Below, in pieces: positions 1-64,000 of a stretch of DNA of 64,000 nt. Position 1 is the first letter of the stretch, and every line of letters starts with the position of its first letter. The position numbers were made by a program, and so were the translations under genes. A model generated the notes under the pieces. That model did not search any database and was not told where the DNA came from. It worked only from the letters and a program-made list of their open reading frames with translations. Source of the DNA: Glutamicibacter soli (GTDB lineage Bacteria; Actinomycetota; Actinomycetes; Actinomycetales; Micrococcaceae); assembly GCF_003309065.1 (NCBI RefSeq), contig NZ_POAF01000007.1:1-64000 (forward strand), written 5' to 3'.

Positions 1-296
1 TGGCGCAGGGCGTCCAGCTCGTCGTCTTCGAGCAGGTGCGCGCCGGTGGATTCCAGATGGATCTGGCTGCGCAGCTGCTCGCGCTGGGTGTCGTGGAACA
101 GCTGCTCGATCAGGCGGGCGTGGGCGGCGGCGACCCGAGGGTCCTCGATGCCGCGCAGGGCTTCGGAGAGTTTCACCAGCAGGGCGCAGCACGAGGCCAT
201 GACCTCGAGCACCGCGGCGGCCGCGCCGCGCGGGATGCTCGTGGTGATGGCGTTGTGCAGGACCTGGAGTGCTGCGGCGAGCTGGTGGATACCCAT
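1..296 (-). CDS. Hypothetical protein, C-terminus beyond window edge
   Basis: The minus strand is open from an ATG at 296 to the left edge, giving about 98 residues of a helical, Ala/Leu-rich N-terminus beginning MGIHQLAAALQ, with no stop. It ends in an acidic stretch (LLEDDELDAL). No domain is recognised; DUF222/HNH-type actinobacterial proteins have similar helical N-termini, but the similarity is too weak to name. Coding is supported by the uninterrupted frame and high third-position GC. The gene runs in the same direction as the membrane-protein operon upstream of it. Confidence 0.45.
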   Translation of the reverse strand, partial: MGIHQLAAALQVLHNAITTSIPRGAAAAVLEVMASCCALLVKLSEALRGIEDPRVAAAHARLIEQLFHDTQREQLRSQIHLESTGAHLLEDDELDALR

Positions 297-375
297 GACC
301 CCAGCCTGCGCCGGGTCTACGGGTGGCGGGGGAGGTGGTTGCGGGGTGTGGATAAACCTGAATCTAATTCTCTGA

Positions 376-1191
376 CTATCGGGCCCAGCATGCCCAAGCA
401 TTGCTCCTCGAACGGACCAGCAGCCACGCAGCTACAAGCAGTAGCAGTCCGGAAAGTCCTGTGGACAGGGCCACCACTGTCTCTGTGCCCGGGGTGGTGT
501 CATGCGAGGAATAGAACGTGAGCAGCGGGGCGACGATGTAGCAGGCGAAGATGTACCCGTGGACATTGGTGCCCAGGGTGAAGAAGACCGCGAGGCTGAG
601 TGCCGGACAACGCCTGGCGCACAGCAGGCACAGACCGATCGCCGCAAAGAACCCCAGCGTCAACAGCGTGTCGGCGAGCGCCGTGCGTCCCGACTCGTGG
701 GGCGGTGTCCCGTTGCGGGAGGTGAGCAGGGATTCGTAGCCGATGATCGCGCAACTGGCGGAAAGCAGCAGCCCCAGGATCAGCTGCAGCGGACCGCGCC
801 GGAAGCTTTGCCGCGGTCGCAGGGACAGCAGGCACATGGTCAGCAGCACCACCCCGGCGGCTTGCAGCAGCATTCCGATTCCGAAGGGAAGGCTGGTGCC
901 GGGAATCATCACGAATGGTTCGGAGGCCAGGTAGTAGTCGTACAGGTGGTCTTCCACGGACAGGTCGCTGGGGTCGAGGCCCGCGGGAAATGTGATCCAG
1001 CGGGCATGGGCCGCTGACAGCTGGAACCAGCAGGAGGCCAGGAAGAACAGTGCCGCACCCGAGGCGAAGATCACCGCGACCCAGCTCTGTGGCGTGGCGG
1101 CGCTGGTTCCGCCTAGCCACCTCGGGGTGGATTTGAGGGCGGTCCAGCTCGATGCACGTAGCTGGCGCAGGTCGGTGGCGAACTCACTCAT
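376..1191 (-). CDS. Multi-pass membrane protein, distal paralogue of a tandem pair
   Basis: About 271 residues of unknown function. Hydrophobic segments fit roughly five to six membrane helices: one near residues 40-60, one near LPFGIGMLLQAAG, and several in the C-terminal half. The start at 1191 is preferred over an in-frame ATG at 1209 because it has a GGAAGGGACAGG ribosome site and overlaps the upstream stop as ATGAGTGA, a typical translational-coupling arrangement. The protein is a paralogue of its upstream neighbour: both carry an IPGT/LPGT.LPFGIGMLLQAAG block and a late TPGTET block. It is the last gene of a three-gene operon; its biochemical role is not recognised. Confidence 0.8.
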   Translation of the reverse strand: MSEFATDLRQLRASSWTALKSTPRWLGGTSAATPQSWVAVIFASGAALFFLASCWFQLSAAHARWITFPAGLDPSDLSVEDHLYDYYLASEPFVMIPGTSLPFGIGMLLQAAGVVLLTMCLLSLRPRQSFRRGPLQLILGLLLSASCAIIGYESLLTSRNGTPPHESGRTALADTLLTLGFFAAIGLCLLCARRCPALSLAVFFTLGTNVHGYIFACYIVAPLLTFYSSHDTTPGTETVVALSTGLSGLLLLVAAWLLVRSRSNAWACWAR

Positions 1192-2014
1192 TGTTCCTGT
1201 CCCTTCCACTCAGTCTCTTGCGGATCAACTGCACCGCGGCCAGGAGCGCTGCGGCTCCCGCGGCGACGCTGCCGATCGCCACGATGGTTTCAGTCCCGGG
1301 GGTTGCATCGTACGGGGCGTATCCGGTGATCGCCGGAGCAAAGAGCACGGCGATGGCCAGGTAGCCGATCGGGCTGGCGCACTGGGCGAACAGCATCGCG
1401 ATCCCCACAGCCGGGAGCCGCAGCCAGGCCATGATGCCCAGCGCCAGCAGCGCAGGAGACGTCAGGAAGACGATCGCAACCACCAGCCAGTCGGTGGCGG
1501 ACGCCTCGCTGATCTGGCCGGTGGCCGCGATGCGCAGCGAATCGGCCCCGATCAAGGCGAATCCGGCGGCGACGGCAGCGCCGAGCAGCAGCTGGGCGTG
1601 GAGCACGGCGGCACTGGCCCGCGGGCGCAGCATCAGCACGGCGGCCGTCAGGAAAGTCAAGCCGGCGGCCTGCAGCAGCATGCCGATGCCGAAGGGCAGG
1701 TGGGTGCCGGGCAACAGGATCACCGGGTCCGCGGCCAGGTAGTAGTCGAAACGGTTGTCCTCGATGGCGTAGTCCCCCACCCCCGCTGCGTGTGTGATCC
1801 AGCGGGAGTTGGAGGCAGCCAGCTGGAATCCGGAGGACACCAGCAGAAGCAGTCCGGAAGCCAGCGCGCAGCCGATGGCCGGGAGCGGGACCCAGTGAAT
1901 GCCGGAGGAGCTCGCCACGTGTTTTCCCGCCGCAGCCAGTAACCGCTGCAGGAGCTTCATCACCGCGCCCACATCCGCCGCCAGCCCGCGGACGCCCCCG
2001 GCGAAGTCACCCAT
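1184..2014 (-). CDS. Multi-pass membrane protein, proximal paralogue of a tandem pair
   Basis: 276 residues with about five or six predicted hydrophobic helices and no recognised catalytic motif. Shared blocks with the following gene (LPFGIGMLLQAAG in the middle, DATPGTETIV near the C-terminus, and the WIT..AG segment after the first helix) show a local duplication. It starts with ATGGGTGA, overlapping the stop of the small upstream gene by 8 nt, and ends overlapping the next start by 8 nt, so all three genes are probably translationally coupled. An in-frame ATG lies 18 codons into the gene (MKLLQ) and is a possible alternative start. The members may form one membrane complex (inference from context only). 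Confidence 0.8.
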   Translation of the reverse strand: MGDFAGGVRGLAADVGAVMKLLQRLLAAAGKHVASSSGIHWVPLPAIGCALASGLLLLVSSGFQLAASNSRWITHAAGVGDYAIEDNRFDYYLAADPVILLPGTHLPFGIGMLLQAAGLTFLTAAVLMLRPRASAAVLHAQLLLGAAVAAGFALIGADSLRIAATGQISEASATDWLVVAIVFLTSPALLALGIMAWLRLPAVGIAMLFAQCASPIGYLAIAVLFAPAITGYAPYDATPGTETIVAIGSVAAGAAALLAAVQLIRKRLSGRDRNNE

Positions 2015-2192
2015 GGCGGGCCTGCGCAGCGCAGAGCCCTACGCCGAAGGAGGCGAACAGCATCAGCGCGGCCGCCACAGGGTTGATCGGCAAGCGGATC
2101 GCCCTCCGAACGGTGTCCGGGGCCGCCCGGTGTTGCGCCCGTTGCCGCGCGCCGCGGTTCGGTGTGCGCGGCGTAGTTCCCAGTTCACTCAT
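2007..2192 (-). CDS. Small single-pass membrane protein, first gene of operon
   Basis: 61 residues with a basic N-terminal half containing many Arg residues and one hydrophobic segment near residues 37-56 (NPVAAALMLFASFGVG). Its TGA lies inside the ATG of the next gene as ATGGGTGA, the same 8-nt overlap geometry seen at the second junction, which is the main evidence that it is real. It heads a three-gene membrane-protein operon. The family is not recognised. Confidence 0.6.
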   Translation of the reverse strand: MSELGTTPRTPNRGARQRAQHRAAPDTVRRAIRLPINPVAAALMLFASFGVGLCAAQARHG

Positions 2193-2646
2193 GCGCAGAG
2201 ATTAGCAAGCCGGAATATGAAGCAGAAAGAGGCGAGAATCACCGCACAAATCGCTGAAACTTCCATCGGGTACCGCTGGGTGGGACCGGAAGAAGCGAAA
2301 TAAGGAAAATGACAGAAGAAGCTTTGACTTTCTCCGGAGGCTGATGAAAGAAACTGCGGGTCAGCGGGCGGTGCTCGCCTTCTACTTGCTTTCACTGCGC
2401 CGGGCATCGCCACGCGGTGCGTCCAAAACGTTGATGACGACAGGTGAAGCGCAGCTGGCGAGCTAATGCGCTTGACGGCATTTCAGGGAAAGCTAATCTG
2501 CTCTGATCGTTTTTCGCAGGTAGTTGTTTAGGCTAACCTTAGACTGATCGACCTGTGGCCCGCATCGCAATCGCGGGTTCCGGCGGTCACCCGCGATCGA
2601 CAAATACCCCTTCGCGGGAGCGCCAAGAAGATGAAGGCAGCACAAG
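2193..2646. other. Divergent intergenic region
   Basis: About 450 bp between the minus-strand membrane operon and efeU. No convincing gene was seen. The only distinctive element is the iron-box-like sequence close to efeU (annotated separately); promoters for both directions must lie here but cannot be pinned down by eye. Confidence 0.6.
2523..2541 (+). promoter_or_regulatory. DtxR/IdeR-type iron box upstream of efeUOB
   Basis: The 19-bp sequence contains the core TTTAGGCTAACCTTA. By hand alignment it matches about 15 of 19 positions of the DtxR/IdeR consensus TTAGGTTAGGCTAACCTAA. It lies about 105 bp upstream of efeU, so Fe(II)-bound repressor would be expected to shut off the operon. Location and match are seen in the sequence; regulation is inferred from the known actinobacterial regulon. 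Confidence 0.75.
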
Positions 2647-3534
2647 ATGATCGGAAACTACCTGATCGGTCTGCGCGAGGGACTGGAAGCGGTCCTGATC
2701 GTGGTCCTGCTGATCGCGTACCTGACCAAAACGAACCGCCGGCACCTGCTGCCGCGCATCTACGCCGGCGTGGGCGTCGCGGTCGCGGTGTCGCTGGGCT
2801 TCGGCGCGCTGCTGACCTTCGGCCCGAGCGGGCTGACCTTCCAGGCGCAGGAGATCATCGGCGGCACGCTGTCCATCCTGGCCGCGGGCCTGGTGACCTG
2901 GATGATCTTCTGGATGGCCAAGACCTCCAAGACGATGAACAAGGACCTGCAGCAGCAGGTGGACAAGGCGGCCGACGGCCCGGCCTGGGGGCTGGTCATC
3001 GTCGGCGCGCTGTCGGTGGGCCGCGAGGGCCTGGAGACGGCGCTGTTCATCTGGGCCGCGGCGCGCACCAGCGACCAGACCTGGGAGCCGCTGCTCGGGG
3101 CGGGGCTGGGCATCGCCACCGCGATCCTGCTCGGTGTGCTGCTGCACCGCGGCATCGTGAAGATCCAGCTGTCCAAGTTCTTCGCCTACACCGGCGTGCT
3201 GCTGGTGGCGGTCGCCGCGGGCGTGCTCGCCTACGGCGTGCACGACCTGCAGGAAGCCGCCGTGCTGCCGGGCATCAACAACCTCGCCTTCGACCTCAGC
3301 ACCCAGCTGCCGCCCTCGGGCGTGGCCGCCACCTTGCTGCAGGGCATCTTCAACTTCACCCCGGCGATGACCGTGCTGCAGGTGGCCGCCTGGGCGCTCT
3401 ACATCGTGCCGGTGATGTTCTTCTACCTGCGCGCCCTGCGCTCCGGGACCAAGCCCGCGCCGAAGCCGACGGCGACGCAGTCGTCCGCGCAGTCACCAGC
3501 GCAGTCACCAGCGCAGTCTCCGGAAAACGCCTGA
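2647..3534 (+). CDS. efeU: EfeU, Ftr1-family high-affinity iron permease
   Basis: 295 residues, near the usual EfeU length. Two REGLE motifs, at residues 10-14 and 126-130, are the iron-relay REXXE signatures of the Ftr1/EfeU family, and about seven hydrophobic helices fit a membrane permease. In this family the protein moves iron across the cytoplasmic membrane, coupled to the EfeO and EfeB partners encoded next to it. The C-terminus ends in a short hydrophilic repeat in which AQSP recurs three times. The gene is first in efeUOB, and the upstream iron box suggests derepression under iron limitation. The start ATG has a GAAGG element about 10 nt upstream. Confidence 0.95.
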   Translation: MIGNYLIGLREGLEAVLIVVLLIAYLTKTNRRHLLPRIYAGVGVAVAVSLGFGALLTFGPSGLTFQAQEIIGGTLSILAAGLVTWMIFWMAKTSKTMNKDLQQQVDKAADGPAWGLVIVGALSVGREGLETALFIWAAARTSDQTWEPLLGAGLGIATAILLGVLLHRGIVKIQLSKFFAYTGVLLVAVAAGVLAYGVHDLQEAAVLPGINNLAFDLSTQLPPSGVAATLLQGIFNFTPAMTVLQVAAWALYIVPVMFFYLRALRSGTKPAPKPTATQSSAQSPAQSPAQSPENA

Positions 3535-3580
3535 GCGGCGCACCGCACCAACCATTCGCACTATCGAGGATCCACCACCC

Positions 3581-4732
3581 ATGACCAAGTTCCTGGCACC
3601 CGCCGCCCTGCTCGCGCTCGGCGCCCTGGCCCTGACCGGCTGCACCGACAACAACGCCACCGCCAGCGCGGACGGCTCCATCGCCGTGAGCGCGAGCGAC
3701 GACGCCTGCACCCTGGCCACCGGCACCGCCGCCGGCGGCACCCTGAAGTTCTCCGTGAAGAACGAGGGCACCAAGGTCAACGAGTTCTACCTGCTGGCCG
3801 AGGACGGCCTGCGCATCGTGGGCGAGGTGGAGAACATCGGCCCCGGCGTGACCCGCGACCTGGTGGTCATGGCCCCCGAGGGCAGCTACTTCGCCGCCTG
3901 CAAGCCGGGCATGGTGGGCGATGGCATCCGTTCGCCGTTCACCGTGACCGCCGCGGCCGCCGGCCAGGAGGTGTCCGCGGACCGCGCCGCGCTGCAGCAG
4001 ACCGCCGCGGACCAGTACGCCTCCTACGTCAAGGACCAGTCGCAGCAGCTGCTGGCAGGCACCGAGGACTTCGCGGCGGCCTTCGCCGCCGGCGAGGAAG
4101 CCGAGGCCAAACAGCTCTACCCGCAGGTGCGCATGCACTGGGAGCGCATCGAGCCGGTGGCCGAGTCCTTCGGCGACCTGGACCCGATCCTCGACGCCCG
4201 CGAGGCGGACCTTGAAGAGGGCCAGGAGTTCACCGGCTGGCACCGCGCGGAGAAGGATTTGTGGGCCCCGAAGGGCTACACCAAGATGAGCCAGGCGCAG
4301 CGCCAGCAGATCGCGGATGGGCTCGTAAAGCACACCACCGAGCTGGTCACGCGCGCCCAGGCGCTGGAGTTCACCCCGGACAAGCTGGCCAACGGCGCCA
4401 AGGAGCTGCTGGACGAGGTCGCCACCGGCAAGGTCACCGGCGAGGAGGAGGCCTTCTCCCACACCGACCTGTGGGACTTCCAGGCCAACCTGGAGGGCGC
4501 GAAGATCGCCTACGAGGACCTGGCCCCGCTGCTGGAGGGCACCGACGACGAGCTGGATGCGCAGCTGAAGGAGAACTTCGAGAAGCTGCAGGCGCAGCTG
4601 GACGCCTACCGCGTGGGCGAGGGCTTCAAATACTACGATCAGCTGGGCACCGAGCAGGTGCAGGAGCTGGCCGCCGGGGTGGACGCCCTGTCCGAGCCAC
4701 TCTCCCGCCTGACCGCCGCGGTGGTCAAGTAG
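3581..4732 (+). CDS. efeO: EfeO, iron-uptake lipoprotein with cupredoxin and imelysin (M75) domains
   Basis: 383 residues. A lipoprotein signal peptide ends in a lipobox LALTGC (Cys21), placing the mature protein on the outer face of the membrane. Residues about 35-125 form the cupredoxin-like domain. The rest is the helical imelysin/M75 domain with the HXXE motif HWERIE (His186), implicated in metal binding in this family. EfeO is thought to bind extracytoplasmic iron and hand it to EfeU. The gene follows efeU by 46 nt and precedes efeB by 10 nt, so co-transcription is likely. Confidence 0.95.
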   Translation: MTKFLAPAALLALGALALTGCTDNNATASADGSIAVSASDDACTLATGTAAGGTLKFSVKNEGTKVNEFYLLAEDGLRIVGEVENIGPGVTRDLVVMAPEGSYFAACKPGMVGDGIRSPFTVTAAAAGQEVSADRAALQQTAADQYASYVKDQSQQLLAGTEDFAAAFAAGEEAEAKQLYPQVRMHWERIEPVAESFGDLDPILDAREADLEEGQEFTGWHRAEKDLWAPKGYTKMSQAQRQQIADGLVKHTTELVTRAQALEFTPDKLANGAKELLDEVATGKVTGEEEAFSHTDLWDFQANLEGAKIAYEDLAPLLEGTDDELDAQLKENFEKLQAQLDAYRVGEGFKYYDQLGTEQVQELAAGVDALSEPLSRLTAAVVK

Positions 4733-4742
4733 GGCGGGCACC

Positions 4743-6008
4743 ATGGGCGAAGAGAAGAAGGCCGGGATCTCCCGGCGGCTGCTGCTCACCGGCGCGGGCG
4801 CCGGCGGGGCGGGCCTTGCCGTGGGCGCGCTGGCCGCCGCGGCCTTCGGCGGGCAGCTGCCCGAGAAGCAGGCAACCGACACCATCGAGTTCTACGGCGA
4901 GCACCAGGCGGGCATCACCACCGAGGCCCAGGACCGCATGCACATCGTCGGCTTCGACGTGACCACGCAGGACCGCGGCAAGCTCGTCGCGCTGCTCAGG
5001 GACTGGACCGCGGCGATCGAGCAGATGGCCGCCGGGCAGCCGGTGGGCGGCGCCGACACCGGCTCCTACGACGCCCCGCCGGCGGACACCGGGGAGGCCG
5101 AGGGCCTGGGCGCCGCGCACCTGACGGTGACCGTGGGCTTCGGCCGCTCGCTGTTCCTCGACGAGCACGGCAAGCCGCGCTTCGGACTTCAGGGCAAGCT
5201 GCCCGAGGCGCTGATCGAGCTGCCGCATTTCTCCGGGGACATGGTGGAGGAACAGCGCAGCGGCGGGGACATCGTGGTGCAGGCCTGCGCCAACGACCCG
5301 CAGGTGGCGGTGCACGCGATCCGCAACCTCTCGCGGCTGGGCTTCGGCACGGTGCGGGTGCGCTTCAGCCAGATCGGCTTCGGCCGCACGGCCAAGACCA
5401 CCCAGGCGCAGCAGACCCCGCGCAACCTGTTCGGCTTCAAGGACGGCACCGCCAACATCCTGGCCGAGGACGCCGACGCGCTGGCCAAGCACGTCTGGGT
5501 GGGCAAGGATTCGACCGACCAGCCGTGGATGGCCGGGGGCACCTACATGGTGGCCCGGCGCATCCGCATGCAGATCGAGACCTGGGACCGCTCCGCGCTG
5601 CGCGAGCAGGAGAACGTGGTGGGCCGCATCAAGTCCACCGGCGCTCCGCTGTCCGGCGGCGAGGAGTTCAGCGAGCCGGACTTCGCGATGGCCGGGTCGG
5701 CCGGGCCGATCATCCCGGTGGACTCCCACGTGGCGGTGCTGCATCCCAGCGCGCACAACGGGGTGCAGATGCTGCGCCGCGGCTTCAACTACACCGACGG
5801 CTCGGACGGGCTGGGCCGGCTGGACGCCGGCCTGTTCTTCATCGCCTTCGTGATCGACGCGCGCACGCACTTCGTGCCGCTGCAGAAGGCCATGAGCGCC
5901 AACGACGCGATGAACGAGTACCTGCGCCACACCTCCTCCGGGCTCTACGCGATCCCGCCGGGCATCCAGCCCGGACAGTACCTGGGCCAGCAGCTCTTCG
6001 AGAGCTGA
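4743..6008 (+). CDS. efeB: EfeB, Tat-exported DyP-type haem peroxidase
   Basis: 421 residues. A twin-arginine signal (ISRRLLLTG, Arg11-Arg12) followed by an Ala/Gly-rich hydrophobic stretch predicts export in folded form. The DyP signature GFKDG (residues 231-235) carries the distal catalytic Asp, and a later SHVAVLHPSAHN region contains candidate proximal haem-ligand His residues. In EfeUOB systems this peroxidase oxidises Fe(II) or acts on haem to supply the permease. It is the last gene of the operon and is followed at once by a strong terminator. A weak GGGCGGGCACC element precedes the ATG. Confidence 0.95.
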   Translation: MGEEKKAGISRRLLLTGAGAGGAGLAVGALAAAAFGGQLPEKQATDTIEFYGEHQAGITTEAQDRMHIVGFDVTTQDRGKLVALLRDWTAAIEQMAAGQPVGGADTGSYDAPPADTGEAEGLGAAHLTVTVGFGRSLFLDEHGKPRFGLQGKLPEALIELPHFSGDMVEEQRSGGDIVVQACANDPQVAVHAIRNLSRLGFGTVRVRFSQIGFGRTAKTTQAQQTPRNLFGFKDGTANILAEDADALAKHVWVGKDSTDQPWMAGGTYMVARRIRMQIETWDRSALREQENVVGRIKSTGAPLSGGEEFSEPDFAMAGSAGPIIPVDSHVAVLHPSAHNGVQMLRRGFNYTDGSDGLGRLDAGLFFIAFVIDARTHFVPLQKAMSANDAMNEYLRHTSSGLYAIPPGIQPGQYLGQQLFES

Positions 6009-6024
6009 AGACCTGAGCAGGCTG

Positions 6025-6066
6025 CGGGCCCGCGCGATCTTTCCCATGGGATCGCGCGGGCCCGCT
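6025..6066 (+). terminator. Rho-independent-type terminator after efeB
   Basis: A perfect 16-bp stem, arm GCGGGCCCGCGCGATC at 6025-6040 and its complement at 6051-6066, with a 10-nt loop, begins 16 nt after the efeB stop. The T-tail is poor, as is common in actinobacteria. Confidence 0.85.
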
Positions 6067-6143
6067 GTTGCCTGCGCCGCGGCGTGCCTAGACTGGGTCG
6101 AACATCGGCAGGGCGGAACAGCTGTTTCGAAGCGGAGGGTCCC

Positions 6144-7328
6144 ATGAGCACGGTACTGCAGCAGCACAAGATCACCATCCTGGCCGGGGCGCGCACCGCG
6201 GTGGGCAGGTTCAACGGCATGTACCGGGAGCTTGACACCGCGCAGCTCGGCGCGGCGGCCGTCCGCGGTGCTCTGGAGCGCAGCGGGCTGGAGCCCGAGG
6301 CGGTGGACGAGGTGGTGATGGGCTGCATCGGCCAGGTGGGCCCGGAGTCCTACAACGCCCGGCGGGTGGCGCTGGGCGCCGGCCTGCCGCAGTCGACCAC
6401 CGCGTTCAACGTGAACCGGTTGTGCGGCAGCGGGCTGCAGGCGGTGTTCAGCGCCGCCCAGTCGCTGGTGGTGGGCGCCAACGAAGTGGCGGTGGCCGGC
6501 GGCAACGAGTCCATGACCGGCATGCCGTACCTGGACTACTCGGCCGGGCAGGCCCGCTCGCTGGCCCCGCGCACGCTGCGCCACGGCACCTTGGCCATGC
6601 TGACCGACCCGTTCAGCAACAAGCACATGGGAACCACCGCGGATGCGGTGGCCCGCAAGTACCAGGTGGGCCGGGCGGCGCAGGACGAGTTCGCGCTGCG
6701 CTCCCAGCAGCTGGCAGGCAGCCAGATCGCCCGCCAGGCCTTCGCGCAGGAGATCATCGAGCACAGCCTAGTAGGCGGCCAAGGCCGGGATGTCGACGAG
6801 CACCCGCGGCAGGGCGTGAGCCTGGATTCCCTGGCCGCGCTGACACCGGCCTTCTCCCCCGAGGGCACGGCCACCGCGGGCAATTCCTCGGGCGTGAACG
6901 ACGGGGCGGCGGCGCTGGTGCTGGCCAAGGGCGAGTACGTGCGGGCGCACGGGCTGCCGGCGCTGGCCACGGTGGAGCACGTGGTGGTGACAGCCATGGA
7001 TCCGGCCTACATGGGTTACGCCCCGACCTTCGCGCTGCGCAAGCTGTTCGCCGAGACCAAGCTGGGCCCGAAGGACATCGATGTGTTCGAACTGAACGAG
7101 GCGTTCGCCGCGCAGGCGCTGGCGGTGATCCGCGACGCGCAGCTGGAGCCCTACAAGGTCAACCCCTACGGCGGGGCCATCGCGCTGGGCCACCCGGTGG
7201 GCGCCACCGGCGCGATCCTCACCCTGCGCGCGGCGCTGGACCTGCGGCGCCGGGATCTGGAGTATGCGGTGGTGACGTTGTGCATCGGCGGTGGCCAGGG
7301 CATCGCAGCGCTGCTGAAGCGGCTGTAG
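6144..7328 (+). CDS. Acetyl-CoA C-acyltransferase (thiolase)
   Basis: 394 residues, the normal thiolase length. The acyl-accepting Cys94 lies in NRLCGSGLQA; GHPVGATGA near the C-terminus supplies the catalytic His; CIGGGQG carries the second active-site Cys. Either acetoacetyl-CoA synthesis or beta-ketothiolysis is possible. The start at 6144 is chosen over an in-frame upstream ATG (6084) because it has GCGGAGGG six nt upstream and gives the standard family N-terminus (ITILAGARTAVGRF). It stands alone after the efe terminator, with no adjacent fatty-acid oxidation partner, so the physiological substrate is undetermined. Confidence 0.93.
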   Translation: MSTVLQQHKITILAGARTAVGRFNGMYRELDTAQLGAAAVRGALERSGLEPEAVDEVVMGCIGQVGPESYNARRVALGAGLPQSTTAFNVNRLCGSGLQAVFSAAQSLVVGANEVAVAGGNESMTGMPYLDYSAGQARSLAPRTLRHGTLAMLTDPFSNKHMGTTADAVARKYQVGRAAQDEFALRSQQLAGSQIARQAFAQEIIEHSLVGGQGRDVDEHPRQGVSLDSLAALTPAFSPEGTATAGNSSGVNDGAAALVLAKGEYVRAHGLPALATVEHVVVTAMDPAYMGYAPTFALRKLFAETKLGPKDIDVFELNEAFAAQALAVIRDAQLEPYKVNPYGGAIALGHPVGATGAILTLRAALDLRRRDLEYAVVTLCIGGGQGIAALLKRL

Positions 7329-8218
7329 GCAACCAGAAACTAGCTCGTGAGGCCAATTGCTTGCACCACATAGTAGGAATTTAGTGCTTCAAGAAAGGTC
7401 CACAGGCGTAGCCATTCAAAGCGACGTTCTCCCAAACCTGCCATGCAGCAGTACAAATTTGAAAGAATATGCACCACGCAACTCACCACGCCTCTGGCGC
7501 AACTACCAACAACTCCGAGCAGGCTGCTAGTAGTTGTGCGCAAAGTATTGAGATCCACTGTCCACGAAGAGATGAGTTTCAGTGCCCACGATGTTGCGAA
7601 ATTACACACACTCAGCTGCAAGAACAGGAGTACCTTCAAGCGCTATTCTGCAGCTCATGAACCTGCTGACCGTGCCATCAGACGCTACTGGTCCGAAGAG
7701 ATCTGGTGAGGCTCGCAGCTGGCCGATGTCGGTGGCTTGCTCGCCACCGGCTGGCAGCGACAAGGCCAGGGCGCCGAGGTTTTTTTATGGCCGGTGGGTC
7801 GCGGTGGCTGGCACCAACCGACTGAACCGGTCTTCGCAGAGGCTACGCTAGTCCACCGCGTTCAAGAAACTGGTTAACACCGACAGGCTGGCGTGGGAGT
7901 CAAGGGCGTGGGCGGTGAGTTGGGTGGGGAGTACAGGGAAAACGTGGATGGTATTGTTCACTAAAAAGGTGATCCTTTGAACTGGGTGGATGACGATTAG
8001 ACACCACTATTTTCCCAGTTCTGATCACCTTTTCATATTTTAAGCCATTTAATGACTAACCCCACCCTGGAATACCGGAGCTAACTCATCAACATTCCAA
8101 AGATGGTTTAAACTCCATACATTATCTGAAATCACAGCAAAACTAAAGAACCTCCAAAATCTTCACCAGAGGGTCAGCCAGTGGACGTTTGACATCTGAT
8201 GGCTATGGCAGTTACTTT
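7329..8218. other. Accessory intergenic region, probable degenerate mobile DNA
   Basis: About 890 bp, less GC-rich than the flanks, without a convincing intact gene. Short reading frames exist, for example a Cys-containing 63-codon frame at 7469-7660 and a minus-strand frame ending at 7849 that reads like a protein tail, but none has a family match by eye. A long inverted repeat lies at 7963-8033 (annotated separately). The region marks the left side of the island carrying the hydrolase/membrane pair. Confidence 0.5.
7963..8033. repeat. Imperfect inverted repeat
   Basis: AAAAAGGTGATC ... AACTGGG (7963-7985) is mirrored by CCCAGTT ... GATCACCTTTT (8014-8033), leaving a 28-nt centre. The two arms resemble the terminal repeats of an insertion sequence from which the middle has been lost, or a large terminator. 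No target duplication was identified. Confidence 0.6.
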
Positions 8219-9067
8219 TCAGCCAATGTGCCGTTCGGTTGGCAGATGCACTACATCTTGGCGACTTTTAGGACGACGTATCAAATCGGTCTCGCTATTT
8301 GCCGAGGGTAGGCGTTCCCTATCAGCTTCGATAGGACGAATCCCCATAATCTGAAGTAGTGCAGCAGATGAAACTTCAGACTTCCAGTATTTGCCGTGAC
8401 CAAGTTTGGTGTCCGATGCTCGAGACCACCTGCCTTCAGGCCCACCAGTTCGTCCAACTGCCTTCGAGTTCCCCGGGCGGGCAAAACGCATGCCCGGGTT
8501 AAATAACAGCTGCAGAACACGGTCCTTTTTAGAATACAAAACAACTTGATCCGGCCCTCCTGATCGCGAGCTTGAATAGACCGATCGATCTTCACAATGA
8601 GCCTCTGGCACAGCCGCCGCTAACATTAGAGACTTGGATATTTTTCGGGCTGGAGGATCCATAGAAGCAAGCGCCTGTAGGACGAACCTGCATCCGAGAG
8701 AATGTCCCACAAAGACTACTTCTTTACACTGCGAAAGATGCTCTGCCAGAATGTCTCCAGCACGTTCCGCATCCGCGACACGGCTTGCAAAAGATGCGAT
8801 ATTTATAAACTTGTTATGGTCATAACCTGGCCAAATAATAGCAATAAATTTATAATCACGAAGTGTTGCTCTATGACTCGACTGCTTCGATATATTTCTC
8901 AAGAAATGATCATAACCCTCTAGGGCCTTTTCGCGATTAGTTGCAAATCCATGTACTAGCACTATAACACGGGAGCCTTCTCCCAGGGTCCAGATAATAT
9001 TCTCCTTTCTGACAACGCTTTCTCCCGAAATCGAAGAACACAAATCGACGGTGATAACCGGCTTCAT
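8219..9067 (-). CDS. Alpha/beta-hydrolase with complete catalytic triad
   Basis: 282 residues. The fold is shown by an oxyanion-type HGF segment (residues 39-41) and the nucleophile elbow GHSLG with Ser123. Asp182 (SKKDRV) and His224 (GHGKYW) sit at the spacing expected for the acid and base of the triad. It resembles DUF900/lipase-like serine hydrolases, but the substrate is unknown. There is no signal peptide, so it is probably cytoplasmic. The ATG at 9067 overlaps the upstream stop by 1 nt (TGATG), and a TTG one codon earlier is an alternative. The gene is co-transcribed with a four-helix membrane protein in an AT-richer island, suggesting a transferred two-gene module. Confidence 0.8.
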   Translation of the reverse strand: MKPVITVDLCSSISGESVVRKENIIWTLGEGSRVIVLVHGFATNREKALEGYDHFLRNISKQSSHRATLRDYKFIAIIWPGYDHNKFINIASFASRVADAERAGDILAEHLSQCKEVVFVGHSLGCRFVLQALASMDPPARKISKSLMLAAAVPEAHCEDRSVYSSSRSGGPDQVVLYSKKDRVLQLLFNPGMRFARPGNSKAVGRTGGPEGRWSRASDTKLGHGKYWKSEVSSAALLQIMGIRPIEADRERLPSANSETDLIRRPKSRQDVVHLPTERHIG

Positions 9068-9912
9068 CAAAGTCGCCGCATCCTCTCTATTGCAGCAGTG
9101 AGATCTCTAGCAACCCATGATACGAAAGCACCTACGACCGGTGAAATGACGGCAACGGATAATAATGCAGATGGAAATGTGGTTACCGCTAAAATGGCCG
9201 CAGATGCACTGGAAGCCGCAACAGACCATCCTGAAATAGTTTTTCGCCAATAATGACCGGCCCTAAGCTGGAAGACATCCAGTTGATCCTGTACCTGCTG
9301 ATTAATTCGACTAAGAGTTCGCTCCCATTTCGCAATCTCAAATGAATCTCCTCGATTACGCTGATTTGCTTCAAAACGATCGAATTCTTTCTTTGCCGTA
9401 AGAAGTTCATCAAGATCTTCTTGTTCTAACAGCGCATATATTAAATACCTATACTTAAATGGATCGGAAATTGCATGCGTAAGAGACTGAGATAGTTGAG
9501 CCGCCAAAAGCTCCAGCGGTAGATCGTACATAGACAACGCGTGTCCACTAGTACGGGTTGACTTAGTCGAAGAATGCATTACCGACTCAAGGTCCCCCCG
9601 GCGAACATAGGGAGATGAACTCTCAATAATACTGCCTAGCGCGAATTGACCACGATCCCCCAACCAGCGCCTAAGTTCATTCCTATGAAACCGCCCGCGT
9701 ACGCTCGAAAGCCGCTTTATTAATTCGATTAAAGATGTAGCGAAGAGTCCGGAAAATACAGATATCAAGACTACATCTTTCACCTGGGGTAAGCCCTCAA
9801 CCTTATTCGCATAACTCAAATATATCGAAAATGCAATAGTCGCACAAAAAATATATAGAGAGACAATGATGGCCAAACTATAGCCTTTATAACTTTTCCA
9901 AATTTTCTTCAT
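9067..9912 (-). CDS. Membrane protein, partner of the downstream hydrolase
   Basis: 281 residues. Two N-terminal membrane helices (about 11-34 and 46-66), a long hydrophilic helical middle (about 70-225), and a hydrophobic C-terminal pair (about 228-268) are visible. No known domain is recognised. The ATG at 9912 is preferred over an upstream frame extension because ACGGAG lies seven nt before it. Its stop shares one base with the hydrolase start, so the two are probably translated together. Codon use and base composition are more AT-rich than the flanking housekeeping genes, which suggests recent transfer. A membrane-anchoring or effector role for the pair is inference. Confidence 0.75.
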   Translation of the reverse strand: MKKIWKSYKGYSLAIIVSLYIFCATIAFSIYLSYANKVEGLPQVKDVVLISVFSGLFATSLIELIKRLSSVRGRFHRNELRRWLGDRGQFALGSIIESSSPYVRRGDLESVMHSSTKSTRTSGHALSMYDLPLELLAAQLSQSLTHAISDPFKYRYLIYALLEQEDLDELLTAKKEFDRFEANQRNRGDSFEIAKWERTLSRINQQVQDQLDVFQLRAGHYWRKTISGWSVAASSASAAILAVTTFPSALLSVAVISPVVGAFVSWVARDLTAAIERMRRL

Positions 9913-10573
9913 TGGACTCCGTTCATATGGGTGATGAAAAAGGTTTTCGATGGTTCCACATACGCTTCTTATGGCACCTGGGATGCGCCCCAGACTAGTA
10001 ATTGGCAAACATTGAGTTACCTATCAAGATCCCCAAGATGTGCACCACCATACACTTTAGGGTTGGATTCGTAGGAACCTCCGGCTTTGCGCCTACCGCC
10101 GGGAGCGCGGACGAACACCCGAAAAGTTTTTCGTCATGCTTAACTCTACTTCTGTCCCTGTTATTGGGGGAGATTATCCTGCAGATGCCGCAGAGCCCAG
10201 GGCTTGGCTTTCGACTGATGTTACATGACTGGCGTACCTTGATCGGCTGCATCGGCACGAGGAACCCGTCTGCTATCGGCGTAAGTTGAAAAGCGAACAA
10301 ATGGATAATCGCATGCAATATCGCCCAAAACGTCAGTTGCATGCCGCACTGAGTTGACAGAAACGGTAGGGAGGGCATCTGCATGCCGCACTGAGTTGAC
10401 AGAAACGGTAGGGAGGGCATCAATAAAAAGGTAACCGATTTCTGAGGTCGTGCCTCTTCCATTGACGACCAGTCATTGAGATCTCCCTGCAGCACATGGA
10501 GAATTTAATCCCTTTCACTCGACAAATTCAACTGGAGTTGTTTGTGAACCGCGTGAGATGGAAAGTTTCGCCC
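9913..10573. other. Intergenic region with tandem duplication
   Basis: About 660 bp without a convincing gene. A minus-strand frame (9995-10495) passes through the 42-bp duplication but looks like chance: no ribosome site, no domain and odd composition. The region forms the right side of the accessory island next to the cardiolipin-synthase-like gene. Confidence 0.5.
10338..10421. repeat. Perfect 42-bp tandem duplication
   Basis: Two identical adjacent 42-nt units, 10338-10379 and 10380-10421, beginning TGCATGCCGCACTGAG and ending GGGAGGGCATC, with no base difference. The identity implies a very recent duplication. The length is a multiple of three, but no reliable coding frame covers it. 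Confidence 0.95.
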
Positions 10574-12061
10574 CTACTGCAGGGCGGAGGTCAACCGGGC
10601 CAGCGAGTCCAGGATCTTCTCCCGCCACGGCCGCCGCGTCCAGCGCTGAAGGTCGATGGGGAAGCTGATCTTCCGGTAGCCGTCCTCGACCTTGCGGATT
10701 TCGGCGACGAACTCAGCCCCGCGCACCAGCAGCGAGACCTCCATGTTCAGGCTGAAGGAGCGCATGTCCATGTTGCTGGAGCCGATCACCGCGACCTCGT
10801 CGTCGATGGAGAAGTGCTTGGAGTGCAGCACGGTCGGCGAGGGGTACTGGTAGATCTTCACCCCGGCGGCCAGCAGGTCGGCGTAGTAGGAGCGCTGCGC
10901 GTGGTAGACCATCGCCTGGTCGGCGACCTCGGAAACGAACAGCTCCACCGCCAGCCCGCGGGAGGCGGCGGTGATGATGGCCTGCAAGGTGGCCTCGTCC
11001 GGGACGAAGTAGGGGCTGGCAATGCTCACCCGGCGCCGGGCATTGTGGATCAGCGAGACAAACAGCTTGAGGTTGTTGTCGTTCTCGAAGCTCGGGCCGC
11101 TGGGGATCACCTGGGCGTCCAGCCCGTGCACGGTGCGCGACTGGTGGGTGCTGGGGGTCTCGTGGTGGATGCTGGCCTCGCGCACCCGGTACTTCTCCCC
11201 TTCGAGCAGCTCGTCGGTTTCGCTGTACCAGTCGGTGATGAACACCGCGTCCAGCTCGCTGACGATCGGGCCTTCCAGCCGCACCATCAGCTCCTTCCAG
11301 TGCAGGCCGCGGCGCAGGTTCCCGGGCTTGAGGTAGGTCGAGTCGATCAGGTTCTGCGAGCCCGTGAAACCCACTTCCCCGTCCACGATCAGCAGCTTGC
11401 GGTGGTTGCGCAGATCCGGACGCTGCCATTGGCCCTTCAGGGGCTTCAGCGGCAGCATGTGGTGCCATTGGATGCCGAGCCGGTCCAGCTCTTGGATGGT
11501 TTCCTTGCGCCGCGGCAGCGTCAGGGTGGCGACGTGGTCGAAGAGCACCCGCACCGCGACCCCGCGGGCGGCGGCGCGGCCCAGCGCGGCGACTAGCTCC
11601 CCGGTGGTCTGGTCGCTGACCAGGATGTAGAACTCCACGTGGATGAATGACTGCGCTTTCTCGATGGCGCGGACCATGGAGGCGATGGACTGCTCGTAGC
11701 CGCCGATCAGCGTGGCCGAGGTTCCCGAGACCATGCCCAGCGCGCCGAGCTTCTCGTTCATCGCCACGGTCGGGACCAGCCAGTCGGGCGAGTCGAACTG
11801 CGCCCGGTGCCCGCTCAGCCCGGAGGCGGCGTGCATCAGCTCGTTGACCTGCCGCTGCTTCTCCCGGCGGTGGCGCGGGAGCCGGCCGAAGCCGATCAGG
11901 AAGAAGGCGATGGCGCCCAGGTACGGGATGAAGATGATCGTCATGATCCAGGCGATGGCCGTGGTCGGCTTGCGCCGCGAGGAGATCACGATGGCCGCGG
12001 TCAGGCCGATGACCAGGTGCAGGATCAGGAAAACCACGCCAACTTCGTCAGCTGTATTCAA
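10574..12061 (-). CDS. Cardiolipin synthase-like phospholipase D family protein
   Basis: 495 residues from the TTG at 12061. Two N-terminal membrane helices are followed by two PLD domains with HKD motifs HRKLLIVDGEVGFTGSQN and HSKHFSIDDEVAVIGSSN. This is the ClsA-type architecture, which joins phosphatidyl groups to make cardiolipin in the membrane. An in-frame TTG at 12091 would add ten residues, but AGAGGC five nt before 12061 supports the shorter form. It is monocistronic and adjacent to the accessory island. Confidence 0.88.
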   Translation of the reverse strand: MNTADEVGVVFLILHLVIGLTAAIVISSRRKPTTAIAWIMTIIFIPYLGAIAFFLIGFGRLPRHRREKQRQVNELMHAASGLSGHRAQFDSPDWLVPTVAMNEKLGALGMVSGTSATLIGGYEQSIASMVRAIEKAQSFIHVEFYILVSDQTTGELVAALGRAAARGVAVRVLFDHVATLTLPRRKETIQELDRLGIQWHHMLPLKPLKGQWQRPDLRNHRKLLIVDGEVGFTGSQNLIDSTYLKPGNLRRGLHWKELMVRLEGPIVSELDAVFITDWYSETDELLEGEKYRVREASIHHETPSTHQSRTVHGLDAQVIPSGPSFENDNNLKLFVSLIHNARRRVSIASPYFVPDEATLQAIITAASRGLAVELFVSEVADQAMVYHAQRSYYADLLAAGVKIYQYPSPTVLHSKHFSIDDEVAVIGSSNMDMRSFSLNMEVSLLVRGAEFVAEIRKVEDGYRKISFPIDLQRWTRRPWREKILDSLARLTSALQ

Positions 12062-12314
12062 AGCGCTGCCTCTCAGTTCCACGATGCGCAACCGGAGCGG
12101 CCACGAAAGGCCGAAAGCGGCCCTGTACGAAATCCTATGTCCATGTGCGCGTTTTCCAGCAGATTACGCGCAACCGGAGGGTGTTCAACCTCTCAACCGG
12201 CCCCTGACTTATAAGAACCCCGTGACTAGTAAATAGATATATTGAAAGTGCAAGTAACTTGCCGCAGCGGTCTGCGCTGCACCCCAACACCCGCACCCAA
12301 GGAAAACAAGCATC

Positions 12315-13373
12315 ATGAGCAAGAGAGCTGGATGGATTTCAGCGGGCGTCATCGCCTCGCTGGTCGCCGGCGGGGCTGTCTACGCCACCACCTCGAATTC
12401 GGATTCCCACGGCACGGTTGTCCGTGTTGTCGACGGCGACACCGTGGATCTGAAGATCGCAGGCGAGCAAACGCGTGTACGGCTGCTGAATATCGACACC
12501 CCCGAAACCGTGGATCCCGACAAGGCCGTCGAATGCATGGGCCCGGAGGCCACCGACTACCTGAAAACGCTGCTGCGCCCCGGCGACAAGGTGGATCTGG
12601 AATACGACATCGAACGCGAGGACCGCTACGGGCGGACCCTGGCCGGCGTGTTCAAGGACGACCTGTTTGTCAACAGCGCCATCGCGGCGGCCGGCCTGGG
12701 CGTCGCCGTGAAGTACGAGCCGAACGTGAAGTTCTACGACGAAGTGCTGGCCGCCGAGCAGAAGGCCGTCGATGCCGGCGAAGGGTTGTTCGACTTATCC
12801 GTGGAATGCACCATCCCTGCCCAGCTGGACGAGGCGGACACCGCGCTCTCCGAGGTTTCATCGCTGCCGGCAGACAGCATCGAGGAAGCCGAATCGTTCA
12901 TGGGCGAAGCCGCGGCAGCGGTCGGCGTGGGCCTGGCGGTGAAGAGCGCCCTGAACAAGGCGGAGTCTGCCACGCACCCGGTGACCCATGCGCTGATGAG
13001 CGGCCGCTATGCGAGCGATATTTCCCGTCTCTCCACGCGTATCGATGACACCAAGCAGCTGGAGGCCTTCCACACGCAACAGCGCGCAGAACTGGTGGAG
13101 AAAGAAAAGCAGCGCAAGGAAGCGGAGCGCAAGAAGAAGGCAGCCGAAGCCAAGGCCAAGAAGGAAGCCGAGGCCGCCGCGCAGCGGGCAGCCGAACAGC
13201 AGGCCGCGGCGAAGGCCGCCCAGAAGGCGCAGCAGAAGCGCTATTCCGCGCCGAAGTCGTACTCGAAGCCACGCACGCAGCCAAAGAAGTCGGCGCCAAA
13301 GAAGAGCTCCTACTCCAACTACACCGGGCCGCGGTGCTACGCACCCGGCGGCAAGACGTGGAAGCCCTGCTGA
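12315..13373 (+). CDS. Exported staphylococcal-nuclease-like (SNase) protein
   Basis: 352 residues. A signal peptide or N-terminal anchor (about 1-25) precedes an SNase domain (about 32-160) with VVDGDT, RVRLLNIDTPET and the REDRYGRTLAG segment, which contain the Asp, Arg and Glu positions used for Ca-dependent phosphodiester cleavage. Residues about 245-330 are a Lys/Ala/Glu-rich, probably coiled-coil region followed by a Lys/Pro/Ser-rich linker. The extreme C-terminus is a small two-cysteine tail (RCYAPGGKTWKPC). The long basic region could bind nucleic acid or wall polymer. A strong hairpin follows. It probably degrades extracellular DNA/RNA, though a wall-linked role is possible. Confidence 0.85.
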   Translation: MSKRAGWISAGVIASLVAGGAVYATTSNSDSHGTVVRVVDGDTVDLKIAGEQTRVRLLNIDTPETVDPDKAVECMGPEATDYLKTLLRPGDKVDLEYDIEREDRYGRTLAGVFKDDLFVNSAIAAAGLGVAVKYEPNVKFYDEVLAAEQKAVDAGEGLFDLSVECTIPAQLDEADTALSEVSSLPADSIEEAESFMGEAAAAVGVGLAVKSALNKAESATHPVTHALMSGRYASDISRLSTRIDDTKQLEAFHTQQRAELVEKEKQRKEAERKKKAAEAKAKKEAEAAAQRAAEQQAAAKAAQKAQQKRYSAPKSYSKPRTQPKKSAPKKSSYSNYTGPRCYAPGGKTWKPC

Positions 13374-13425
13374 TACCAGGCGGCCGATAGGCCAGCGGCT
13401 TGCCTGCTGCCGATTCTCTCGTTGG

Positions 13426-13466
13426 ATGCCCGGTACCCCGATCCTCGTGATCCGGGTGCCGGGCAT
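13426..13466 (+). terminator. Terminator after SNase gene
   Basis: An imperfect 18-bp stem: ATGCCCGGTACCCCGATC (13426-13443) against GATCCGGGTGCCGGGCAT (13449-13466), loop of 5 nt, followed by a T-rich tract (TGCTTATTTTC). Confidence 0.8.
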
Positions 13467-13586
13467 TGCTTATTTTCAAACCGATTTCCTGTTCCGCCGG
13501 TGTCATATTTATCCACCGATCGGAGACAAAGTCCCATTCTCCCCTAGGATCAATACCGTCGCAGTACCGCCCCGCGGTACGCCACG

Positions 13587-14615
13587 ATGACAAGCAGTCT
13601 TCAGCATCCATGGGGAGAAACCATCATTTCCATCACCCGCCGGTTCACGGCCGCCTCAGCCGCCACGGCCCTGGCGCTTGTGCTCAGCTCGTGTTCCGTA
13701 TCGCCATCGCAACCTTCGCCGGACCCCTCGCCCGCAGCTTCCACCTCTGCCACGGCTTCCGCGTCTTCCGCGTCTGCCACGCCAACCAATTCGGTATCGG
13801 CGAGCGCCACTACGCAGACCGCTGCGACCGTGAAGCATAAGGTAGGCAAGGGGCATTTCGAACTTGAGATGCCGGCGGACTGGAGCCTTGTTGAGACCGG
13901 CGAATACTTCGAAGGCCAAGTGCACGAGGACCTCAAGTCGACCTACAGCATCCGCAATGCCAAGGGAGCGGAAATGGCGGTGCTGAGCACCGGCATCGAA
14001 TACTACGCTCATGGCGAGCCGCCCATGACGCAGGTGCACAACGAGATCATCGATTTCAGCGACAAGGCGGTTAATGGCCAGTCGTATGTTTTCGCCACCT
14101 CCAAGGGCAGCACCGGGACCTCCATCAGCTTGGCCATGGGTAAGAAGAACCAGCTTGAAGTCGCAGACGCCCTGCCATGGGTCTTCAGCCCTTCGCAGTC
14201 AAGCAGCGCCACCTTCTACCGGGTAATCGAAGACGATGAGCAGCTCACGGGAGTGGATCCGAGCCTGACCGGGGCAGCCCGCGCCAGAGCCTACGCCAAA
14301 ACCGAGGAGTACAGGCAGCTGAAGTCGATCATGCTGTCGCTGAAGGAAATCAAGAAGTTCACGGCCCCTCCGCTGGGCGAAGCGAGCACCGAAGCGGCCT
14401 CCTGCGTCGGCGCAAAGTACACCTACGCGCTGGGCAATTCCCAGCTCAGCTGCGAAGAGGCGAAGGCTTTCCTTGAGCGGCTGCTGCAGGAGCGCCCGAG
14501 CACCGGAGGCGTGGAGATCATTGGCGTTGGCGCTTGCATGCTGGCTTGGGAAGATGAGCCCGGCTTCTGCCTGGTTGATTCGACCGGAGGACGTTTCGAG
14601 TTCAGCGTGAAGTAG
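13587..14615 (+). CDS. Secreted lipoprotein of unknown function
   Basis: 342 residues. A signal sequence ends in the lipobox LVLSSC, followed by a Ser/Pro/Thr/Ala-rich linker of about 45 residues and then a globular domain of about 260 residues. Four Cys residues in the last third (SCVG, LSCEE, ACML, FCLV) could form disulfides. No family is recognised. The 12 or more residues before the signal core (MTSSLQHPWGE) are unusual and suggest the true start may lie inside, but no better canonical start is visible. Confidence 0.7.
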   Translation: MTSSLQHPWGETIISITRRFTAASAATALALVLSSCSVSPSQPSPDPSPAASTSATASASSASATPTNSVSASATTQTAATVKHKVGKGHFELEMPADWSLVETGEYFEGQVHEDLKSTYSIRNAKGAEMAVLSTGIEYYAHGEPPMTQVHNEIIDFSDKAVNGQSYVFATSKGSTGTSISLAMGKKNQLEVADALPWVFSPSQSSSATFYRVIEDDEQLTGVDPSLTGAARARAYAKTEEYRQLKSIMLSLKEIKKFTAPPLGEASTEAASCVGAKYTYALGNSQLSCEEAKAFLERLLQERPSTGGVEIIGVGACMLAWEDEPGFCLVDSTGGRFEFSVK

Positions 14616-14780
14616 CCGGGATGGTGCTGCTCTCGATCCACCGCAGCAACGTGGAGTAACCGGGTGCTTCACCACGTCGCGCCTGCGCCAAACCTGCATG
14701 TATTTCACGTAGCGTAGTCAACTAAACGACGCCAGCCGGCTGTGGGTGGAGCCCAGCGAAACATCTTAAGGATTGAAACT

Positions 14781-16576
14781 GTGAATGTTCAGACGGCGCC
14801 CCCCGACGCCTACATGGTGACTTGGCAGGTGGAACATGAATTCGGCGGCATGACCACCGTCTGCCTCCAGCGAGCCGCGACGTTTGCCGAACGCTACGGG
14901 CATGCCTCCGTGGTGACGTTTAACGCGGATCCCGCCTATCCCTAGTTGCTGCAGGGCCTGCGCGAACGAGGCAAGCTTTCGGAGAAGGTCCGCCATGTGA
15001 ATTTCTACGAACACATGGCCAAGCATCCGCTGAAACCGCAGGCCAAACTCGCAGCGGCGAAATTCGCCCCGGAGCACACGGATTTCCGGGTTGAGTCCAG
15101 CATCAGCTACCTCGACTCGGACGCTACAGTATTCAGCGAAAGCAGCTGGGCGGGACCGGAGCGGTCGGCCGACCGCAAAACTTACTTCCGTCGGGACGGG
15201 TCGGCGTTCCTCACCGATACGAAGTTCCGCTCCCAGGACGTTGAGCGGAGGCTGCTGGAAGTGCTTGATGCAGCCGGTCGAGTGACCGCACGCTTCACCA
15301 GCGCCGGGCGCTGTATCGCTACTGGCTCACGCAGGTGGTGGACCACGACAAGGCGCTGGTGGTGGTCGACAGCAAGTTCTCGGCCAAGTTCCTGAACGCC
15401 TGGAAAACGGTGCATGTGCCCAAGCTGTTCGCCTTCCACAGCACGCACGTCAAAGCGGGGCAGGATCTGCTGACCGGCCAGCTGGCCGAGGGGCACGCCC
15501 CGATGATCGAACAGCGGACTAAGTGGGACGGTTTCGTTTTCCTGACCGAAGCGCAGCGCGGCGCCTACGTGGAGCGCTTCGGCGATGAAGAACGCACTTT
15601 TGTCGTCCCCAACCCGGTGCGCAGCGGACATGTCCATCCCCCGCGGCCGCAGCGAAACCCCGCGCATCTGATTGCCGCCGGCTCGCCGACGGTCAACAAG
15701 AACGTCGCAGCCTCGATCAGGGTGGTTGCCGAGCTGAAGCAGCGTGGGCTTGATCCCACGCTGAATGTGGTCGGGCACGGCGCCCAGCTCGGCGCGCTGG
15801 AGCAGCTGGCCGGCGAACTTGAAGTCCGGGACAACGTCATCTTCCACGGATACTCCGACCAGCTGCCCCGGCATTTCGCCTCGGCGGCCATCCACCTGCT
15901 GACCTCGACCAACGAGGGGCAGGCGCTGGTGCTGATCGAGTCGTAGCAGCAGGGCTGCATGCCGGTGTCATTCGACATCAACTTCGGCCCGGCGGATTCG
16001 ATCACCGACGGCTCCAATGGCTTCCTGGTCCCCCACGGGGACATCACCGCGATGGCGGACAAGGCCGAACTGCTGATCCGCGACCCCCAGCTCGCCGCCC
16101 GCATGTCCGCCAAGGCGAGCCAGTTTGCCGAGGACTGGGCCCGCCGCGACATCGTAGGGCTGTGGGTGGACACCAGAAACAACGCCGCACAGCTCAAGAA
16201 GGCAGGTGCGCCGGAGAAGCTTCCGGAGTTCACCGCAGATCTGCAGGGCATGGATTTCCATGACGGATCCGTGAAGATCCGCTTCGCCCATGGGGTTCCG
16301 GCTCCGGTGGACGGGCAGTTCGAGCTGGTGCTCATCGGGCGCGACTCCAAGGAGGTCATCGCCAGCATCCCGGCCAGCGAGGTGGCTGCGGACAGCGCGG
16401 CATTCGCCATCAGCACCGGGATCTTGGCCCAGCCCGGGGCGACCGACGCCATTGGCGACGCGAGCGTGAAATTCCACCTCGGCACACGTTCGGAAACCAA
16501 GCGCCTGCGTCTTGCTGAGCCGGCGCTCGTGCCGTACCTGACTGCCTACAACAACCTGTCCTTCAAGCGCGGCTGA
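14781..16576 (+). pseudogene. Family-4-like glycosyltransferase pseudogene (two TAG stops plus frameshift)
   Basis: One gene of about 598 codons can be followed across four fragments. From a GTG at 14781 (AAGGAT upstream) it reads VTWQVEHEFGGMTT until TAG at 14943-14945, then continues in the same frame through KVRHVNFYEHM. Near 15300-15310 the coding frame moves by -1, resuming as ALYRYWLTQVVDHDKAL. TAG at 15944-15946 interrupts LVLIES/QQGCMPVSFDIN, after which it continues to 16576. The EGQALVLIE segment is the E-X7-E motif of GT4 enzymes, and the overall plan resembles poly(glycerol-phosphate) alpha-glucosyltransferases (TagE type) with an extra C-terminal domain. Three separate lesions make function unlikely. 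Confidence 0.88.
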
Positions 16577-16592
16577 CACCTGCCTCAAAATG

Positions 16593-16630
16593 CACCCGGG
16601 CAGCGCTCCGCAGGGAGCGCTGCCCGGGTG
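16593..16630. terminator. Bidirectional terminator hairpin
   Basis: A perfect 17-bp stem, CACCCGGGCAGCGCTCC (16593-16609) against its complement at 16614-16630 with a 4-nt loop, lies between the convergent glycosyltransferase pseudogene and the VOC gene and could serve both. Confidence 0.85.
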
Positions 16631-16663
16631 TTGTGGATTCCAACCGGCGCGGCGGGCAGGTGC

Positions 16664-17533
16664 CTAGCGTACGGCGACGCGCAGCTGGTTGTTCCACGGA
16701 TCCTTGAACTGCAGCTCGGATCCGGTGTGGTGGTTCTGCACGCCGGCGAAGTCAAGGCGCTCGGCGATCTTGCTGATCTCGTCCTGGGTCGGGACGTTGA
16801 TCAGCACCTCGCCCAGGCCCAGGGTGTCCTTGCGGGGTCCTGCGCCGCGGGAATTCCAGACGTTCATGGCCATGTGGTGGTGGTAGCCGCCGGCGGAGAC
16901 GAACAGCGCCTGGTTGCCCACGGCCGCGGTCTGGTCGAACCCCAGGGTCTGGACGTAGAACTGGTGGGCCGTAGCGACGTCGCCGACCTGCAGGTGGACG
17001 TGGCCTACCTCGGCGCCAGCCCGCTTCTGCCCGACGACAGCTTCCTCGCTCAGGTGGGTGTTCAGGTAATGGTTCGGGTCCAGGTAGATGGTGTCCATGG
17101 AGACCTGGTCTCCGGTCCAGGTCCAGGTGTCGCGCGGGCGGTCGAAGTAGAGCTCGATGCCGTTGCCTTCCGGATCGGTGAAGTAGAAGGCTTCGGAGAC
17201 CAGATGGTCCGAGCTGCCCACGAAGCTGCTCTGGTTGTACTGCGCGGCCGACAGCACGGTGGCGGCCAAGTCGGATTGGGTTTTGAAGAGCAGGGCGGTG
17301 TGGAACAGGCCCGCTTCGCCGCGAGCCGGCAGCTGCAGCCCGGGGGCAGGCGTGAGCTGGACCAGGGTTTCGGCGCCGCGTCCAAGGCTGGTGCCGGCGG
17401 CGCTTTCCTTGAGCACTTCCAGACCCAGGGCCTGCTGGTAGTAGGTGCTCATCGTGTCCAGGTCGCCGACCTTGAGCTGCACGGCATTCATCGACAGCTG
17501 CGCGGAAAGCTTGTCTTCCTTCAGGGGTGCCAT
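16664..17533 (-). CDS. VOC-superfamily protein, ring-cleavage dioxygenase/glyoxalase type
   Basis: 289 residues with two vicinal-oxygen-chelate modules (about 10-130 and 165-289). Metal-ligand candidates are His in FHTALLF, Glu in IELYFDR, His in VGHVHLQVGD and the HHMAMNVWNS segment. Length and arrangement match CatE/MhqO-like extradiol dioxygenases, which open catechol or hydroquinone rings using Fe(II). The gene is divergent from an acyl-CoA synthetase, and a 12-bp palindrome in the shared spacer suggests a MarR-type regulator, although no regulator gene is adjacent. The substrate is not determined. Confidence 0.82.
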   Translation of the reverse strand: MAPLKEDKLSAQLSMNAVQLKVGDLDTMSTYYQQALGLEVLKESAAGTSLGRGAETLVQLTPAPGLQLPARGEAGLFHTALLFKTQSDLAATVLSAAQYNQSSFVGSSDHLVSEAFYFTDPEGNGIELYFDRPRDTWTWTGDQVSMDTIYLDPNHYLNTHLSEEAVVGQKRAGAEVGHVHLQVGDVATAHQFYVQTLGFDQTAAVGNQALFVSAGGYHHHMAMNVWNSRGAGPRKDTLGLGEVLINVPTQDEISKIAERLDFAGVQNHHTGSELQFKDPWNNQLRVAVR

Positions 17534-17592
17534 GGTCGGCGTCCTTTCTGCGGGCGGGTTGTCTTGCTTGATTCCAGAGTACGCCTCTTTAG

Positions 17593-17604
17593 TTGAAGCT
17601 TCAA
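17593..17604. promoter_or_regulatory. Palindromic operator candidate upstream of the VOC gene
   Basis: TTGAAGCTTCAA is a perfect 12-bp palindrome about 60 bp upstream of the VOC start, in an AT-rich stretch (TTTAGTTGAAGCTTCAATC). Its size and position suit a MarR- or TetR-type repressor. The assignment is inference; the symmetry is directly visible. Confidence 0.45.
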
Positions 17605-17762
17605 TCTTTTAATTCAAATGTGCTACACATCCCAATTTCGCGGCCGAGCACGACACCCCGGGAGCGGAAACCCTTCCCCTTTGGTAGGACGTCAAAGTAT
17701 ATTGGCCAGTGACCGCCATCACAAAAGAAATGGGCGGCGAATCTGCGAACTGGAGGATGCAA

Positions 17763-19472
17763 ATGGGTGTGACCGAGGAATTCCGCACGGTACGGGATCA
17801 GCTGATCCAGTGGCGCGAGAACTACCAGCACGCCTGCGAGCATTTCTCCTGGCCGCGTTTCACCCATTTCAATTTCGGCTTCGACTGGTTCGACCAGGTT
17901 GCCGCCGACCCGCAGCGCGCCGACACCCCGGCACTGGTGATCACCGAGCTGGACGGCTCCTCGACCCGGCGCACTTGGCGCGAGCTGTCCGAGCGCTCGA
18001 CCCAGCTGGCCCGCTGGCTCAGCGATTCCGGGGTGCGCCGCTCGGATTCCATCGCGGTGATGCTGGGCAACCAGGTGGAGCTGTGGGAAACCATGCTGGC
18101 AGGCATCAAGCTCGGCGCCATCCTGGTCCCCTGCACCACGCAGCTGACCCCCGCGGACCTCAGCGACCGCATCCAGCGCGGACACGTCACCTGGGTCATC
18201 ACCAACGAAGCCGAGACCCCTAAGTTCGCCTCGCTGGAGGAGGACTTCACGCTGGTGCAGATCGGCGGCACCCCGGCCGAAGGAATCCTGTCCTACGCGG
18301 ATTCATTCACCGCGCCAACGGAGTTCACCCTGGAATCCCCGACCCGCGCCGAAGAACCGCTGCTGCGCTACTTCACCTCGGGCACCACCTCGCGGGCGAA
18401 GCTCGTGGAGCACACCCACGTGTCCTACCCGGTGGGGCACCTGAGCACCATGTTCTGGATCGGCTTGGAACCAGGCGACGTGCACCTGAACGTCGCCTCC
18501 CCCGGCTGGGCCAAACACGCGTGGTCCAACCTGTTCACCCCGTGGATCGCCGAGGCGACGGTCTTCGTCTACAACTACGAGCGCTTCGACGCCGGAGCAC
18601 TGATGGAGCAGATGGCCCGCGAGAAGGTCACCAGCTTCTGCGCCCCGCCCACCGTCTGGCGGCTGCTGATCCAGGCGGACCTGACCCAGCTGGCAACTCC
18701 CCCGGCCAAACTCGTCTCGGCCGGCGAACCGCTGAACGCCGAGGTCATCGACCAGGTGCAGCGTGCCTGGGGCCAAGTCATCCGCGACGGTTTCGGGCAG
18801 ACCGAAACCACCGTGCAGATCGCCAACCCGCCCGGAGAGCGAATCGTCATCGGGGCCATGGGCCGCCCGATGCCCGGCTACCAGGTGGTGCTGCGCGACC
18901 CGCTGACCGGGCAGGAATCGGACACCGGGGAGATCTGCCTGGTGACCGATCCGCGGCCGCTGGGACTGATGAACGGCTACTTCGAGGACGAGGAGAAAAC
19001 CGCGCAGGCATTCCACGGCGGGGTCTACCACACCGGGGACATCGCGGAGCGGGACGAGCACGGGGTGCTCACCTATGTGGGGCGCGCGGATGACGTATTC
19101 AAGTCCAGCGACTACAAGCTCAGCCCCTTCGAGCTGGAGTCGGTGCTGATCGAGCATCCGGGGGTCGGCGAGGCGGCGGTGGTTCCCGCGCCGGACGACC
19201 TGCGGCTGTCCGTGCCCAAGGCCTATGTGGTGCCGGCCGCCGGCTACACCGCCGGGGCTCAGCTGGCAGAGAGCATCCTTGCCTACTGCCGCGAGCATCT
19301 GGCCGCCTACAAGCGGATCCGCCGCGTGGAATTCGCTGAGCTGCCCAAAACCATCTCGGGCAAGATCCGCCGGGTGGAGCTGCGCCGGGCGGAGGAGGAA
19401 CGCCACCGCGGCGGCACCGCTCCGGGGACCGAATACCGCGACACGGATTTCCCCGGATTGAAATCCAGCTAG
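17763..19472 (+). CDS. Acyl-CoA synthetase (AMP-forming), paralogue 1
   Basis: 569 residues of the ANL superfamily, medium-chain acyl-CoA synthetase (MACS)-like. The AMP-binding motif is YFTSGTTSRAK; the A5-type motif reads DGFGQTETT; hinge and C-terminal motifs include YVGRADDVFKSSDYKLSP and the catalytic-lysine region PKTISGKIRRVELR. It activates a carboxylic acid via acyl-AMP and transfers it to CoA. ATG 17763 is chosen because GGAGG lies six nt before it and the N-terminus (MGVTEEFRTVRDQL) aligns with the paralogue at 21576; a GTG at 17709 would add 18 residues. The substrate is unknown. Confidence 0.92.
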   Translation: MGVTEEFRTVRDQLIQWRENYQHACEHFSWPRFTHFNFGFDWFDQVAADPQRADTPALVITELDGSSTRRTWRELSERSTQLARWLSDSGVRRSDSIAVMLGNQVELWETMLAGIKLGAILVPCTTQLTPADLSDRIQRGHVTWVITNEAETPKFASLEEDFTLVQIGGTPAEGILSYADSFTAPTEFTLESPTRAEEPLLRYFTSGTTSRAKLVEHTHVSYPVGHLSTMFWIGLEPGDVHLNVASPGWAKHAWSNLFTPWIAEATVFVYNYERFDAGALMEQMAREKVTSFCAPPTVWRLLIQADLTQLATPPAKLVSAGEPLNAEVIDQVQRAWGQVIRDGFGQTETTVQIANPPGERIVIGAMGRPMPGYQVVLRDPLTGQESDTGEICLVTDPRPLGLMNGYFEDEEKTAQAFHGGVYHTGDIAERDEHGVLTYVGRADDVFKSSDYKLSPFELESVLIEHPGVGEAAVVPAPDDLRLSVPKAYVVPAAGYTAGAQLAESILAYCREHLAAYKRIRRVEFAELPKTISGKIRRVELRRAEEERHRGGTAPGTEYRDTDFPGLKSS

Positions 19473-20344
19473 CCTGCCAGGAAGCCTCACGGATATCTCG
19501 ACAATCGAATAGCCTTCGGAAGTTGCCCTCAACTTTCGCGGCCGCTGGATTGCCTATGTTATCTACCATTTCGCATGAACCAGCGGTTGTCCAAAAATTA
19601 CACATGCCATGTCTAGCTATGCCTTTTCGGGCCAATTCATTTCAGAAAGATAACCGCACTACGTTATTCCCTCCATTTTGCAGGTCAAAAGACGCCGGCT
19701 TCACATTTACCCGTGTACCTATCAGTAGGTTTCAAAGATAGCTGGCAAGCGCCTGCGGAAGGGGTTGGTGCACACCTAAATGCAATTAGCTGAGTTCACG
19801 GGCAAGGTGCGAGTCCACGCATTGGAACAACATGAACACTGAACTGGATGGACATTCCCGGCATTTGCAGCAACCCTGCATTACCTTCGGAGCACTGCTG
19901 ACGCCATATTGCGCGTGCAGCACACATCCAATCGCAAGGAGATTGCAGGTTTCGTAGACAATCTTGCCACTCAATATGAATCCCAGACATACCCCTGTTC
20001 ACACGGGTCGTTTCCAGCGCATCATCGGATCTATACGTGGTGCCTCATACTCCCCCGACAGCGAAGCTCGCATTAAGCCCATGTGGGGATTTTTACTGGG
20101 CGCGAGTCGCTCTTGTTGCTGCTCCTGCAATTCCAGCTAATCGATTATGAAGTGCAGCGTCAACACAAACGCAGTCAGTTCATGCAATCCAAAACGTGGC
20201 TCCACTCCTAGCCGGCCCGAGCAGTTCGACGACTAAAGATGTTTCAATGTACCCCTCGTCACAATTCGGATGCACTTAAATTTATGACTGTGAAATTGCT
20301 ATGCTTCGATTCGTCGATCAGACGTTTACTTTTATGGGGGAAAA
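19473..20344. other. Long intergenic region
   Basis: About 870 bp with lower GC and no convincing gene on either strand. A minus-strand Cys-rich frame (19786-19974) was considered and not supported. The last 60 bp should hold the promoter of the Lys-rich secreted protein. Degenerate DNA is the simplest reading. Confidence 0.5.
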
Positions 20345-21118
20345 TTGAAGAAGAGGTTTTTCGCGCCCTTCGTTGCACTTGCAGCATCGGGCGCATTAAT
20401 TCTGGGCGGCGTGGCACCTGCTAACGCAGCTCAGCCGCTCGCAACATCAACGTACAGCGTTCAAGCCGCAAAGCCAACGCCTGATAACGTCACGATAAGC
20501 AAGATCAAAACGGTAAAGGCCAACAAGAAGTCCAAGAAAGCTACCGTCAAGCCAGTAGTCAAGTCATCCGGCAAGGTGAAGGTGACATCGAAAAAGATCA
20601 CTGTCAAACAAGGCAAAAAGACGATAGTTAAAAACAAGGACAGTGCCAGCCTGAAGGCAGGAAAATACACCGTTACTACGACCGCAAAGTACAAGACTTG
20701 GAGCAACAAGACCACAACGAAAAATGTCAAGACGAAGAAGCTCGTCTCTGATGGGACCAAACCCGTCAAAATGAACTGCAAGGTCGCTAAAATCGAGCCC
20801 CAGTACTTCGAAGGTTTCTTTATCGATCTCTTGCATTTGGAATGCACCGGCGACTTCGATGGCACCTACACCGCTCGCGCTGGCTATGTCTGGGACATCG
20901 ATGAAAACTGGCCAATTGCTGGAGACATGATATGGGGCGAGTCGTTCCCCGAAGAACCATACATCCGCTCGGTGCTCGGGCTGAAGTTCACAACAACGGT
21001 ATATCCGTTAGAAAAGAACGTGTACAAGACCACAGTCACGAAGAAATCGACGACCTCCAAAATCTGGTCTAAGGAAAAGTCGAAGAGCTTGAAGCAAACT
21101 CTTGTCGTGAAGAAATAG
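20345..21118 (+). CDS. Secreted lysine-rich protein of unknown function
   Basis: 257 residues from a TTG start preceded by GGGGG four nt upstream. A clear Sec signal peptide (KKRFFAPFVALAASGALILG) ends near APANAA. The mature part up to about residue 145 is extremely Lys/Thr/Val-rich with pseudo-repeats of VK and TTK, reminiscent of beta-rich wall-associated domains. The C-terminal half holds two Cys (MNCKVAK and LECTGD) and acidic and aromatic segments before a second Lys-rich tail. No family is recognised. GC is lower than in its neighbours. A dedicated terminator follows, so it is monocistronic between the two acyl-CoA synthetases. Confidence 0.8.
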   Translation: MKKRFFAPFVALAASGALILGGVAPANAAQPLATSTYSVQAAKPTPDNVTISKIKTVKANKKSKKATVKPVVKSSGKVKVTSKKITVKQGKKTIVKNKDSASLKAGKYTVTTTAKYKTWSNKTTTKNVKTKKLVSDGTKPVKMNCKVAKIEPQYFEGFFIDLLHLECTGDFDGTYTARAGYVWDIDENWPIAGDMIWGESFPEEPYIRSVLGLKFTTTVYPLEKNVYKTTVTKKSTTSKIWSKEKSKSLKQTLVVKK

Positions 21119-21133
21119 TCTACTGAAATAATG

Positions 21134-21170
21134 GAGGGCGTTCGCCGATGGAATCAAGCGAACGCCCTTC
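21134..21170 (+). terminator. Terminator after Lys-rich secreted protein
   Basis: GAGGGCGTTCGC (21134-21145) pairs with GCGAACGCCCTTC (21158-21170) across a 12-nt loop, followed by ATCATTTTGA, 15 nt after the stop codon. Confidence 0.85.
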
Positions 21171-21575
21171 ATCATTTTGATGTGTAATGTTCTCTTGCGG
21201 CTCCTTCAGCAAGAGAGAATGTCCCGAGACCTTCGTTTGCATTGCGTCCCCAGCACTTATGCCCGAGAGACTCAATCAAACGTAATTGTTACCAATTAGA
21301 TCTATTGCTACACCAGGATGAACAAGCTTATTGCCGGTTCAGCTTGGCAGTTCTTGCCTCAACGTGGTTCCCAATTCTAAACGCTTTCCAAATCGCTTCA
21401 GTTCTAGTTTTGAGGATTGTTGATGCACCGCGAATTGATCAATATTGCACGTGTTGCGCAAGTCGACCGCACAACCTGACGAAACAATTCGTCCAAAGTT
21501 AGCACCAGAGTATATTGATCAAGGAAACGTTCACCCTGTTCACCGTGCAGTCTAGCTGCCGCCGAAAGGACTCTG
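21171..21575. other. Intergenic region upstream of second acyl-CoA synthetase
   Basis: About 400 bp, AT-richer. A small inverted repeat TTCTCTTGC/GCAAGAGAGAA lies near 21190-21214. No gene is supported. The promoter of the downstream synthetase should lie here. Confidence 0.5.
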
Positions 21576-23288
21576 ATGAGTAACACCGAGAAGTTCCGTG
21601 CGGCGCGCGACCTCCTCCTGGCCCACCGCGACGACTACGCCGGTGCGCGCAAGGCCTTCAGCTGGCCGCAGTTCGAGGACTTCAACTTCGCCTACGACTG
21701 GTTCGACGCGGTGGCCAAGGATCCGGCCCGCGCGGACGCCCCGGCGCTGATCCTCACCGAGCCGGACGGCAGCAGCGCCCGCTACAGCTGGGCCGAGCTG
21801 TCGCGGCGCTCCACCCAGGTGGCGCGCTGGCTCTCGGAGAACGGGTTCAAGCGCCAGGACACCATGATCGTGATGCTCGGCAACGAGGTCGCGCTGTGGG
21901 AGATCATGCTCGCGGGCATGAAGCTGGGCGCCATCATCATCCCCTCCACCACGCAGCTGACCAGCGTGGACCTGGCCGACCGCATCGAACGCGGCAAGGC
22001 CAACTGGATCGTCACCAGCTACGATCAGCTGCCCAAGCTTGAGCAGGTGCCCGGCGACTACACCACCGTCCAGGTGCGCGGCGAAGCACGTGAAGGCACC
22101 CTGCACTTCGACGACTCGCGCCAGGCCCCGGCGGACTTCGCGCTGGACACCCCCACGCGCGCGGACGAGACCCTGCTGCTCTACTTCACCTCCGGCACCA
22201 CCTCGCAGGCCAAGCTGGTGCAGCACACCCACGTGTCCTACCCGGTGGGCCACCTGGCGACCATGTACTGGATCGGACTGGAACCGGGCGACGTGCACCT
22301 GAACGTCGCCTCCCCGGGCTGGGGCAAGCACGCATGGTCCAACTTCTTCGGCCCGTGGATCGCCGAGGCGACGGTGTTCGTCTACAACTACGAGCGCTTC
22401 GACCCCAAGGCGCTGATGCACCAGATGGATGTCGAGAACGTCACCAGCTTCTGCGCCCCGCCCACGGTGTGGCGCTACCTCATCCAGGCCGACCTCTCCG
22501 TGCTGCGCACTCCCCCGCGCAAGCTCGTCTCCGCCGGCGAGCCGCTGAACCGGGAGGTCATCGAGCAGGTGCGCAACGCCTGGGGCCAGGTCATCCGCGA
22601 CGGCTACGGGCAGACCGAAACCACCGTGCAGATCGCCAACCCTCCGGGAGAGCCGGTCAAGGTGGGCGCCATGGGGCGCCCGATGCCCGGGTACGAGATC
22701 GAGCTGCGCAACCCGACCACCGGCCAGCTGGCGGAAGTCGGCGAGATCTGCCTGCGGCTGGACCCGCGGCCGGTGGGCCTGATGAAGGGCTACTTCGAGG
22801 ACCAGGCGAAAACCGATCAGGCCACCCGCGGCGGGGTCTACCATACCGGGGACATCGCCGAACGCGACGCCGAGGGTGTGCTGACCTATGTAGGCCGCGC
22901 GGACGACGTGTTCAAGTCCAGCGACTACAAGCTCAGCCCCTTCGAGCTGGAATCGGTGGTGCTGGAGCACCCGGCGGTCGCCGAGGCCGCCGTGGTCCCC
23001 TCGCCGGATCCGATGAAGCTGTCGGTCCCGAAGGTGTTCGTGGTTCTGGCGCCGGGCCATGAGCCGAGCGCCGAGACCGCCGAAAGCATCCTGGGCTACT
23101 GCCGCGTGAACCTTGCCCCGTACAAGCGCATCCGCCGCCTGGAATTCTCCGAGCTGCCCAAAACCATCTCTGGCAAGATCCGGCGCGTGGAGCTGCGCCT
23201 GGCCGAAAGCGACCAGCACGCCAAGGGCCAGGTGCCGCCGAAGGAGTACCGGGACACCGATTTCCCGTCGCTGAAGTCCCTGGGCTGA
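21576..23288 (+). CDS. Acyl-CoA synthetase (AMP-forming), paralogue 2
   Basis: 570 residues, very similar along its whole length to the synthetase at 17763-19472: same motifs YFTSGTTSQAK, DGYGQTETT, YVGRADDVFKSSDYKLSP and PKTISGKIRRVELR. It belongs to the ANL superfamily and forms acyl-AMP then acyl-CoA. The ATG follows CGAAAGGA by eight nt. The two copies are separated by 2.1 kb and an unrelated secreted-protein gene, indicating an old local duplication with later insertion or divergence. The substrate is not evident. A strong terminator follows at once. Confidence 0.93.
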   Translation: MSNTEKFRAARDLLLAHRDDYAGARKAFSWPQFEDFNFAYDWFDAVAKDPARADAPALILTEPDGSSARYSWAELSRRSTQVARWLSENGFKRQDTMIVMLGNEVALWEIMLAGMKLGAIIIPSTTQLTSVDLADRIERGKANWIVTSYDQLPKLEQVPGDYTTVQVRGEAREGTLHFDDSRQAPADFALDTPTRADETLLLYFTSGTTSQAKLVQHTHVSYPVGHLATMYWIGLEPGDVHLNVASPGWGKHAWSNFFGPWIAEATVFVYNYERFDPKALMHQMDVENVTSFCAPPTVWRYLIQADLSVLRTPPRKLVSAGEPLNREVIEQVRNAWGQVIRDGYGQTETTVQIANPPGEPVKVGAMGRPMPGYEIELRNPTTGQLAEVGEICLRLDPRPVGLMKGYFEDQAKTDQATRGGVYHTGDIAERDAEGVLTYVGRADDVFKSSDYKLSPFELESVVLEHPAVAEAAVVPSPDPMKLSVPKVFVVLAPGHEPSAETAESILGYCRVNLAPYKRIRRLEFSELPKTISGKIRRVELRLAESDQHAKGQVPPKEYRDTDFPSLKSLG

Positions 23289-23302
23289 GCCCGGGACGGC
23301 GC

Positions 23303-23351
23303 AAAACCCGAGGGACTCGGACAGCTTAGCTGTCCGAGCCCTTCGGGTTTT
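23303..23351 (+). terminator. Terminator after second acyl-CoA synthetase
   Basis: A long near-perfect hairpin: AAAACCCGAGGGACTCGGACAG from 23303 pairs with CTGTCCGAGCCCTTCGGGTTTT ending at 23351, with T-run on both strands, so it could also serve the convergent gene ending at 23374. Confidence 0.9.
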
Positions 23352-23373
23352 GTATGCGAAATTCGGGGTGCGG

Positions 23374-24564
23374 CTACTTGCCGCGCGCCTTCACCGCGCC
23401 CAGGATTCCCTTGCCCAGGTAGAACAGGCCGTCGGCGTAGCAAGCGATCATCAGCAGGTTGCGCAGCGGCTTGGGAACCGAAGACAGCTTGGAGCACTTG
23501 GCTAGCGCCAGATGGGCCAGCGCCCCGGAGCCCAGCACCGCCAGGCTGGAGGTGATCAGCGCCTTCGGGCCCCAGCCGCCGCGGTAGAGCAGCTTGGCCA
23601 GGCCGGTGGCTTCGCGTTCGTGCTCGGCCAGGGCGGCCTTGATGGTCTTGACCGGGCCGCCGGTGGCGACCACGCGGATGTTCTCCGGCAGCGGCTTGCC
23701 CGTCAGGTAGTCCACGCTGCGCGGATCGAAGCCCAGCAGGGCCACGAAGCGCTTGAAGTTCTTCAGGCTGCCCGGCGCCTTGACCAGCGCGAGCGCCTCC
23801 TGCAGCTTTGGCTGGTCGCTGAGGAATTCGCCCAGGGTCTGGTCGTCCACCGCTTCCCAGCCCAGCAGCGAGAATTCCAGCTCGGCCAGCCGCTGCGCGG
23901 CCGGGCTGCCGGCTTCCGGCTCGATGATCATGGTGCGTTCCAGATCCACGTGGTAGTGCACGGCCTTCGGGAAGAAGTCGCGCCGGGAGCCGGCACCGGT
24001 GACCAGGGCGCTGAGCGTGTTCCCGTTGCGGGTCAGCGAGAGGAACGGGCGGTTTGAGCGCGCGATGGTCGCGGTGGACACCGGCTCGGCGGACATGGCC
24101 ATCAGCCCGGTGCCGTGGTTCCAGAAGGTCAGCACGTTCTCCTCCAGCCCGGAGGCGGCCACGAGCTCGGAGCCCTTGAGCTTGCGCCCGTGGACCAGCT
24201 CGGTGGTGGACCCGTAGTCGCCCAGCAGGTCCTCATCCGGGGTCGGGCCGTCGATTTCCTCGCCGTCCAGCAGCACGTAGTCGGCTTCGGTGGAGTTCTT
24301 CAGCTCGTGCACCAGCTTGGTGACCCGGGAGCCTTCGCGCAGCTTGCCCTTGGCGTCCACGCGGTAGAGCACCGCGTCGCGGGCGGGGCTGACCGTGGCG
24401 ATCTGCGCGCAGACCTCGGTGGCGTGCTCGCGTTCAACGGTGCCGCCGACAAAGCCCAGCAGGCGCCGGTCGGCCAGGGCGGTGCGCACCACCTCGGCCG
24501 CGTCGGGCCTGTCGCCCAGGAAAATGAACTCGATGTTGAGGTAGCTGAACTCGCTGGAATCCAC
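23374..24564 (-). CDS. Conserved unknown protein with C-terminal hydrophobic segment, paralogue A
   Basis: 396 residues, no recognised domain. The N-terminal 280 residues are soluble-looking mixed alpha/beta. About residues 330-390 hold one or two hydrophobic helices (PKALITSSLAVLGSGALAHL; NLLMIACYADGLFYLGKGIL), suggesting C-terminal membrane anchoring. It shares layout and short blocks with the next gene upstream: an LGFDPRSVDYL versus FGHDPESARYL block just before the membrane part. No catalytic motif is obvious. It lies about 100 bp downstream of its paralogue in the same direction, so the two may be co-expressed. Confidence 0.75.
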   Translation of the reverse strand: MDSSEFSYLNIEFIFLGDRPDAAEVVRTALADRRLLGFVGGTVEREHATEVCAQIATVSPARDAVLYRVDAKGKLREGSRVTKLVHELKNSTEADYVLLDGEEIDGPTPDEDLLGDYGSTTELVHGRKLKGSELVAASGLEENVLTFWNHGTGLMAMSAEPVSTATIARSNRPFLSLTRNGNTLSALVTGAGSRRDFFPKAVHYHVDLERTMIIEPEAGSPAAQRLAELEFSLLGWEAVDDQTLGEFLSDQPKLQEALALVKAPGSLKNFKRFVALLGFDPRSVDYLTGKPLPENIRVVATGGPVKTIKAALAEHEREATGLAKLLYRGGWGPKALITSSLAVLGSGALAHLALAKCSKLSSVPKPLRNLLMIACYADGLFYLGKGILGAVKARGK

Positions 24565-24619
24565 GAAGGTAAACCCCTTTGGGATGGGTGGGACTGGTGC
24601 TTAGCTTCAATCATAGGCG

Positions 24620-24639
24620 CGCGGCGGGCGCCCGCCGCG
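24620..24639. terminator. Perfect GC palindrome between the two paralogues
   Basis: CGCGGCGGG CG CCCGCCGCG is a 20-bp perfect palindrome 25 nt after the stop of the 24664-25890 gene (minus strand). It may act as a terminator or attenuator; no T-run is present. Confidence 0.4.
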
Positions 24640-24663
24640 GATTTGCCCCGCCGCAGGCCGCCG

Positions 24664-25890
24664 CTAGCGCCGGCGCATACCCCGCACCCAGCGCACCGCG
24701 CCGAACACCACGTTGCCCGCGGCATCCACATAGCCGACCGCAAGGATTACGACAACCAGCCAGGCAGCCACCCAGGGCCGGTCCCAATCAGTGGCGGCGA
24801 GCATCAGCGAGAAGACCAGCGCCTCGATAAGGCCCCAGCACAGCTGCAGCCACGGTTTCCAGGACATCGAATTGAACCAGCGCGGGGCGGCACTGCTCTT
24901 GCGGGCCTCCATCGCCACGGCCCGGCCCAGGGCCTTGCCGAAGCCCATCGGCTGAATCGATCTCGAGCCCTCGGGCGCGCCGGCCTGGACAAGGTACCGC
25001 GCTGACTCGGGGTCGTGGCCGAAGGCGGCAAGCACCTGCTCAGCAGCCTGCCGGCTTCCGGCGCCGGTGAGCACGCGCTTGAGGATCTCGATATGCTCGC
25101 CAGAGACCTTCATCGAGGCCAGGTGGTCCAGTTCCGCGGGATCGGTGGCGAAGTAGTGGGTTTCCAGCAGCTGCAGCTGCGCCCGGGCGGCGCTTCCGGC
25201 CGCAGGCTGCACCGCCGGGCTGGCGGCCACCGGCCAGATATGCACCCAGGCCGGTTCCCCGGAGAGCTTGGAGCTCTGCTGCGGGAACCAGAAGCTGGCC
25301 GTATAGCGCGGGCCGCAGCGGCTGATCATGACGGCCGGATACTGGTCCGCGCCGGGGTACCCGCCGACCAGGAACCCGTCATGCACGGCGATGGAGGTGC
25401 GCTCCGGGTCCTCGGAGAGCAGCAGGTCCCACTCGGTCTTGGAGGCCGCGGCCAGTAACTGCATGTCAGCCTCGGTCAGCGCCCCGGCAAGCAGCGTGTG
25501 CCCGGGCGGCATCTGCTCGAGGCGCTCATCCTGGATCGGTTCACCGCTTTGGACCTCATAGTCGTCCTGATCCGCGTACAGCGCACCGGTGCCGAGCTTC
25601 AGCGCCAGGGCGAAGTCCTCCACCTGCTGCCCCAACCGGGTGCTCCCGTCGGCGTTGGCCAGCAGGATCAGCCCCTCGGGATCCACCGCGATGCCGACCT
25701 CGATGAGCACCAGCCCGTTCCACGGCACTGCTTCGGAGACCAGGGAAATGGCCTCCCGCTCCGCCAGGACGCGGCGCACCGCGCCTTCGGCATCCAGGCC
25801 TTCGGTGTCCTCGAAGATAAGAGTCAGGGCGGCGACCAGCGTTTCGGACTGGACGCCGCCCTGTGGCGACTCGTGGCTACTTCTTGCCAA
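24664..25890 (-). CDS. Conserved unknown protein with C-terminal membrane helices, paralogue B
   Basis: 408 residues from a TTG at 25890, the only in-frame start near the beginning; it overlaps the end of ffh by 14 nt with GAGAAG upstream, implying co-transcription with ffh. Residues 1-300 are soluble-looking; residues about 345-400 contain two hydrophobic helices (LCWGLIEALVFSLMLAA; WVAAWLVVVILAVGYV) and a basic tail. The FGHDPESARYL block and overall plan match the protein encoded at 23374-24564, so they are distant paralogues. No function is recognised. Coupling to ffh hints at a membrane or secretion-related setting, but that is only context. Confidence 0.7.
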   Translation of the reverse strand: MARSSHESPQGGVQSETLVAALTLIFEDTEGLDAEGAVRRVLAEREAISLVSEAVPWNGLVLIEVGIAVDPEGLILLANADGSTRLGQQVEDFALALKLGTGALYADQDDYEVQSGEPIQDERLEQMPPGHTLLAGALTEADMQLLAAASKTEWDLLLSEDPERTSIAVHDGFLVGGYPGADQYPAVMISRCGPRYTASFWFPQQSSKLSGEPAWVHIWPVAASPAVQPAAGSAARAQLQLLETHYFATDPAELDHLASMKVSGEHIEILKRVLTGAGSRQAAEQVLAAFGHDPESARYLVQAGAPEGSRSIQPMGFGKALGRAVAMEARKSSAAPRWFNSMSWKPWLQLCWGLIEALVFSLMLAATDWDRPWVAAWLVVVILAVGYVDAAGNVVFGAVRWVRGMRRR

Positions 25891-27439
25891 GGTACTTCTC
25901 GAAGCCTGCCGGCAGGTTCAGGCTCGACGGGTCGAAGTCCTGGGCTCCCTGGCCGAAGGCTGCGCCGGACGGCGCGGAGGCCTTCTTCTGCTGGGATTCC
26001 AGCTGGGCCTGCGCGGCCTTGGCAGGGTTGCCGTACTTGACCTGCTTCTTGCCCTTGCCCTTGGCCTTCGCCTTGCGGGCGGCGCCCTTGCCGGCACCCG
26101 GCATGCCCGGGATGCCGCCGCCGGCGGCCATCTTCTTCATCATCTTCTGGGCTTCGGCGAAGCGCTCGAGCATCTGGTTGACCTCGGAGACGGCGACACC
26201 CGAACCCTTGGCGATGCGGGCGCGGCGCGAGCCGTTGATGATCTTCGGGGCCACACGCTCGTGCGGGGTCATCGAGCGGACGATGGCCTCCACGCGGTCG
26301 ATCTGGCGTTCGTCGAACTGCTCCAGCTGCTGGCGGGAGATCTGCGCGCCGGGCATCATGCCCAGCAGCTTCTTCATGGAGCCCATCTTCTTGATCTGGG
26401 CCATCTGGGCGAGGAAGTCGTCCAGGGTGAAGTCTTCCTGGTCGGCGAACTTCTTCGCCATCCGCTCGGCTTCGCCCTTGTCCCAGTTCTTCTCGGCCTG
26501 CTCGATCAGGGTGAGCACGTCGCCCATGTCCAGGATGCGGCTGGCCATGCGGTCCGGGTGGAAGATCTCGAAGTCGTCCAGGTTCTCGCCGGTGGAGGCG
26601 AACATGACCGGCTTGCCGGTCACCGAGGCCACCGACAGGGCGGCGCCGCCGCGGGCGTCGCCGTCCAGCTTGGACAGCACCACGCCGGTGAAGTCCACGC
26701 CCTCGTGGAAGGCCTGGGCGGTGTTGACCGCGTCCTGGCCGATCATGGCGTCGATGACGAACAGTACTTCGTCGGGGTTGATGGCGGCGCGGATGTTCGC
26801 GGCCTGGGCCATCATCTCGGTGTCGACGCCCAGGCGGCCGGCGGTATCGACAATGACGATGTCGTGCAGCTTGGCCTTGGCCTCGGCCACGCCGTCGCGG
26901 GCCACCGCCACCGGATCGCCGGTCGGGGTGTCGAATTCGGAGGAGACGCCCGGGTGCGGTGCATAGACCGGCACGCCGGCGCGTTCGCCGTTGATCTGCA
27001 GCTGCTTGACCGCGTTCGGGCGCTGCAGGTCGCAGGCCACCAGCATCGGGGTGTGGCCCTCGGACTTCAGGTGCTTGGCCAGCTTGCCAGCCAGGGTGGT
27101 CTTGCCGGCGCCCTGCAGGCCGGCGAGCATGATGACCGTCGGAGGGTTCTTGGCCAGGTTCAGCCGGCGGGTTTCGCCGCCGAGGATCGCCACGAGCTCC
27201 TCGTTGACGATCTTGACGACCTGCTGGCCCGGGTTCAGCGACTCGGAAACCTCGATGCCGAGCGCGCGTTCCTTCACCTGGGCCACGAAGGCGCGGACCA
27301 CCGGGACGGCAACGTCAGCGTCCAGCAGGGCGCGACGGATTTCGCGGACGGTACCGTCGATGTCTGCCTCGGACAGGCGGCCCTTGCCGCGCAGGTTCTT
27401 GAAGGTTGCTGTCAGGCGATCGGAAAGTGAATTAAACAC
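25877..27439 (-). CDS. ffh: Ffh, signal recognition particle GTPase
   Basis: 520 residues from a GTG (FNSLSDRLTATFKNLRGKG follows the initiator), the standard Ffh N-terminus. The NG domain carries GLQGAGKTT (about 107-115), DTAGRL and TKLDGDARGG. The C-terminal M domain (about 320-430) is Met-rich (MKKLLGMMPGA) with the SRP-RNA-binding stretch RRARIAKGSG. Ffh binds signal sequences on ribosomes with 4.5S RNA and docks to FtsY, also encoded in this window. The tail after the M domain is Lys/Ala-rich and longer than in E. coli. The 17 codons upstream of the GTG are not typical of the family. Confidence 0.97.
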   Translation of the reverse strand: MFNSLSDRLTATFKNLRGKGRLSEADIDGTVREIRRALLDADVAVPVVRAFVAQVKERALGIEVSESLNPGQQVVKIVNEELVAILGGETRRLNLAKNPPTVIMLAGLQGAGKTTLAGKLAKHLKSEGHTPMLVACDLQRPNAVKQLQINGERAGVPVYAPHPGVSSEFDTPTGDPVAVARDGVAEAKAKLHDIVIVDTAGRLGVDTEMMAQAANIRAAINPDEVLFVIDAMIGQDAVNTAQAFHEGVDFTGVVLSKLDGDARGGAALSVASVTGKPVMFASTGENLDDFEIFHPDRMASRILDMGDVLTLIEQAEKNWDKGEAERMAKKFADQEDFTLDDFLAQMAQIKKMGSMKKLLGMMPGAQISRQQLEQFDERQIDRVEAIVRSMTPHERVAPKIINGSRRARIAKGSGVAVSEVNQMLERFAEAQKMMKKMAAGGGIPGMPGAGKGAARKAKAKGKGKKQVKYGNPAKAAQAQLESQQKKASAPSGAAFGQGAQDFDPSSLNLPAGFEKYLGKK

Positions 27440-27642
27440 GTGCCGGGCACTTCTTTCGATAGGTCTTGTGGTGCGCAAACAAAATCGCACAGGACTCGAC
27501 TACCAAGAATATCAACAATCCGCCACATGGCTAACCGGCGGCGCACCCAACATCGTGTGATCTCGGATTTCCGGCGCTGCACACCGCAGCAGCCTGCGGG
27601 CCGGGCTTACTTCCCCGTCCACGCGGCCGGCAGTGGCGGCGT

Positions 27643-29100
27643 CTAATTCCGGTTGCACCGCGGCGACGGGCTCCATGGCCTTGGCCATCGTGGCGGCGGG
27701 AGGCTCAGCCGCGGCGCTGCTGCCCGCGGCCTCGGCTCGCTGGCCGGTTTGGAGTCCGGAACCGGGGTCTTCGGCGTGCTCGGCGCCTTGGTGGAGCGCG
27801 GCGGGGTGCCCTCCTGCCCGGCCGGAGGCGTAGCAGGGACGGTCGGCGCAGCCGATTCGTTGGGCTTCACGCTGCTCGGCGGCGTGGCCGGCTGCGTCGG
27901 CTTCCCCGTCGCATCGGGTGTCGCCGTTTCGGTGGGCTTCGCCGGCTTGGTCGGCTTGGCCGGTTTGCTCGGCTTGGCGGACCCGGTGGGCTTCGGCGTA
28001 GGGCTGGCCGAAGGCTTGTCGCTGGCCTTCGGCGTGTCCTTGGACGGCTTGTCCCTGGAAGGGGCCTTGTGGGTCGGCGAGGGGCTGGGCTTGGGAACCA
28101 TCGGGGTGTCGTCCGCGGGCACCACGACATCCGGGTTGTCGTTGGCGTCCTTGGCCGGGCGCTGTTCCTTCGCGGGCGCCGAGGGCTTGCTGCCCTTGGG
28201 TGCGCTGTTGGCGCTGACCGTCAGCCGGCGGGAATCGACCATGGCCTGGGCCTGTCCGGGGTTCAGCGGCAGGTAGTTGCGCGGATCGTGCCAGCGGCCG
28301 TTGATAATGACCTCGAAGTGCACGTGGCAGCCGGTGGAGTTGCCGGTGGTGCCGGCGCGGGCAATCAGCTCCCCGCGCTTGACCCGCTGCCCCACCGCGG
28401 CGATGAGCACCGAATTGTGGCTGTAGCCCGTCTGCACGTTGTGCCCGTGGTCGATGGTGATGCGCTTGCCCGAGTGCCCGGCCCAGGAGGACACCGTGAC
28501 GATGCCGTCCTCGCTGGCGTACACCGGGGATCCGCAGGCAATGGGATAGTCCTGGCCGATGTGGATCTGGTTGCCCGGGCCGGTGGGATTTGCGCGCCAG
28601 CCGTAGGGGCTGGAGATCCGCCGGGTCTTGACCGGTGGCATGAGTTCCAGTCCGCCGGGAAGCTGGCCGATCTGCCCTACTTCACCGACCAGCAAGGTGG
28701 AGGCGTTTTCTGCGCTGATCCGCGCCCCGGGGCCCTGGGTGCCGCCGACCAGCTGTTCCTGCTGCCCGGCGATAGCGCCGGGACGCTGCGCGTTCTTCAT
28801 CATGGAGGACGGGCGCCCGTCGATGTCCAGGAGCTGGCCGGCGCCGCCGAATACCGCCAGCGGGGCATACGGGTCGACGTAGACTGCATCGGAGCTGATG
28901 TCCCAATCCATCAGCGCGCCGGACGAGGCTTCCATGCCCACGGCACGCGAATGATCCGGGCCCGCAATCAGCGGTGTGGCAAGCGTGCTGGAGATTCCCA
29001 GTGCCAGCACTAGGCTGGCCGCCCCGTACAGGGCGCGCTTTCTCTCGCGCGGTCTGCCCGGAATGGCCGGCTCGTGGTTTACCTGATGACGCCTTCTCAT
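27643..29100 (-). CDS. Exported M23 (LytM-type) peptidase with long Pro/Lys/Thr-rich tail
   Basis: 485 residues from ATG 29100. A signal or anchor helix (about residues 24-44) leads to a linker region and then the M23 domain (about 170-300) with HIGQDYP (Zn ligands His and Asp) and the HVHFEV motif. Such enzymes cleave peptidoglycan cross-bridges. The last 160 residues are low-complexity, with repeated KPSKPAKPTKPAKPTE-like and SPSPT units, likely wall-spanning. The frame continues upstream to 29220, but that part lacks a ribosome site. It is a single gene between amtB and ffh. Confidence 0.88.
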   Translation of the reverse strand: MRRRHQVNHEPAIPGRPRERKRALYGAASLVLALGISSTLATPLIAGPDHSRAVGMEASSGALMDWDISSDAVYVDPYAPLAVFGGAGQLLDIDGRPSSMMKNAQRPGAIAGQQEQLVGGTQGPGARISAENASTLLVGEVGQIGQLPGGLELMPPVKTRRISSPYGWRANPTGPGNQIHIGQDYPIACGSPVYASEDGIVTVSSWAGHSGKRITIDHGHNVQTGYSHNSVLIAAVGQRVKRGELIARAGTTGNSTGCHVHFEVIINGRWHDPRNYLPLNPGQAQAMVDSRRLTVSANSAPKGSKPSAPAKEQRPAKDANDNPDVVVPADDTPMVPKPSPSPTHKAPSRDKPSKDTPKASDKPSASPTPKPTGSAKPSKPAKPTKPAKPTETATPDATGKPTQPATPPSSVKPNESAAPTVPATPPAGQEGTPPRSTKAPSTPKTPVPDSKPASEPRPRAAAPRLSLPPPRWPRPWSPSPRCNRN

Positions 29101-29237
29101 AATTTGCCAGTCCCCAAACTGCAAATCCAAAGTGGCTCCCAGCGTATCGAGTCTGGGCCCGCATAGCCAGAGTTTTCCGGGCCTGATTGCCCCAACGACG
29201 CGGCGGGGCCTGATCTCCAAGGTTTTTCCAACAAACT

Positions 29238-29272
29238 GAACCGCCGGTGGCTGCTTGGCCCACCGGCGGTTC
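29238..29272 (-). terminator. Terminator downstream of amtB
   Basis: GAACCGCCGGTGG (29238-29250) pairs perfectly with its complement at 29260-29272 over a 9-nt loop, about 70 nt after the amtB stop in the minus direction. Confidence 0.75.
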
Positions 29273-29342
29273 CGTCCGGGTTCCGGTGTCCCGGAGCCCT
29301 GCCCCTGTGCAGTTGTGCCGGTGAATCACCAGCCCACCGCGG

Positions 29343-30563
29343 CTACTTGGTCATCAGTTGGTACCCGCTTTCGTTGTGCTCGGTGGCGTCGATGCCGGCG
29401 ATTTCAATCTCTGCCGGGACGCGCCATGGGCTGATCTTCTCGATGACCGTGGCGATCACCCAGGTCATGGCCGCGGAGAACACGATCACCACCAGCAGCG
29501 CCATGAACTGCGCAACCAGCTGGCCGGTTCCGCCGCCGTAGAACAGGCCGCCAGCGCTTTCGGCGGTCGGCATGGCGAAGAATCCGAGGAACAGGGTGCC
29601 GATGATGCCGGAAACCAGGTGCACACCCACCACGTCGAGTGAGTCGTCGTAGCCCAGCTTCCACTTGAGGTTCACGGCCCAGGCCGAGCCTGCGCCGGCC
29701 AGGACGCCGAGCAGCATCGCGGCCCACGGTGCGATGTCCGCGCAGGACGGGGTGATGGCCACCAGGCCGGAGACCAGGCCGGAAGCGACGCCCAGCGAGC
29801 TCGGGCGAGCTCCGCGCATCTTCTCCACCATGATCCAGCCCAGCACCGCGGCACCCGGAGCGGCCAGGGTGTTGACCCAGATCAGTCCGGCCTGCTCGAT
29901 GGTGGTGGCGGCGCCGGCGTTGAATCCGAACCAGCCGAACCACAGCAGTCCTGCCCCGAGCATGACCAGCGGAGTGTTGTGCGGCTGCGGGCGGTCGTGG
30001 AAGTTGTGGCGCTGGCCGAGCTTGAGGGCCAGGACCAGCGCTGCCACGCCGGCATTGGTGTGGACCACGGCGCCGCCGGCGAAGTCGATTGCTTCGCCGA
30101 AGATCTTGCCCAGGAACCCGTCGGCGGAGAGCATGCCGCCGCCCCAGACCCAGAAGGCGACCGGCGCGTACACCAGGGTGACCCACAGGGGCACGAACAT
30201 CAGCCACGGGGCGAAGCGCGAACGGTCGGCGATGGCTCCGGAGATGATGGCCACGGAAATCATCGCGAAGGTTCCGGCGAAGCCCGCCGCCAGCAGGCCC
30301 GACTCGGGGGTGGCGTGCAGGGCGAAGTCGCTGATCGGGTTGCCGATGATTCCGGCGATGGCCGGTTCGCCGGCGGAAACTGAGTACCCCCACAGCACCC
30401 AGACGATTGCGGTGATGGCCGCTGCGGAGAAGCTCATGAGCATCATGTTGACGACGCCGGTGGCACGGGTCATTCCCCCGTAGAACAGCCCCAGGGCCGG
30501 GGTCATCAAAAGAACGAGTGCTGCGGCGATCAAGATCCAAAGACTGGCGACATCCAGCTCCAT
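29343..30563 (-). CDS. amtB: AmtB-type ammonium transporter
   Basis: 406 residues, with the ammonium-transporter N-terminus ALGLFYGGMTRATGVVNMM and about eleven hydrophobic helices. Conserved pore residues are seen in FAGGAVVHTNAGVAALV and the second pore His in DVVGVHLVSGIIGTLFLG. It conducts ammonium/ammonia across the cytoplasmic membrane. Unlike many actinobacterial loci, no glnK or glnD follows; instead the M23 peptidase gene lies downstream after a terminator. It is part of the conserved ftsY-amtB-ffh neighbourhood. Confidence 0.95.
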   Translation of the reverse strand: MELDVASLWILIAAALVLLMTPALGLFYGGMTRATGVVNMMLMSFSAAAITAIVWVLWGYSVSAGEPAIAGIIGNPISDFALHATPESGLLAAGFAGTFAMISVAIISGAIADRSRFAPWLMFVPLWVTLVYAPVAFWVWGGGMLSADGFLGKIFGEAIDFAGGAVVHTNAGVAALVLALKLGQRHNFHDRPQPHNTPLVMLGAGLLWFGWFGFNAGAATTIEQAGLIWVNTLAAPGAAVLGWIMVEKMRGARPSSLGVASGLVSGLVAITPSCADIAPWAAMLLGVLAGAGSAWAVNLKWKLGYDDSLDVVGVHLVSGIIGTLFLGFFAMPTAESAGGLFYGGGTGQLVAQFMALLVVIVFSAAMTWVIATVIEKISPWRVPAEIEIAGIDATEHNESGYQLMTK

Positions 30564-30778
30564 CTAGTCCACATCCCCTCACGGTATTTGGTGTATCGGT
30601 GAATAATTCTGTGACTTAACCGGATTACTCGGCGTTCGTCTCGATACATAATTCTTGGCCAGCGATGTTTCGCCTGCCTCCACCGCTGGTTTCGAATGTG
30701 TGACAAACCGGGCCCGTGCGTAACGGTCTGTTTCCCGCCGTGTTACCGGAGTATTTCGAAAAACACACCAAGGCAAAA
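30564..30778. other. Intergenic region upstream of amtB
   Basis: About 215 bp containing the presumed amtB promoter region and then the terminator of the convergent-side lipoprotein gene. No small ORF, repeat or recognised nitrogen-control site was convincingly seen. Confidence 0.5.
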
Positions 30779-30809
30779 ACCGCGGCAGCCGGTGGACGGC
30801 TGCCGCGGT
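30779..30809 (-). terminator. Rho-independent terminator of lipoprotein gene
   Basis: ACCGCGGCAGCCG (30779-30791) pairs perfectly with CGGCTGCCGCGGT (30797-30809), loop 5 nt; on the minus strand it is followed by a U-run (GGTTTTTGCC). It ends the gene at 30831-31439. Confidence 0.92.
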
Positions 30810-30830
30810 GGTGCGGTGAATTGCTGTGCG

Positions 30831-31439
30831 CTACAGGCGGGTGATCTTCACGACCTGCATTTCGGGCACGGTGGTCGACCCGCCGACCTGGGTATCGTAG
30901 GTCAGCGAGCCCGTCACCGTTGCGGTGACCTTGACGATGTCCTCGGCCACGACGTCGTCCAGGATGTCGCAGTTGGTCAGGCCGTCGCCGGCGTTGAAAA
31001 TCGTGTTGTGCTCGTAGTCGTACTTGCCGACCTGTGCATGGCTGACGTTGGCGCGGAAGGTGCACGGACCGGTCGCCGAGTCGAACTGCGTGACCCGGGC
31101 GTAGATGATTACGTTCTTGTCCAGGTAGGAGTCTGGCTTCTTCACGATCTGCGCCAGCTCACGGCTGGTGATCTTCTTGGCCTTGTTGGCCTTCTTGTCG
31201 GCTTCCGCCTTCTCGGCTACTTCGCGTTCGTCGTTGGCGCTGCGCAGCTCTTCGGCCTCGGCCTGGGCCGCAGTCAGTTTCGTGGTGGTATCGGCCAGCT
31301 GGGTCTCCAGCTCCTGCTTCTCGACGGTCACCGCGGCGGCCGAAGCCTGCACGGCCTCATGTTCTTCGGTGGACACGCCGCAACCGGCCAAAACAAGCGC
31401 CGCAACTGCTGCGGCAACGGACATCGCGATTTTCTTCAC
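30831..31439 (-). CDS. Lipoprotein with coiled-coil and OB-like C-terminal domain
   Basis: 202 residues from a GTG at 31439, with GGGGG seven nt upstream. The signal peptide ends in the lipobox LVLAGC. Residues about 25-90 are Glu/Ala/Lys-rich heptad-like (coiled coil). The C-terminal 110 residues form a compact beta-rich domain with two Cys (GPCTF, LTNCDIL) that looks like the small OB-fold-like domains of actinobacterial lipoproteins. Function unknown; it probably sits on the outer membrane face. The longer frame to 31553 lacks a signal sequence at its start and is not used. Confidence 0.8.
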   Translation of the reverse strand: MKKIAMSVAAAVAALVLAGCGVSTEEHEAVQASAAAVTVEKQELETQLADTTTKLTAAQAEAEELRSANDEREVAEKAEADKKANKAKKITSRELAQIVKKPDSYLDKNVIIYARVTQFDSATGPCTFRANVSHAQVGKYDYEHNTIFNAGDGLTNCDILDDVVAEDIVKVTATVTGSLTYDTQVGGSTTVPEMQVVKITRL

Positions 31440-31551
31440 GATGATCCCCCAATCATTTAAGTGCGAGTACCCGGCAACCCCCTGTCGCCCGGCAATCTTC
31501 ATCTTGGCAGTGATCGCCGACAAAATGGGGTCGCACTGCAATACTGGAGGC

Positions 31552-32202
31552 ATGGATCGTCAGTTCTTCGCCGCGGACGCGGTCGAGGTCGCGCCTCGGC
31601 TCCTTGGCGCGGTGCTCGGCTTAAGCAGTCCCGAAGGCACAGTTCGCCTGCGCATCACCGAAGTCGAAGCCTATATGGGTTTGGGAAGCAGCGGGCGTTA
31701 TGACCCGGGAAGCCACTCCAAGGACCGCAAGACGCCGCGCAACGCCTCGATGTTCCTGGATCCGGGGCATGCCTACGTCTATTTCAGTTACGGAATGCAC
31801 TTCGCGCTGAATCTGGTGTGTTCGCCTGCCGGCATTGCCTCCGGTGTTCTGGTTCGCTCCGGGGAGATCATCGAGGGGCTTCAGCTCGCCAGGGAACGCA
31901 GACTGCACAAGCGGCCTGAAGGAACCAACCCGGCGACACTCGTGGAGCGCGACCTGGCGCGAGGCCCGGGAAACCTGGCCACGGCGTTGGGCATCACCCG
32001 TCCGCGGCACGACGGCCTGGACCTTCTCGCGGCGCCGTTCATCGTGGAGGAACCCATCGGAATTCCGGATGCCATCGCCTGCGGACCGCGCGTGGGCGTC
32101 GCGGGCATCGCAGGCGGTCCGGAGTTCCCTTGGAGATTCTGGATTCCGGGGAACAGGACCGTGTCAGCATTCAAGCCCGGGCGCAATGCGCCACGGGCTT
32201 GA
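31552..32202 (+). CDS. 3-methyladenine DNA glycosylase, Mpg/AAG family
   Basis: 216 residues, typical for bacterial AAG. The catalytic Glu lies in RITEVEAYMG, the substrate-wedging region in HAYVYFSYGMHFALNLV, and the GPGNLATALGI and GPRVGVAGIAG segments are the family's conserved blocks. It excises alkylated or deaminated purines by base flipping, starting base-excision repair. The ATG lies directly after TGGAGGC. It is monocistronic and divergent from the lipoprotein gene. Confidence 0.93.
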   Translation: MDRQFFAADAVEVAPRLLGAVLGLSSPEGTVRLRITEVEAYMGLGSSGRYDPGSHSKDRKTPRNASMFLDPGHAYVYFSYGMHFALNLVCSPAGIASGVLVRSGEIIEGLQLARERRLHKRPEGTNPATLVERDLARGPGNLATALGITRPRHDGLDLLAAPFIVEEPIGIPDAIACGPRVGVAGIAGGPEFPWRFWIPGNRTVSAFKPGRNAPRA

Positions 32203-32228
32203 CTGCTTGGAGTTTTGCAGCCGGGGGT

Positions 32229-32771
32229 CTAGTAGTCCCAAGTCCAGCCGCCGGTGCCTTCGGGGTCGTACACGACCTGCCCGGAACGGTGCGGTGAATC
32301 GAGCATGATCTTGCCCTTGACCCGGTCCCCCGCCCCGACAGCAATATCCATGGCGTCCTTGACGTCGCAGGAGAACGCGGCGACGGTGGCAACGTTGCGG
32401 TCGACCGACTGGTTCAGTCCAGCCGAGGTTCCGAAGACCGACGCATCCAAAGGCATCAAGGCGATTTCTTCGTCGACGTATTTCTCTGCTGAGGAATCAA
32501 GCCATGCCTCGGCGTCGACCAGCAGAAAGTAGCCGTTCTCCGGCTTGATCTTCTCGCCGCTGCCGCGAAGCGTGCAGGAATTCATGACCTTGACGTCCTT
32601 GACCGTGATCTCGAACGACGGCTTCGTCGTGCCGACTACCGTCAGTTTCCCCGGCTCGCCCAACTCCTTGACGACCTGCGATTCAGCGTCGACGAGCACT
32701 TTGGCCCCGGACTGCGGATCCGTGGTGGCCACATCCGCGAGGTTCAGCTGCTGGTCTCCGAACCGATTCAC
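32229..32771 (-). CDS. Hypothetical protein, possibly a 5'-truncated lipoprotein
   Basis: 180 residues from a GTG at 32771 with GAGGA upstream. A stop lies immediately before the GTG. The protein is beta-rich with two Cys (NSCTL, FSCDV) and acidic loops and ends WTWDY, the look of a DUF4352-like extracytoplasmic domain, yet it has no signal peptide. Either it is cytoplasmic, or the export signal has been lost. No other function is visible. Confidence 0.6.
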   Translation of the reverse strand: MNRFGDQQLNLADVATTDPQSGAKVLVDAESQVVKELGEPGKLTVVGTTKPSFEITVKDVKVMNSCTLRGSGEKIKPENGYFLLVDAEAWLDSSAEKYVDEEIALMPLDASVFGTSAGLNQSVDRNVATVAAFSCDVKDAMDIAVGAGDRVKGKIMLDSPHRSGQVVYDPEGTGGWTWDY

Positions 32772-32888
32772 TCAGGAATCCTCGATACTAGTGATGTATA
32801 CGATTGACCATAACTTTCAAAGCCGCCTATCTTCACATTTTTAATCGAATAGCTATCAAAATACCGCGGGTTCAAATAGATCAAAAAG

Positions 32889-32929
32889 ATCCCGCGCGAC
32901 CCACACGAAAACGTGAGCCGCACGGGATC
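32889..32929 (-). terminator. Imperfect hairpin after acyltransferase gene
   Basis: GATCCCGCGCG..CCACACG and CGTGAGCCGCACGGGATC form an interrupted stem around an AAAA loop just downstream of the stop at 32932 (minus strand), followed by an AT-rich tract. It is the likely terminator. Confidence 0.6.
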
Positions 32930-32931
32930 AA

Positions 32932-35151
32932 TCAGGACGCCGGGAAAAGTTCGTCGCTGTCGAGCTCGTCCTTCATGCGTTGTGAAAGCGTTCCGCTGAG
33001 GGAAGCGGCATACGTTTCGCTCAGATGCGAATGGTCCCAATACGCCACAAGGCCGCCAACAACCGAGTAACAGCGATCCTCGCGACACAGCTGATCGTTC
33101 ATGTCCAAGGAGACCACCTTCGGGTTATCCAAGGCCTCAACGGCATCAGCCTGCGGATCCTCGGGGATCCATTCGTCGGCTGCGCCGCTGCATTCCCCGG
33201 GATCGCTGGGGTTCTCCGCGACGCAGTCAGGTACGTTGTCAAGAGTCTCACCGGGCCAAGGGGTATCACGAATTACAGCGATATCAGCTCCGCTATCAGC
33301 CCACTTGCCCAAGAGCTTTTCATAGGCCTCGGTTGCCGGAGCGGTAGATTCTTCCAAATCGTATCCGGCGATAGGCACCGATTGGCGGTTTGAACTGATC
33401 ACCAGGTCGTAGTCTTCTTCCTCGATCTGTTCGGTCACCCAACCACCAAGCTCTTCGCAACCTTCTGTCGAGGATTGTGCGTCGAACTCCTGCGGCAGGC
33501 CCATGACCGCGCAACGGTTGACTACGTAGGTATCCACGCTCCAGTCATGCTCATCGGCCATGTTCTGCACGGCTGGCATCCATTGGCCGGCGTGAGAATT
33601 GCCTACCAGGGCAAGCTGGGTCTTCCCGTCCCCATAATGGCATACAGGGCGCTCAGAGAAGCCAGTCTCCTGACTGGCAAAGCAATCTTCTGCGTACAGG
33701 AACGGCTTGTCGCTCTTGGCAGCCACCGGCTGAGGAGCGAGCGAATTGAAGCTGGTCGAGTCATCTTGTGGTTCGTCGCAGCTTTCCGACAAAGAGTTCG
33801 CGCCCAGGCAGGACTTCCCGACTTCCTTGGTCACTTGGGCAACCGCCCTGTTGATGTCGGTGCTGCGGTCCAGCTGGACTCCGCTGTACTGGTAAAAACC
33901 GCCGGCGATCAGCGTCAACACCAGGCTGCCAGCCAGCAGGAACCGCGGAGCGCTGAGCTTGGGAGAGGCATCAATGAACTTCCGGAACCTGACTTCGACC
34001 AGCTTCTGGGTTGAGACAGCAAGCAGAAGCGTCAGCACCAGAACGCCGATCTTCTGGTACCAGTAGAAATTCTCGAGAGCAAACGGAAGCAGTACCATCA
34101 TCGGCCAATGCCAGAGGTAGATTGCGTAGGAGTTGTCGCCAATGAACTGCATCGGGCGTACCGACAACAGACGGTTTGGCGAATACCTATGAGTGGAGTG
34201 CGAAAGGATCAGCAGCGCCGTTCCCAGAACGGGAATCAGTGCGATGTACCCCGGGAACGGCATTTCGCCGGTGAAAAAGAGCAGGCTGACGCCGATCGCG
34301 GCGATACCGGCCCAAGCTCCAACCAAACTTGTTGTATCGGATTTGGCTTTGTAAACACTGGCGCCCAGGGCCGCGACGAGCCCGCCGGCAGCGAACTCCC
34401 ACACCCTGGTGAATGTGGAGAAATAGGCGAGCCCCGAGTTGGACCAAGTGGCATAGATTGAGTATCCGAGCCCGAGGAAGAACACTGCCCCGAGCACGGC
34501 AAGAAGTGCTTTCTTCCGAGACTTTCCAAGATAAGCAGCCGCCGCGATGACCAACCCGAGCAAGACGGGCCAGACGAAGTAGAACTGTTCTTCAACGGCC
34601 AGCGACCAGAAATGCTGGAACGGGCTAGGGGCATCCGCCTCGGCCAGGTAGTCGACCTTGTTCAGCGCAAGGTACCAATTTTGGAAATAGAAGGTTGCCG
34701 CCAGTGCCTGCAATCCCCAGTCACGCCATAGGGTTTCCGGTGCAAATAGCCACACGCCCAGAACGCTGAGCAGAATAACCAGGAACGAGGCAGGCAGCAG
34801 ACGTTTAACTCGACGCATCCAGAATTGGGCCACGTCACGCAAACCAGTCGGCGGCTTGGAGATGAGGTGCGAGGTGATCAGAAAACCCGAAATAACGAAA
34901 AACATGTCCACGCCAATGAATCCACCAGGAAGACGGTTCGGCCAGAAGTGGTACAGAACAACCGCACCTACTGCAATGGCGCGCAATCCTTGAATGTCGA
35001 GTCTGAACGATAAAGTTTTTGCGCCTTGTTTTGACGTGGTTCGAGGCTTGGGTGTTCCGTGGTCCTGTGTAGATGTCACTGGCAGTCTGATCCCTGTAGC
35101 TTTTTGTACGGCGGTCCCAAGTTCAACGGCCGTCAGTCGCATCAGGTGCAT
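32932..35151 (-). CDS. OafA/YrhL-type membrane acyltransferase with C-terminal SGNH domain
   Basis: About 739 residues. Residues about 50-410 are the acyltransferase-3 domain with FRLDIQGLRAIAV, a VLYHFWPNRLPGGFIGVDMFFVISGF block and about ten helices. Residues about 460-735 form an SGNH hydrolase-like domain with GNSHAGQW as the GDS-like block and a C-terminal DHSHLSETYA block carrying the catalytic Asp and His. Such proteins O-acetylate exported glycans or peptidoglycan, moving acetyl groups across the membrane. The start is uncertain: ATG 35151 has AGGA nine nt upstream, while the frame stays open to ATG 35265. Confidence 0.9.
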   Translation of the reverse strand: MHLMRLTAVELGTAVQKATGIRLPVTSTQDHGTPKPRTTSKQGAKTLSFRLDIQGLRAIAVGAVVLYHFWPNRLPGGFIGVDMFFVISGFLITSHLISKPPTGLRDVAQFWMRRVKRLLPASFLVILLSVLGVWLFAPETLWRDWGLQALAATFYFQNWYLALNKVDYLAEADAPSPFQHFWSLAVEEQFYFVWPVLLGLVIAAAAYLGKSRKKALLAVLGAVFFLGLGYSIYATWSNSGLAYFSTFTRVWEFAAGGLVAALGASVYKAKSDTTSLVGAWAGIAAIGVSLLFFTGEMPFPGYIALIPVLGTALLILSHSTHRYSPNRLLSVRPMQFIGDNSYAIYLWHWPMMVLLPFALENFYWYQKIGVLVLTLLLAVSTQKLVEVRFRKFIDASPKLSAPRFLLAGSLVLTLIAGGFYQYSGVQLDRSTDINRAVAQVTKEVGKSCLGANSLSESCDEPQDDSTSFNSLAPQPVAAKSDKPFLYAEDCFASQETGFSERPVCHYGDGKTQLALVGNSHAGQWMPAVQNMADEHDWSVDTYVVNRCAVMGLPQEFDAQSSTEGCEELGGWVTEQIEEEDYDLVISSNRQSVPIAGYDLEESTAPATEAYEKLLGKWADSGADIAVIRDTPWPGETLDNVPDCVAENPSDPGECSGAADEWIPEDPQADAVEALDNPKVVSLDMNDQLCREDRCYSVVGGLVAYWDHSHLSETYAASLSGTLSQRMKDELDSDELFPAS

Positions 35152-35397
35152 GGTGGCATTCCTGACTGCGCAAGCGTCGCCACTGACGTCCCCCGTCATC
35201 CTGTCTACACACGCTTTCTGGGCGGCTTCTGAGTAATACAGAAGAAAACATAGACGTTGACGCATCAAGCTTATCGGACGCTTAGGCTCTGATTAGGGAA
35301 TTTACGGTACATGATGGTCGCCACTCGTTGCGTTCCATCTCACAACGGCCTCGCGTGTCACCAACGTCGGATTTTCCTGCCTGCCGTTTTAAAAACT

Positions 35398-35421
35398 GCA
35401 GCCCCGCCGAGGCGGGGCTGC
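35398..35421 (-). terminator. Rho-independent terminator of ftsY
   Basis: GCAGCCCCGC (35398-35407) pairs with GCGGGGCTGC (35412-35421), loop CGAG; on the minus strand a U-tract follows (AGTTTTTAAAAC). It lies 19 nt after the ftsY stop. Confidence 0.92.
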
Positions 35422-35439
35422 AACCAAGCATCCTGTCAA

Positions 35440-36630
35440 CTAGCCTTCGAGCAGGGCGTCTACGAATGCTTCAGGATCAAATGGAGCCAGATCATCCGGG
35501 CCTTCACCCAGTCCGACCAGCTTGACCGGAACGCCGAGCTGGCGCTGGATCGCTACCACGATGCCGCCCTTGGCAGTGCCGTCCAGCTTGGTCAATACGA
35601 TGCCGGAGACATTCACGACTTCGGAGAACACCTTGGCCTGCGAAAGACCGTTCTGACCAGTCGTCGCGTCGAGGACCAGCAGGACTTCGTCAACAGTTGC
35701 CTTCTTTTCGACGACCCGCTTGATCTTGCCCAGCTCGTCCATCAGGCCAACCTTGTTCTGCAGGCGGCCGGCAGTATCGATCATGACGATGTCGACTTCT
35801 TGGTCAATTCCAGCCGACACGGCTTCGAAAGCAACCGAAGCTGGGTCTGCACCGTCAATTTCCGAGCGAACGGTCGGCACGCCAACGCGGTCGCCCCAGG
35901 TTGCAAGCTGCTCCGCTGCCGCCGCGCGGAAGGTATCCGCCGCGCCGAGGAGCACGTCCTTGTCTTCCGCGACCAGCACGCGTGCCATCTTGCCGATGGT
36001 CGTCGTCTTGCCGACGCCGTTCACGCCCACCACCATGATGATGCTCGGACGGTCCGGATGAGGCTCCGGGAGGTACGTGCGGTCCAGGCTCGGATCAACG
36101 AGCTTGAGGAGTTCTTCGCGAAGCATTGCCTTGACCCGTTGCGGGTCTCGACTGCCCTCGACCTTGACCCGTTCGCGCAGTGCGTCGACGAGTTCCAGGG
36201 TTGGTTCGGTACCGAGGTCCGCCAGCAGCAGGGTTTCTTCGATCTCGTCCCAGACGTCCTCATCGATGGAGTCCTGGCTAAGCAGAGCCAGAAGGCCCTT
36301 GGAGAACATGTTGTTGGACTTGGTCAGTCGTGCGCGCAGACGGGCTAGACGACCTTGGACAGGTTCAGGTACGTCTAGGGCTGGGGCAACGGGAGCCTCA
36401 GGCTCGACGACGCCAACCGGCGCATCTGTGCCATCCGTGGTGGCGACTGAGCCTTCAAGGGTGTCAGTTTCGCCTCCAGCAACGGTGGCGCTGGGAACGT
36501 CGTCAGCGTCGCGCTCAGTTGTGTATGGAGTCCTAGGCTTGCGGCCCTTGGCTACGAAGGCGGTGGCAACAATGCCCACCACTACAACGACCGCGACAAT
36601 GATGATGGTAAGTAATAGCGAATCGGTCAC
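35440..36630 (-). CDS. ftsY: FtsY, signal recognition particle receptor
   Basis: 396 residues. A membrane helix (about 5-27) followed by an acidic Ala/Pro/Glu-rich linker is the usual actinobacterial FtsY N-terminus. The NG GTPase domain has VVGVNGVGKTTTIGK (P-loop), a DTFRAAAAEQL block, DTAGRL and TKLDGTAKGG. FtsY receives SRP-ribosome complexes at the membrane and pairs with Ffh, encoded about 8 kb further along. It is transcribed away from smc and closes at a strong terminator. Confidence 0.97.
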   Translation of the reverse strand: MTDSLLLTIIIVAVVVVVGIVATAFVAKGRKPRTPYTTERDADDVPSATVAGGETDTLEGSVATTDGTDAPVGVVEPEAPVAPALDVPEPVQGRLARLRARLTKSNNMFSKGLLALLSQDSIDEDVWDEIEETLLLADLGTEPTLELVDALRERVKVEGSRDPQRVKAMLREELLKLVDPSLDRTYLPEPHPDRPSIIMVVGVNGVGKTTTIGKMARVLVAEDKDVLLGAADTFRAAAAEQLATWGDRVGVPTVRSEIDGADPASVAFEAVSAGIDQEVDIVMIDTAGRLQNKVGLMDELGKIKRVVEKKATVDEVLLVLDATTGQNGLSQAKVFSEVVNVSGIVLTKLDGTAKGGIVVAIQRQLGVPVKLVGLGEGPDDLAPFDPEAFVDALLEG

Positions 36631-36792
36631 GCTCTAAATCGTCTCATATCTTCGGCGTTTTGCCGTTTTCAGAGGCAAATTCGTCCATCCGACAGGCTCG
36701 GGTGGAAGGGCATAGAATGGCTTGTGGTCCCCGGACCCCTAATTCTTGACAGAAAGGCTGACCGCCTCAGGCAGGGCCCTGACATCGCGGCA

Positions 36793-38031
36793 ATGACTAT
36801 GGCATTTACACAGAAGGCACCGGCTCGTCCGCCCATTCCTGCCGAAATTCGAGTGCTGCTGGTTGCGGCATTCATCATTGCTTTGGGATTCGGCTTGATC
36901 GCGCCGATCCTCCCCCAGTACGCGGTGAGTTTCGATGTGGGAGCTGCGGCGGCAACTGTCATTGTCAGCATCTTCGCGTTCACCCGGTTGATCTTTGCAC
37001 CGGTAGCTGGCGTACTTGTGGGGAAACTGGGTGAACCTCGCATCTATGTCACTGGCGTACTGCTGGTCGCGGTCTCCACATTGCTCTGCGCCGCGGTACA
37101 GGATTACACGCAGCTTCTGCTGGCCCGAGGCTTGGGTGGCTTCGGATCTACGATGTTCACCATTTCAGCGATGGCACTGATTGCCAGGCTTTCTCCCGAC
37201 GAGTCGAGGGGAAGAATTTCTGGTCTGTACGCCGGATCATTCCTGCTTGGCAATGTGGCGGGGCCTGTGCTTGGAACAGTCTTGGCCCCGCTCGGCATGC
37301 GCTTGCCATTCGTGATTTACGGCGTGGCTTTGGTGATTGCCGCGGCAGTCGTCTACATGGCGTTGGGCCGCCGCCGCGACCTTGACGAGCAAGCCAACAA
37401 TCCTGCTGCAGCTGGACAGTCGATCGAAGTCGTCACCATGCGCCAGGCCATGGGATCCACAACCTACCGGGCAGCCCTGTTTTCAGGCTTCAGTTACGGA
37501 TGGCTGGCCTTCGGCGTTCGAAACAGCATGATCCCGCTGTTCGCCCTTGCAGTTTTCGGCCAAGCACAAGGCCAGTCCGTCGCCGGGATCTCCCTTGCCA
37601 TCTTTGCAGTGGGCAACGGCTGCGCGCTGTTGTTCGCCGGCAAGCTCACCGACCGCATCGGCAGGAAGATTCCCGTGTTGCTGGGCATGAGCGTGCTCAT
37701 TGTCAGCATCGGCGCGATGGGGGTCTTCACGTCTTTCGCCGGCTTCATCATCTGTTCGGTGTTCGCCGGATTCGGTGCGGGAACCTTGGGCCCGGCCCAG
37801 CAAGCCTCGGTTGCGGATGTCATTGGTTCAGGTCGCAACGGTGGCAAGGCGCTTGCTGGTTTTCAAATGTGCACCGACTTGGGTTCTATTATCGGGCCGC
37901 TGATTGCCGGCGCAATGGCTGACTTCTGGAGCTACCAGTTGGCCTTTGGCCTTTCTGCCCTCGTAGGCCTCGTCGGCGTTCTTGCGTGGATCGTGGTTCC
38001 CCGCACCCCGAAGCCGGTCCCAGCCGTTTAG
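36793..38031 (+). CDS. MFS transporter, probable drug/metabolite exporter
   Basis: 412 residues from ATG 36793 with twelve hydrophobic helices. The first half has GFGLIAPILPQYAVSF and the loop 2-3 signature VAGVLVGKLGEPRIYV (motif-A-like G...GKLGEPR). A second GKLTDRIGRK motif after helix 8 marks the duplicated half. It fits the DHA1-type drug-exporter group. The substrate cannot be read from sequence. The frame extends upstream to a GTG at 36724, but that part is hydrophilic and lacks a ribosome site. It is divergent from ftsY. Confidence 0.85.
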   Translation: MTMAFTQKAPARPPIPAEIRVLLVAAFIIALGFGLIAPILPQYAVSFDVGAAAATVIVSIFAFTRLIFAPVAGVLVGKLGEPRIYVTGVLLVAVSTLLCAAVQDYTQLLLARGLGGFGSTMFTISAMALIARLSPDESRGRISGLYAGSFLLGNVAGPVLGTVLAPLGMRLPFVIYGVALVIAAAVVYMALGRRRDLDEQANNPAAAGQSIEVVTMRQAMGSTTYRAALFSGFSYGWLAFGVRNSMIPLFALAVFGQAQGQSVAGISLAIFAVGNGCALLFAGKLTDRIGRKIPVLLGMSVLIVSIGAMGVFTSFAGFIICSVFAGFGAGTLGPAQQASVADVIGSGRNGGKALAGFQMCTDLGSIIGPLIAGAMADFWSYQLAFGLSALVGLVGVLAWIVVPRTPKPVPAV

Positions 38032-38099
38032 CATTGCAGATTCGGCAGTTTTTGGCAGCAGGTTTCTGATGCGCAAAGCCGCATCGCTTGCTGCTCCGG

Positions 38100-39542
38100 C
38101 TACAGCTTGGAACGACGACCGAAAACCTTGCCTACCCGGTTCATGACCCGCTGCAACGTTCCGGCTCTGAGCTGGCGGGCATCCACGCTGGCATACCCGT
38201 TTGCGGTGCGGTAAACCCGGGCCCCAAGGTGCGTCGTTTCCGGCACCCCTTGTGGGAATTCAATGCGCTTGAGGCGCCCATCGGCCAGCAGAATCGACAA
38301 ATCAAGCAGCCCCTGCGCACCGTCCAAGGGCAACTTGGCAGCAATCAGCTGCTCGTCCGCCCCCTGGCTATCGCTGCAATGAAGCGAGATGCGCTGCTGT
38401 TCTTTGGTCTTGCGTTGTTCGGCGACAAAGCTTACGGGCTTCGAAACATAGTTCGGGACTCTCGCGCTGAATTTCAGGTAGCGCGCTTCAGCCTCAACGG
38501 ATTCCAGGACTGGAGACCGTTCTTCATTGGCTTCCAAACGGGCAAGACAGATGAGTCCGTCATGGTCGGAGTTGAGAATACAAACGACTTTCTCCCGGCG
38601 AATTCCCTCGAATCGGTGGAGGTCATCAGGCAGGAACTCGGCAAGAAATTCCCGATGGGCTTGAATCCATCCTTTGCGCTTGGCTTCGCGGTACTTCAAG
38701 AAACGCTGGCCTCGGTAGACTTTGAGTCCTTTTCTTGAGAAGAGCCCTGCGACAAGATCCTTGGCGTAGTCCGAATCAGGAACATCTTCCATCAGCGTGG
38801 TCGCAATATGCGCCAGCGATGCCGTGTAGCTTGCAGGATCGATTGGAGCCATGCTGATGTTGGCTCCGTCAGAACGAGCCCTGATGTAGTAGTACTCGTA
38901 GTCGCCGAGAATGCTGTTGCGGTGCGCTGCACAATAAGCCTTGACCAAAGCCATTCCGTCTTCGAGGCGCACCTTGTCTTCACGGAACCGGATGTTATTG
39001 GCACGCAACAATTCAGCGCGGATCATCTTCTGCGGCATCAAGGTCTTAAGCATGTGTTCCAGCGGCGCATCAATGACCGTTTGCGCAAAGGTACTCCCCC
39101 CGCCCTTGCGCCCCCCGGCAGGAACCAGCCGTGGAGCCACGACGTCGGAGTCATGTGCAAGCGCAAAATCCCGCATGCGCGTTAATGTCTCGGCACCCAG
39201 CCAGTCATCGGAGTCGACGAAGAAAATGTATTCACCGTTGGCGCTGTCCATGCCCACGTTCCGGGGTTTGCCGGCCCATCCGCTGTTTTCTTGATGGATG
39301 ACTGTGACGTGCTCGCGGCCGGCCGCGTACTCGTCCAGGACCTGCCCGCCATTGTCGGTGGAACCGTCGTCCACGAAAATCGCCTCGAACAACGAAGTGT
39401 CCAAGGTCTGGGCATCCAGAGAGCTCAGAAGGTCAGTCAGGTACGGCATCGCGTTGTAGACGGGCACAACGATGCTGACGAAAACCGACGTGCCGGATTC
39501 CCGCGTTGCAGATCCGGATTCGGCTGGAACCGAAGACACCAT
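38100..39542 (-). CDS. Family-2 glycosyltransferase with C-terminal extension
   Basis: 480 residues. The N-terminal 230 residues form a GT2 GT-A domain: VSIVVPVYNAMPYL, EAIFVDDGSTDN, and the metal-binding DXD-type FFVDSDDW. The C-terminal 240 residues are a helical linker plus a beta-rich domain like those seen in TarP/TagF-type wall-teichoic-acid enzymes. It probably transfers a sugar to a cell-wall polymer in the cytoplasm. It lies just downstream of smc in the same direction and outside the main polymer cluster, but shares its theme. Confidence 0.88.
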   Translation of the reverse strand: MVSSVPAESGSATRESGTSVFVSIVVPVYNAMPYLTDLLSSLDAQTLDTSLFEAIFVDDGSTDNGGQVLDEYAAGREHVTVIHQENSGWAGKPRNVGMDSANGEYIFFVDSDDWLGAETLTRMRDFALAHDSDVVAPRLVPAGGRKGGGSTFAQTVIDAPLEHMLKTLMPQKMIRAELLRANNIRFREDKVRLEDGMALVKAYCAAHRNSILGDYEYYYIRARSDGANISMAPIDPASYTASLAHIATTLMEDVPDSDYAKDLVAGLFSRKGLKVYRGQRFLKYREAKRKGWIQAHREFLAEFLPDDLHRFEGIRREKVVCILNSDHDGLICLARLEANEERSPVLESVEAEARYLKFSARVPNYVSKPVSFVAEQRKTKEQQRISLHCSDSQGADEQLIAAKLPLDGAQGLLDLSILLADGRLKRIEFPQGVPETTHLGARVYRTANGYASVDARQLRAGTLQRVMNRVGKVFGRRSKL

Positions 39543-39610
39543 GTCAGAGCTCTTCTCAGGCTAGTAGGAAAGTCTCAGCACACTCTAGCCCACCAACTGG
39601 CTTATTTGCC

Positions 39611-42600
39611 TCAGGACGCACTGCGGTCCATCTTCTGGCTGATCACAGTGGAGACGCCATCCCCGCGCATGGTCACTCCGTACAAGGCATCAGCGACTTC
39701 CATCGTCTTCTTCTGGTGCGTGATCACGATCAACTGCGAGGATTCACGAAGCTCCTCGAAGATCGTGATGAGCCGTCCCAGATTCACATCATCGAGCGCG
39801 GCTTCGACCTCGTCCATGACGTAGAACGGCGAAGGACGGGCTTTGAAGATCGCCACCAGAAGCGCCACTGCGGTCAGCGAGCGTTCGCCACCTGATAGCA
39901 GAGACAGCCGCTTGATCTTCTTGCCTGCCGGACGGGCTTCAACCTCGATACCGGTCGTGAGCATGTTCTCGGGATCTGTCAGGACCAGCTGCCCTTCGCC
40001 CCCGGGAAACAGCCTGTCGAAGATCCTCTTGAACTGCACCGCGGTGTCGTTGTACGCCTCGGTGAAGACTCGCTCCACATGTGAATCCACGTCCTTGATG
40101 ATCTGTTGCAGGTCGCCTCGCGACTTCTTCAGATCTTCAAGCTGTCCGGCAAGGAATTTGTGCCGTTCCTCCAAGGCCGCGAATTCCTCCAGCGCCAGCG
40201 GGTTGACCTTGCCCAGTGCGGCAAGATCACGTTCGGCTTTCTTGAGCCGTTTTTCCTGTTCGGCGCGGTCGAAGGGTTTCGTGCCGACCGCATTGCCGTC
40301 TTCATCTACATTAACTCGAAGTTCAGCCCACTTGTCATCGGGGTCTGACGTCTCGGGAATCAATTGATCAGGACCGAAATTCGCGATCAGGTGATCGGGG
40401 GTGTAGCCGAGTTCTTCTAGGGATTTCGTTTCCAGATTCTCGATCTTGATACGCAACTCGGCGCGGAGTATTCCGTCACGATGCACCGCATCGGCCAGCC
40501 GGGAAAGTTCGGCTGCGAGCTGCTCAGCCTCGGTCCGATTGCTCGCCAGCAGTTCTTCAAGTTCGGATTTCCTGACCGAAAGCTCGTCCCGTTGCTGGCC
40601 GGCCATCGTCAATGACAATTCAATGAATCGAAGCACGCGTTCGGAAGCCTGTTCCACACGCTGGGCCTTCGCAGCTTGCGCCTTGCGCTCGGCGGCGCGA
40701 TTCAGCGCCACTTCCCGATGGGTGCGTTCGGCGGCAGCGGTGCGGCGCAGGCCCTCGACCCGGGAGCGCAACGCGGTCACCCGCTCTTCGCTGCTTCGCA
40801 GCGCAAGCCTGGCCTCAAGTTCTTGCTGCCGTGCAGCTGCCGCGGCGTCCGCCAATGCGGCCCGTGTCGCCTCGTCGACGGGCTCATCCTCGGAATCGGT
40901 CGACGCCATGTCCATGCGCTCGCTGATTTCCTCGTAGGATTCTTGTTCAATTTCAAGTTTTTCAATGGCAGCGTCAAGCCTGGATTGCAAGGATTTCTTC
41001 TCGGATTGCGCCGAACGAAGCTTGTGGCCCAGACGGGCCAGGTAGTTGGACAATTCCTCGATTGCCGCATCGGATTCGGCCAGCTGCCTCAAGGCTTCAT
41101 CCCTGGCATGCTCTGCATCGGACAGCACCGGTGCACGCCGCGCCAGTTCGATTTCCAGTTGCGCTAGTTCCTCCTGGGCCTGGCCCAACTCCGCTGACGT
41201 CTGCTCGACCAACGCTTGCTGGGCGATCAGCGAGGCTCCGGCTGAATCTCCAATGGAACTGCAAAGCCTGGAAAAAGTCATGCCTTCAAAGGTCGTGAGT
41301 TTGGCTTCCGGGTGCGCTTCGAAAATCTGCTGAGCGGCATCGAAGTCAGTGACGACGTAGTGGTGGGCGAAGATATTGTCCAGGAGATTCGAGAACTCGT
41401 CGGCAGAACTCACGATGTCCCGTGCCGCAATGGCCAGCTCGCCAAGGTCGGGGGTGGACGCCATCGGGACATCTGCATGGACAAAGGATGCGTTGGCGGA
41501 CTGGTCATCCGCCAGTTGCCTGACCAATGCGATCGCGTCGGCGGAGCGCCCCGCCACCAGGTGTTCCGCGCAGTCGCGCAGGATTGCGGCGACGGCCTGC
41601 TCATAACCCTCGGTGACCGTCAGCAGCTCCCCCAGCCGCCCGGCGAGCACGTCCGGAGATCGTTCGAGCAACTGAGCGGAACGGTCATCCGGCTTCGAAT
41701 TCAGCTTCAGGGCGTCCAGTCGCGCGCGGAGGCCGGAAATCCGGACCGACAGTTCCTGCTGGCGCCGGCTATCCCGGTTCTGCTCTTCGGCTAAGCGGGT
41801 GAAGGAAGCTTCTGCTTTTTCAAACAGGTTGTTGAGCTGGTGCTCGCCGGCGAGCTGTTCGTCGAGTTCGGTGCTGACCGATTCGTGCGAGCGCGCGTCT
41901 GCCGCAAGATCCGCATCAAAGGACTGGACGTTGTCCCGCAGTCTGGAGATCTCCGCGCGCGTCACATCTACGCGGCTGCGTGCCGATGCCACCTGCGAGG
42001 CAAGCCGTGACATTCCCTCGCGACGGTCAGCGGCCGCGCGCAGCATGGCGGCCATGCGCTGCTGTTCTGCACGCGATTGTTCTTCGGCCTGCTCTTTGGC
42101 TTCGATGGCTTCGGCCAGGATTTCGTGGCGGTCTTCGACTGCCTCGACAAGCTCCTCGAGTTCCTCGCTCAATCGCTCCGCTTGGGCTTCAAGCCGTTCC
42201 GGATCACGGCTCGAATCGAAATGCGTTTGATTGCTTTCAAGCAGTTTTCCCCGTTCGCGCGCCAACGCGGTCAGCGAGCGAAAACGCTCGGCCTGCGTGG
42301 TGAGCGCAACCCAGGTCTCCTGCATCAGGGCGAGCCGGGGCGTGAGAATCTCGCTCCGCTCGGAAAGTTCGGAGACCTGGCGGCGGACGCGCTCAAGCCG
42401 CGAGGCGACGTCCTGCTGCTGTGCCTGGATCTTGGATTCGTCGCTGATGTCCTGAGCAAGCTTGTTGTTCAGCGACACCAGGTCATCGGCCAGCAGGCGA
42501 GCCCTGGCATCACGCACGTCCAACTGGACGGTCTGCGCTCGGCGGGCAATCTTAGCCTGGCGGCCCAGGGGCGCCAGTTGCCGGCGGACCTCGGAGTTCA

Positions 42601-43180
42601 GGTCTTCCAACCGGTCCATGTTGCCCTGCATGGCCTGCAGCTTGCGCAGGGTCTTTTCCTTGCGCCGCCGGTGCTTGAGCACCCCGGCGGCTTCCTCGAT
42701 GAAGCCCCGGCGGTCTTCGGCGGTGGCATGGAGGATTCTGTCCAGCTGGCCTTGGCCGACGATGACATGCATTTCACGGCCCAGCCCCGAGTCGGACAGG
42801 AGTTCTTGGATGTCCAGCAACCTGCACGAGCTTCCGTTGATTGCGTATTCGGAGCCGCCTGCACGGAACAGGGTTCGCGAAATGGTCACTTCGGCGTAGT
42901 CAATGGGAAGCTGTCCATCGGTATTGTCGATGGTGAGTGAGACATGGGCACGTCCCAGCGGCGGACGCCCTGACGTTCCGGCAAAGATGACATCTTCCAT
43001 CTTGCCGCCGCGCAACGTTTTGGCCCCCTGCTCCCCCATAACCCATGACAGGGCATCAACGACATTGGATTTGCCCGAACCGTTGGGTCCGACAACAGCC
43101 GTAACGCCCGGCTCGAACTCAAAAGTGGTCGCCGAAGCAAAAGACTTGAATCCGCGAACGGTAAGAGTCTTCAGATGCAC
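39611..43180 (-). CDS. smc: SMC, chromosome condensation/segregation ATPase
   Basis: 1189 residues, the full bacterial SMC length. Walker A is GPNGSGKSN (residues 32-39), then the R-loop region near AKTLRGGKMEDVIFAG. Two long heptad-rich coiled coils (about 170-500 and 670-1020) flank the hinge (about 510-660). The signature LLSGGERSLTAVAL and Walker B PFYVMDEVEAALDD are near the C-terminus. It works with ScpAB to compact and segregate DNA. The ATG lies about 30 nt downstream of a poor ribosome site. It sits in the conserved rnc-mutM-smc-ftsY block, separated here from mutM by an oppositely oriented serine hydrolase. Confidence 0.98.
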   Translation of the reverse strand: MHLKTLTVRGFKSFASATTFEFEPGVTAVVGPNGSGKSNVVDALSWVMGEQGAKTLRGGKMEDVIFAGTSGRPPLGRAHVSLTIDNTDGQLPIDYAEVTISRTLFRAGGSEYAINGSSCRLLDIQELLSDSGLGREMHVIVGQGQLDRILHATAEDRRGFIEEAAGVLKHRRRKEKTLRKLQAMQGNMDRLEDLNSEVRRQLAPLGRQAKIARRAQTVQLDVRDARARLLADDLVSLNNKLAQDISDESKIQAQQQDVASRLERVRRQVSELSERSEILTPRLALMQETWVALTTQAERFRSLTALARERGKLLESNQTHFDSSRDPERLEAQAERLSEELEELVEAVEDRHEILAEAIEAKEQAEEQSRAEQQRMAAMLRAAADRREGMSRLASQVASARSRVDVTRAEISRLRDNVQSFDADLAADARSHESVSTELDEQLAGEHQLNNLFEKAEASFTRLAEEQNRDSRRQQELSVRISGLRARLDALKLNSKPDDRSAQLLERSPDVLAGRLGELLTVTEGYEQAVAAILRDCAEHLVAGRSADAIALVRQLADDQSANASFVHADVPMASTPDLGELAIAARDIVSSADEFSNLLDNIFAHHYVVTDFDAAQQIFEAHPEAKLTTFEGMTFSRLCSSIGDSAGASLIAQQALVEQTSAELGQAQEELAQLEIELARRAPVLSDAEHARDEALRQLAESDAAIEELSNYLARLGHKLRSAQSEKKSLQSRLDAAIEKLEIEQESYEEISERMDMASTDSEDEPVDEATRAALADAAAAARQQELEARLALRSSEERVTALRSRVEGLRRTAAAERTHREVALNRAAERKAQAAKAQRVEQASERVLRFIELSLTMAGQQRDELSVRKSELEELLASNRTEAEQLAAELSRLADAVHRDGILRAELRIKIENLETKSLEELGYTPDHLIANFGPDQLIPETSDPDDKWAELRVNVDEDGNAVGTKPFDRAEQEKRLKKAERDLAALGKVNPLALEEFAALEERHKFLAGQLEDLKKSRGDLQQIIKDVDSHVERVFTEAYNDTAVQFKRIFDRLFPGGEGQLVLTDPENMLTTGIEVEARPAGKKIKRLSLLSGGERSLTAVALLVAIFKARPSPFYVMDEVEAALDDVNLGRLITIFEELRESSQLIVITHQKKTMEVADALYGVTMRGDGVSTVISQKMDRSAS

Positions 43181-43331
43181 AGCGTGAAATTCCTAAGTTC
43201 GGCCCGATATCGATAGTGTTAGTCATGGACGCGCAGACCATGTTCTCCGAGATGATTCTATCGAAACGACTCAGTGAAAACCGGTTTCTGCTCGCCCTTG
43301 AGCTCAGCAAAAACGAGGGGTAGATCATTTC

Positions 43332-44147
43332 GTGGACGTCTTATCAGAGATCGAAAACTGGCCGGTGGACAACGCAGTGTCTGTTGTCATCGATGGGCGG
43401 GGTTCAATTGCTGGCCAGCACGGCGACCTTGACAAGGTCTATGCCTTGGCTTCGGTCACCAAGTTGCTGAGCTCGTATGCATTCCTGATTGCCTTGGAAG
43501 AAGGAGCGATCAACCTGGAAGATCCTGCCGGGCCTGAAGGATCTACCGTCCACCACTTGCTGGCTCATACCGCCGGGTACGACTTCGATTCAGATGTCAT
43601 CCGTTTCGCGGTGGGCGCCAAACGCGGGTACTCCAACTACGGTTTCGAAAAATTGGCCGAACACCTGCAGCAGGAAACAGAAATCAACTTTGCCGACTAC
43701 GCGCAGGAGGCGGTTTTCGCTCCGCTCGGCATGAATTCCACCAAAATCGCGGGAAGCTGCGCAAAGGATGGTCGGTCCAGCGCGGCGGATCTTGCTAAGT
43801 TCGCGGCCGAGCTCCTGAACCCGACACTCGTTTCTCCAGAGACCCTGTCCGATGCAACCCGGGTCCATTTTGAGGGCTTGGTTGGCATCCTGCCCGGGTA
43901 TGGACGGCAGAACCCGAATGACTGGGGTTTGGGATTCGAGCTTCGTTCTTCGAAGAATCCGCACTGGACCGGAGCGTCGCATCCTGCCCAGACCTTTGGG
44001 CATTTCGGCCAATCGGGAACGTTCCTCTGGGTGGATCCCGTAGACCGTCTGGCCTGCGTGACCCTCACAGACCGCAATTTCGGACCGTGGGCGGCGGATG
44101 CGTGGGCGGGCTATAACGAGCGTGTGCTCAAGGCCTACGCAGCCTAA
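43332..44147 (+). CDS. Beta-lactamase-fold serine hydrolase (class C / PBP-like)
   Basis: 271 residues from a GTG, no signal peptide. The catalytic motifs are SVTK (Ser/Lys), YSN (GYSNYGFEKL) and HFGQSG in the position of KTG. It resembles DUF302-free class-C beta-lactamase-family esterases and transpeptidase-like proteins, which are often not true beta-lactamases; the lack of an export signal argues for an esterase or peptidase role. It lies between smc and mutM on the opposite strand, interrupting the usual gene order, and ends only 3 nt before the mutM stop, convergent. Confidence 0.85.
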   Translation: MDVLSEIENWPVDNAVSVVIDGRGSIAGQHGDLDKVYALASVTKLLSSYAFLIALEEGAINLEDPAGPEGSTVHHLLAHTAGYDFDSDVIRFAVGAKRGYSNYGFEKLAEHLQQETEINFADYAQEAVFAPLGMNSTKIAGSCAKDGRSSAADLAKFAAELLNPTLVSPETLSDATRVHFEGLVGILPGYGRQNPNDWGLGFELRSSKNPHWTGASHPAQTFGHFGQSGTFLWVDPVDRLACVTLTDRNFGPWAADAWAGYNERVLKAYAA

Positions 44148-44150
44148 AAC

Positions 44151-45080
44151 CTATCTGGGGATTCGCCGCGGCCGCGGTTGGCATACAGGGCAGCTGTAAG
44201 AGGACCGCCCCATGAAGGGGTCGCGGCGGATCAAGGACTGGCGTCCTTGCTCTAGGCACCGAAGGCATGGTTCCCCTTCTCTCCCATAGGCATTCAGGGA
44301 TCGGGAGAAATAGCCGCTGGCGCCGTTGACGTTGACGTAGAGCGAGTCGAAGCTCGTCCCGCCAGCTTCCAGCGCACGGGTCATCACGTCAATCAGCGCC
44401 TCATTCAGAAGCGTTACCTCGAAGCGGCGGATGGTGGCAGTGTTTCGCAGGCCGGAAAGCCCGGCGGCCCAGAGGGCCTCGTCGGCGTAGATGTTTCCAA
44501 CGCCCGAGATGACTTCTTGGTCAAGGATTGCGCGTTTGAGCTGAGTCGTCTTTTTGCGCAGGGAGGTATAGAGATCCTCCGCGCTTCGCACCGGATCCAG
44601 TACGTCTCGCGCAATATGGGCGGCGGCCTGTGGGATGAATTTGCTCATGCTGCCCGCACCGCCAGGGCCGCCATCAGAGGTTGCCGTCAGCGCAGAAAGG
44701 AACATGCCGCCGAATATCCTCTGGTCGACGAATCGCAGCTCGGCGGGTGCGTCAGGCATGTCGCTGAGGGTCAGTCTAACCTTGAGGTGCTTTTCATCGG
44801 GAGCGGCCGGCTCTTCGACAAGAAGCTGCCCGCTCATCCCGAGATGGGCCATCAATGCGGCTGGTTCCGGGAGTCCGTCAAGCTCCATCCACAGGAATTT
44901 TCCACGTCGGGCGACGGTACTTACTGTGCAACCAGTCAGGGAATGTTCGAAATCAAGTGGGCCGTCGTGGTGCCGGCGGACCGAACGTGGGTCCAGGACC
45001 TGCACCGATTCAATTCGACGGCCCCGAACCCACTTGTCCAGTCCGACACGGACTACTTCAACTTCAGGTAATTCCGGCAA
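44151..45080 (-). CDS. mutM: Formamidopyrimidine-DNA glycosylase (Fpg)
   Basis: 309 residues from a TTG at 45080 (PELPEVEVVR follows the initiator), giving the essential Pro2 nucleophile and Glu3; AGGTCGG lies upstream. The helix-two-turn-helix segment is in QEVISGVGNIYADEALW. The C-terminal zinc finger reads CLRC ... CPVC. The enzyme removes oxidised purines such as 8-oxoG and cleaves the strand by AP-lyase action. It starts 11 nt after the rnc stop, so rpmF-rnc-mutM is probably one transcript. Confidence 0.96.
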   Translation of the reverse strand: MPELPEVEVVRVGLDKWVRGRRIESVQVLDPRSVRRHHDGPLDFEHSLTGCTVSTVARRGKFLWMELDGLPEPAALMAHLGMSGQLLVEEPAAPDEKHLKVRLTLSDMPDAPAELRFVDQRIFGGMFLSALTATSDGGPGGAGSMSKFIPQAAAHIARDVLDPVRSAEDLYTSLRKKTTQLKRAILDQEVISGVGNIYADEALWAAGLSGLRNTATIRRFEVTLLNEALIDVMTRALEAGGTSFDSLYVNVNGASGYFSRSLNAYGREGEPCLRCLEQGRQSLIRRDPFMGRSSYSCPVCQPRPRRIPR

Positions 45081-45091
45081 TGAAACCGACC

Positions 45092-45790
45092 TTAGCTTCG
45101 TGGAATCTGTTCGCCAGGGTGCAGTTGCAGCCAAGAGTTGCGAGCAGCTTCCTGCTCCGCCTCCTTCTTCGACGGGCCGTGGCCGCTGCCGTAAGGCTCG
45201 TCAGAGATTACAAGCGTTGCTTCATAGGTGCGTGCATGGTCAGGACCGGATCCGGTCACTTGATAGCGCATGTCACCCAGTTTCTTGGCTGCGACTTCTT
45301 CCTGGATGACAGTTTTCCAGTCAGTCGCCGCGCCAAGAAGGCGAACGTCTTCCAGCAAGGGCGTCACGAACCGAAGGACCAACGCACGAGCTGCATCCAT
45401 TCCCTGATCCAGATACGTGGCGCCGATCAAGGCTTCCATGGTGTCTGCAAGGATTGAAGCCTTGTTGGCACCGTTGGATTGAGCTTCACCGCGTCCGAGG
45501 AAGATGTGCTCCCCTACTCCGAGGTCCCGGGCAATGATGGCCAAGGCACGGGTGCTGACGATTGCGGCACGGCGCTTGGCCAGGTCGCCTTCGGGAAGGT
45601 CCGGATACTTCTTGTAGAGGTATTCGGCAACCGAAAAACCGAGGATGGAGTCGCCAAGAAATTCGACGCGTTCGTTGGTTGGTATTCCACCGTTCTCGTA
45701 CGAATACGAACGATGGGTCAGGGCAAGACGAAGCGTCTCGGAATCGATGTCGATTCCGAGACGCTTCATCAGTTCTTCTTTTGAAGACAT
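45092..45790 (-). CDS. rnc: Ribonuclease III
   Basis: 232 residues. The RNase III signature NERVEFLGDSILGFSV carries the catalytic Glu/Asp, and a second acidic block lies at ADTMEALIGATYLD. The C-terminal double-stranded-RNA-binding domain ends GPSKKEAEQEAARNSW. It processes rRNA precursors and double-stranded RNAs. The ATG follows the rpmF stop by 3 nt, giving a tight operon DUF177-rpmF-rnc-mutM. Confidence 0.97.
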   Translation of the reverse strand: MSSKEELMKRLGIDIDSETLRLALTHRSYSYENGGIPTNERVEFLGDSILGFSVAEYLYKKYPDLPEGDLAKRRAAIVSTRALAIIARDLGVGEHIFLGRGEAQSNGANKASILADTMEALIGATYLDQGMDAARALVLRFVTPLLEDVRLLGAATDWKTVIQEEVAAKKLGDMRYQVTGSGPDHARTYEATLVISDEPYGSGHGPSKKEAEQEAARNSWLQLHPGEQIPRS

Positions 45791-45793
45791 GTC

Positions 45794-45997
45794 TTAGACG
45801 TCTGCGACCTTGCGACCCTTGTACTCAAGGAACAGCTCGGTACCGGCCGAGTCGGTGACAACCTTTGCCTGGTGAGGCAGGCTGTAAGTTACGCGACCGT
45901 TTTCAACGGTCTTCACCAGGTTAGGCGCGGTAGCCTTCCACTGAGAACGGCGTGCACGAGTATTCGCACGGGACATCTTCCGCTTTGGAACAGCCAC
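45794..45997 (-). CDS. rpmF: Ribosomal protein bL32
   Basis: 67 residues, starting [20 protein letters not shown] after Met. The usual zinc-binding Cys pairs are absent, so this is the zinc-independent (C-) form. It is a large-subunit protein. The gene begins 2 nt after the DUF177 stop and precedes rnc by 3 nt, the usual arrangement. Confidence 0.97.
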
Positions 45998-45999
45998 GA

Positions 46000-46563
46000 C
46001 TACTTCTCTTCTCTCTTGTCTGACGTATTATCGGGTGCCACATCTTCTGCGGCAATGTCGGCCAGCTGCGCAAGCGCTGCCCAACGCGGGTCCAGTACCT
46101 CATGGTGATGTTCGGGTTCATCATTGAGATTCACTCCGCATTCACTGCAGAGGCCCAAACAATCCTCCCGGCAAACCGGCTGGAATGGCAGTGCGGTCCC
46201 AATTGCGCTCCGCACTACCGGGTCGATGTCAATCAAGTCACCAACGACCCAGTACTGATCCACTTCATCATCGTCTTCGAATTCTTCGCTGCCTTCATAG
46301 TAGAAGAGCTCTTGAATATCAGCCGCGAAATCGTACTCGATGGGATCCAGGCAACGTCCACATTCCCCCGCAATCTGTGCGGTAGCGGTACCCGATACCA
46401 GAATCCCCTCATGTACGGCTTCAAGGCGAAGATCTAAGTCGAGCTCAGATCCTCCACGAATACCGATGAGTGCATTTCCCACATCCGTGGGTGCCGGAAC
46501 CTGCTCGCTAAGAATTTTCATCGAGCCAGGCGAACGGCCGAGCTCCTTGGCTGATACAACCAA
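46000..46563 (-). CDS. DUF177/YceD-family protein, large-subunit assembly/rRNA accumulation factor
   Basis: 187 residues from a TTG at 46563. Four Cys in CGRC and [17 protein letters not shown] blocks ([20 protein letters not shown]) are typical of DUF177. The family is linked to 23S rRNA accumulation and is nearly always upstream of rpmF. The start is doubtful: the frame is open upstream, and [14 protein letters not shown] in the family normally lies inside the protein. A good AGGAG lies five to six nt before ATT (46620-46618), so initiation from ATT or ATC with 19 extra residues is possible. Confidence 0.9.
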
Positions 46564-46816
46564 AGGCGAGTTGCGATCGACTTCGCCATGTGACGATCGA
46601 TCAGAACGCTTATCGCTAATGATGACTCCTATAGAACATAGTCCGACATCTCATCATAACGTGCCGAGTGCCCATTGCCCAAAATCGAGGCTGTGATTCA
46701 AATGTGTTCTAGTTCGCACTAGGGTTCCATCAGGCGTTTATCAGCTTTCTCCTATCAGAAGCGCATAGAATTTACATCAGTTAAGTCTTTGATTCCCCCA
46801 GACAGAAGGTACTTCA

Positions 46817-48046
46817 TTGAATCTGGTCTCCGCGACGAAAACGCTCGCTCGATTCGCGACCAAAAAACTGGAAACTCGTCGCGCATATGCGGAAGTGCAC
46901 TCCAATCCATCGGTCTACCTTGCGCAGCCTAGTGGCAACCGTCGATACAGGGCAGCCCTCTATTTCGCAGACTCAATGGTCAATGCATATCAGGCACGCC
47001 AGTGGTACGAACCGCTACGTCAGCTCGCTCAGAAGATGCCGCTGGTTATCATCGTCAGGAACCCAAAGACTGCGATTGCCCTGGGCAAGGAGAGCCCCTT
47101 GCCGGTTTTCTACGCCAAGACTATTGGTGATATCGAGAACTTGCTGGCTAGCCAACAGATTGATGCAGTCTTCTACGTCAATCAGAACATCCGCAATTTC
47201 CAAATGATGCGATTCAACAGTCCGGCACATGTCTTCATCTGCCATGGTGAAAGCGAAAAGGCTTACATGTGGTCGAACCAGATGAAGGCTTACGACTACG
47301 TATTCTCCGCCGGCGTGGCGGCTCAGGAGCGGCTCGCCAAGAATCTGACTCGTTACAACGTTGCTGAACGAACACGTTTGGTAGGACGTCCGCAGATTGA
47401 TGTCGATTATCCCGCGCCGATTTCGGTTAATCCTGAACTTCCTACAGTGCTCTACGCACCCACCTGGGAAGGCGATCGTCCGTCTATGCGCTACGGGAGT
47501 GTGCAGAGTCATGGTGTTGCATTGATAGAAAGCCTCATTAAGGATGGCGGATTCAACATCATCTTCCGTCCGCATCCACGAAGCGGCATCAATGATTCTG
47601 GTTATGGCGCTGCGCTGGACAAGATCCAAGCTCGGTTGACCGAGGCCAACGCGGATAGTGCGGGCACCCTGTTTTACGACGAGTCTCCGCAGTGGGGCTG
47701 GCAATGGGCGATGTCCGATATCTGCGTCACCGATATTTCAGCTGTTGCCTACGATTTCTTGGCTACGGGAAAACCCCTGCTGATCACTAAACCGCTGAGT
47801 GCCGAAGCAAGTGTCGATGATTCCCCCGCGCTATTGCGGGTCCCCTCATTGATTTCAAATAATGCAGCCAATGGGCCAACGGTGATTCGCGAACGCCTGG
47901 CTCAGACCGATGATTCATATGCCGATCTGGTTGAGCACTATTTCGGGGACACGTCGAAGAATGCAAGCATGAATCGGTTCCTCAATGCATCTGTGGAGAT
48001 CATTGACGAATCGCATTCTCTCAATGAAAAATCCGGGCGGGCTTAA
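46817..48046 (+). CDS. CDP-glycerol glycerophosphotransferase-like protein (TagB/TagF type)
   Basis: 409 residues from a TTG start with GAAGGT upstream. The GT-B-type glyphos-transferase fold is shown by HGESEKAYM (equivalent of the HG motif), YAPTWEGDR, IIFRPHPRSG and the DISAVAYDFLATGKP block near the C-terminus. Such enzymes add glycerol-phosphate units from CDP-glycerol to a lipid-linked acceptor. It is on the plus strand at the edge of the wall-glycopolymer cluster and is followed by mobile-element remnants. Confidence 0.85.
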   Translation: MNLVSATKTLARFATKKLETRRAYAEVHSNPSVYLAQPSGNRRYRAALYFADSMVNAYQARQWYEPLRQLAQKMPLVIIVRNPKTAIALGKESPLPVFYAKTIGDIENLLASQQIDAVFYVNQNIRNFQMMRFNSPAHVFICHGESEKAYMWSNQMKAYDYVFSAGVAAQERLAKNLTRYNVAERTRLVGRPQIDVDYPAPISVNPELPTVLYAPTWEGDRPSMRYGSVQSHGVALIESLIKDGGFNIIFRPHPRSGINDSGYGAALDKIQARLTEANADSAGTLFYDESPQWGWQWAMSDICVTDISAVAYDFLATGKPLLITKPLSAEASVDDSPALLRVPSLISNNAANGPTVIRERLAQTDDSYADLVEHYFGDTSKNASMNRFLNASVEIIDESHSLNEKSGRA

Positions 48047-48359
48047 TGACCCGTTCTAGATGGCTCTAGCAACAGGTGCAGAACACTTAATTTTCGGGAG
48101 TCGTACAAGCTGACTAGCGTCAAAGCGGTGACCACAGTGCTGAGCAGACCAATCACTTAGTCTCAGGCGCATGCTAAGAATTGCAACATAGTTTAGGTGC
48201 TGTTTAGCAGAAGTATATGGTAGTACCTGTACGCGTATCGGATGGGCGTAGCGGATAGCACTGACGTAACGATCGGATAGCACTTAGCCGGATTCGACGC
48301 CAAGATGATCCTGACACCCACGACACCGATGTCGTGGCCGTCGAAAGGAATCATCCATC
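48047..48359. other. Left flank of the outer IS21-type remnant
   Basis: About 310 bp without a gene. Near 48238-48285, repeats of CGGATRG (twice as CGGATAGCACT) resemble the multiple terminal repeats of IS21-family ends and may mark the left end of the outer element. CACGACA..TGTCGTG forms a small hairpin near 48318. Confidence 0.45.
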
Positions 48360-48566
48360 ATGGCTGATTACCGCAAAATCATGCTCCTGCTCTTGCAGGG
48401 GCGTTCCTACCGGCAGGTTCAAAAACTGCTGAATTGTTCACCGCGAACGATCTCTAAAGCCCGTCAAGTCATTGACGAGCAGGAATTTAGTACGCTGGAA
48501 CAGCTCAAGGACATAAGCGACGAAATACTGATTATTCGAAGCTTCTAGAACCACCAGTATCACGGT

Positions 48567-48829
48567 TCAGAGCCATCGAATATTGCGGTTCAGAGCCATC
48601 CAATATTCTTGTTCAGAGCCACCGTCCGAGTACGCCTCACGCATGTTGAATTCACCGGTCTCAACCCAGATCGTGTTGTGGACGATGTGGTCCATGATCG
48701 CATCTGCCATCGTGTCGGCTCCGAGCCGAGCGAGCCAGTCCGATTGTTTGTACTGCGTGCAGAGAATGGTCGAGGCAGCATCGCTCCTACGCTCCATGAG
48801 CTCGAAGATGAACCGCGTGGATCCCCTGG
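48567..48829 (-). pseudogene. Remnant of istB C-terminus in inner element
   Basis: The minus-strand frame reads FIFELMERRSDAASTILCTQ, then DWLARLGADTMADAIMDHIV, the C-terminal part of the IstB-like ATPase (sensor region and A-D-A-I-D-x-I-V block). The N-terminal Walker motifs are missing. The last 16 codons run through the terminal repeats. It is joined to the istA remnant just upstream by deletion. Confidence 0.82.
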
Positions 48830-49042
48830 TGGGCGTATTCGCTGCGGCCGGAGAAGCGGAGTTGGTAGACCTTCTCTTCAGCGAGGTCTTTGACTACGTC
48901 CCAGCTGCGTGAGGTGGTGTCGGCGGCGTTGAGGACTTCGGCGACGCTATTGCGGGAGACGCCTTGGGTGGACGCGATGACACGTCCTGAGAAACCTTCG
49001 GCGAAGCTGGAGAATTCGCTTCTCTTTGATCTTTCGTACCAT
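48830..49042 (-). pseudogene. Remnant of istA N-terminus in inner element
   Basis: From ATG 49042 (AAGGAG nine nt upstream) the sequence reads MVRKIKEKRILQLR, then shifts frame and continues EGFSGRVIASTQGVSRNSVA and DLAEEKVYQLRFSGRSE. This is the N-terminal HTH portion of the other IstA type found in IS21 elements. Only about 70 codons remain, with a small frameshift after LQLR, and the frame runs into the istB remnant. Confidence 0.8.
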
Positions 49043-50136
49043 TGAAAATGGCTCCTTCCACCACACCGGCTGTTGCCTGGTCGGAAGAGTTTATGCAGGG
49101 TGGCTCTAAAGGAGAATACCCGGTGGCTCTGAACGAGAATAACGGCTTTTCCGTCTGGTGGCGCTGAAGCGCAATATTGGTGGCTCTCAACGAGTCAAAT
49201 ATTCAATACTGGAGCAATGCTTCACCGATGGGCGCAAAGCTGTCTCCACCAGTTACGTTACGATTGATATCGACGCAGTTATCAAAGCCCGAATCGGGAG
49301 GAAGAAACCCCCGCTAAAAGTGCTCTGGGCCCGCTACCTGCGCACCGAAGCCACCGGCACGCAGCGGCACTATCAATACGAACGGTTCTGCCAACTCGTC
49401 GCGGAACAAGTCCAGCAAAGAAACCTGACCAGTCCGATCGCTCACGAGCCAGGACACACCATGCAGGTGGACTGGGCCGGCACCAAAATGCAGATCGTCG
49501 ACCCGATCATCGGCCGGGCCACGAAAGTCTCGATCTTCGTGGCCACCTTGCCCTACTCGGGTCTGCTCTTCGCCTACGGGTATCTGGATGAGAAGCTCGG
49601 CTCGTGGTGCGATGCGCACCGCAGGGCTTTTGAACATGCGCAAGGCGTTGCCCAAGTGATCATCCCAGACAACGCCTCGACAGCCTCCAACACGGTCAGC
49701 CGTTACGAGAACGTACGGGAGGTAAATCAATCCTACTCAGTTTTCCTTGAGCATTATCAGACGGCGGCGGTCCCGACGGAACCGTACCGGCCGCAGCACA
49801 AAGGCAACGTGGAATCCGGGGTGCAGTTGGTGACGAACTGGATCATCCACTACCTCGATGACCAACGGTTCGAGTCCATGGACGACCTGAACGACGCCGG
49901 CGCCGAACGCGTTGAATGGCTCAATGAGCGCACCCCGTTCCGTGGCGAGCCACGCTCCCGCAGGCAGTGGTTCGCATCAGGATGAGTTCTTCGCCATTGG
50001 GGATCAAGAGCGGTGCAAGTCACGGCAGGAGCGCGCAAATACTCCATTCCCGCGGCGGGACGCAGCCACTGGTTGGTTATACACATATCCGCAAAATAGA
50101 AGTACCTCCAAGCGCTTTACTGTCCCGGTGAACTGA

Positions 50137-50351
50137 TCGCCACACCAGTTGATGCGGCGACCAGTCGAGCGCATCACAAAATATCCCCAACATCAAAGTG
50201 CCACTGTAAAAGTGCAGACATGGCACCGTGGTGCCTAGACTTTCGGCACGGATACCAAACACTGAAACGCAATGGAACGCGCAACCTGTAACACAAGGTT
50301 GTTGGTACATAATTGCCTGAATTGATGTGCCCATTCCAACATTCAATAAGG
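50137..50351. other. Intergenic region between IS remnant and polymer operon
   Basis: About 215 bp, AT-richer, with no gene supported. It lies downstream of both the decayed transposase and the minus-strand polymer operon. No strong hairpin was seen. Confidence 0.5.
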
Positions 50352-51530
50352 CTAACGTTGCAAGTCGTTGAAAAGTGTTATCCACTTGGACGATATCGCC
50401 GATGGCAAATATTGCTGTGCGTGCATTCGGCCGCGATCCGAGTATTGAGCTAGAGTTTCTGGCTCTAAGGCCAGTTTCTCCATTGAAGCCGCAAATTCGG
50501 ATACATTATTCTGTCTAACAACAATCCCCGATTCGGAGTCGATAATTAAATCTCGAATCCCGGGAGCGCAATCGAATGAAATTGTTGGTACACCAGCAAG
50601 TGAGGCCTCAACAATTGCAATTGGTAAACCTTCATATTGGGAAGAAAGCAAATGAACTTTGGAAGAAGAAAGTACTTCACCAACCATGTCCGTTTTACCC
50701 ATCAGACGAATACGTGGTAATTTGAGATCATCAATCATCTCTTGCAGACTAGCCCCAAGCGGACCTTCCCCATAAAGCTCAACCTTCCAATCGGGCAAAT
50801 TCGAGTAAACCGATTCCCAAGCTTTTACAACGTAGTGCAATGATTTTTGTTTGTCATAGCGCCCTAGAGTAACGAATGTATTTTCACGCTCCTGGACCAC
50901 CGTCGAAGGATCGGCAACCGGGTTCGGAAGCCAGGACACGTTATTCAGACCAGCCCTCGTGAATAGTGCTGCATCGTCTGCAGTCAAACACACAAAACGA
51001 TCAACATCTTTGTAGTTCTTTAACACTCGACGCAAGTCGCCAGTTTGGACGCACATTTCATAAGAACCATGGTATTGTCCGATAACCCGAGGAAGGGAAC
51101 GGTCAAGCGGATCGTACCCGGCCTCAATCAGATGCTCCATACCAAATACTTGCGTACACAGGATCACGGTTTCGGGACCCCATTCGACCAACTTTTTGGA
51201 TAGCTTTCGACATCCATTCGACCGAAGTTCGTGACGGCGAGCATTTCGGCGCCGTCTAAAGGGGTTCAAGCGATCACGACGACGATTCAGTGTCCAATTC
51301 TCTGGCGCATGTTCATCCCATAGACAATCCACGAGCATTTCTGCCGGTCGATTAACTTCAACAAGCTCATCTTTTGGAGTCGGATTAACTCCAATGATTT
51401 CAACCAAAAAACCGCGTCTTAAAAACTCAGATGAAACTCGTTCGATGAAACGTGATACTCCGCCAAGCCTATCAACCTGATTAGACATGAGAACAACTCT
51501 TTTAAAAGGTAAGTTCACTATTATCCCCAT
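50352..51530 (-). CDS. Family-4 glycosyltransferase
   Basis: 392 residues, GT-B fold. The N-terminal acceptor domain begins VVLMSNQVDRLGGVSRFIERV; the C-terminal donor domain has FVTLGRYDKQKSL and the E-X7-E motif EGLPIAIVE, followed by SGIVV. It probably transfers a sugar from an NDP donor to the glycopolymer. Its ATG lies inside the end of the GT2-TagF gene (10-nt overlap), so it is the last gene of the polymer operon. Base composition is markedly AT-richer than in the flanking housekeeping genes. Confidence 0.9.
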   Translation of the reverse strand: MGIIVNLPFKRVVLMSNQVDRLGGVSRFIERVSSEFLRRGFLVEIIGVNPTPKDELVEVNRPAEMLVDCLWDEHAPENWTLNRRRDRLNPFRRRRNARRHELRSNGCRKLSKKLVEWGPETVILCTQVFGMEHLIEAGYDPLDRSLPRVIGQYHGSYEMCVQTGDLRRVLKNYKDVDRFVCLTADDAALFTRAGLNNVSWLPNPVADPSTVVQERENTFVTLGRYDKQKSLHYVVKAWESVYSNLPDWKVELYGEGPLGASLQEMIDDLKLPRIRLMGKTDMVGEVLSSSKVHLLSSQYEGLPIAIVEASLAGVPTISFDCAPGIRDLIIDSESGIVVRQNNVSEFAASMEKLALEPETLAQYSDRGRMHAQQYLPSAISSKWITLFNDLQR

Positions 51531-54319
51531 ACCCGCTCAACCGTACGATCCGCAGAATCCCCGTCTTCAAACCCTGCGAAGCGCTGCGAAAATTTATGCC
51601 GTTCATCTTTGTCGAGATCAACTGTCAATCTTTCCAAAACAGCCTTATGAAGCGACTGCTGATCCTTGACAATCAAACCAGGAGAGAATTCTTCTAGTGA
51701 AAAATAGGTTCCACGTTCGTCATTAACATAATTTTCGTAGTCGTAGGCGTATATAAGAATCGGGCGATCCAACGTGCAGTAATCAAACATCACACTTGAG
51801 TAATCGGTGATAAGTAGGTCCGAAACAGCAAAAAGCGACGAAATGTCATCAATTCCAGAAACATCGACAATTTTTCCCGCAAATTTAGGGTGGATTGAAA
51901 TCTTATTCAGATAGTGCGCCCTAATTAAAAGAATGCAATCATCACCCAAATCATCTATCCAGCCTTCCAGGTCCAACTCAAGCTTTATCGCGCGCTTAGA
52001 ATTCCGGCTATTTGCCCTAAATGTTGGAGCATAAAGAACTATTTTTCTATCACGCGGCAACCCCAGCATGATGCGAAAGTTGTCGGCCATTGAATTGTCC
52101 AATTTAGCTAGGATATCGTTTCGGGGCGACCCATACTTCAACAATTCATTCTTGTATCCGAATGCAGGAACGAAGGTGGTTTCAAAGTATGGATTCGGTA
52201 CTGTCAGGTAGTCCCAATAGCTCGCCTTTTTAACGAGCTCTCGCTTTTTAGCCATTGACGCATCAGCAAAATCAGGCTCGTCCAAACCCATGCGCTTCAG
52301 CGGAATGCCGTGCCAAAGTTGAAGGTATATCTGCGACTTCCGTTTTACGAAATACGAGGGTAAAGACTGATTATCAACTAAGTATCGGGAGCGGGCTAAC
52401 GCATATAAGTATTTCGCAGAATGACGAGTAACTGAATTGTAATCACCGTCAATGATTTTGCTTTGCGCAATTGACCAATTTTGCTTGTGGTTCGGGTAAT
52501 GGCTCGCGAGTGTAGAGGAAATTACCCCAGGACTATCCGAGGTCGAAGTACCCATATGGGATTCGAACAGAGTTGAATCCGAGTCAAGAGGCAGCATCCT
52601 CAGGAGCGAATAAATTGTTTTCCATCTTAAGGAGTTAGTTTTAACCGGCCGATCAAAAACGGAGTCTTTGATAACACGATATTTCGAAACTGGGGAAATA
52701 ATTCGGCGAACCAAAATCCGCTTCGTTCCAGATTTTAATCGCCTCACTCCCATTGTTCCATCGACAGTACGGTAAACTCTATAGCGATATGCTTCGATCC
52801 TATTGATCAAACCTCGATTAAATAGCCTTTTTTTAGGTATTTTTATTGAAGTAGGTATAACCAGATGACCTTCTCGCGAAGTTAACTGATTCGAAATTCT
52901 TGGACGTATTCCAATTTTATCGACATCTACCGCCGGCCAATTGGCGGGGACCGTGATTAATGCGTCCCAAAGCACCCATTGGCCGTCATAAACGACATTT
53001 TCGCATTTGAGAATTTTTGAAAATTTATTCTTCCCGCGAGAAAATATCCGCAAAGAGAGATTAGGGCTACTTAGGGCTGAAAGCTTTGCACCTGGATCAA
53101 AAGTTCGCCCTCTGACGGACAGTATTCCGCTGTTCACCTGAATTTCACGAACTTCGTGATACCACTCAACTTGGAACCACGGAGTGCTTTCAACATCGCT
53201 CTTGTCTACTGAAAGCAACGCACCACAGAGTGGTTCAGTTGACAGCTCATTAGTGGATTCAGAATGCCACCTGTAAGTCGACGACTCAACATCTGGCTCA
53301 AGGGGTGGTATCCAAGTAGCTCTTTTATTAATCATCGTGAAAGCATCGCGAACTATATCCGGACGAAGCATTAGTGCGGCGCCATACAGGAAACGCTCTG
53401 GGACGTCCAATTGCGCGTACGCCTCCGGGCTGACCTTCAAAAGGAAGGGCTTTAGGACTTTAAGAATCTCCAAGGCCAGCTCATCGTCGTGGGACACGAT
53501 ATCGTTCAAATACAATCGAGCATCATGGCGAAGAATTTTTAATTGAAGCCTACTAAATAAACCCGGGTTTTTCGAACAATCCACAGCCTTTTCAACGCGC
53601 GTCAACGCTTCAAGCCTGTAAATAAGATTCTTTATTGAGTCTCTTTGATTTGTTATAGATTTACGGACTTCATTCGGATATATATTCCAAACATAAGCCG
53701 ACTGCGGGATCACGGAAATACCAGAGGCGTTCATGAATGCCTTGGCGGAAAATACTAGATCTTCATAATGAATATCCGTAGGGAATTGGATCGAATTTTT
53801 TCTAAGGAATTCTACTTTATAGAGCTTTGCGACTACGATGGTATCGATGCTTAGCTCAGGATTATCTTCGATAGACTCATAGTATTCACGGGAAACGTAG
53901 AGTTTGTCGTGCCATCCTTTCCAGCGTTGCGCTTCGATTTCGAATCTCCGCGTTCGAGCCATCACGATGTCCGCATCGCTGGTTTCGGCCTCATGAAGAA
54001 GATTCTTGCACGCATGACGGTCTAAAGTATCGTCGCTGTCTAAGAAGAGTACATAATCTCCTCGTGCTTCTTCAAGACCCCTGCTTCGGGGGCCACCTAC
54101 ACCACCTGAATTGACGTCGAGCGATAAGAACCGGCCACGGGGGTCTTGTTCGACGATTGACCTAGCAGTCTCTGCGCTTCCATCTGTAGAGCAATCATCG
54201 ACAAGTAGGAGCTCGATGTTCTTGTGTGTCTGACCGTACACTGAACGTACAGCGTCAATTACATGCTCGCCGTCATTGAAGTGAGCGAGCACGATTGTAA
54301 TGTCAGGACTATGGGACAT
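51521..54319 (-). CDS. Bifunctional family-2 glycosyltransferase / TagF-like glycerophosphotransferase
   Basis: 932 residues. Residues about 1-230 form a GT2 domain (ITIVLAHFNDGEHVIDAV, LLLVDDCSTDGSAE, VLFLDSDDTLDRH). Residues about 330-560 are a middle region of beta and basic segments without a named domain. Residues about 600-930 are a CDP-glycerol glycerophosphotransferase: LWHGIPLKRMG, YAPTFRANSR, ITDYSSVMFDYCTLDRP. It may both add a sugar and polymerise or prime glycerol-phosphate at the inner membrane face. It is linked to tagD just upstream and GT4 downstream. AT-rich composition suggests transfer. Confidence 0.9.
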   Translation of the reverse strand: MSHSPDITIVLAHFNDGEHVIDAVRSVYGQTHKNIELLLVDDCSTDGSAETARSIVEQDPRGRFLSLDVNSGGVGGPRSRGLEEARGDYVLFLDSDDTLDRHACKNLLHEAETSDADIVMARTRRFEIEAQRWKGWHDKLYVSREYYESIEDNPELSIDTIVVAKLYKVEFLRKNSIQFPTDIHYEDLVFSAKAFMNASGISVIPQSAYVWNIYPNEVRKSITNQRDSIKNLIYRLEALTRVEKAVDCSKNPGLFSRLQLKILRHDARLYLNDIVSHDDELALEILKVLKPFLLKVSPEAYAQLDVPERFLYGAALMLRPDIVRDAFTMINKRATWIPPLEPDVESSTYRWHSESTNELSTEPLCGALLSVDKSDVESTPWFQVEWYHEVREIQVNSGILSVRGRTFDPGAKLSALSSPNLSLRIFSRGKNKFSKILKCENVVYDGQWVLWDALITVPANWPAVDVDKIGIRPRISNQLTSREGHLVIPTSIKIPKKRLFNRGLINRIEAYRYRVYRTVDGTMGVRRLKSGTKRILVRRIISPVSKYRVIKDSVFDRPVKTNSLRWKTIYSLLRMLPLDSDSTLFESHMGTSTSDSPGVISSTLASHYPNHKQNWSIAQSKIIDGDYNSVTRHSAKYLYALARSRYLVDNQSLPSYFVKRKSQIYLQLWHGIPLKRMGLDEPDFADASMAKKRELVKKASYWDYLTVPNPYFETTFVPAFGYKNELLKYGSPRNDILAKLDNSMADNFRIMLGLPRDRKIVLYAPTFRANSRNSKRAIKLELDLEGWIDDLGDDCILLIRAHYLNKISIHPKFAGKIVDVSGIDDISSLFAVSDLLITDYSSVMFDYCTLDRPILIYAYDYENYVNDERGTYFSLEEFSPGLIVKDQQSLHKAVLERLTVDLDKDERHKFSQRFAGFEDGDSADRTVERVWG

Positions 54320-54350
54320 ACTTATTTCCGGATCTTTCTCATACTAATCG

Positions 54351-54812
54351 TTAGCTCAGTTCTTTCACGATCTGACTTAGCGTATCCAAGGTGTTTTTCA
54401 ACGACTCGACGTGCCGTTCATCAAACTCACTGAGCACCCGTTTCATTTCAGTTGTGGAAATTCCAGCAGTTCGCGGCAGGTAGACGACTTCGACCTCATC
54501 GCCCAGGTCATCGAACTTACCTTTCCAGTCTTCGCCGATGCCGAAGACCTTGACATCGTACTTCGCGATATCCAGACGCTTCTGTTCCCAATTTTCTTCC
54601 GGGATGGCCAAGTCAACGTACTTGATGGATTCTACGATCTCCCGACGCTGCTCGAACGGCACAACAGGCTTTTTACCCTTGATGGCGTTGAACTCATCGG
54701 TCGAAACGCCGACGATCAATCGGTCGCCCTTTTCCTTCAGACGCTTGAGGATATTCAGGTGTCCGATGTGGAACAAGTCGAACGTGCCATAGGTCAATAC
54801 AGTTTTCGGCAT
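54351..54812 (-). CDS. tagD: Glycerol-3-phosphate cytidylyltransferase
   Basis: 153 residues. The HXGH nucleotide-binding motif is HIGHLN (residues 16-21) after LTYGTFDLF, and the second signature is RTAGISTTEMK. TagD makes CDP-glycerol from CTP and glycerol-3-phosphate, the donor for the TagF-like enzymes encoded next to it. It ends with a 20-residue helical extension beyond the catalytic core. The spacing of 31 nt to the next gene supports an operon. Confidence 0.95.
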   Translation of the reverse strand: MPKTVLTYGTFDLFHIGHLNILKRLKEKGDRLIVGVSTDEFNAIKGKKPVVPFEQRREIVESIKYVDLAIPEENWEQKRLDIAKYDVKVFGIGEDWKGKFDDLGDEVEVVYLPRTAGISTTEMKRVLSEFDERHVESLKNTLDTLSQIVKELS

Positions 54813-54971
54813 AAGGTCCTCCTACGTATTACAGCCCAATCTTCACTCGATGACTGGCTCAATTTTACAAGTTACATTCTCGTGCCGTCGCCCACACGCC
54901 GCGATTCCCTCCGAAGTGACGGATTCGAGGTTCAATTACGCATGGCCAAGCCCAACGTGCTGCATCAGCTG

Positions 54972-56363
54972 TCAGTTTTCGAATGACGACTTGTACGGGA
55001 ACAACGAATTGAGAACGCGTTTGGCCATCCTGCCCCGCAATTCCTTTTCGGAAACCGTTGCTACTTCATTCAGGCAGAACATCTGCTTGCCTGAACCTAC
55101 CAGCAGCCTGTAGAGGTTCAATGCCAAATGGTCGCCACCGAGATCAACATATGCATAGTCAATTTCGGCGGGCACGCCAAGTCCTTCGGCGGCCGCGATG
55201 TAGTGCGCTAGAGATGACGGAACAGAGATGTCATCTACGTGACGGAACTTATGCCTGGCAGTGGCATTGACCGCGCTCGGGAAGTACTCTCGGATCTTGT
55301 CATGGATCAGCAAACGTTGCGGATGAGCGACGTGCCGGAATTTCAACGCAGTCGTGCGGCCATACTTGTCAAAAATAAGATCTGCGTTCCGTTGAGCCGC
55401 TTGGTTGACTGCCAATCGGGGATTCGATGCTTCGGAATAGTGTTTGTTGGCCAGGGCGTATTTCACATCACCGCTAGCAGTGAAAAAGGTATTTTGCGAC
55501 AGCGGACGGCCGAAGAAAATATCGTCATTTACGTAGAGGAAATGCTCGGAGAGGCCCTCAATCTTGGAGATCTGGGTCTCGATTGCATGGGAGTTAAAGG
55601 TCGGCAAGCAGTCTTCGCTATTGTCGAAGATGTCCCGATGATCAACCAATTTGATCTTGCTATTATCTTGGCGCAGCCATTCTGGAACTTGGCCAGCGGT
55701 GACCAGAAAGATGTTCCGAACCCACGGCAGGTTCATTTCCAGCGATCGAAGGGAGTACTTCAGCTCGTCTCGGGACGTGTATCTCGCGAGATCGCGGCTA
55801 CTCTCGTGGGCCCCGTTTGCGGGAACCAGTTCCTTGTAACGGCGGTAGGAGGTTTGCCAATCGGCGTCTGCAGCGTCTACCCATGTGTAGACTACATCGA
55901 TGGGTTCCGTAAAATCTTGAACATCCGGAACTTGCGGTTTGCCATCGGAATAGACAACCCAAATTGCGCCTAGCCCAGCGTGTCGGTCGTCGCGCAGGGT
56001 GCCGCCGAATTCCTTCGGGGCGATCACGCTCCAAGCCTCGATCGCTCCATAGCCCACTGCGTCATGCTTTACTTTGACAAGACTAAATCCGTGTTTTTCG
56101 AATGCATCCGACAAAATTGCCCAGGAGCTGCCATCGACCGTAGTCGCCTGACGTACGGCATCATCTGCGTAGGCCAAGCCCAAGAATTCAGCAAGATGCC
56201 GTGTCGAAACGGTATTTTCAGTATGGATCTGCCGAATATTCAGAGAACTGCATGCCGTGGTTTTCGTACGCCAATCAAGGATCCGCTGCCAGAAGGAGCT
56301 AGGCATCGTGCGAGCCAGCTGACCTTTCCATCCACGAATTCCCAAAATAAACACACCATCCAC
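54972..56363 (-). CDS. Stealth-family polysaccharide phosphotransferase
   Basis: 463 residues from a GTG. The Stealth blocks are EPIDVVYTWVD (CR1, about 153-163), DELKYSLRSLEMNLPWV with FLVTAGQVPEWL, and FNSHAIETQI ... HFLYVNDDIFFG (CR2), then CR3/CR4-like segments such as HVAHPQRLL and KFRHVDD. The family transfers hexose-1-phosphate from UDP-sugars to make phosphodiester-linked polymers. Residues 1-150 are an extra N-terminal region without a known domain. It fits a phosphodiester-rich wall polymer together with tagD. Confidence 0.9.
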   Translation of the reverse strand: MDGVFILGIRGWKGQLARTMPSSFWQRILDWRTKTTACSSLNIRQIHTENTVSTRHLAEFLGLAYADDAVRQATTVDGSSWAILSDAFEKHGFSLVKVKHDAVGYGAIEAWSVIAPKEFGGTLRDDRHAGLGAIWVVYSDGKPQVPDVQDFTEPIDVVYTWVDAADADWQTSYRRYKELVPANGAHESSRDLARYTSRDELKYSLRSLEMNLPWVRNIFLVTAGQVPEWLRQDNSKIKLVDHRDIFDNSEDCLPTFNSHAIETQISKIEGLSEHFLYVNDDIFFGRPLSQNTFFTASGDVKYALANKHYSEASNPRLAVNQAAQRNADLIFDKYGRTTALKFRHVAHPQRLLIHDKIREYFPSAVNATARHKFRHVDDISVPSSLAHYIAAAEGLGVPAEIDYAYVDLGGDHLALNLYRLLVGSGKQMFCLNEVATVSEKELRGRMAKRVLNSLFPYKSSFEN

Positions 56364-56558
56364 CCGCGCTGGGCACTCGAGAAGTACGCACTAGACATGC
56401 GTTGTACTTGACTATTTTACATTCAGTTCACTTATTGTATAAAAATGCCAGTTAAGCTCACTTGAAGATACCGTATTCCGCCACTTAGGCGCACTGATAC
56501 TACCGGAATTTCCAGCTGGGGCCATCGGAAAACTTTGAACACCAATACCTAAATCTGG
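56364..56558. other. Spacer within polymer cluster
   Basis: About 195 bp, AT-rich, between the GT2 gene and the Stealth gene on the minus strand. It may contain a second promoter for the downstream half of the cluster. No gene is supported. Confidence 0.5.
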
Positions 56559-57449
56559 CTAGAGCACGGGTGGGCGACCGGCAAGAGTCATACGTAGCAG
56601 AGTGCGCCACTTCAACTTCGCACGTGGTTCCCTGTACCAAGGGCTCCCTTTCCATCCCGCACGCCATCCATCAACATACTGCCGGACAGCACCCGGGCTT
56701 TTTCTGAGCCTCAGGCATTCAAGCAGCATCCAAGCGGTCGGATAGATCCACATGAACGGCGATGGCAGGTTTCTGCGCGCCAACCAAACGCGATTTCTCG
56801 CATTCAATCTGTAGAATTCGTCGTGCCGCCTCGGATCAACAACTGGATGTCCGATTCGCATGTCCCCCGCATACCAGACATAGCGGCCAGTATCCCAGAT
56901 TCGCCAGGCAAGCTCAATACCTTCATGGGCATACCAAAAACCACCAGCCCAGCCACCGGTCTGGTCGAATATTTCCCGTGGGGCAACTAAGCATGTCTCG
57001 CCAACGTGAAAAACCTTGCTGGGTTCAACGGCCGTTCGCTTCTTGAGCCGGGGGATCCAGCGTCTTGGGTTCTGGTCTTCATGGTCTGGATCTGTGATTC
57101 GAGGCTGCAACAGCCCCATCTGTGGGTACTGTTCGAATCGCCGAACTGCGGTAATCAGAAAATCATCGTCGAGGAACCAGGAATCATCATCAAGAAAACA
57201 GAGGTACTCACCGCTTACCTTCGAAACGCCTGCGTTGCGCCCTGCAGGAATTCCCAGATTCTCTGGAAGGAATAACGTACCGAGCTGCTCTGGGATGCCG
57301 ACCGGATCCCAGCCGTTTCCCACGACGACAGCGTCAATTTCGACAGATGTCTGTGCCAGCAGGGACTCTAGCGCGCGTCGGAGCTCAATCGGTCGATTCC
57401 CCATCGTCAGTACTACGACACCGACCGCCGGTATATTCCGTTGTGACAT
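56559..57449 (-). CDS. Family-2 glycosyltransferase
   Basis: 296 residues. GT-A motifs are VGVVVLTMGNRPIELRRAL, the GIPAGRNAGV block, and the metal-binding LDDDSWFLDDD. ACLGGWAGGFWYAHEGIELAWR-like residues (GGWAGGFWYAHEGIELAWR) form the acceptor-side ED-type motif. It resembles rhamnosyl/galactofuranosyl-type transferases of actinobacterial wall polymers. It lies between the CDP-alcohol phosphatidyltransferase gene (38-nt gap) and the Stealth gene. Confidence 0.88.
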   Translation of the reverse strand: MSQRNIPAVGVVVLTMGNRPIELRRALESLLAQTSVEIDAVVVGNGWDPVGIPEQLGTLFLPENLGIPAGRNAGVSKVSGEYLCFLDDDSWFLDDDFLITAVRRFEQYPQMGLLQPRITDPDHEDQNPRRWIPRLKKRTAVEPSKVFHVGETCLVAPREIFDQTGGWAGGFWYAHEGIELAWRIWDTGRYVWYAGDMRIGHPVVDPRRHDEFYRLNARNRVWLARRNLPSPFMWIYPTAWMLLECLRLRKSPGAVRQYVDGWRAGWKGSPWYREPRAKLKWRTLLRMTLAGRPPVL

Positions 57450-57487
57450 GTCCCTCTGCTTAACGAACTGTGTTGAAAATGGACCGT

Positions 57488-58309
57488 TTAGGCTTTGAGC
57501 CTAGACGAGACCATGTTGGAAAGAAAATGACCGACATTCACGAGTATGCAAGCCGGCAACAGGATCCAGATCATCCACTTTTCAGCGCTGCCAGGTGAAC
57601 CCAGCACCGCGGAAATGACGGAGCACAGGAGAATAATCAGGCTGAGCTCAACTGCATGCAGGAGTTTGTGGAATGGCAGGAAGCGCGCCAGGGAACGCAG
57701 TCGGCCGATCACCGTGGTAGTCGGTACGGCACGGGCAGCAGCGGTATCCGGAAGCTTGCCCAGACCTGCCATGCCGCGCGCAGCATGGACCATTAATGAC
57801 TGGGATCGGTTGAGCACCAAGAGAACCGACAGGCACGCGGCCATAAAGAGGGTTGGCCAGGCTTGGCCAGCGCTTGCAGGATCGCCAGAAAGTTCATTGA
57901 ATACACGGAAGCCAAGCGCAATGGGAATCAGCGCTTCGGTCGTGTGGTGCCCGACCATGTCGATAAAGATTCCGCGCGGCGATTGCGACGCCCGCCAGCG
58001 GGCAACCTCGCCGTCCGAGCAGTCGAAGTAAAGCTGAACTTGCGAGAGCACGACGGCCAGCAAAGGGCCCCAGATCCCTGGAATCAGCAATGCCAGCGAC
58101 ATGCACCATCCAGCAAGGATCATCAGTCCGGTGACTCCGTTGGCGGTGATTCGCGTTCGGACCAATACTGCCGTCAGATAGATCGAGATATGGCGAAGGT
58201 ACAGTTCCGCTGTCCAGTGCTCAGCGTTCTTTCGTGCCCGAACTTCAGGGGGCTGGCACACTGCACGCAGTTGATCCAAGGTTGGACTTTTTGGACGTTC
58301 AACCATCAT
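57488..58309 (-). CDS. CDP-alcohol phosphatidyltransferase-family membrane protein
   Basis: 273 residues with about six hydrophobic helices. The family motif is D96-x2-D99-G100-x2-A103-R104-x8-G113-x3-D117-x3-H121 (SDGEVARWR ... GIFIDMVGHH): the last Asp of the usual D-G-x2-A-R-x8-G-x3-D-x3-D pattern is His. The enzyme class moves an alcohol phosphate from a CDP-activated donor within the membrane, possibly making the polymer's lipid anchor or linkage. Its ATG overlaps the end of the GT2 gene at 58306 by 4 nt, indicating co-translation. Confidence 0.88.
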   Translation of the reverse strand: MMVERPKSPTLDQLRAVCQPPEVRARKNAEHWTAELYLRHISIYLTAVLVRTRITANGVTGLMILAGWCMSLALLIPGIWGPLLAVVLSQVQLYFDCSDGEVARWRASQSPRGIFIDMVGHHTTEALIPIALGFRVFNELSGDPASAGQAWPTLFMAACLSVLLVLNRSQSLMVHAARGMAGLGKLPDTAAARAVPTTTVIGRLRSLARFLPFHKLLHAVELSLIILLCSVISAVLGSPGSAEKWMIWILLPACILVNVGHFLSNMVSSRLKA

Positions 58310-59343
58310 TTAACTCGACCTCGGTCCAAGGTGCCAGCCGCTCCAAAGACTCTGCCCTTCACATAGCCTGCTGCCCAGGGCAAATGGATGCTTTTGAAAG
58401 CGACGGATGCAAGAAGCTTTTCGCCGAGGTTCTCAGCATTGGACGCAATACCAGCGGCAACCGTGGCTCCTGCGTAAACCGCCGGTGCGGCCTGGAGCAG
58501 ATTCAATCCTGCTCGGGCAGTCTTGGGCAACTTTCCCTTGACGAACGGGGCAGCGAGCGTCGCTGCAAGTCCTGCGGTGACGCCAAGGAGCAATAGTGGC
58601 GGCAAATCGTGACGCAGTGACTTGCCTTCAGGGTAGCGCCTGGCAATTTCGCCACGCCATGTGCCCGAAGCATATGACTGGCGAATCAGCGCCTTGAAAT
58701 TATCGCGTGGGTAGTAGCCGACCTTGAGCTCTGGATCGAACCAGACCTTGTAGCCTGCCTGGCGGATCCGCATGCACAGTTCCCAGTCCTGGGCTCGCCA
58801 CATGTCTTCGTTGTACAGGCCGACCTTGTCGAAAACTTCACGTCGGAAGATTCCGAGGTAAGCGGATTCAGCTTCGCCCTCGGGGGCGCCTGAGTGGTAC
58901 GCAGGGCCCCCGAATCCGAATTTCGAATGATAAGCGGCAGCAATCGCCCGTTGTATTGGCGTTCTGCCCTTGGCATCCATGAGTCCACCGACATCGTGAG
59001 CTCCGACGCGAAACAGGGTCTCGACACCACGACGGGTGTACTCGGGCGGAAGCTCGCTATGCGCATCAACCCTCATAATAATTGGGTGTGATGACTTGCC
59101 GATGGCAAGATTCAGCGCGTTGGGAGTCCGGCCTTTGGGATTATCGACGAGGATAATGCGGGAGTCTTCGGACGCCAGCTGTTCCGCAACCGCGTTGGTT
59201 GTATCGCTGCTTGGCCCCAATGCAAGAACTAGTTCTTTGTCGCCCTCGTATTCTTGCGAGAGGATCGATTGAACAGCCTCACGCAGATATTCGGCTTCGT
59301 TCAGTACCGGCATGACGTATGAAACGCCAGGAAAGTCAGTCAT
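58306..59343 (-). CDS. Family-2 glycosyltransferase with C-terminal membrane region
   Basis: 345 residues. GT2 motifs are VSYVMPVLNEAEYLREAV, LVLALGPSSD, and MRVDAHSELPPEYTRRGV with the DxH form of the metal site. A QDWELCMRIRQAGYKVWF block is the acceptor-side motif. The last 100 residues contain two hydrophobic segments (LPPLLLLGVTAGLAATLAAP; AAPAVYAGATVAAG) that may anchor it. It probably adds a sugar early in the polymer pathway. The gene lies 7 nt after the ABC ATPase gene and overlaps the next by 4 nt. Confidence 0.88.
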   Translation of the reverse strand: MTDFPGVSYVMPVLNEAEYLREAVQSILSQEYEGDKELVLALGPSSDTTNAVAEQLASEDSRIILVDNPKGRTPNALNLAIGKSSHPIIMRVDAHSELPPEYTRRGVETLFRVGAHDVGGLMDAKGRTPIQRAIAAAYHSKFGFGGPAYHSGAPEGEAESAYLGIFRREVFDKVGLYNEDMWRAQDWELCMRIRQAGYKVWFDPELKVGYYPRDNFKALIRQSYASGTWRGEIARRYPEGKSLRHDLPPLLLLGVTAGLAATLAAPFVKGKLPKTARAGLNLLQAAPAVYAGATVAAGIASNAENLGEKLLASVAFKSIHLPWAAGYVKGRVFGAAGTLDRGRVK

Positions 59344-59350
59344 CTGTCAC

Positions 59351-60229
59351 TTACTTCTTGTGCTGTTGATACGCCTTGATGACCGTGTCCGGGTCGCCGT
59401 CCATCTTCTGGACACCCTTCTCAATCCAGATGCATCGGTTGCAAGTTTCCTTGATGGAATTCATGGAGTGCGATACCAGGAATACTGTTCCGGCGTTTTC
59501 TCGGATCTCACGGATCTTGGCTTCGCTGCGCTTGCGGAATTTGGCATCACCGACTGCCAATGCCTCATCGACAATGAGAATGTCATGCTGCTTGGATGCC
59601 GCAATTGCGAACTTCAAACGAGCGGCCATACCTGACGAGTAGGTGCGCATGGGCAGATCAATGAACTCTTCGAGCTCGGCGAATTTCGTGATTTCATCAC
59701 GCATGGTTTCGACCTCTTGACGGTTGTAGCCGAGAGCCAAGCCGCCAAGGGTAATGTTCTTGTCGCCCGAAAGATCGGGAATCAGCGCCGCGCCGACTCC
59801 CAGCAAGCTCGGCCTCGAGCGGGCGTAAACGGCCCCTGAGGCAGGAGGCGTAAGCCCAGTGATGGCTCGCAACAAGGTCGACTTGCCGGATCCGTTGGAA
59901 CCGATGATGCCGATCGATTCGTTCTCGTACGCGACGAAGGAGACACCCTTGAGTGCATGGACGGTCCGAACTCCACGCATCTTTGGCTGCAGCAATCGCC
60001 TCGCCCCTGCAGTGCCCACGGCCTTGCCGCTGGAGAATACCTGGTACTTCACGTGGAGGTTGTCCACCATGACCACAGGCTGACGCGTTTCATCGATGGT
60101 GAGTGTGGAGGACTTGATATCTTCGGGCTTGACTACATCAATGAATGACGTGTCATCGGAGAAAATCGGAGCAGGTTCGTACTCCGGATGAAGCCCGGGA
60201 TTTATTAGATCGTCAAAACTAATTGGCAC
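59351..60229 (-). CDS. Polysaccharide/teichoic-acid ABC exporter ATPase (TagH-like)
   Basis: 292 residues from a GTG at 60229, with GAGGAG nine nt upstream, inside the end of the permease gene (11-nt overlap). Walker A is GSNGSGKST, the signature is YSSGMAARLKFAIA, Walker B is ILIVDEALAVGD, and the H-loop is LVSHSMN. The N-terminal 60 residues are an extension before the nucleotide-binding domain. Together with the permease it flips the finished polymer outward. The longer frame to 60334 overlaps permease coding and is not used. Confidence 0.93.
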   Translation of the reverse strand: MPISFDDLINPGLHPEYEPAPIFSDDTSFIDVVKPEDIKSSTLTIDETRQPVVMVDNLHVKYQVFSSGKAVGTAGARRLLQPKMRGVRTVHALKGVSFVAYENESIGIIGSNGSGKSTLLRAITGLTPPASGAVYARSRPSLLGVGAALIPDLSGDKNITLGGLALGYNRQEVETMRDEITKFAELEEFIDLPMRTYSSGMAARLKFAIAASKQHDILIVDEALAVGDAKFRKRSEAKIREIRENAGTVFLVSHSMNSIKETCNRCIWIEKGVQKMDGDPDTVIKAYQQHKK

Positions 60230-61106
60230 GGCCGTAAAGCTCCTCAGCCTTCCAGAAGTAAATGAGTCCGAAGCCAAGCGCCAGCAGCGCCCAGACGGAA
60301 ACCACGATCCAGGCGAAAGGATCGTAGGTGGCATCGTTCATGATCATTGCGCGAGCGATTTGCAGCGTCTGATACAACGGGTGGAAATCGAAGATCCTCA
60401 CGAGCCAAGGCCAGTGGTTCAAGATACGGTCGACACTGAAGAGTACGCCCGAAGTATAAAAGAGCATGCGGGTAATCAGCGGCAGGATCTGGGTGAAATC
60501 TCGAATGTGCACGGTGATTCGAGCACAGATCAGGGCAATGCCCATGTTGAACACACTGAAGATCATGAGCAACGGGATAATGACAAGCCACGTCCACTTG
60601 GGTGTTGTGCCGAGGATCATCGCGTAGATGAACATGACCACGACCATGGGCATCAAGGTCAAGAGATTCTGCGTGACCTGGGCGACTGGCAATGTCAGTC
60701 GGGGGAAGGACAATGATTGAACCAGGGCTTGGTTACCGGTGATCGACTTCGCGCCGCCGTTCATTGAACTCGTGAAGAACTCGAAAAGGAAGACTCCGAT
60801 GACGACGAAAACCGGGAAGTCAGGTCCTTTGCTATCTCCCTGCAGGACACCGAAAATAACGCCATACATGATCGCGTTCATCGTCGGCTTGAGTACGACC
60901 CAGATCATGCCCAGACGATTCTGCTGGTTCTGCTTCTGAACACGAGCCTTGGCTAGCTCGTATATGAACTCACGCCGTTCCCAGGTCTGCTTCAGGTAGC
61001 TGGCCAACGTTGGGCGGGCACCCACACGGTGCAAGCCAAACTTGTCGGCTTCCTCTGCCACTGTCATGTGTGAATTGTCCTCATTGTCTTCGACCAACTT
61101 CTTCAT
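60219..61106 (-). CDS. Polysaccharide/teichoic-acid ABC exporter permease (TagG-like)
   Basis: 295 residues with six hydrophobic helices typical of ABC-2 type polysaccharide exporters. It opens with a 70-residue basic/acidic cytoplasmic N-terminus, then NRLGMIWVVLKPTMNAIMYGV. Conserved loops such as ITGNQALVQSLSFPRLTLPV match TagG/Wzm proteins. It works with the ATPase encoded by the overlapping downstream gene. An ABC-type export route argues for a teichoic-acid or O-antigen-like polymer rather than Wzy-dependent capsule. Confidence 0.93.
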   Translation of the reverse strand: MKKLVEDNEDNSHMTVAEEADKFGLHRVGARPTLASYLKQTWERREFIYELAKARVQKQNQQNRLGMIWVVLKPTMNAIMYGVIFGVLQGDSKGPDFPVFVVIGVFLFEFFTSSMNGGAKSITGNQALVQSLSFPRLTLPVAQVTQNLLTLMPMVVVMFIYAMILGTTPKWTWLVIIPLLMIFSVFNMGIALICARITVHIRDFTQILPLITRMLFYTSGVLFSVDRILNHWPWLVRIFDFHPLYQTLQIARAMIMNDATYDPFAWIVVSVWALLALGFGLIYFWKAEELYGRAN

Positions 61107-61208
61107 GCTTTACAAGCACAGATGTTCAAAGTCTAGTAGATCGGGTCAGGTTTTCGACGATTTTCCCAGCCAAGAGCGGGCAACTGTAGCGCCGATCACT
61201 TGTTCAAT

Positions 61209-62276
61209 CTATTCCTGGGGCGGATTTTCGTTAAGGTACTCGTCCATTGTGTCGGTCTTCAGTGCTTCCCGGATTTGTTGGATAGCCTGCTCGCTTGCGA
61301 GCTCAATGGATTGACCATCCGCGCTGGTGGAGCTGCCAGCAGTTGGCATCGTGAACATTGCAAGATTGTCCGTATCGACGTTCTTGAGCTGCATGCCCAA
61401 ACCGACCAGCGTCGCAGCATCGAAGCTACTGTCGAAGGTCAAATAGGGCGAAACCTTGTCAACAATGTCGTAAAGCTTGACGGGATTGGCAAGTGTGTCG
61501 GCAGACAACATTTGGTTTGCGGCAGCAGCTATGAATTTCCGCTGGTTGGCGACACGCTGGTAATCGCCGTTGGTGAATGACTTGCGTTCTCGAACGAACC
61601 GTAAGGCCCGATCCCCTTCCAGATTAATCTCCCCTTTCGGGTAGAAGTAATCGGTATCGTGCGCGGTGAAAGGGATGTCGTTCTGAACCGTCACACCACC
61701 AAGGGCAGTGGACAATTCTTTGAATCCGTCAAAGTCGATCATGGCTACATGATCAACTTTGGTGTCGAAAAGGCCTTCCATGGTCTGCACCAGGAGTGGA
61801 ATACCACCGAGCGAAACGGCGGCGTTGAGTTTGTTCTTCCCATAGCCCGGAATGTCCACGTACATATCGCGAACCGCGGACATGATGTAAATCTGGGACC
61901 GGTCCTCCGGGATATGCACCAGCATCATGGAATCGCTACGCTGGCTAACAGCCCCGTCCAAGGCAGCTGATTGGTCGGAGTCATCATCTGCATGGTCAAC
62001 ACCGACCAAAAGGATGTTCATTGATCCGTCGTCCGGGTCTTTGACCGGCCGGGCGTCCTCTTGCTCCTGAGTGAAGTTCAGTGCGACGGTATTGGTTTTC
62101 GAGTTAAAAGCATGTTGCAGGTTGAAGAGATAATATCCTGCGCCCAAAGCCGCGACTAGAAGGACAGACAGTGTCGACAGAACTATGGTTCGTACGCGCT
62201 TCTTCTTGCGTCTCGCAGCACCAAATTGCGCACTGCGCGAGATAAGGCTGTCCTGATTGGCATCGTTTGAGTTCAT
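61209..62276 (-). CDS. LytR-CpsA-Psr (LCP) family polymer ligase
   Basis: 355 residues. A short cytoplasmic N-terminus with a basic patch (RRKKKRVR) precedes a membrane helix (about 29-51), and the LCP domain lies outside. Conserved residues are in NILLVGVDHAD, QRSDSMMLVHI, SAVRDMYVDIPGYGKNKLNAA and ALRFVRERKSF. LCP enzymes transfer lipid-linked glycopolymers to peptidoglycan, which fits its place next to the exporter genes. ATG 62276 is used; a longer frame to 62336 has no ribosome site. Confidence 0.93.
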   Translation of the reverse strand: MNSNDANQDSLISRSAQFGAARRKKKRVRTIVLSTLSVLLVAALGAGYYLFNLQHAFNSKTNTVALNFTQEQEDARPVKDPDDGSMNILLVGVDHADDDSDQSAALDGAVSQRSDSMMLVHIPEDRSQIYIMSAVRDMYVDIPGYGKNKLNAAVSLGGIPLLVQTMEGLFDTKVDHVAMIDFDGFKELSTALGGVTVQNDIPFTAHDTDYFYPKGEINLEGDRALRFVRERKSFTNGDYQRVANQRKFIAAAANQMLSADTLANPVKLYDIVDKVSPYLTFDSSFDAATLVGLGMQLKNVDTDNLAMFTMPTAGSSTSADGQSIELASEQAIQQIREALKTDTMDEYLNENPPQE

Positions 62277-62339
62277 TTCTACCCCACCGAGAAATATCCG
62301 TCGAAGCCAACGGACCTTCCAGGTGACTTCGTGCAATCA

Positions 62340-62381
62340 AAAAGACTACCCAAGATAAATGTGATTATCCTGAGTAGTCTT
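62340..62381 (-). terminator. Terminator after galU
   Basis: AAAGACTAC (62340-62348) pairs with GTAGTCTTT (62373-62381), with an inner GATAA/TTATC stem; on the minus strand it is followed by a U-run (CTTTTTGATTG). It separates galU from the LCP gene. Confidence 0.88.
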
Positions 62382-62390
62382 TCGTCAATT

Positions 62391-63290
62391 CTAGTCATCC
62401 AACTCTGCGACAAATTCCTTTAGCCAGGTTCTCAAACCCTTGCCCAAGTCTTCGTGATCTACCGCGAGTGTAATGTTTGCCTGCAGATAGCTCAGCTTGT
62501 CGCCGGTGTCATAACGGCGACCCCGGAATACGACAGCATGGACGCCGGCGCCTTCGCCTTCAGCGCTTGCAAGAACCTGAAGTGCATCAGTCAACTGAAT
62601 CTCGTTACCACGGCCAGGTGCAGTATGCTCCAGAATCTCAAATACACGAGGATGTAGTAGGTAGCGGCCAATAACCGCAAGGTTGCTGGGTGCGTCCTCT
62701 ACTGCTGGCTTCTCGACAAGACCGTTGACCGCGACGAAATTCTCACCATCTACGGACGAAACATCAGCGCAACCGTATGCACTGATTTGATCCGGGGCTA
62801 CCTCCATGAGTGCAATGACGGATCCACCCGTCTTCTGTTGCACTTCAGCCATGACAGAAAGAAGCTCGTCACGCTCGTCGATAAGGTCATCGCCAAGAAG
62901 TACGGCAAACGGTTCATTGCCTACATGCTGCTTTGCGCAAAGGACTGCGTGACCTAGCCCCTTCGGGTCGCCCTGCCTGACATAGTGGATATCACCCAAA
63001 TGTGTCGCTTCATGAATGGCATCAAGTTTCTTCTTGTCACCTTTCGCTTCCAACGAATACTCGAGCGACGGAACACGGTCAAAGTGATCTTCCAACGCGC
63101 GCTTATTGCGCCCTGTAATCATGAGCAGGTCAGTAAACCCTGCTTTAGCTGCTTCGGCGACCACGTATTGAATCGCTGGCTTGTCAACGACAGGAAGCAT
63201 TTCCTTCGGCATAGCTTTGGTGGCTGGCAGAAACCTTGTCCCGAGCCCTGCAGCCGGAATCACGGCCTTGGTGATTTGACGATGAGTCAT
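62391..63290 (-). CDS. galU: UTP-glucose-1-phosphate uridylyltransferase
   Basis: 299 residues. The nucleotide-binding N-terminus VIPAAGLGTRFLPATKAMPK and the LPVVDKPAIQYVV block are the GalU signature, with VEKPAVEDAP and GRYLLHPRVFEIL later. It makes UDP-glucose, a precursor for glycosyl decoration and for Stealth-type phosphotransfer. It has its own terminator, so it may be expressed separately from the polymer operon. Confidence 0.95.
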   Translation of the reverse strand: MTHRQITKAVIPAAGLGTRFLPATKAMPKEMLPVVDKPAIQYVVAEAAKAGFTDLLMITGRNKRALEDHFDRVPSLEYSLEAKGDKKKLDAIHEATHLGDIHYVRQGDPKGLGHAVLCAKQHVGNEPFAVLLGDDLIDERDELLSVMAEVQQKTGGSVIALMEVAPDQISAYGCADVSSVDGENFVAVNGLVEKPAVEDAPSNLAVIGRYLLHPRVFEILEHTAPGRGNEIQLTDALQVLASAEGEGAGVHAVVFRGRRYDTGDKLSYLQANITLAVDHEDLGKGLRTWLKEFVAELDD

Positions 63291-63373
63291 TTGTGGGGCG
63301 ACCTATCAGAAGAAACGGGTAGTATTACAGATCAACAATCATATATCTACAGACTGGAAATACAAATTTCAGA

Positions 63374-63844
63374 TCATTTCCTTTGCAACCGTTTCATCAC
63401 GGCACGCGGGAAATATTCAGCAACATCGCCACCCAACGTCTGCACTTCCTTGAGAAGAGATGAAGAAAGATGGGTGAATCGAGTATCAGCCTGTAGGAAC
63501 ACGGTTTCGACGCCCGTCAAGTGACGGTTCATCGTTGCCATGGGAATTTCATATGCATAGTCAACCGTGCTTCGAAGGCCCTTGACGATTGCTTCGGCTC
63601 CCTGTTCCTTACAGAAGTCGGCAAGCAGTCCCTGGCCCATGGGAAGAGCTGAGACGCCACGGAGACCGCCGACCGTCTCCTCGACGATGGCGACTCGTTC
63701 CTCTTCGCTGAATCGGTAATTTTTTGAGTAATTCGTCGATACCGCAACGATCACTTCATCAAAAAGGCTGGCGGCACGAGCGATGATTTCAACATGACCA
63801 TTGTGAATCGGGTCAAAGGATCCTGGGCAAACGGCTCTACGCAT
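63374..63844 (-). CDS. coaD: Phosphopantetheine adenylyltransferase
   Basis: 156 residues, the usual length. The HXGH-type motif is NGHVEII after AVCPGSFDPIHNGH, and the YRFSEEERVA and GLRSTVDYAYEIPMATMNR blocks are diagnostic. It forms dephospho-CoA from phosphopantetheine and ATP. In related genomes coaD lies close to DUF177-rpmF-rnc; here the polymer cluster separates them. Confidence 0.96.
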   Translation of the reverse strand: MRRAVCPGSFDPIHNGHVEIIARAASLFDEVIVAVSTNYSKNYRFSEEERVAIVEETVGGLRGVSALPMGQGLLADFCKEQGAEAIVKGLRSTVDYAYEIPMATMNRHLTGVETVFLQADTRFTHLSSSLLKEVQTLGGDVAEYFPRAVMKRLQRK

Positions 63845-63956
63845 ATGTTGAATGTATCAAGAAGTACCGGCCAAAACGTGAATTGCCGATAAACCCAAGT
63901 AACGAAGTGACGTTTCGAATACCCGACCGCTCCTGCCCCCGATCCATAATAGGTTT

Positions 63957-64000
63957 ATGAGCAACGATTTCACCCCTTGGCAGCGAACAGCACACGGCGC
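63957..64000 (+). CDS. Possible gene start truncated by window end
   Basis: ATG at 63957 preceded by AATAGGTTT opens 14 codons (MSNDFTPWQRTAHG) to the edge. It is divergent from coaD. There is too little to identify it; it is listed because the start is plausible. Confidence 0.35.
   Translation, partial: MSNDFTPWQRTAHG

Follow-up and report, generated by a model that had tools for sequence, protein, structure and literature searches.

In the window, by which we mean the whole 64,000-nucleotide stretch of Glutamicibacter soli DNA that was analysed, the sequence from position 48201 onward consists of the remains of one IS21-type element divided by a second IS21-type element. The nested insertion is real, as is the reduction of its inner member to a deletion derivative, and the event is of an ordinary kind: one insertion sequence entered another, and decay followed. 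The sequence-only reading that had proposed nested IS21-type elements here was upheld in this central point by tblastn searches, by a removal test, and by colinearity with an intact relative. In our view the best overall explanation, and one that is very probably correct, is that an IS21-type element transposed into the istA gene of another subgroup, that the target ATAC was duplicated, and that both elements are now decayed. The nest can thus be read as a clear stack of events comprising an outer insertion, an inner insertion, and an inner deletion that happened before or after landing. The anatomy, its boundaries, the duplication, and the deletion relative to a full-length relative were all observed directly, and the search of the assembly found no intact partner.

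The proposed course of events would be as follows. An IS21-type element would have transposed into codon 57 of an istA gene belonging to another subgroup, copying a 4-bp target (ATAC). Some 1.9 kb of istA and istB is missing from the inner element, and what remains of its istA is frameshifted; the second half of the outer istA, the outer istB, and the outer right end have been lost or have become unrecognisable. Both elements would need outside help to move. They occupy an intergenic gap between convergent genes of a cell-wall-polymer locus, a site at which insertions are probably of little harm. The flanking genes encode a member of the CDP-glycerol glycerophosphotransferase family (PF04464; 46817 to 48046, plus strand) and a member of the glycosyl transferases group 1 (PF00534; 50352 to 51530, minus strand), and they converge on the nest, contrary to an earlier description of them as divergently oriented. 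The polymer locus continues at 51521 to 56363, where it encodes a protein of the glycosyltransferase/CDP-glycerol glycerophosphotransferase type and one of the Stealth family.

The outer element is assigned by its sequence to an IS21 subgroup other than that of the insert. Its left end lies at 48201 (TGTTTAG), a terminus that also bounds the copies found in Paeniglutamicibacter sulfureus, and three terminal repeats can be read by eye at 48201 to 48285 (plus strand). A first blastn estimate of 48243 was superseded by this placement. Four of the five P. sulfureus copies have duplications of 5 to 7 bp, read from their flanks; in the fifth (L045), identity is lost ahead of the right end. Similar outer-type ends occur elsewhere in the same genome and in the genus.

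The outer istA begins with its start codon at 48360 on the plus strand, and its first part (48360 to 48528) extends as far as codon 57, where the insert interrupts it. Its second part, at 49210 to 49985 on the same strand, carries the integrase core. In tblastn alignments, residues 5 to 66 of P. sulfureus IstA match 48345 to 48530 with 56% identity and residues 66 to 320 match 49209 to 49973 with 69% identity, and no istA homology was detected beyond 49973, which is residue 320 of 559 in the relative. The second identity value and a PF00665 score of 33.9 bits (cut-off, 32.6) point to a predicted IstA with an integrase (DDE) core. An outer-type IstB query searched against the window by tblastn matched only the insert's own istB remnant. 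With up to three mismatches allowed, the window yielded no second copy of the outer end, a limit that a diverged copy could escape, and a looser 13-base end pattern gave 4 matches in the window against 4.29 expected by chance. The outer element therefore lacks a recognisable istB and a recognisable pair of ends, the left end alone having been found.

Several further observations concern outer-type elements. Relative to the copy in L049, the window has 13 extra bases (48240 to 48252) between the first and second outer terminal repeats, possibly a footprint or a small duplication. L049 (positions 5676 to 7009; contig 23:95675-97009 of the same genome) contains a second outer-type end pair, about 1.3 kb apart, which encloses an IS110-like frame; another glycosyltransferase-like gene is nearby (both judged by eye). 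In the genus member G001, an element with TGTGAAAT... ends (L033, 6142 to 7868) lies inside the first terminal repeat of an outer-type element and is flanked by a 14-bp direct repeat. A TGTGAAAT-ended element also occupies the first terminal repeat of the outer-type elements L050, L051, and L052, and in G009 (two copies) and G015 its left junction falls at almost the same position.

The insert itself spans 48529 to 49205 (677 bp, TG...CA), with its istA-to-istB direction on the minus strand. These ends were placed by homology to full-length relatives in the genus, which terminate in TGAATATTTGA...TCAAATATTCA or close variants, and the tetranucleotide ATAC flanks the insert on both sides (48525 to 48528 and 49206 to 49209). 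The match of the ends to full-length relatives and the flanking ATAC copies both support nesting, although a lone 4-bp duplication is weak evidence, being expected in 1 of 256 cases at fixed ends. Among 19 printed inner-type elements, an exact duplication was visible by eye in six, the window included (ATAC, tgaa, ccgcgaa, gctac, ctttggc, and caagc); three more have a duplication with one mismatch, one of them visible only through comparison with a sister species, and none could be seen by eye in the other 10.

The insert had previously been placed at 48546 to 49218 between two copies of GCTTC. That placement has next to no probability left. GCTTC does occur at both places, and removal with one copy does give an in-frame join, but the homology puts the element ends at 48529 and 49205, and shared pentamers are commonplace: 93% of 5,000 random pairs of 60-bp segments from the window have some 5-mer in common. 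The two removals were compared by aligning the rejoined istA with relatives. The comparison took nine loci (L040, L041, L046, L069, and L071 to L075) together with L033, of which L069 and L075 were dropped because they had no plus-strand frame with the search motif. Against all eight remaining relatives, removal at ATAC scored higher than removal at GCTTC (margins of 1 to 25), in six of them with an alignment free of gaps, and the GCTTC join was one residue longer. The GCTTC copies end 17 bases (left) and 14 bases (right) further right than the ATAC boundaries, so the difference between the two removals is a single whole codon and the GCTTC join is also in frame. An uninterrupted outer-type copy in G001 (L033) runs through the insertion site without an indel. 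The GCTTC copies look like chance and were dropped as the target duplication. The claim that the insert divides an IS21-type istA whose frame is restored by excision was confirmed by tblastn and by these joins, while the exact rejoined residues given for the GCTTC join did not survive the comparison.

Alignment of the insert's ends shows four repeat units at each, on the istB side at 48529 to 48623 (plus strand), where the outermost unit is degenerate, and on the istA side at 49099 to 49205 (minus strand). The earlier description of inverted terminal repeats was right in that they are multiple and wrong in counting three and four. The direct repeats are spaced by 23 and 23 bp on the left and by 23, 35, and 22 bp on the right. 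The insert has the TG...CA ends, the multiple direct repeats, and the short target duplication of an IS21 family member. A 23-bp repeat spacing is described for an IS21-family transposase in PMC10122671, where integration is said to require two complete repeats, and PMC11208146 contains the proposal that multiple repeats keep the transposase inactive until the helper binds.

What the insert has kept and lost was determined by comparison with a G001 relative of 2,628 bp (L034:6051-8678). The IstA of this relative scores above the NCBIfam IS21 cut-off; its IstB scores 180.4, below the NCBIfam cut-off of 200 but above the Pfam IstB_IS21 cut-off. From L034 the insert retains 6051 to 6423 (end repeats and the start of istA, with 2 nt missing), 8319 to 8501 (the end of istB), and about 8580 to 8678 (the repeats of the other end). 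It lacks 6424 to 8318 (about 1.9 kb), save for 22 poorly matching bases, and also 70 to 78 bases beyond istB. In the window, the istB remnant occupies 48618 to 48812 on the minus strand (residues 183 to 247 of 248, 78% identity by tblastn; PF01695, 28.1 bits, cut-off 24.1), the deletion junction consists of the 22 bases at 48813 to 48834 (minus strand), which have no good counterpart in the DNA of the relative, and the istA remnant occupies 48814 to 49042 (minus strand; tblastn and DNA alignment), covering residues 1 to 75 with a frameshift near 49003. The DNA alignment of istA with the relative stops at 48835, and the protein alignment extends into the 22 bases of the junction.

The pieces lie along L034:6051-8678 in the order istA then istB, as in the intact relative. 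The description of the insert as a compact internal deletion derivative, colinear with such a relative, stands. The description of an istA start fused to an istB end holds for the DNA, both pieces being on the minus strand, but not for a protein: the three coding pieces of the insert are in three different frames, and the apparent fusion is thus a DNA junction that yields no fused protein. A complete transposase with its helper ATPase is not encoded, as about 1.9 kb is gone from the two genes and istA is frameshifted, so the insert makes no transposase. Because parts of istA and istB are missing, movement would be expected to depend on a full-length partner. That expectation, already voiced in the sequence-only reading, follows from the missing genes. 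The search for such a helper found no intact partner in the same genome.

The genome is a draft assembly of 25 contigs, and none of its candidates (six of six scored) is an intact IstA of the insert's type. Three IstA-type matches were found: the outer istA, the remnant in the insert, and a fragment with two stops on contig 20. The eight IstB-family matches comprise the remnant in the window, the contig 20 fragment, dnaA (by position), and five others that fall below the cut-off in long ATPase-like frames. With an assembly in 25 contigs, a repeated full-length partner could be absent from it. Four of the 18 genus genomes (G001, G002, G006, and G017) contain full or nearly full relatives, whose paired ends are 2.3 to 2.6 kb apart; in the G002 copy, istA is spread over several frames. 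A plasmid collection contained IS21 relatives, mostly from Actinomycetota. Plasmid matches covered at best 36% of a 2-kb window query and 90% of the 2.6-kb relative, and none covered 80% of the window query.

Nesting of the same kind was found in a genome of another genus (G215, genus g23), where a full-length inner-type element of 2,575 bp interrupts the 3′ end of istA in an outer-type copy and is flanked by the duplication GCAAC. Genus g23 also includes G177, five copies of which lie at coordinates that agree with those of P. sulfureus records. A second outer-type copy in G215 is uninterrupted at the site of the nest, and the genome has another inner-type copy with 99.96% identity across 2,580 bases. 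Taken with the nest in the window, this indicates that inner-type elements have nested in outer-type elements at least twice, at different sites in istA. The G215 nest also bears on whether the arrangement in the window might be a chimera of assembly and not an insertion at all. The draft state of the assembly, in 25 contigs, would allow such an artefact, but the 271-kb contig continues past both sides of the nest, and the ends and the duplication are as transposition predicts. We consider a chimera very improbable.

With transposition preferred, the order of the inner events can be weighed. We infer, with a modest preference, that the inner element was full-length on arrival and suffered its deletion at this site; arrival in an already short form is somewhat less probable. 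A specific version of early shortening is that the insert arrived in compact form, with no transposase of its own, after a full-length relative had mobilised it in trans, in the manner of a MITE or a mobile insertion cassette. This would fit the retention of both ends with four repeats each and the clean duplication. It would also fit 14 further compact end pairs at genus loci (390 to 1,249 bp, 12 of them 494 to 833 bp). Several of these pairs have one weak end; set against only 4 lone, mostly weak matches, they count against random decay, which would rarely spare both ends. For three compact elements, the insertion is absent from a sister species, and two in G009 (G009a and G009b) have interior sequence in common, which fits movement of a short form. 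On the other side, compact relatives that can be aligned to a full-length element break at different points, and no intact helper was found in the genome. A search for further copies, which had been suggested as a check, found the same deletion junction at no second site in this genome or in 295 family genomes (top two candidates per genome scored), whereas a MITE or mobile insertion cassette is recognised by one short form at more than one site. Mobilisation in trans is accordingly possible but somewhat doubtful, and we retain deletion after a full-length arrival as the preferred order.

Tracing the insert's ends led to a landing zone common to the genus, since the compact relatives in other genus genomes sit at one orthologous place, between parB and trxB. 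We compared the G. soli genome itself (contig 20:80261-86902; L030 8265-14900; L090) with 17 relatives (L091 to L107). The two genes are on one contig, 3.9 to 8.6 kb apart, in all 18 genomes, and the intervals total about 111 kb of about 66 Mb, or about 0.17% of the sequence. An end-profile search at an E value of 0.01 or less, with 150 of 554 to 933 first-look candidates per genome scored, gave 53 matches in 13 genomes, of which 39 lie between parB and trxB. The profile used in this census (R1) was built partly from ends within the interval, and matches found with window DNA only were therefore also grouped by hand: 11 of 18 distinct inner-type elements, the window's own excluded, lie in the interval. 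A profile restricted to ends from elsewhere in the genomes detected ends in 9 of the 18 intervals and missed the interval element of the G. soli genome, which was visible merely as an istA fragment. With istA and istB fragments included, IS21 remnants are present in 11 of 18 intervals, and by the same outside-ends profile and fragments none were found in the other seven (G003, G005, G006, G007, G013, G014, and G015).

The interval is otherwise poor in genes. Frames of at least 110 residues that are matched in at least six genomes occur only on the parB and trxA/trxB sides, and among eight long interior frames that were scanned the one Pfam match was to a transposase; the G001 interval contains an intact istA and istB. 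Exact matches to the parS consensus are present in 17 of the 18 intervals, the sites in G003 all having one or two mismatches. In the G. soli genome this interval, part of the dnaA-parA-parB neighbourhood, measures 6.6 kb and contains a 565-bp relative of the insert. This element is missing from G009, where the alignment reads as an empty site with a single target copy, and G012 likewise lacks the 833-bp and 543-bp elements of G002, again with a single target copy each (one mismatch was allowed in two of the three targets). These three empty sites in sister species indicate separate insertions into one interval. The intervals of G004 and G016 can be aligned almost wholly, and their remnants were thus probably inherited, so that the 39 matches do not represent 39 events. 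Two G009 elements face about 200 other bases in G000 without a clean empty site, and one G012 element has no clean target in G002. In the G009 interval (L099), compact elements at 2804 to 3385 and 6526 to 7064 lie in opposite orientation and are 67% identical over 341 bases; the match passes the terminal repeats into interior sequence unmatched by the full-length relative, which could mean that a short form moved or underwent duplication.

Whether such an accumulation reflects targeting or mere tolerance, the sequence would be compatible with either. The parB interval and the gap in the window both lie between convergent genes, which favours tolerance. A bolder and rather unlikely idea is that this IS21 subgroup and its compact derivatives preferentially land, or persist, in the gene-poor DNA that separates parB from trxA/trxB near dnaA, with its parS-like sites, comparable to transposons at centromeres, possibly through the target-choosing ATPase IstB meeting ParB-coated DNA. 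On this view the insert in the window would have landed away from that interval, inside another transposon. If targeting beyond tolerance does occur, the genus would be a natural system in which to ask whether the helper ATPase of a transposon can read the segregation complex. The accumulation beside parB lies outside the original finding and is a better lead than the nest.

Among the matches listed from a search of open-access titles and abstract openings, there was no account of an arrangement like this nest and no report of insertion sequences gathering beside parB. The closest known systems share parts of the arrangement. ISLxc4d1, three IS30-family copies with one common deletion according to PMC2516522, and the MITEs and mobile insertion cassettes mentioned in PMC3281130 resemble the insert in having an internal deletion with retained ends, but differ from it in that the deletion form in the window was not found a second time. 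The likeness to the IS21 family (IS5376 and IS21, in PMC10122671) extends to the istA/istB order, to the rve and Mu-type C-terminal domains of the relatives, to the TG...CA ends with direct repeats about 23 bp apart, and to the short target duplications. Compared with that family, the insert has mere pieces of both genes and the outer element has no detectable istB or right end, while each insert end has four repeat units where two are drawn for the prototypes in a figure legend of the same paper. A further counterpart is ISLxc1 of Leifsonia xyli, described in PMC2516522 as an IS21 family element entered by IS1237. Like the outer element, it is IS21-type, has a truncated istA, and was entered by a target-duplicating insertion sequence; there, IS1237 sits 58 bp upstream of istA, whereas here a shortened IS21-type element lies within istA itself.
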